Shown here: positions 1-11,628 of the stretch, one piece after another
Layout of the letters: each line of letters begins with the position of its first letter
How positions within the stretch are numbered: position 1 is the first letter of the stretch
Assembly (NCBI GenBank): GCA_005787665.1
Contig: SYAB01000074.1
Span: 1-11,628 of the forward strand
Length of the DNA stretch: 11,628 bases
Source: Actinomycetota bacterium
GTDB taxonomy: Bacteria; Actinomycetota; Actinomycetes; Mycobacteriales; Mycobacteriaceae
Reading direction: 5' to 3'
Program-made: the position numbers and the translations under genes
The notes under the pieces: generated by a model
Told to the model about the DNA's origin: nothing
Databases searched by the model: none
What the model saw: the letters and a program-made list of their open reading frames with translations, nothing else

Positions 1-129
1 ATAAAGGTAATCGTTAAAGCTTGCTGCGGTAATTGTTAAAGTAATTGATGTACTAGATGTAGACGTATAAGTAAGCGTAGGAGCTTTGGGTGAAACTATT
101 TTAACATCTTCTTGGCTTATAGAAGAAAT
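1..129 (-). other. AT-rich foreign segment, partial Fn3-like coding sequence
   Basis: This stretch has about 34% G+C by hand count, against clearly GC-rich DNA everywhere else. Read on the minus strand from base 129 to base 1, one frame is open for 43 codons without a stop. It includes APTLTYTSTSSTSITLTI, a Thr/Ser-rich beta-strand pattern like the start of fibronectin type III domains (a proline-led strand followed by 'tsitl'). Codon use is A/T-ended, as in a low-GC organism, not a mycobacterium. The frame has no start or stop of its own here, so it would be an internal fragment of a longer protein. The change of composition is abrupt at about 129/130, inside the ammonium transporter gene. 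A chimeric assembly join is the simplest reading; a real insertion is possible but less likely. The foreign composition is clear; the Fn3 label is tentative. Confidence 0.6.
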
Positions 130-782
130 CCCGCGTTGAAGCCGAACCAGCCGAACCACAGCAGGCCCACTCCGAGCAGGACGAACGGCAGGTTGTGCGG
201 GCGCATGGCGTCCACCTTGAAGCCGATCCGCGGTCCGAGAACCAGGGCCAGCGCCAGCGCCGACGAACCCGAGACGATCTCGACGACCAGCCCCCCGGCG
301 TAATCAAGGACGCCCATCTTGAAAAGCCAGCCGCCCGGCGCCCACACCCAGTGCGCGACCACGGCATACACGACCACCGACCAGACCGGGACGAAGACCA
401 TCCAGGCCGCGAATTTGGCACGATCGGCGATCGCCCCGCTGACCAGAGCCGCAGTGATGATGGCGAAGCTGAGTTGAAAGGTCACGTAGAGCAGTTCGGG
501 TACCGCACCGTGCGCGGTGTCCGGGCCGATACCCCGCATCCCGGCATAGGACAGGCCGCCGAACAGGCCGCCGCTCGACCCGTCGGAGAACGCGATGCTG
601 TAGCCGATCAGCAGCCAGGCGACCGTCACCAGCGGAATGGAGATGAAGCTCATCATGATCATGTTGAGCACGCCGGTGGTACGCACCATGCCGCCGTAGA
701 AGATGGCCAGGCCCGGCGTCATCAGCAACACCAGGGCCGTGCTGGTCAGCAGCCAGGCGGTGGCTGCGGGATCGATGTCCAA
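117..782 (-). CDS. amt: Ammonium transporter (Amt/MEP family), C-terminally truncated at a foreign junction
   Basis: This is an inner-membrane ammonium channel/transporter of the Amt/MEP/Rh family. Family signatures run in order: MTPGLAIFYGGMV (residues 21-33), TFQLSFAIITAALVSGAIADR region (101-121), DYAGG (160-164), RPHNLPFVLLG (194-204) and WFGWFGFNAG (209-218). About five or six membrane helices are present of the usual eleven. The last genuine Amt residue is Gly218 of the FNAG motif; the three following codons and the stop come from the AT-rich segment, so the second half, including the second pore histidine, is missing. The start is TTG at 782 with a GAAGGG ribosome site about 9 bases upstream; I see no better upstream start. 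The normal first pore histidine in the GGxVVH motif is replaced by Glu168. A GlnR-like array lies upstream. Family assignment is secure; completeness in the organism cannot be judged. Confidence 0.9.
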   Translation of the reverse strand: MDIDPAATAWLLTSTALVLLMTPGLAIFYGGMVRTTGVLNMIMMSFISIPLVTVAWLLIGYSIAFSDGSSGGLFGGLSYAGMRGIGPDTAHGAVPELLYVTFQLSFAIITAALVSGAIADRAKFAAWMVFVPVWSVVVYAVVAHWVWAPGGWLFKMGVLDYAGGLVVEIVSGSSALALALVLGPRIGFKVDAMRPHNLPFVLLGVGLLWFGWFGFNAGFLL

Positions 783-794
783 TGTCGGGAACCC

Positions 795-810
795 TTCGAC
801 GGTCGTCGAA
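795..810. promoter_or_regulatory. 16-bp perfect dyad in the amt leader
   Basis: TTCGACG-GT-CGTCGAA is a perfect inverted repeat (7-bp arms, 2-bp centre). It lies 12 bp upstream of the amt TTG start and overlaps the first bases of its ribosome-binding site. It could be a repressor operator or a small structure masking the ribosome site. The loop is too short for a full 7-bp RNA stem, so a protein site is more plausible. No regulator is identified. Confidence 0.35.
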
Positions 811-827
811 GAGAATGTCGGCGCGGT

Positions 828-865
828 GTTTCAGAACCGCGGCAGTGATGTTTCGGCCGTGTTTC
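828..865 (-). promoter_or_regulatory. GlnR-like binding array upstream of amt
   Basis: On the minus strand the half-site GAAAC occurs three times, at 865-861, 854-850 and 832-828. The spacings are 11 and then 22 bp. At the vacant 11-bp register (843-839) the sequence is GCCGC, keeping the outer G and C. This fits the actinobacterial GlnR consensus gTnAC-n6-GAAAC repeated twice. GlnR is known to activate amt genes under nitrogen limitation in mycobacteria. The array ends 46 bp upstream of the TTG start, a sensible place for an activator. The match is by eye. Confidence 0.55.
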
Positions 866-876
866 GCCCACGACCG

Positions 877-1371
877 TCACCACCCCATGGTGCCCGGGCC
901 GCCCTTGAACGGGCCGACGACCCGGCTGGTGATCCAGCCGCCGTAGAACCCGCCCGGTTGGGGCACCACGGTCTCCCCGTCGACCGTGCAGCGGTCCACC
1001 GATCCCGCCATCACGGCGACGGCGCCGGCGATCGGCGCGAACCCCGCCGTCGGGTCGGGGTAGGTCCAGGCGGCCTTGGCGGCCACCGCGGCATCGGTCA
1101 CCAGGTCGAAGTAGCGGGCCTGGCCCTTCCATTCGCACCATGACGCACCGGGGGCTTCCCGGAGCACCCCGGGCCGGAACGCGGTGCGCGGCAGGTAATA
1201 GGTGGGCGGGTGGCTGGTTTCCAGGACCCGCCAGGCGTGATCGGTGCGGGCGATCACCTCGCCGCCGAGTTCGACGGTGATCGGTGCGTCGAAGCGCTCG
1301 ACTCGCGGTGGACGCGGGTAATCCCACACCGATTCCTGGCCGGGTCCGGGATCCTGGCGTTCGGGGCGCAT
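877..1371 (-). CDS. DUF427 domain protein
   Basis: This encodes a 164-residue protein of the DUF427 family, whose biochemical role is not established. Family landmarks visible are PRPPRVE (19-25), the strand with GGEVIARTDHAWRVLET (36-52), PPTYYLP (55-61), a WCEWKGQARYFD block (78-89), and the C-terminal FYGGWITSRVVGPFKGGPGT run (142-161). The two halves each carry a beta-rich unit, and the length suits a single complete DUF427 protein. No signal peptide or membrane segment is seen. The ATG at 1371 begins 8 bp after the stop of the upstream SDR gene. The ribosome site is poor, so translation may be coupled to the SDR. The frame stays open further upstream (to about 1575), but that part overlaps the SDR gene and has low-complexity Arg-rich sequence, so I reject it. 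The pair probably forms a two-gene operon. Family call is confident; function unknown. Confidence 0.85.
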   Translation of the reverse strand: MRPERQDPGPGQESVWDYPRPPRVERFDAPITVELGGEVIARTDHAWRVLETSHPPTYYLPRTAFRPGVLREAPGASWCEWKGQARYFDLVTDAAVAAKAAWTYPDPTAGFAPIAGAVAVMAGSVDRCTVDGETVVPQPGGFYGGWITSRVVGPFKGGPGTMGW

Positions 1372-1379
1372 CGGGCTGC

Positions 1380-2207
1380 TCAGACGACGCCGCGCAGACC
1401 GTCGGAGCCGAAGACCGGCTCCAGCATCGCCGACATGTCCGGCCCACGCCGCAACCCGTGGCCGCCGTCGACGTTGACGATCTGGCCGGTGATCCAACTG
1501 GCAGCGTCGCTGAGCAGGAACATCGCCAGGTTCGCGACGTCGGTGACCTCCCCGACCCGGGGGAGCGGGGTGCACTGCCGGTAGTCCTCGGCGACCTGCG
1601 GGGAGTCCAGGATCACCTGCACGAGATCGGTGCGGATCAGGCCGGGCCGGATGCCGTTGACCCGGACCCAGGACGGACCCAGCTCATCGGCGGCCAGCAT
1701 CATCAGGTGGTCCAGCGCCGATTTGGTGACCCCGTAGGCGCCGAACCAGCGATGCACGTTGCTGGCCGCGATCGAGGAGATGCCCACGAAGGAGCCGCCA
1801 CCCGCCCGGACCATCTCCCGGCACGAGTGCTTGAGCACATACATCGTGCCGTTGACGTTCAGGTCGACGGTGCGCCGCCACGCTTCCGAGTCGATCTGGG
1901 TGACCGGGCCGATGGTTTCCGAACCCCCCGCGCAGTGCACGACGCCATGCAGCCGGCCCCCCCAGCCGGTGGCCTCGCCGACGGCCTCGGCGACCTGCTC
2001 CTCGTCGGTGACGTCCGCGGGATGCGGGCGGACCCGGCCGTCGGCCTCGGTATCCAGCTGTTGCGCCGCCGCCGTGAGCCGCTCGGCGTTTCGGCCGACG
2101 ATCACCACGTTCGCACCGGAGCGGGCGAGCCCGGCGGCAACTCCCATCCCGATTCCGCTTCCGCCGCCGGTCACCAGGTACGTCCGGTCGGAGAACGAGA
2201 GTTGCAT
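1380..2207 (-). CDS. SDR family NAD(P)-dependent oxidoreductase
   Basis: This is a classical short-chain dehydrogenase/reductase of 275 residues, cytosolic and expected to oxidise or reduce a hydroxyl/keto group with NAD(P). The Rossmann glycine motif TGGGSGIG is at 13-20. An acidic Asp follows in PADVTD (residue 65). CAGG (92-95) stands in place of the usual NNAG. The structural Asn is at 117, and the catalytic Ser145, Tyr158 and Lys162 form the normal YxxxK triad. IRPGLIRTD and ITGQIVNVDGG near the C-terminus match FabG-like and enoyl-reductase-like SDRs. The ATG at 2207 has GAGAGGA about 10 bases upstream. Substrate cannot be read from the sequence. The gene is followed 8 bp later by the DUF427 gene, suggesting co-transcription. 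It is not obviously part of the steroid cluster and no KstR site precedes it. Confidence 0.88.
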   Translation of the reverse strand: MQLSFSDRTYLVTGGGSGIGMGVAAGLARSGANVVIVGRNAERLTAAAQQLDTEADGRVRPHPADVTDEEQVAEAVGEATGWGGRLHGVVHCAGGSETIGPVTQIDSEAWRRTVDLNVNGTMYVLKHSCREMVRAGGGSFVGISSIAASNVHRWFGAYGVTKSALDHLMMLAADELGPSWVRVNGIRPGLIRTDLVQVILDSPQVAEDYRQCTPLPRVGEVTDVANLAMFLLSDAASWITGQIVNVDGGHGLRRGPDMSAMLEPVFGSDGLRGVV

Positions 2208-2354
2208 AGCCGTGGAGTCCTCTCAATCGAGCCCGGGCGAGCGTCGCCGGACTCACACTAGTATTGGCTGTAACACCCCCGTTGGTTGCGGCGAATTCAC
2301 AAGTACTGCTGCACCCGTCGAGGGGGCAAACCCGACCACAGAAAGCTGCACCCC
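2208..2354. promoter_or_regulatory. Divergent intergenic region between SDR and secreted-protein genes
   Basis: These 147 bp separate two divergently transcribed genes and must hold both promoters. A TAGTAT hexamer (2259-2264) fits the mycobacterial -10 pattern TAnnnT on the plus strand, and the opposite strand offers TAGTGT nearby. No convincing -35 box is seen on either strand. No KstR, GlnR or other recognised operator was found. Confidence 0.3.
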
Positions 2355-2783
2355 ATGGCTGCTCACACGACCTGCGCGCACCGTCTGCTGCTGGCCGGCG
2401 GTTTCGCCGTTGCCGCCGTGGCCGCGCCCCTCCTGATCGCGGCGGCCACGCCGGCCGGCCCGCCTGCGCCGGCGCTCGCGGAATGCCCGCCCAACGAGAC
2501 CGTCGACCCGAGCAGCGGTGCCTGCCGGCCGAACACTGACCAGGTCCTCCCCACCTTCAACCCGGTGGATCCCGGGATCACCGGTGTGCGGCCCGGAGGG
2601 GTCACCTCGTCACAGTCCGGCGAAGTCGGCCGCCTGCCCGAGGTGAACGGGATCCCCTGCAACGGTCAGAACACCGGTCTGTGCATCGGCCTGCAACAGA
2701 GCCAGGGCGGCGGTGGCCAGGTCCCGAACGTCACGACCGGTGGTTTCCCGCATAACGCGACCGCCGCCAACCCCACCGGCTAG
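2355..2783 (+). CDS. Small secreted four-cysteine protein (Ibp1-like)
   Basis: This encodes a 142-residue exported protein of unknown function. The N-terminus is a typical Sec signal: a short basic stretch (His/Arg), then the hydrophobic core LLLAGGFAVAAVAAPLL, then an Ala/Pro-rich region with an APALA cleavage site before ECPP. The mature part is about 100 residues, rich in Pro, Gly and Asn. It has two Cys pairs, in ECPPNETVDPSSGACRP and GIPCNGQNTGLCIGL, suggesting two disulfides. The motif LPEVNGIPCNG..TGLCIGL resembles mycobacterial secreted proteins annotated as 'intersectin-EH binding protein Ibp1'. I recall that resemblance from memory and cannot confirm it, and the name says little about function. 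An in-frame start at 2286 would add 23 residues ahead of the signal core. I prefer the ATG at 2355 because it gives a normal signal length. Confidence 0.75.
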   Translation: MAAHTTCAHRLLLAGGFAVAAVAAPLLIAAATPAGPPAPALAECPPNETVDPSSGACRPNTDQVLPTFNPVDPGITGVRPGGVTSSQSGEVGRLPEVNGIPCNGQNTGLCIGLQQSQGGGGQVPNVTTGGFPHNATAANPTG

Positions 2784-2785
2784 CC

Positions 2786-2809
2786 CGACACCGTGCGCGA
2801 CACTGTGCC
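2786..2809. repeat. Two 12-bp imperfect direct repeats in the Rv3489-like/otsA promoter region
   Basis: CGACACCGTGCG (2786-2797) is followed directly by CGACACTGTGCC (2798-2809), differing at two positions. Each contains a CACnGTG half-palindrome, so the two lie about one helical turn apart. They sit at roughly -44 to -21 if transcription begins at the ATG at 2830, where a regulator could act. No known factor is assigned. Confidence 0.4.
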
Positions 2810-2817
2810 ACCTGCCC

Positions 2818-2823
2818 TAAGGT
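2818..2823 (+). promoter_or_regulatory. Candidate -10 box for a leaderless Rv3489-like/otsA transcript
   Basis: TAAGGT fits the mycobacterial -10 pattern TAnnnT and ends six bases before the ATG at 2830. That is the spacing seen for leaderless transcripts. The same bases include AAGG, which could instead serve as a ribosome site 7 bases from the ATG, so the two readings compete. Confidence 0.35.
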
Positions 2824-2829
2824 TGAGCG

Positions 2830-2994
2830 ATGCCTGCAAAATCTGAACCCGCGGAGATCGGCGAGGTCGAACCGCTCGCCGACAGTACGGCGCGCCAAGC
2901 CCGGCGCGTGGTGGCGGCCTACGCCACCGACGCCGACGAGTGCCGGGTGTTTCTGTCAATGCTCGGCATTGGACCCGCCAAGCTCGAGGCCTAG
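2830..2994 (+). CDS. 54-aa conserved mycobacterial protein (Rv3489-like)
   Basis: This small gene encodes 54 residues: an acidic N-terminus, an amphipathic helix-like TARQARRVVAAYATDADE, and a C-terminal LSMLGIGPAKLEA. It has no signal peptide or membrane segment. Only one Cys is present, so a metal site is unlikely. The ATG at 2830 has AAGG 7 bases upstream. Its TAG stop (2992-2994) directly abuts the ATG of otsA (2995) with no intervening base, giving tight translational coupling. A small gene of unknown function occupies the same place upstream of otsA in M. tuberculosis (Rv3489, as I recall). That conserved position supports a real gene and perhaps a role linked to OtsA. Function unknown. 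Confidence 0.8.
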   Translation: MPAKSEPAEIGEVEPLADSTARQARRVVAAYATDADECRVFLSMLGIGPAKLEA

Positions 2995-4452
2995 ATGTCG
3001 CACGGAGAAGCCGGAACCGGCGAACGTTCCGGCGACTCCGACTTCGTCGTTGTGGCCAACCGGCTGCCCATCGACATGGAGCGCCAATCCGACGGCACTC
3101 TCGCCTGGAAGCGCAGTCCCGGCGGTCTGGTCACGGCGCTGGAGCCATTGCTCAGGCGTAATCGGGGGGCGTGGATCGGCTGGCCCGGGGTCGTCGACGG
3201 CCCTGAGGATCCGATCGTCGAGGACGATCTTCAGCTCAATCCCGTCCGATTGAGCGCGGACGATGTCGCCGATTATTACGAAGGCTTCTCCAACGCCACC
3301 CTGTGGCCGCTCTATCACGACGTGATCGTCAAACCGCTCTACCATCGGGAATGGTGGGACCGCTACGTCGATGTGAACCGCCGGTTCGCCGAGGCAGCAT
3401 CCCGAGCCGCCGCGCCCGGGGCGACGGTGTGGGTGCAGGACTACCAGTTGCAGCTTGTCCCGAAGATGCTGCGCAACCTGCGGCCCGATCTGACCATCGG
3501 GTTCTTCATGCACATCCCGTTCCCGCCCGTCGAGCTCTTCATGCAGCTGCCCTGGCGTGCGGAGATCATCGACGGGTTACTCGGAGCGGATCTGGTCGGC
3601 TTCCATCTCGCCGGCGGCGCGCAGAACTTCCTCTTCCTCTCCCGGCAACTGGCCGGCGCCGACGCCACCCGCGCCTCGGTGGGCGTCCGGTCCCGCCTCG
3701 GGGAGGTCCGACTGGATGGGCGCACGGTCAAAGTCGGCGCGTTCCCGATCTCCATCGACTCCGCAGATCTCGACAGAACGGCCCGCAACCGCGACATCCG
3801 CCGACGGGCAAAGCAGATTCGCGCCGAGTTGGGCAGTCCCCGCAGGATTCTGCTGGGGGTGGACCGGCTGGACTACACCAAGGGCATCGACGTCCGGCTC
3901 AAGGCTTTCTCGGAGTTGCTCGAGGAGGGCCGGGTCAAGGGCGACGACACCGTCCTGGTGCAGTTGGCCACGCCGAGCCGGGAACGCGTGGACAGTTACC
4001 GGATCCTGCGCAACGAGATCGAACAGCGGGTCGGCCACATCAACGGCGAATATGGCGAGGTGGGCCACCCGGTGGTGCACTACCTACACCGGCCGATTCC
4101 CCGCGACGAGCTGATCGCCTTCTTCGTCGCCGCCGACGTCATGCTGGTCACTCCGCTCCGGGACGGTATGAACCTCGTCGCCAAGGAGTACGTGGCCTGC
4201 CGCAGCGATCTGGGCGGCGCCCTGGTGCTCAGCGAATTCACCGGCGCGGCAGCCGAATTGCGCCAGGCCTACCTCACCAACCCGCATGACCTTGAAGGGG
4301 TCAAGGATGCGATCGAGGCAGCGCTGCACCAGACACCCGAGGAAGGCCGCCGGCGGATGCGGGCGATGCGCCGCCAGGTGCTGACCCACGATGTGGACGG
4401 CTGGGCACGGGCCTTCCTCGACGCGCTCGCCCACACCACGCCGCACACCTGA
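2995..4452 (+). CDS. otsA: Trehalose-6-phosphate synthase OtsA (GT20)
   Basis: This is the retaining glycosyltransferase (family GT20) that joins glucose from a nucleotide-glucose donor to glucose-6-phosphate, making trehalose-6-phosphate in the cytosol. The mycobacterial enzyme is known to accept ADP-glucose as well as UDP-glucose. The protein is 485 residues, full length. It shows ANRLP (21-25, Arg contacting phosphate), the GGL loop (43-45), WIGWPG (60-65), [10 protein letters not shown] (147-156), the IPFPP segment (174-178), [11 protein letters not shown] (288-298, with Arg291 and Lys296 of the donor phosphate site) and [13 protein letters not shown] (388-400, nucleotide-sugar binding). 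The start ATG immediately follows the TAG of the 54-aa gene, with GAGG inside that gene as ribosome site. It converges on hsd4A across a short repeat-bearing gap. No pathway link to the steroid genes is known. Confidence 0.96.
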
Positions 4453-4466
4453 ACAGACGGGCGCCC

Positions 4467-4518
4467 GGGTCAATCCCCTGGGTCAATCCCCTGGGTCAGT
4501 CCCCTGGGTCAGTCCCCC
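4467..4518. repeat. Four 13-bp tandem repeats between otsA and hsd4A
   Basis: The unit GGGTCAATCCCCT occurs twice (4467-4479, 4480-4492), then GGGTCAGTCCCCT (4493-4505) and GGGTCAGTCCCCC (4506-4518). Read on the minus strand, each unit contains TGA. The first TGA is the hsd4A stop, and since 13 is not a multiple of three, the copies put stops in all three frames. Each unit also carries GGG-n5-CCC, a weak hairpin. A GGGCGCCC palindrome (4459-4466) adjoins the array. It may help end converging transcription, or be slippage or rearrangement debris at the site where mce4 is expected. Confidence 0.9.
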
Positions 4519-5423
4519 ATGAGGCCGATGACGCCGAAGGTGCGCTCCGGGTCACGGTCGGCGAAATAGTCGCGCATCGCCATGCCCAATGCCGCCGGAT
4601 CCCAGGCCCCGGCGTCGGCGTGGAAGCGGTGCTCTGCGGTGGGTGCGGCGACCAGAGTCACGGTCGGGCCGTAGACGATGAACACCTGCCCGTTGACTCC
4701 CTCGGCGGCCGGTGAGGCCAGGAATCGGACCAGGCTGACGACGTGCTCGGGCGAGAGCGGATCGATCTGTCCGTCATCCAGGGCGGGCGCCTCGCCGAAC
4801 ACGTCGGCGGTCATCGCGGTGCGCGCCCGCGGGCAGATGGCATTGGCCCGCACGCCGAAGCGGCCCAGGGCCTTGGCGGCGGTCATCGTGAGCGCGGTGA
4901 TGCCGGCTTTGGCCGCGCCATAGTTGGCCTGACCTGCCGGGCCGGACAGGCCCGCCTCCGATGAGGTGTTGATGATCCTGCCGTACACCGGGCCGCCGCT
5001 GTCCTTGGCCTTGTTCCGCCAGTAGGTCGCTGCGTTACGGGTCAGCAGGAAATGCCCGCGCAGGTGGACGGCGATGACGGCGTCCCAGTCCTCGTCGGTC
5101 ATGTTGAACAGCATCCGGTCTCGGGTGATGCCGGCGTTGTTGACGACGATGTCCAATCCGCCCAGGCGCTCGGCGCACTCGACGAGCTCGTCGGCGGTGG
5201 AGCGCTGGCTGATATCACCGGCGACCGCAACCGCTGTGGTGCCGGCCGCCGCGATCTCGTCGAGGACGTCGGAGGCGTCCAGCGCCTGGGGCATGTCGTT
5301 GACCACGACGGCCGCACCGGAGCGCGCCAGTCCGATCGCCTCGGCGCGGCCCAGACCGGCCGCCGCCCCGGTCACGACGGCGACCCGCCGGGAAAGGTCG
5401 AGGGGTGTCTCAGAGGTGGCCAA
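4509..5423 (-). CDS. hsd4A: 17-beta-hydroxysteroid / 3-hydroxyacyl-CoA dehydrogenase Hsd4A (Rv3502c-like)
   Basis: This is an NAD(P)-dependent SDR of 304 residues. The Hsd4A group oxidises hydroxyacyl-CoA intermediates of sterol side-chain beta-oxidation and also acts on 17-beta-hydroxysteroids. Visible parts are TGAAAGLG (18-25), VVNNAGITRDRM (93-104), catalytic Ser155 in NTSSEAG, and Tyr168/Lys172 in QANYGAAKAG. Beyond the SDR core (about 250 residues) there is a 50-residue C-terminal extension ending at GLMGD, typical of this subfamily. I place the start at TTG 5423: AGAGG lies 8 bases before it and the protein then begins ATSETPLDLS. The frame runs open to 5468, but that would overlap fdxD by more than 30 bases. 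It lies 11 bp after fdxD and shares its transcript, so control by KstR is likely. The stop lies inside the last 13-bp repeat. Confidence 0.88.
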   Translation of the reverse strand: MATSETPLDLSRRVAVVTGAAAGLGRAEAIGLARSGAAVVVNDMPQALDASDVLDEIAAAGTTAVAVAGDISQRSTADELVECAERLGGLDIVVNNAGITRDRMLFNMTDEDWDAVIAVHLRGHFLLTRNAATYWRNKAKDSGGPVYGRIINTSSEAGLSGPAGQANYGAAKAGITALTMTAAKALGRFGVRANAICPRARTAMTADVFGEAPALDDGQIDPLSPEHVVSLVRFLASPAAEGVNGQVFIVYGPTVTLVAAPTAEHRFHADAGAWDPAALGMAMRDYFADRDPERTFGVIGLMGD

Positions 5424-5434
5424 TGTGAATACCT

Positions 5435-5626
5435 CTAGTCGCGGCGGGTGAGCGCTGCCCGCGGGCATTCGGCGATGGCCTGCTCGGCGGCCGCCTCCCG
5501 GTCGGCGGGAATCGGATCCTGGGTCACCATGACGTAGTCGTCGGCGTCGAGTTCGAACAAATCGGGCGCGATTCCCACGCAGATGGCATTTCCCTCACAC
5601 CGGTCGAGGTCCACTTCGACTCGCAT
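5435..5626 (-). CDS. fdxD: [3Fe-4S]-type ferredoxin FdxD
   Basis: This is a 63-residue soluble electron carrier. Three cysteines are placed as in actinobacterial P450-partner ferredoxins: Cys10 and Cys16 in DRCEGNAICVGIAP, and Cys54 followed by Pro in ECPRAAL. The fourth cluster cysteine is replaced (Ala14 lies in that loop), so a [3Fe-4S] cluster is expected. The rest is acidic, with DLFELDADDYV in the middle as in the family. An AAGGAGG ribosome site lies 5-6 bases before the ATG at 5626, the strongest in the window. In M. tuberculosis fdxD occupies the same place, divergent from fadE26. An electron-transfer partner such as a steroid P450 (CYP125/CYP142 type) is plausible but not shown by this sequence. 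Confidence 0.9.
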   Translation of the reverse strand: MRVEVDLDRCEGNAICVGIAPDLFELDADDYVMVTQDPIPADREAAAEQAIAECPRAALTRRD

Positions 5627-5652
5627 GACTCCTCCTTGAATGCGTCAACGCC

Positions 5653-5658
5653 ACCATA
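5653..5658 (-). promoter_or_regulatory. Candidate -10 box for fdxD-hsd4A
   Basis: On the minus strand TATGGT matches TAnnnT and lies 26 bases upstream of the fdxD ATG, leaving room for a short leader with the strong ribosome site. No clear -35 element is present at 17 bp, which is common in mycobacterial promoters. Evidence is weak. Confidence 0.3.
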
Positions 5659-5707
5659 CGACCCGTGACGTCAGTAGCCGGTCATTACCCCTGCTGGATT
5701 CCCAGAC

Positions 5708-5721
5708 TAGAACGTGTTACA
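5708..5721. promoter_or_regulatory. KstR operator between fdxD and fadE26
   Basis: TAGAACGTGTTACA is an exact match to the KstR palindrome consensus TnnAACnnGTTnnA. KstR is the TetR-family repressor that controls the cholesterol catabolism regulon in mycobacteria and is released by CoA thioesters of sterol metabolites. The site lies 55 bp before the fadE26 ATG and 81 bp before the fdxD ATG, so one operator can govern both divergent arms. Confidence 0.85.
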
Positions 5722-5776
5722 ACAACTTCAGTCGGCGGGTCGCCAAGACCCCACCCCAACCCGGAGGCCACGGGCG

Positions 5777-6955
5777 ATGCGGATCAGTTACACCCCGGAA
5801 CAAGAGGAACTGCGGCGCGAGTTGCGCGCCTACTTCTCCCAGTTGATGACACCCGAACGCGCCGAGGCCCTGATGGCCACCGGCGGCGAGTACGGCACCG
5901 GAAACATCTATCGGGAGACCGTCGCGCAGATGGGACGGGACGGCTGGCTGGCCTTGGGATGGCCGACGGAGTACGGCGGGCAGGCCCGTTCGACCATGGA
6001 TCAGCTGATCTTCACCGATGAGGCGGCCATCGCCGGCGCCCCGGTCCCGTTCCTGACCATCAACAGCGTGGCGCCGACGATCATGGCCTTCGGCACCGAG
6101 GAGCAGAAGAAGTTCTACCTGCCCGGTATCGCACGGGGCGATATCCACTTCTCGATCGGCTATTCCGAGCCCGGCGCGGGAACCGACCTGGCTGCGCTGC
6201 GCACCGCGGCGGTCCGCGACGGCGAGGACTACGTGGTCAACGGGCAGAAGATGTGGACCAGCCTGATCCAATACGCCGACTATGTCTGGCTTGCGGTGCG
6301 TACCAACACCGAAGCCAAGAAGCACCGGGGTATCTCGGTGCTGATCGTGCCCACCAACACCGAGGGGTTCTCCTGGACCCCGGTTCATACCATGGCCGGC
6401 GCCGGCACCAGCGCCACCTACTACTCCGACGTCCGGGTGCCCGTCGGCAACCGGGTCGGCGAGGAGAACGCCGGCTGGAAGCTGGTGACCAACCAGCTCA
6501 ACCACGAACGGGTCGCCCTGGTCTCCGCGCAGCCGATCTTCACCGCGCTGACCCAGGTTCGCGAGTGGGCCCAGAACACCAAGGACGCCCGCGGCGCACG
6601 GCTGATCGATTCCGAGTGGGTGCAGCTGAATCTGGCCCGGGTGCACGCCAAGGCGGAGTACCTCAAGTTGATCAACTGGGAGCTGGCGTCGTCGGCTGAT
6701 GCCGCGCCCTCGCCGGCGGATGCGTCGGCGGCCAAGGTCTTCGGCACCGAGTTCGCCACCGAGGCCTACCGGCTGCTGATGGAGATCCTCGGCCCGTCGG
6801 CGACGCTGCGCCAGGACTCCCCCGGCGCGTTGCTGCGGGGAAGGGTGGAGCGGATGCACCGTTCCTCACTGATCCTCACCTTCGGCGGTGGTACCAACGA
6901 GGTCCAGCGCGACATCATCGGCATGGTGGCCCTCGGCCTGCCCAGGAATCGGTGA
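5777..6955 (+). CDS. fadE26: Acyl-CoA dehydrogenase FadE26 (ChsE4), catalytic subunit
   Basis: This is a flavin acyl-CoA dehydrogenase subunit of 392 residues. FadE26 (ChsE4) is known to assemble with FadE27 (ChsE5) into an alpha2-beta2 enzyme that dehydrogenates steroid acyl-CoA such as 3-oxo-cholest-4-en-26-oyl-CoA, the first beta-oxidation step of the cholesterol side chain. ACAD signatures are GYSEPGAGTDLA (128-139), VNGQKMWTS (154-162) and the C-terminal LTFGGGTNEVQRDIIG region. Glu244 in LNHERVALV sits where the catalytic base is expected for this clade. The start ATG 5777 has GGAGG 9 bases upstream and yields MRISYTPEQEELR, matching my memory of the M. tuberculosis protein start. An upstream in-frame start at 5714 would run through the KstR-controlled leader and lacks a ribosome site. 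The KstR operator is 55 bp upstream. Gene fadE27 follows after 15 bp. Confidence 0.93.
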   Translation: MRISYTPEQEELRRELRAYFSQLMTPERAEALMATGGEYGTGNIYRETVAQMGRDGWLALGWPTEYGGQARSTMDQLIFTDEAAIAGAPVPFLTINSVAPTIMAFGTEEQKKFYLPGIARGDIHFSIGYSEPGAGTDLAALRTAAVRDGEDYVVNGQKMWTSLIQYADYVWLAVRTNTEAKKHRGISVLIVPTNTEGFSWTPVHTMAGAGTSATYYSDVRVPVGNRVGEENAGWKLVTNQLNHERVALVSAQPIFTALTQVREWAQNTKDARGARLIDSEWVQLNLARVHAKAEYLKLINWELASSADAAPSPADASAAKVFGTEFATEAYRLLMEILGPSATLRQDSPGALLRGRVERMHRSSLILTFGGGTNEVQRDIIGMVALGLPRNR

Positions 6956-6970
6956 GAGAGAAGGTTTCCG

Positions 6971-8062
6971 ATGGACTTCACACGAACTGAAGCCGCCCAG
7001 GATCTTTCGGGATTGGTCGGGACCATCGTCGATACGGTGTGCACGCCGCAGCATCAGCGTCAACTGGACGGGCTCGATCAGCGTTTCGACGATGTCCTGT
7101 GGCGCAAGCTCGCCGAGTCCGACATCCTGAGTACCGCGGCTCCGGAGTCCGCCGATGGCGGGGGGTACGGAGTTCTGGAACAGACCGCCATCCTCACCGC
7201 GCTGGGACGTCAACTCGCCGCGGTGCCCTATCTGGAATCCGTCGTGCTGGGCGCCGGTGCGCTGGACCGCGCCGATGGCCCCCACGGTGACCTCGCTCGG
7301 GCCGCGGTCGCCGGCCGCACGATACTGACTGTCGCCCTCGACGGCGAACTTGGACAGGGGCCGGTACACGCCACCGCCGACGCCGACGGCTACCGGCTTA
7401 CCGGAAACCGCACCCAGGTCCCGTTCGGCCCGATCGCCGACGCCTTCCTGGTTCCGGCCGAAACCGATTCCGGCACCAAGGTTTTCCTGGTTCACGCCGA
7501 TCAGAGCGGGGTCTCGGTCGTCGCACTGCAGACCACCGGCCTGAACAGTTCCGCCGAGCTGGAGTTGGCCGGGGTCCAGGTGACACCGGATCAGGTTGTC
7601 GGGGATGAGGACACCGTGACCTGGCTGGCCACCACGCGAGCCGTCGGACTGGCCGCGTTCCAACTCGGAGTGCTCGAACGCGCCCTGGAGCTGACCGCCG
7701 ACTACGCCCGCACCCGCGAGCAGTTCGACCGGCCGATCGGCAGCTTCCAAGCCGTCGCACAACGGCTCGCCGACGGATACATCGACATCAAAGGTCTCCG
7801 GCTGACGGTCGAGCAAGCGTCGTGGCGGTTGTCGGAGCACCTTCCGGCCGACCTCGAAGTCGCCACTGCCGCGTTCTGGGCCGCCGAGGCGGGCCACCGG
7901 GTCGCACACACCACCGTCCACGTGCATGGCGGCGTCGGCATCGACATGGATCACCCGGTCCACCGGTATTTCCTCGCGGCAAAGCAGACCGAATTCGCCC
8001 TCGGCGGGGCCACATCCGCGCTGCGGCTCATCGGCCGGGAGCTGGCCGACACGCCCGCCTAG
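6971..8062 (+). CDS. fadE27: Acyl-CoA dehydrogenase FadE27 (ChsE5), partner subunit
   Basis: This is a 363-residue ACAD-fold protein, the beta partner of FadE26 in the ChsE4-ChsE5 heterotetramer. The N-terminal half is weakly conserved. The C-terminal half shows YARTREQFDRPIGSFQAVAQ (245-264), which contacts the FAD across the subunit interface in the ACAD fold, and VHVHGGVGIDMDHPVHRYF (316-334). It lacks the LNHER catalytic-base segment of FadE26; the equivalent region reads TTRAVGLAAFQLG, without a Glu. This fits a heteromer with one active site per pair. The ATG at 6971 has AAGG 7 bases upstream. The TAG stop overlaps the GTG start of fadD17 by one base (TAGTG). Gene order fadE26-fadE27-fadD17 is that of M. 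tuberculosis Rv3504-Rv3506. Confidence 0.93.
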   Translation: MDFTRTEAAQDLSGLVGTIVDTVCTPQHQRQLDGLDQRFDDVLWRKLAESDILSTAAPESADGGGYGVLEQTAILTALGRQLAAVPYLESVVLGAGALDRADGPHGDLARAAVAGRTILTVALDGELGQGPVHATADADGYRLTGNRTQVPFGPIADAFLVPAETDSGTKVFLVHADQSGVSVVALQTTGLNSSAELELAGVQVTPDQVVGDEDTVTWLATTRAVGLAAFQLGVLERALELTADYARTREQFDRPIGSFQAVAQRLADGYIDIKGLRLTVEQASWRLSEHLPADLEVATAAFWAAEAGHRVAHTTVHVHGGVGIDMDHPVHRYFLAAKQTEFALGGATSALRLIGRELADTPA

Positions 8063-9567
8063 TGATCCTCACCGTCACGCGACTCCTCGAGCCGCTGGCC
8101 GAGGTCGATGATCGCGCCGTGTACGGCGATGACGGCTCGCACGCGACCTGGCGCCGGCACATCGGGTTGGGTGCGGATCTCGCTGCCCTGCTGCGTGCCC
8201 GGCTCGACCCGGGCCGGCCGCCGCATTTCGGTGTGCTGCTGGGCAACACCCCGCTGTTCTCCGCACTGCTGGTGGCGGCCGCCCTGAGCGGAACGGTCGC
8301 GGTCGGGCTGAACCCGAACCGTCGCGGACCCGCCCTGATCCGCGATATCGCACACGCCGACTGCCAGGTGGTGTTCACCGACACCGATCCGGTCGGGCTG
8401 GATGCGGGCGGCCCGGCGGTGATCGACGTGACCTCGCCGGCCTGGCGTGAGGAACTGGCCCGGTTCGGCGGCTCCCCGGTCACCTTCGCCGACACCACTG
8501 CCGAGGATCTCTTCATGCTGATCTTCACCTCGGGGACCAGCGGCGAACCGAAGGCCGTGCGCTGTACGCACGAGAAGGTGGCCGGCCCGGGTGTCATGCT
8601 CGCCCAGCGTTTCGACCTCGGCCCCTCGGACACCTGCTACGTCTCGATGCCGCTCTTCCACTCCAACGCGGTCATGGCGGGCTGGGCGCCCGCCCTCGCG
8701 GCGGGTGCCTCCCTCGCGTTGCGGCGCAAGTTCTCCGCGTCGGGGTTCATGCCGGATGTCCGCCGCTTCGGCGCCACCTACGCGAACTACGTCGGCAAGC
8801 CGATGTCCTACATCCTGGCCACACCGCCTCAGCCGGACGACGCCGACAACCCACTGCGAATCATGTACGGCAACGAGGCCGCACCTCGCGACATCGGCCG
8901 CTTCGCCGCCCGGTTCGGCGTCACCGTCGTCGACGGCTTCGGTTCCAGCGAGGGCGGGGTGTCCATCGGCCGCACTCCCGACACCCCGGAGGGCTCACTC
9001 GGTCCCATCACCGAGGATCTGGAGATCCTGGACGTCGAGACCGGCCGGCCGTGCCCGCCCGGGGTGATCGGAGAGTTGGTGAACATCAGTGGTGCGGGTC
9101 AGTTCCGCGGCTACTACAAGGACGCGGCGGCCGAGGCGCAACGGATGGCCGGCGGCGCCTATCACAGCGGCGACCTCGCCTATCGCGACGATCAGGGGTA
9201 CGTCTTCTTCGCCGGCCGGATCGGCGACTGGATGCGAGTCGACGGCGAGAACCTCGGCACCGCACCCATCGAGCGGGCGCTGATGCGCCACCCGGACATC
9301 AATGAGGTTGCGGTGTACGGGATTCCGGACCCGGTCGTCGGCGACCGCGTGATGGCCGCCATGGTGCTGGTCGCCGGCGCCGCATTCGACCCGGATGACT
9401 TCCGGGACTTCCTCGCGGCCCAGGACGATCTCGGGACCAAGCAGTGGCCGTCATTCGTGCGGATCGGGGCTGACCTGCCCAGGACCGAGACGTTCAAAGT
9501 GCTCAAACGGCACCTTGCGGCCGAGGCACTGGACTGCGCGGACCCGGTCTTCGAGATCCCGCGCTGA
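8062..9567 (+). CDS. fadD17: Steroid acyl-CoA synthetase FadD17
   Basis: This is an ATP-dependent AMP-forming acyl-CoA synthetase (ANL superfamily) of 501 residues. The M. tuberculosis enzyme is reported to be a steroid-24-oyl-CoA synthetase, activating five-carbon side chains of cholesterol metabolites. Motifs in order are IFTSGTSGEPK (about 154-164, P-loop), FGSSEGG (about 293-299, aromatic/adenine site), SGDLAYRDDQGYVFFAGR (about 368-385, hinge and ATP ribose Asp), DGENL (about 394) and PRTETFKVLKR with the adenylation Lys at about 479. The start is the GTG at 8062, overlapping the fadE27 stop by one base. Starting at 7822 would add 80 Arg/His-rich residues overlapping fadE27 and is not credible. 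It is the last gene of the KstR-controlled plus-strand operon. Eight bases separate its stop from that of the converging nitroreductase-family gene. Confidence 0.93.
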   Translation: MILTVTRLLEPLAEVDDRAVYGDDGSHATWRRHIGLGADLAALLRARLDPGRPPHFGVLLGNTPLFSALLVAAALSGTVAVGLNPNRRGPALIRDIAHADCQVVFTDTDPVGLDAGGPAVIDVTSPAWREELARFGGSPVTFADTTAEDLFMLIFTSGTSGEPKAVRCTHEKVAGPGVMLAQRFDLGPSDTCYVSMPLFHSNAVMAGWAPALAAGASLALRRKFSASGFMPDVRRFGATYANYVGKPMSYILATPPQPDDADNPLRIMYGNEAAPRDIGRFAARFGVTVVDGFGSSEGGVSIGRTPDTPEGSLGPITEDLEILDVETGRPCPPGVIGELVNISGAGQFRGYYKDAAAEAQRMAGGAYHSGDLAYRDDQGYVFFAGRIGDWMRVDGENLGTAPIERALMRHPDINEVAVYGIPDPVVGDRVMAAMVLVAGAAFDPDDFRDFLAAQDDLGTKQWPSFVRIGADLPRTETFKVLKRHLAAEALDCADPVFEIPR

Positions 9568-9575
9568 CCGGAGCC

Positions 9576-10118
9576 TCAGATGTCGCCGGTGTCTGGGGTG
9601 AGGCGCAACACCGGGATGGTGCGGATGCCGGCGGTGGTGGACGCGTAGTTGGTGAAATTGGGGAAGTACCGCTCCATCGACGCGAAGAGCCTGTCGTGGT
9701 CGGCGCCGTCGACGGACCGTGCCACGAAAGCCCCGCCGCTGTCGGCGCGTCCGTCGGCGAACAACTCGCACCGCGGGTTCTTGAGCAGGTTGTAGTACCA
9801 GCTCGGGTGCTTTTCCTGGCCATAGTTCGAGGCGATCAGAATGACATCGTCGCCATCTGTGTAGTAGGCGAGCATCACGTCGCGCGGAATCCCGGACTTG
9901 GCGCCGATCGTGCGCAGCAGTACCAGGGGGACCGCCCCCTTCGCCGAGTGGAGTCGCCCACGGGTCAGCCGGATCAGCAGTGTGTCGAGCGGCGCGAAAA
10001 CCCTTCGGTGGAAGACAGACCCCGCTGTTGTCGCAAGGACGCGGCCCACCGCGCGCTGTGCGACGGTCGGCGGACTCGCCGGGTTCACCCGCGGGATGCC
10101 GTTCAACAGATCAGACAT
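9576..10118 (-). CDS. Deazaflavin (F420)-dependent nitroreductase family protein
   Basis: This is a 180-residue protein of the DDN/flavin-reductase-like split-barrel family, which uses cofactor F420 (or sometimes only binds it) to reduce quinones and nitro compounds. Signatures are RTIGAKSGIPRDV (69-81), the strand VILIASNYG (92-100) and the hallmark PSWYYNLLKNP (105-115). Length fits complete family members. No signal peptide is evident; an N-terminal helix with hydrophobic residues may aid membrane association as in Ddn. The ATG at 10118 is 12 bp after the ilvX-like stop and has no good ribosome site, so it is probably translated from the ilvX transcript. In M. tuberculosis PE_PGRS genes lie between fadD17 and ilvX; here this gene stands there instead. 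Substrate unknown. Confidence 0.88.
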   Translation of the reverse strand: MSDLLNGIPRVNPASPPTVAQRAVGRVLATTAGSVFHRRVFAPLDTLLIRLTRGRLHSAKGAVPLVLLRTIGAKSGIPRDVMLAYYTDGDDVILIASNYGQEKHPSWYYNLLKNPRCELFADGRADSGGAFVARSVDGADHDRLFASMERYFPNFTNYASTTAGIRTIPVLRLTPDTGDI

Positions 10119-10130
10119 GCTGGGCCGATG

Positions 10131-11628
10131 CTACGCCGGGCCGATCTGGCCGGCAATCGACGGCATGACCGCCTCGATCAGATGGGGCCCGGGTTCATTG
10201 AACGCCCACCGCAGCGCCTCGGCGAAGTCCCCCGCATCGGTCACCCGCCTCGACGGCACTCCCATGCTGTGTCCCATCTGGACGAAATCCATTGTGGGAG
10301 AGCTTAGATCGAGCAGCGACTCAGCCTTCGCCCCGGTCGGCTGGCCCGATTCCTGAGCACCGACCCGCTGCAGTTCGATACGCAGGATGTCGTAGGCACG
10401 GTTGGCGAACACCACGGTGGTGATGTTGGACCGTTCGCGCGCGTGGCTCCACAGTGCCGAGACGGTGTACATCGCCGATCCGTCGGATTCCAGGCACAGC
10501 ACCGGCCGCTCCGGTGCCGCGATGGCCGCACCCAGCGCCACCGGAAGGGCGTAGCCGATCGCACCGCCGGTCAACGTCAACCAATCGTGGGCCGGAGCAC
10601 CGGCAGTGGCCTGGGGAAGCAGGAAGCCCGACGTGTTCGACTCGTCGACGACGATCGCGCGCTCCGGCAGCAGCGCACCGATCACATCGGCTGCGCTCTG
10701 CACGGTCAGCGGACCGGACGGCACCAGCGGACGGGACGCCGGCGCCTCTGCGGCAACGGTATTCGGCGCCAGCGCGTCGGCCAACGCGGTCAGGGCGCCG
10801 ACCGCACCGACCGGCCCCGCCAGGGTGTGCACCGTGCAGCCTTCGGGCACCAGGTCGCTGGGCTTGCCCGGATACCCGAAGAACGTCACCGGGGACGCCG
10901 CGCCGGCCAGGATCAACCTTCGGACGCCGGTGAGTTGCGCGGCGGCGGCCTCCCCGAAATAGGCGATCCGCTCAGCCGCGGGGATTCCGGCACCGCGCTC
11001 CAAGCGGGCCGGGAAGGTCTCGCAGAACAGCCGGGCTCCGAAGCGTTCCGCCAGACGCGCGGCGGCAGTCAGACCCGGCGCCCGGGTTGCGTCACCGCCG
11101 ATGAGAATCGCGACCTGCTCCCCCGAGCGCAGCACCTCCTCGACATCGGCCGCGGCAGCTGATCCCGGGCGATCCGGCTGGGCGGCAGGCGATTCCACCA
11201 CGGCGGAAGACGATTCGGCCGGGGTGGCACCCTCTGACCACGAGACGTCGGCCGGCAGGATGAGCGTGGCGATCCGCTGCTCGGTCCGCGCGAAGCCGAC
11301 CGCGTCGGCGGTATCGGCGCAGACCTCCGCAGGGCTCGCCGTGCGGCGCACCCACCCCGAGACGGTTCCGGCGACGGAGTCGATATCCGACTCGAGGGGG
11401 GCATCGAAGCGCTTGTGATACGTCGCATGGTCCCCGACCACCACCAGCATCGGCACCCGGGCGCGCCGGGCGTTGTGCAGGTTGGCCAGTCCGTTACCCA
11501 GTCCAGGCCCGAGGTGCAGCAGCACCGCGGCCGGATCGCCGGACATCCGGGCGTAGCCATCGGCCGCGCCGGTGGCTACGCCCTCGAACAGGGTGAGGAC
11601 CCCGCGCATCTCCGGCACCGTGTCCAGC
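10131..11628 (-). CDS. ilvX: ThDP-dependent enzyme, IlvX-like (acetolactate synthase large-subunit family), 5' end outside window
   Basis: This is a thiamine-diphosphate enzyme with 498 residues visible; about 40 N-terminal residues should lie beyond the window. An apparent GTG at 11618 is only an internal Val (LDTVPEMRG), since the frame stays open to the edge. The N-terminal Pyr domain shows FEGVATGAADGYAR and HLGPGLGNGLANLHNARRA. The middle domain spans roughly DVEEVLRSGEQVAILIGGDATR to QLTG. The C-terminal PP domain has LESDGSAMYT followed by FANRAYDIL. The classical GDG...NN ThDP/Mg motif is thus SDG...NR, as in benzoylformate-decarboxylase-like relatives rather than true IlvB. Synteny with Rv3509c (ilvX) is good. 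Acetohydroxyacid synthase activity has to be doubted, and the real substrate is unknown. Confidence 0.85.
   Translation of the reverse strand, partial: LDTVPEMRGVLTLFEGVATGAADGYARMSGDPAAVLLHLGPGLGNGLANLHNARRARVPMLVVVGDHATYHKRFDAPLESDIDSVAGTVSGWVRRTASPAEVCADTADAVGFARTEQRIATLILPADVSWSEGATPAESSSAVVESPAAQPDRPGSAAAADVEEVLRSGEQVAILIGGDATRAPGLTAAARLAERFGARLFCETFPARLERGAGIPAAERIAYFGEAAAAQLTGVRRLILAGAASPVTFFGYPGKPSDLVPEGCTVHTLAGPVGAVGALTALADALAPNTVAAEAPASRPLVPSGPLTVQSAADVIGALLPERAIVVDESNTSGFLLPQATAGAPAHDWLTLTGGAIGYALPVALGAAIAAPERPVLCLESDGSAMYTVSALWSHARERSNITTVVFANRAYDILRIELQRVGAQESGQPTGAKAESLLDLSSPTMDFVQMGHSMGVPSRRVTDAGDFAEALRWAFNEPGPHLIEAVMPSIAGQIGPA

Follow-up and report, generated by a model that had tools for sequence, protein, structure and literature searches.

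The otsA–hsd4A junction

The window, that is, the whole stretch of DNA analysed here (11,628 nt), begins at its left end with a fragment of an ammonium-transporter gene, after which come an Rv3485c-like SDR gene (− strand), a small frame, an Rv3489-like frame, otsA (+) and hsd4A (−), followed by fdxD (−), fadE26, fadE27 and fadD17 (all +), a deazaflavin-dependent reductase-like gene (−) and an ilvX-like gene (−), which the family search identified as a TPP enzyme. The Rv and gene names are labels assigned by position, also in the case of hsd4A; the exceptions are fadD17, named by a family model, and otsA, named by its family. The features at and around the junction are:

2830..2991, + strand: 54-aa frame directly upstream of otsA, which we take to be Rv3489-like (tblastn, 80% to M. 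aurum and 91% to the homologue of strain M26, both at the same place)
2995..4452, + strand: otsA, trehalose-6-phosphate synthase, 485 aa (ORF; Glyco_transf_20, 522 bits); left deletion boundary
4453..4508, no strand: otsA/hsd4A gap of 56 bp, the site without the ~10.5-kb mce4 block (yrbE4AB, mce4A-F, mam4AB), from the ORF ends and the loci of relatives
4467..4517, no strand: 13-bp tandem repeat GGGTCAATCCCCT, 3.9 copies, 97% match, running into the stop codon and 3′ end of hsd4A
4509..5420, − strand: hsd4A, SDR (NCBIfam NF005862, 531.1 bits, cut-off 414); right deletion boundary
5435..5626, − strand: fdxD, small ferredoxin (Fer4_15, 51.3 bits)
5708..5721, no strand: KstR operator TAGAACGTGTTACA between fdxD and fadE26, an exact match to TnnAACnnGTTnnA
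5777..6955, + strand: fadE26, acyl-CoA dehydrogenase subunit (ORF and family search; longest frame from 5714)
6971..8062, + strand: fadE27, acyl-CoA dehydrogenase subunit (ORF and family search)
8068..9567, + strand: fadD17, acyl-CoA synthetase (NF005897, 885 bits, cut-off 850)

The original prediction, made from the letters of the window, stated that otsA and hsd4A are both intact and only 56 bp apart and that the remaining flank (Rv3489, fdxD, fadE26, fadE27, fadD17, ilvX) is kept. Both statements hold, the former by the stop codons at 4452 and 4509 in the ORF reading and by the family scores, the latter by frames and family matches. Against TIGR02400, otsA reached 517.3 bits in the family-model search, which is under the cut-off of that model (564.85). 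The longest frame of hsd4A begins at 5468, while a start at 5420 would avoid the overlap with fdxD. Reading the frames of the whole window revealed no mce4 gene; elsewhere, in mce4-bearing loci, the gene after hsd4A is yrbE4A.

Absence of mce4 from its conserved place in related genomes

In bacteria with mycolic acids, Mce4 counts as the sterol importer. We scanned the GTDB species genomes for hsd4A and analysed the best 80 of 581 confirmed loci. Among these 80, otsA lies directly after hsd4A in the seven closest loci (79–85% identity), which belong to HKST-UBA41, M. vinylchloridicum, M. litorale F4, M30B65, UC10, M26 and F1-20-MAGs126, and yrbE4A lies there in 23 of 23 other mycobacterial loci. 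The predicted absence of mce4 from its conserved place is thus borne out. The Rhodococcus, Gordonia, Nocardia and Dietzia loci of sufficient length also have a yrbE4A homologue (69–79%) next to hsd4A, and the position of mce4 at hsd4A is therefore older than the clade; no yrbE4A was found after hsd4A in the more distant loci of Nocardioides, Pseudonocardiaceae, Acidimicrobiales and others. In a five-gene tree, the window and the seven closest loci formed one clade (SH-aLRT 100).

The survey was extended to 396 genomes of the genus group, with Mce4A detected in 323 and hsd4A in 369 (both at E ≤ 1e-90). Comparison of the two lists gave 48 genomes with hsd4A and without Mce4A, eight of which (G049, G058, G060, G287, G359, G373, G378 and G398) lay outside the junction reading. 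Among the 40 in which the junction was viewed, 37 were joined. In G220 the locus ends at a contig edge, and in G076 about 9 kb of other genes lie between hsd4A and otsA. The gaps of the 37 joined genomes measure 0–48 bp, with four overlaps of 4–29 bp, and the intergenic letters differ among most of them. One of these genomes, M. litorale F4 (CP019882.1), is recorded as a complete single chromosome. A collapsed assembly, which the original prediction had raised as a concern, is excluded by this comparison because the same join recurs in 37 genomes. The 13-bp tandem repeat of the window was considered as a deletion scar and rejected, as none of the other 37 joined genomes carries it between otsA and hsd4A.

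On a quick tree, 35 of the 37 joined genomes together with the window fall into one clade of 41 rows (SH-aLRT 100); these 35 genomes without mce4 amount to about 9% of the 396 sampled. The joined genomes G159 and G135 are placed elsewhere on this tree, and the absence of mce4 therefore arose in at least three places. The mce4 operon of G349 (L425, G349:C107 76512-83925), the sister row of G135, is apparently decaying, with yrbE4A and mce4C split and mce4A and mce4B shortened, which is either real or an assembly error.

Four genomes nested in the clade (G326, G148, G106 and G022) have mce4 in place, with 10,544–10,595 bp between hsd4A and otsA and yrbE4A at 273–276 bp from hsd4A. Hence relatives did have mce4 at this site, both in these four clade members and in the near outgroups, and its absence in the others is therefore loss, a conclusion that we regard as practically certain.

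Search for mce4 elsewhere in the genomes

Whole-genome searches for YrbE4A and Mce4A, a check proposed with the original prediction, were run in the seven nearest named-record genomes and in 11 comparators; the assemblies of G004 (3.0 Mb) and G007 (2.2 Mb), two of the seven, probably lack parts of the genome. The best YrbE4A match was 62–73% identical in the seven genomes, plus 76% over a 150-residue contig-end fragment in G001, compared with 87–100% in the comparators. For Mce4A, the best-scoring match was 35–41% identical in the seven genomes versus 58–100% in 11 of 11 comparators. Hence, no orthologue of Mce4A or YrbE4A was found anywhere in any of these seven relatives. In a YrbE tree of 71 rows, the nearest paralogues of F4, M30B65, UC10 and M26 belong to a 14-row family (support 100) that is also present in mce4-bearing mycobacteria; the best matches of the other three nearest genomes belong to other paralogue groups, and none groups with Mce4. 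Relocation of mce4 in the relatives is rejected by these searches and the tree. Of the options in the original prediction, namely that mce4 was lost, was moved or gave way to another sterol route, loss thus stands for the relatives examined and the move does not.

A Rhodococcus-type Mce4 was considered as a replacement because Rhodococcus Mce4A diverges so far from mycobacterial Mce4A (41–43% identity only). It was rejected, as every YrbE of the clade falls apart from the Rhodococcus, Gordonia and Nocardia Mce4 in the tree.

Retention of the sterol-degradation pathway

Marker sterol genes, named by their order, had reciprocal best hits against M. aurum in 41 of 41 cases in F4 and in 40 of 41 in M26, and the side-chain genes placed by order as cyp125, cyp142, fadD19, fadA5, fadE28/29 and ltp2 have them in both genomes. 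None of the ten genes of the mce4 block had a reciprocal best hit in F4 or M26. HsaC was detected in 37 of 38 mce4-less genomes searched, G295 being negative. Loss of the pathway along with the transporter is rejected for the relatives read by the reciprocal best hits and HsaC.

Exact KstR and KstR2 patterns occur at intergenic places of the sterol cluster in the relatives read. Exact matches to the KstR pattern were counted in three members of the window's sub-lineage and numbered 32, 32 and 34, versus 15, 19 and 9 for the reversed-pattern control. The window itself has TnnAACnnGTTnnA at fdxD/fadE26 in exact form, and the core of this operator is the same as at the Rv3503c/Rv3504 and MSMEG_5904/5906 sites of PMC1995591, Table 3.

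Further observations concern individual genes of the pathway. The main sterol cluster of M26 (L202-L203, G006:C9 108941-111090) has a 60-bp gap between hsaA and hsaC, where hsaD is missing; a 42% HsaD paralogue lies in a second steroid cluster, near the KstR-tagged Mce operon described below. HsaC is 92% identical to that of M. aurum in M26 and 76% in F4. The cyp125 (~5283.3-5284.5 kb) and fadE33 (~5318.1-5319.0 kb) genes of F4 (L156 and L157) each read in two frames, by decay or by sequencing error. Of the six clade loci that extend to the Rv3485c-like SDR gene (L007 ends before it), five have an exact KstR pattern just upstream of this gene (L001:12635, L002:14212, L003:14303, L005:14213, L006:14321), as does G135 (G135:C35:49527); the pattern is absent in L004, M. 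aurum and the window.

A KstR operator at an mce5-type operon

Among 18 Mce/YrbE regions of F4 and M26 we found five exact KstR patterns, three of them intragenic and two before the same operon, one per genome. This KstR-tagged operon, at 2.5911-2.6009 Mb in F4 (G003) and at 2.3543-2.3636 Mb in M26, has a divergent 268-aa SDR gene and is, among the paralogues compared, the nearest to Mce4 by YrbE identity (69–74%). Its immediate neighbours in M26 are a KstD-like gene, for which 3-ketosteroid dehydrogenase 4c3x is the closest solved structure, and genes resembling HsaA and HsaC; the steroid-ring neighbourhood in F4 is similar, and KstD-like and KshA-like genes lie near the paralogue in M. aurum and G148. 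In G148, the second steroid-ring cluster is enlarged, with two additional pairs of HsaA/HsaC-like genes and as many additional KstD-like ones. We tentatively call the operon mce5-type by its location near kstD-like genes, which resembles the setting of M. smegmatis MSMEG_2855-2862 in a published table.

The divergent SDR gene is present in 141 of the 396 genomes, and its promoter side was read in 70 of them, plus the M. aurum operon. In sub-lineage B of the clade, the exact KstR site was found upstream of the divergent SDR gene in 19 of 19 readable genomes (G041 and G001 were unreadable) and yrbE follows in 18; in G251 the site is kept and the operon displaced, with an operon copy elsewhere without the site. 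In sub-lineage A, to which the window belongs, this new operator was found in G119, G204, G004 and G222 (4 of 12 readable genomes; G333, G138 and G007 were not readable) and no exact site at the paralogue in the remaining eight (G139, G220, G192, G219, G295, G385, G393 and G321). It is present in all four nested mce4-bearing genomes. Outside the clade it was found in none of eight genomes with yrbE beside the SDR gene and in none of 22 without; the expectation from shuffling was 0.02–0.05 genomes per set. Five more genomes have the operon and no hsd4A match, with the site in G293, G276 and G262 and without it in G124 and G267.

In G219 and G192, the nearest sampled relatives of the window, none of the 32 exact KstR-pattern matches adjoins a detected Mce operon, and no steroid-ring gene was found beside the paralogue in the stretches read. 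The joined genomes outside the clade, G135 and G159, gave no match to the SDR of the paralogue, and MceB at 68% or none. The KstR-tagged operon and the loss of mce4 do not correlate exactly, since the nested mce4-bearing genomes have the site and the window's nearest relatives do not.

F4 and M26 each possess two operons of the paralogue family (L173/L175 and L180/L181) with equal YrbE identities and differing mce genes; the second copy in F4 (4.2606-4.2697 Mb) is without a KstR site, and the YrbE proteins of the two operons in M26 are identical. This looks like gene conversion of yrbEAB between the paralogous operons. The contigs of G001 and G002 break at paired paralogue operons.

Possible replacement of the importer

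The best explanation as a whole, which we consider somewhat probable, is a real and clean loss of mce4 that an mce5-type Mce with a KstR operator made dispensable while the pathway was kept. The fuller scenario of an importer swap, in which KstR captured an mce5-type Mce that took over sterol import before repeated precise deletion of mce4, comes close to an even chance. A paralogous mce5-type operon would have acquired a KstR operator and come to be induced by the same sterol signal; mce4 would then have been dispensable and lost, probably several times. The deletion of the ten-gene block itself, in a large clade that includes the window organism, spans nearly the exact interval between the two stop codons and left the KstR/KstR2 pathway in place. 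Because the operator occurs in clade members with mce4 as well as in those without, and in either sub-lineage, it is probably older than most of the losses; the suggested order of events is KstR capture, redundancy and mce4 loss. That KstR binds this operator, that the mce5-type Mce transports sterols and that it replaced mce4 is what we infer from these patterns.

As a hypothesis, the swap fits sub-lineage B well, and A in part. In the window's own case it is countered by G192 and G219, which are without the operator at the paralogue, and with the site in only 4 of the 12 readable genomes of this sub-lineage, the paralogue there would need other control. Within the clade, moreover, genomes with and without mce4 cannot be told apart by the operator. 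The other sterol route of the original prediction is plausible, favoured by the KstR-tagged operon in many clade members and disfavoured by its absence in the window's nearest sampled relatives.

These nearest relatives would also fit a loss of mce4 with nothing specific in its stead, with sterols entering via another Mce without KstR control or by slow passive entry. G135 and G159 point the same way: they are joined without the paralogue, and mce4 can therefore be lost without it. According to PMC4626898, some cholesterol is still taken up when mce4 is missing, and passive entry has been suggested for this residual uptake in mce4 mutants; in M. smegmatis, cholesterol raises mce1 and further mce genes as well (PMC4881515). 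However, the KstR operator before one Mce operon in 18 of 19 genomes of sub-lineage B and in 0 of 8 outside would be left unexplained, and we rate an unreplaced loss as possible, with the odds leaning against it.

The number of losses was assessed on a tree of a 1312-aa marker gene, located ~220 kb away in F4, where the four mce4-bearing genomes appear at two places inside the mce4-less clade. Placing them as one group was rejected (AU p 4e-75; the grouping was chosen after an earlier tree), yet their Mce4 proteins form one group. The fewest-change count on the marker tree is three changes, one loss and two regains. Both observations would agree with a single loss at the base of the clade followed by two regains via recombination through the otsA/hsd4A flanks. 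Recent transfer would, however, shrink Mce4 divergence, whereas third-position identity between G326 and the other three genomes is 68–69% for Mce4, 68% for the marker and 72–73% for the flanks. Since the divergence of Mce4 equals that of the marker, Mce4 was most likely present since the split of the mce4-bearing lineages, and regain appears rather improbable. Most likely, Mce4 was inherited vertically and lost around the four nested genomes; mce4 was probably lost repeatedly in the clade, with roughly ten losses counted by eye.

It is also conceivable, but doubtful, that the clade no longer feeds on intact sterols and that its pathway serves C19 steroids, bile acids or sterol breakdown products, for which no Mce4 is needed; the use of different steroids was a further option in the original prediction. 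According to PMC4881515, Mce4 recognises a side chain only if it has eight or more carbons, and the expanded second steroid-ring cluster of G148 would agree with other substrates. This reading is opposed by the side-chain genes with reciprocal best hits in F4 and M26, by the KstR sites in the cluster and by fadE26, fadE27 and fadD17 in the window.

An assembly artefact or a relocation of mce4 in the window organism, to which the tandem repeat at its junction and the coverage of relatives rather than of this organism by the whole-genome searches could point, is very improbable (and relocation by itself unlikely), given the same junction in 37 genomes, none of which is among the 323 with Mce4A at E ≤ 1e-90.

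If the importer swap is true, importers were exchanged in evolution within a conserved pathway. A clade without Mce4 and with the pathway, as in the relatives examined, makes directly testable what Mce systems recognise: it provides genomes from which mce4 was deleted in nature, sister genomes that still have it and, tagged by its operator, a candidate for a second sterol importer. These findings bear on steroid biotechnology and on the debate over Mce redundancy.

Comparison with known systems

The mce4 locus of M. tuberculosis, M. smegmatis and Rhodococcus was reportedly treated by Mohn et al. in 2008. Its flanks (otsA, hsd4A, fdxD, fadE26/27 and fadD17) and the KstR/KstR2 cluster are common to the window's clade, whereas the window is without the yrbE4AB-mce4A-F-mam4AB block and has 56 bp in its place.

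The clade's paralogue resembles mce5 of M. smegmatis, MSMEG_2855-2862 (PMC1810536), in being an Mce operon near extra kstD genes: mce5 lies next to the C-19+ steroid cluster (PMC1810536, PMC5962712, PMC4881515), is close by number to the kstD genes MSMEG_2867/2869 and falls within the cholesterol-induced cluster MSMEG_2854-2865 (PMC4881515). In contrast to mce5, the operon of the clade has a KstR operator; Table 3 of PMC1995591 lists no such site at MSMEG_285x, and none at mce5 was reported in the available parts of the open-licence literature. Of 48 mce genes in M. smegmatis, 43 reached their highest level on cholesterol (PMC4881515), and the induction of mce5 is therefore not specific. Only the mce4-like one of at least nine mce operons was raised on phytosterol in Mycobacterium sp. 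VKM Ac-1817D (PMC6593523).

The available parts of the open-licence literature held no report of an mce4-less mycobacterial clade that keeps the pathway, beyond statements on Tsukamurella and M. leprae, and PMC6917791 states that every genome it studied from the M. mucogenicum and M. neoaurum clades has mce4. The absence of the mce4 operon is shared with M. leprae, which has also lost most ring and side-chain genes (PMC4626898), whereas the window's relatives keep them. In 2016, Tsukamurella paurometabola was named as the single case, among complete genomes of mycolic-acid bacteria, of a cholesterol pathway without mce4 (PMC4810484). Here, by comparison, we describe a whole clade within Mycobacterium, with nested mce4-bearing members and a KstR-tagged paralogous Mce operon.
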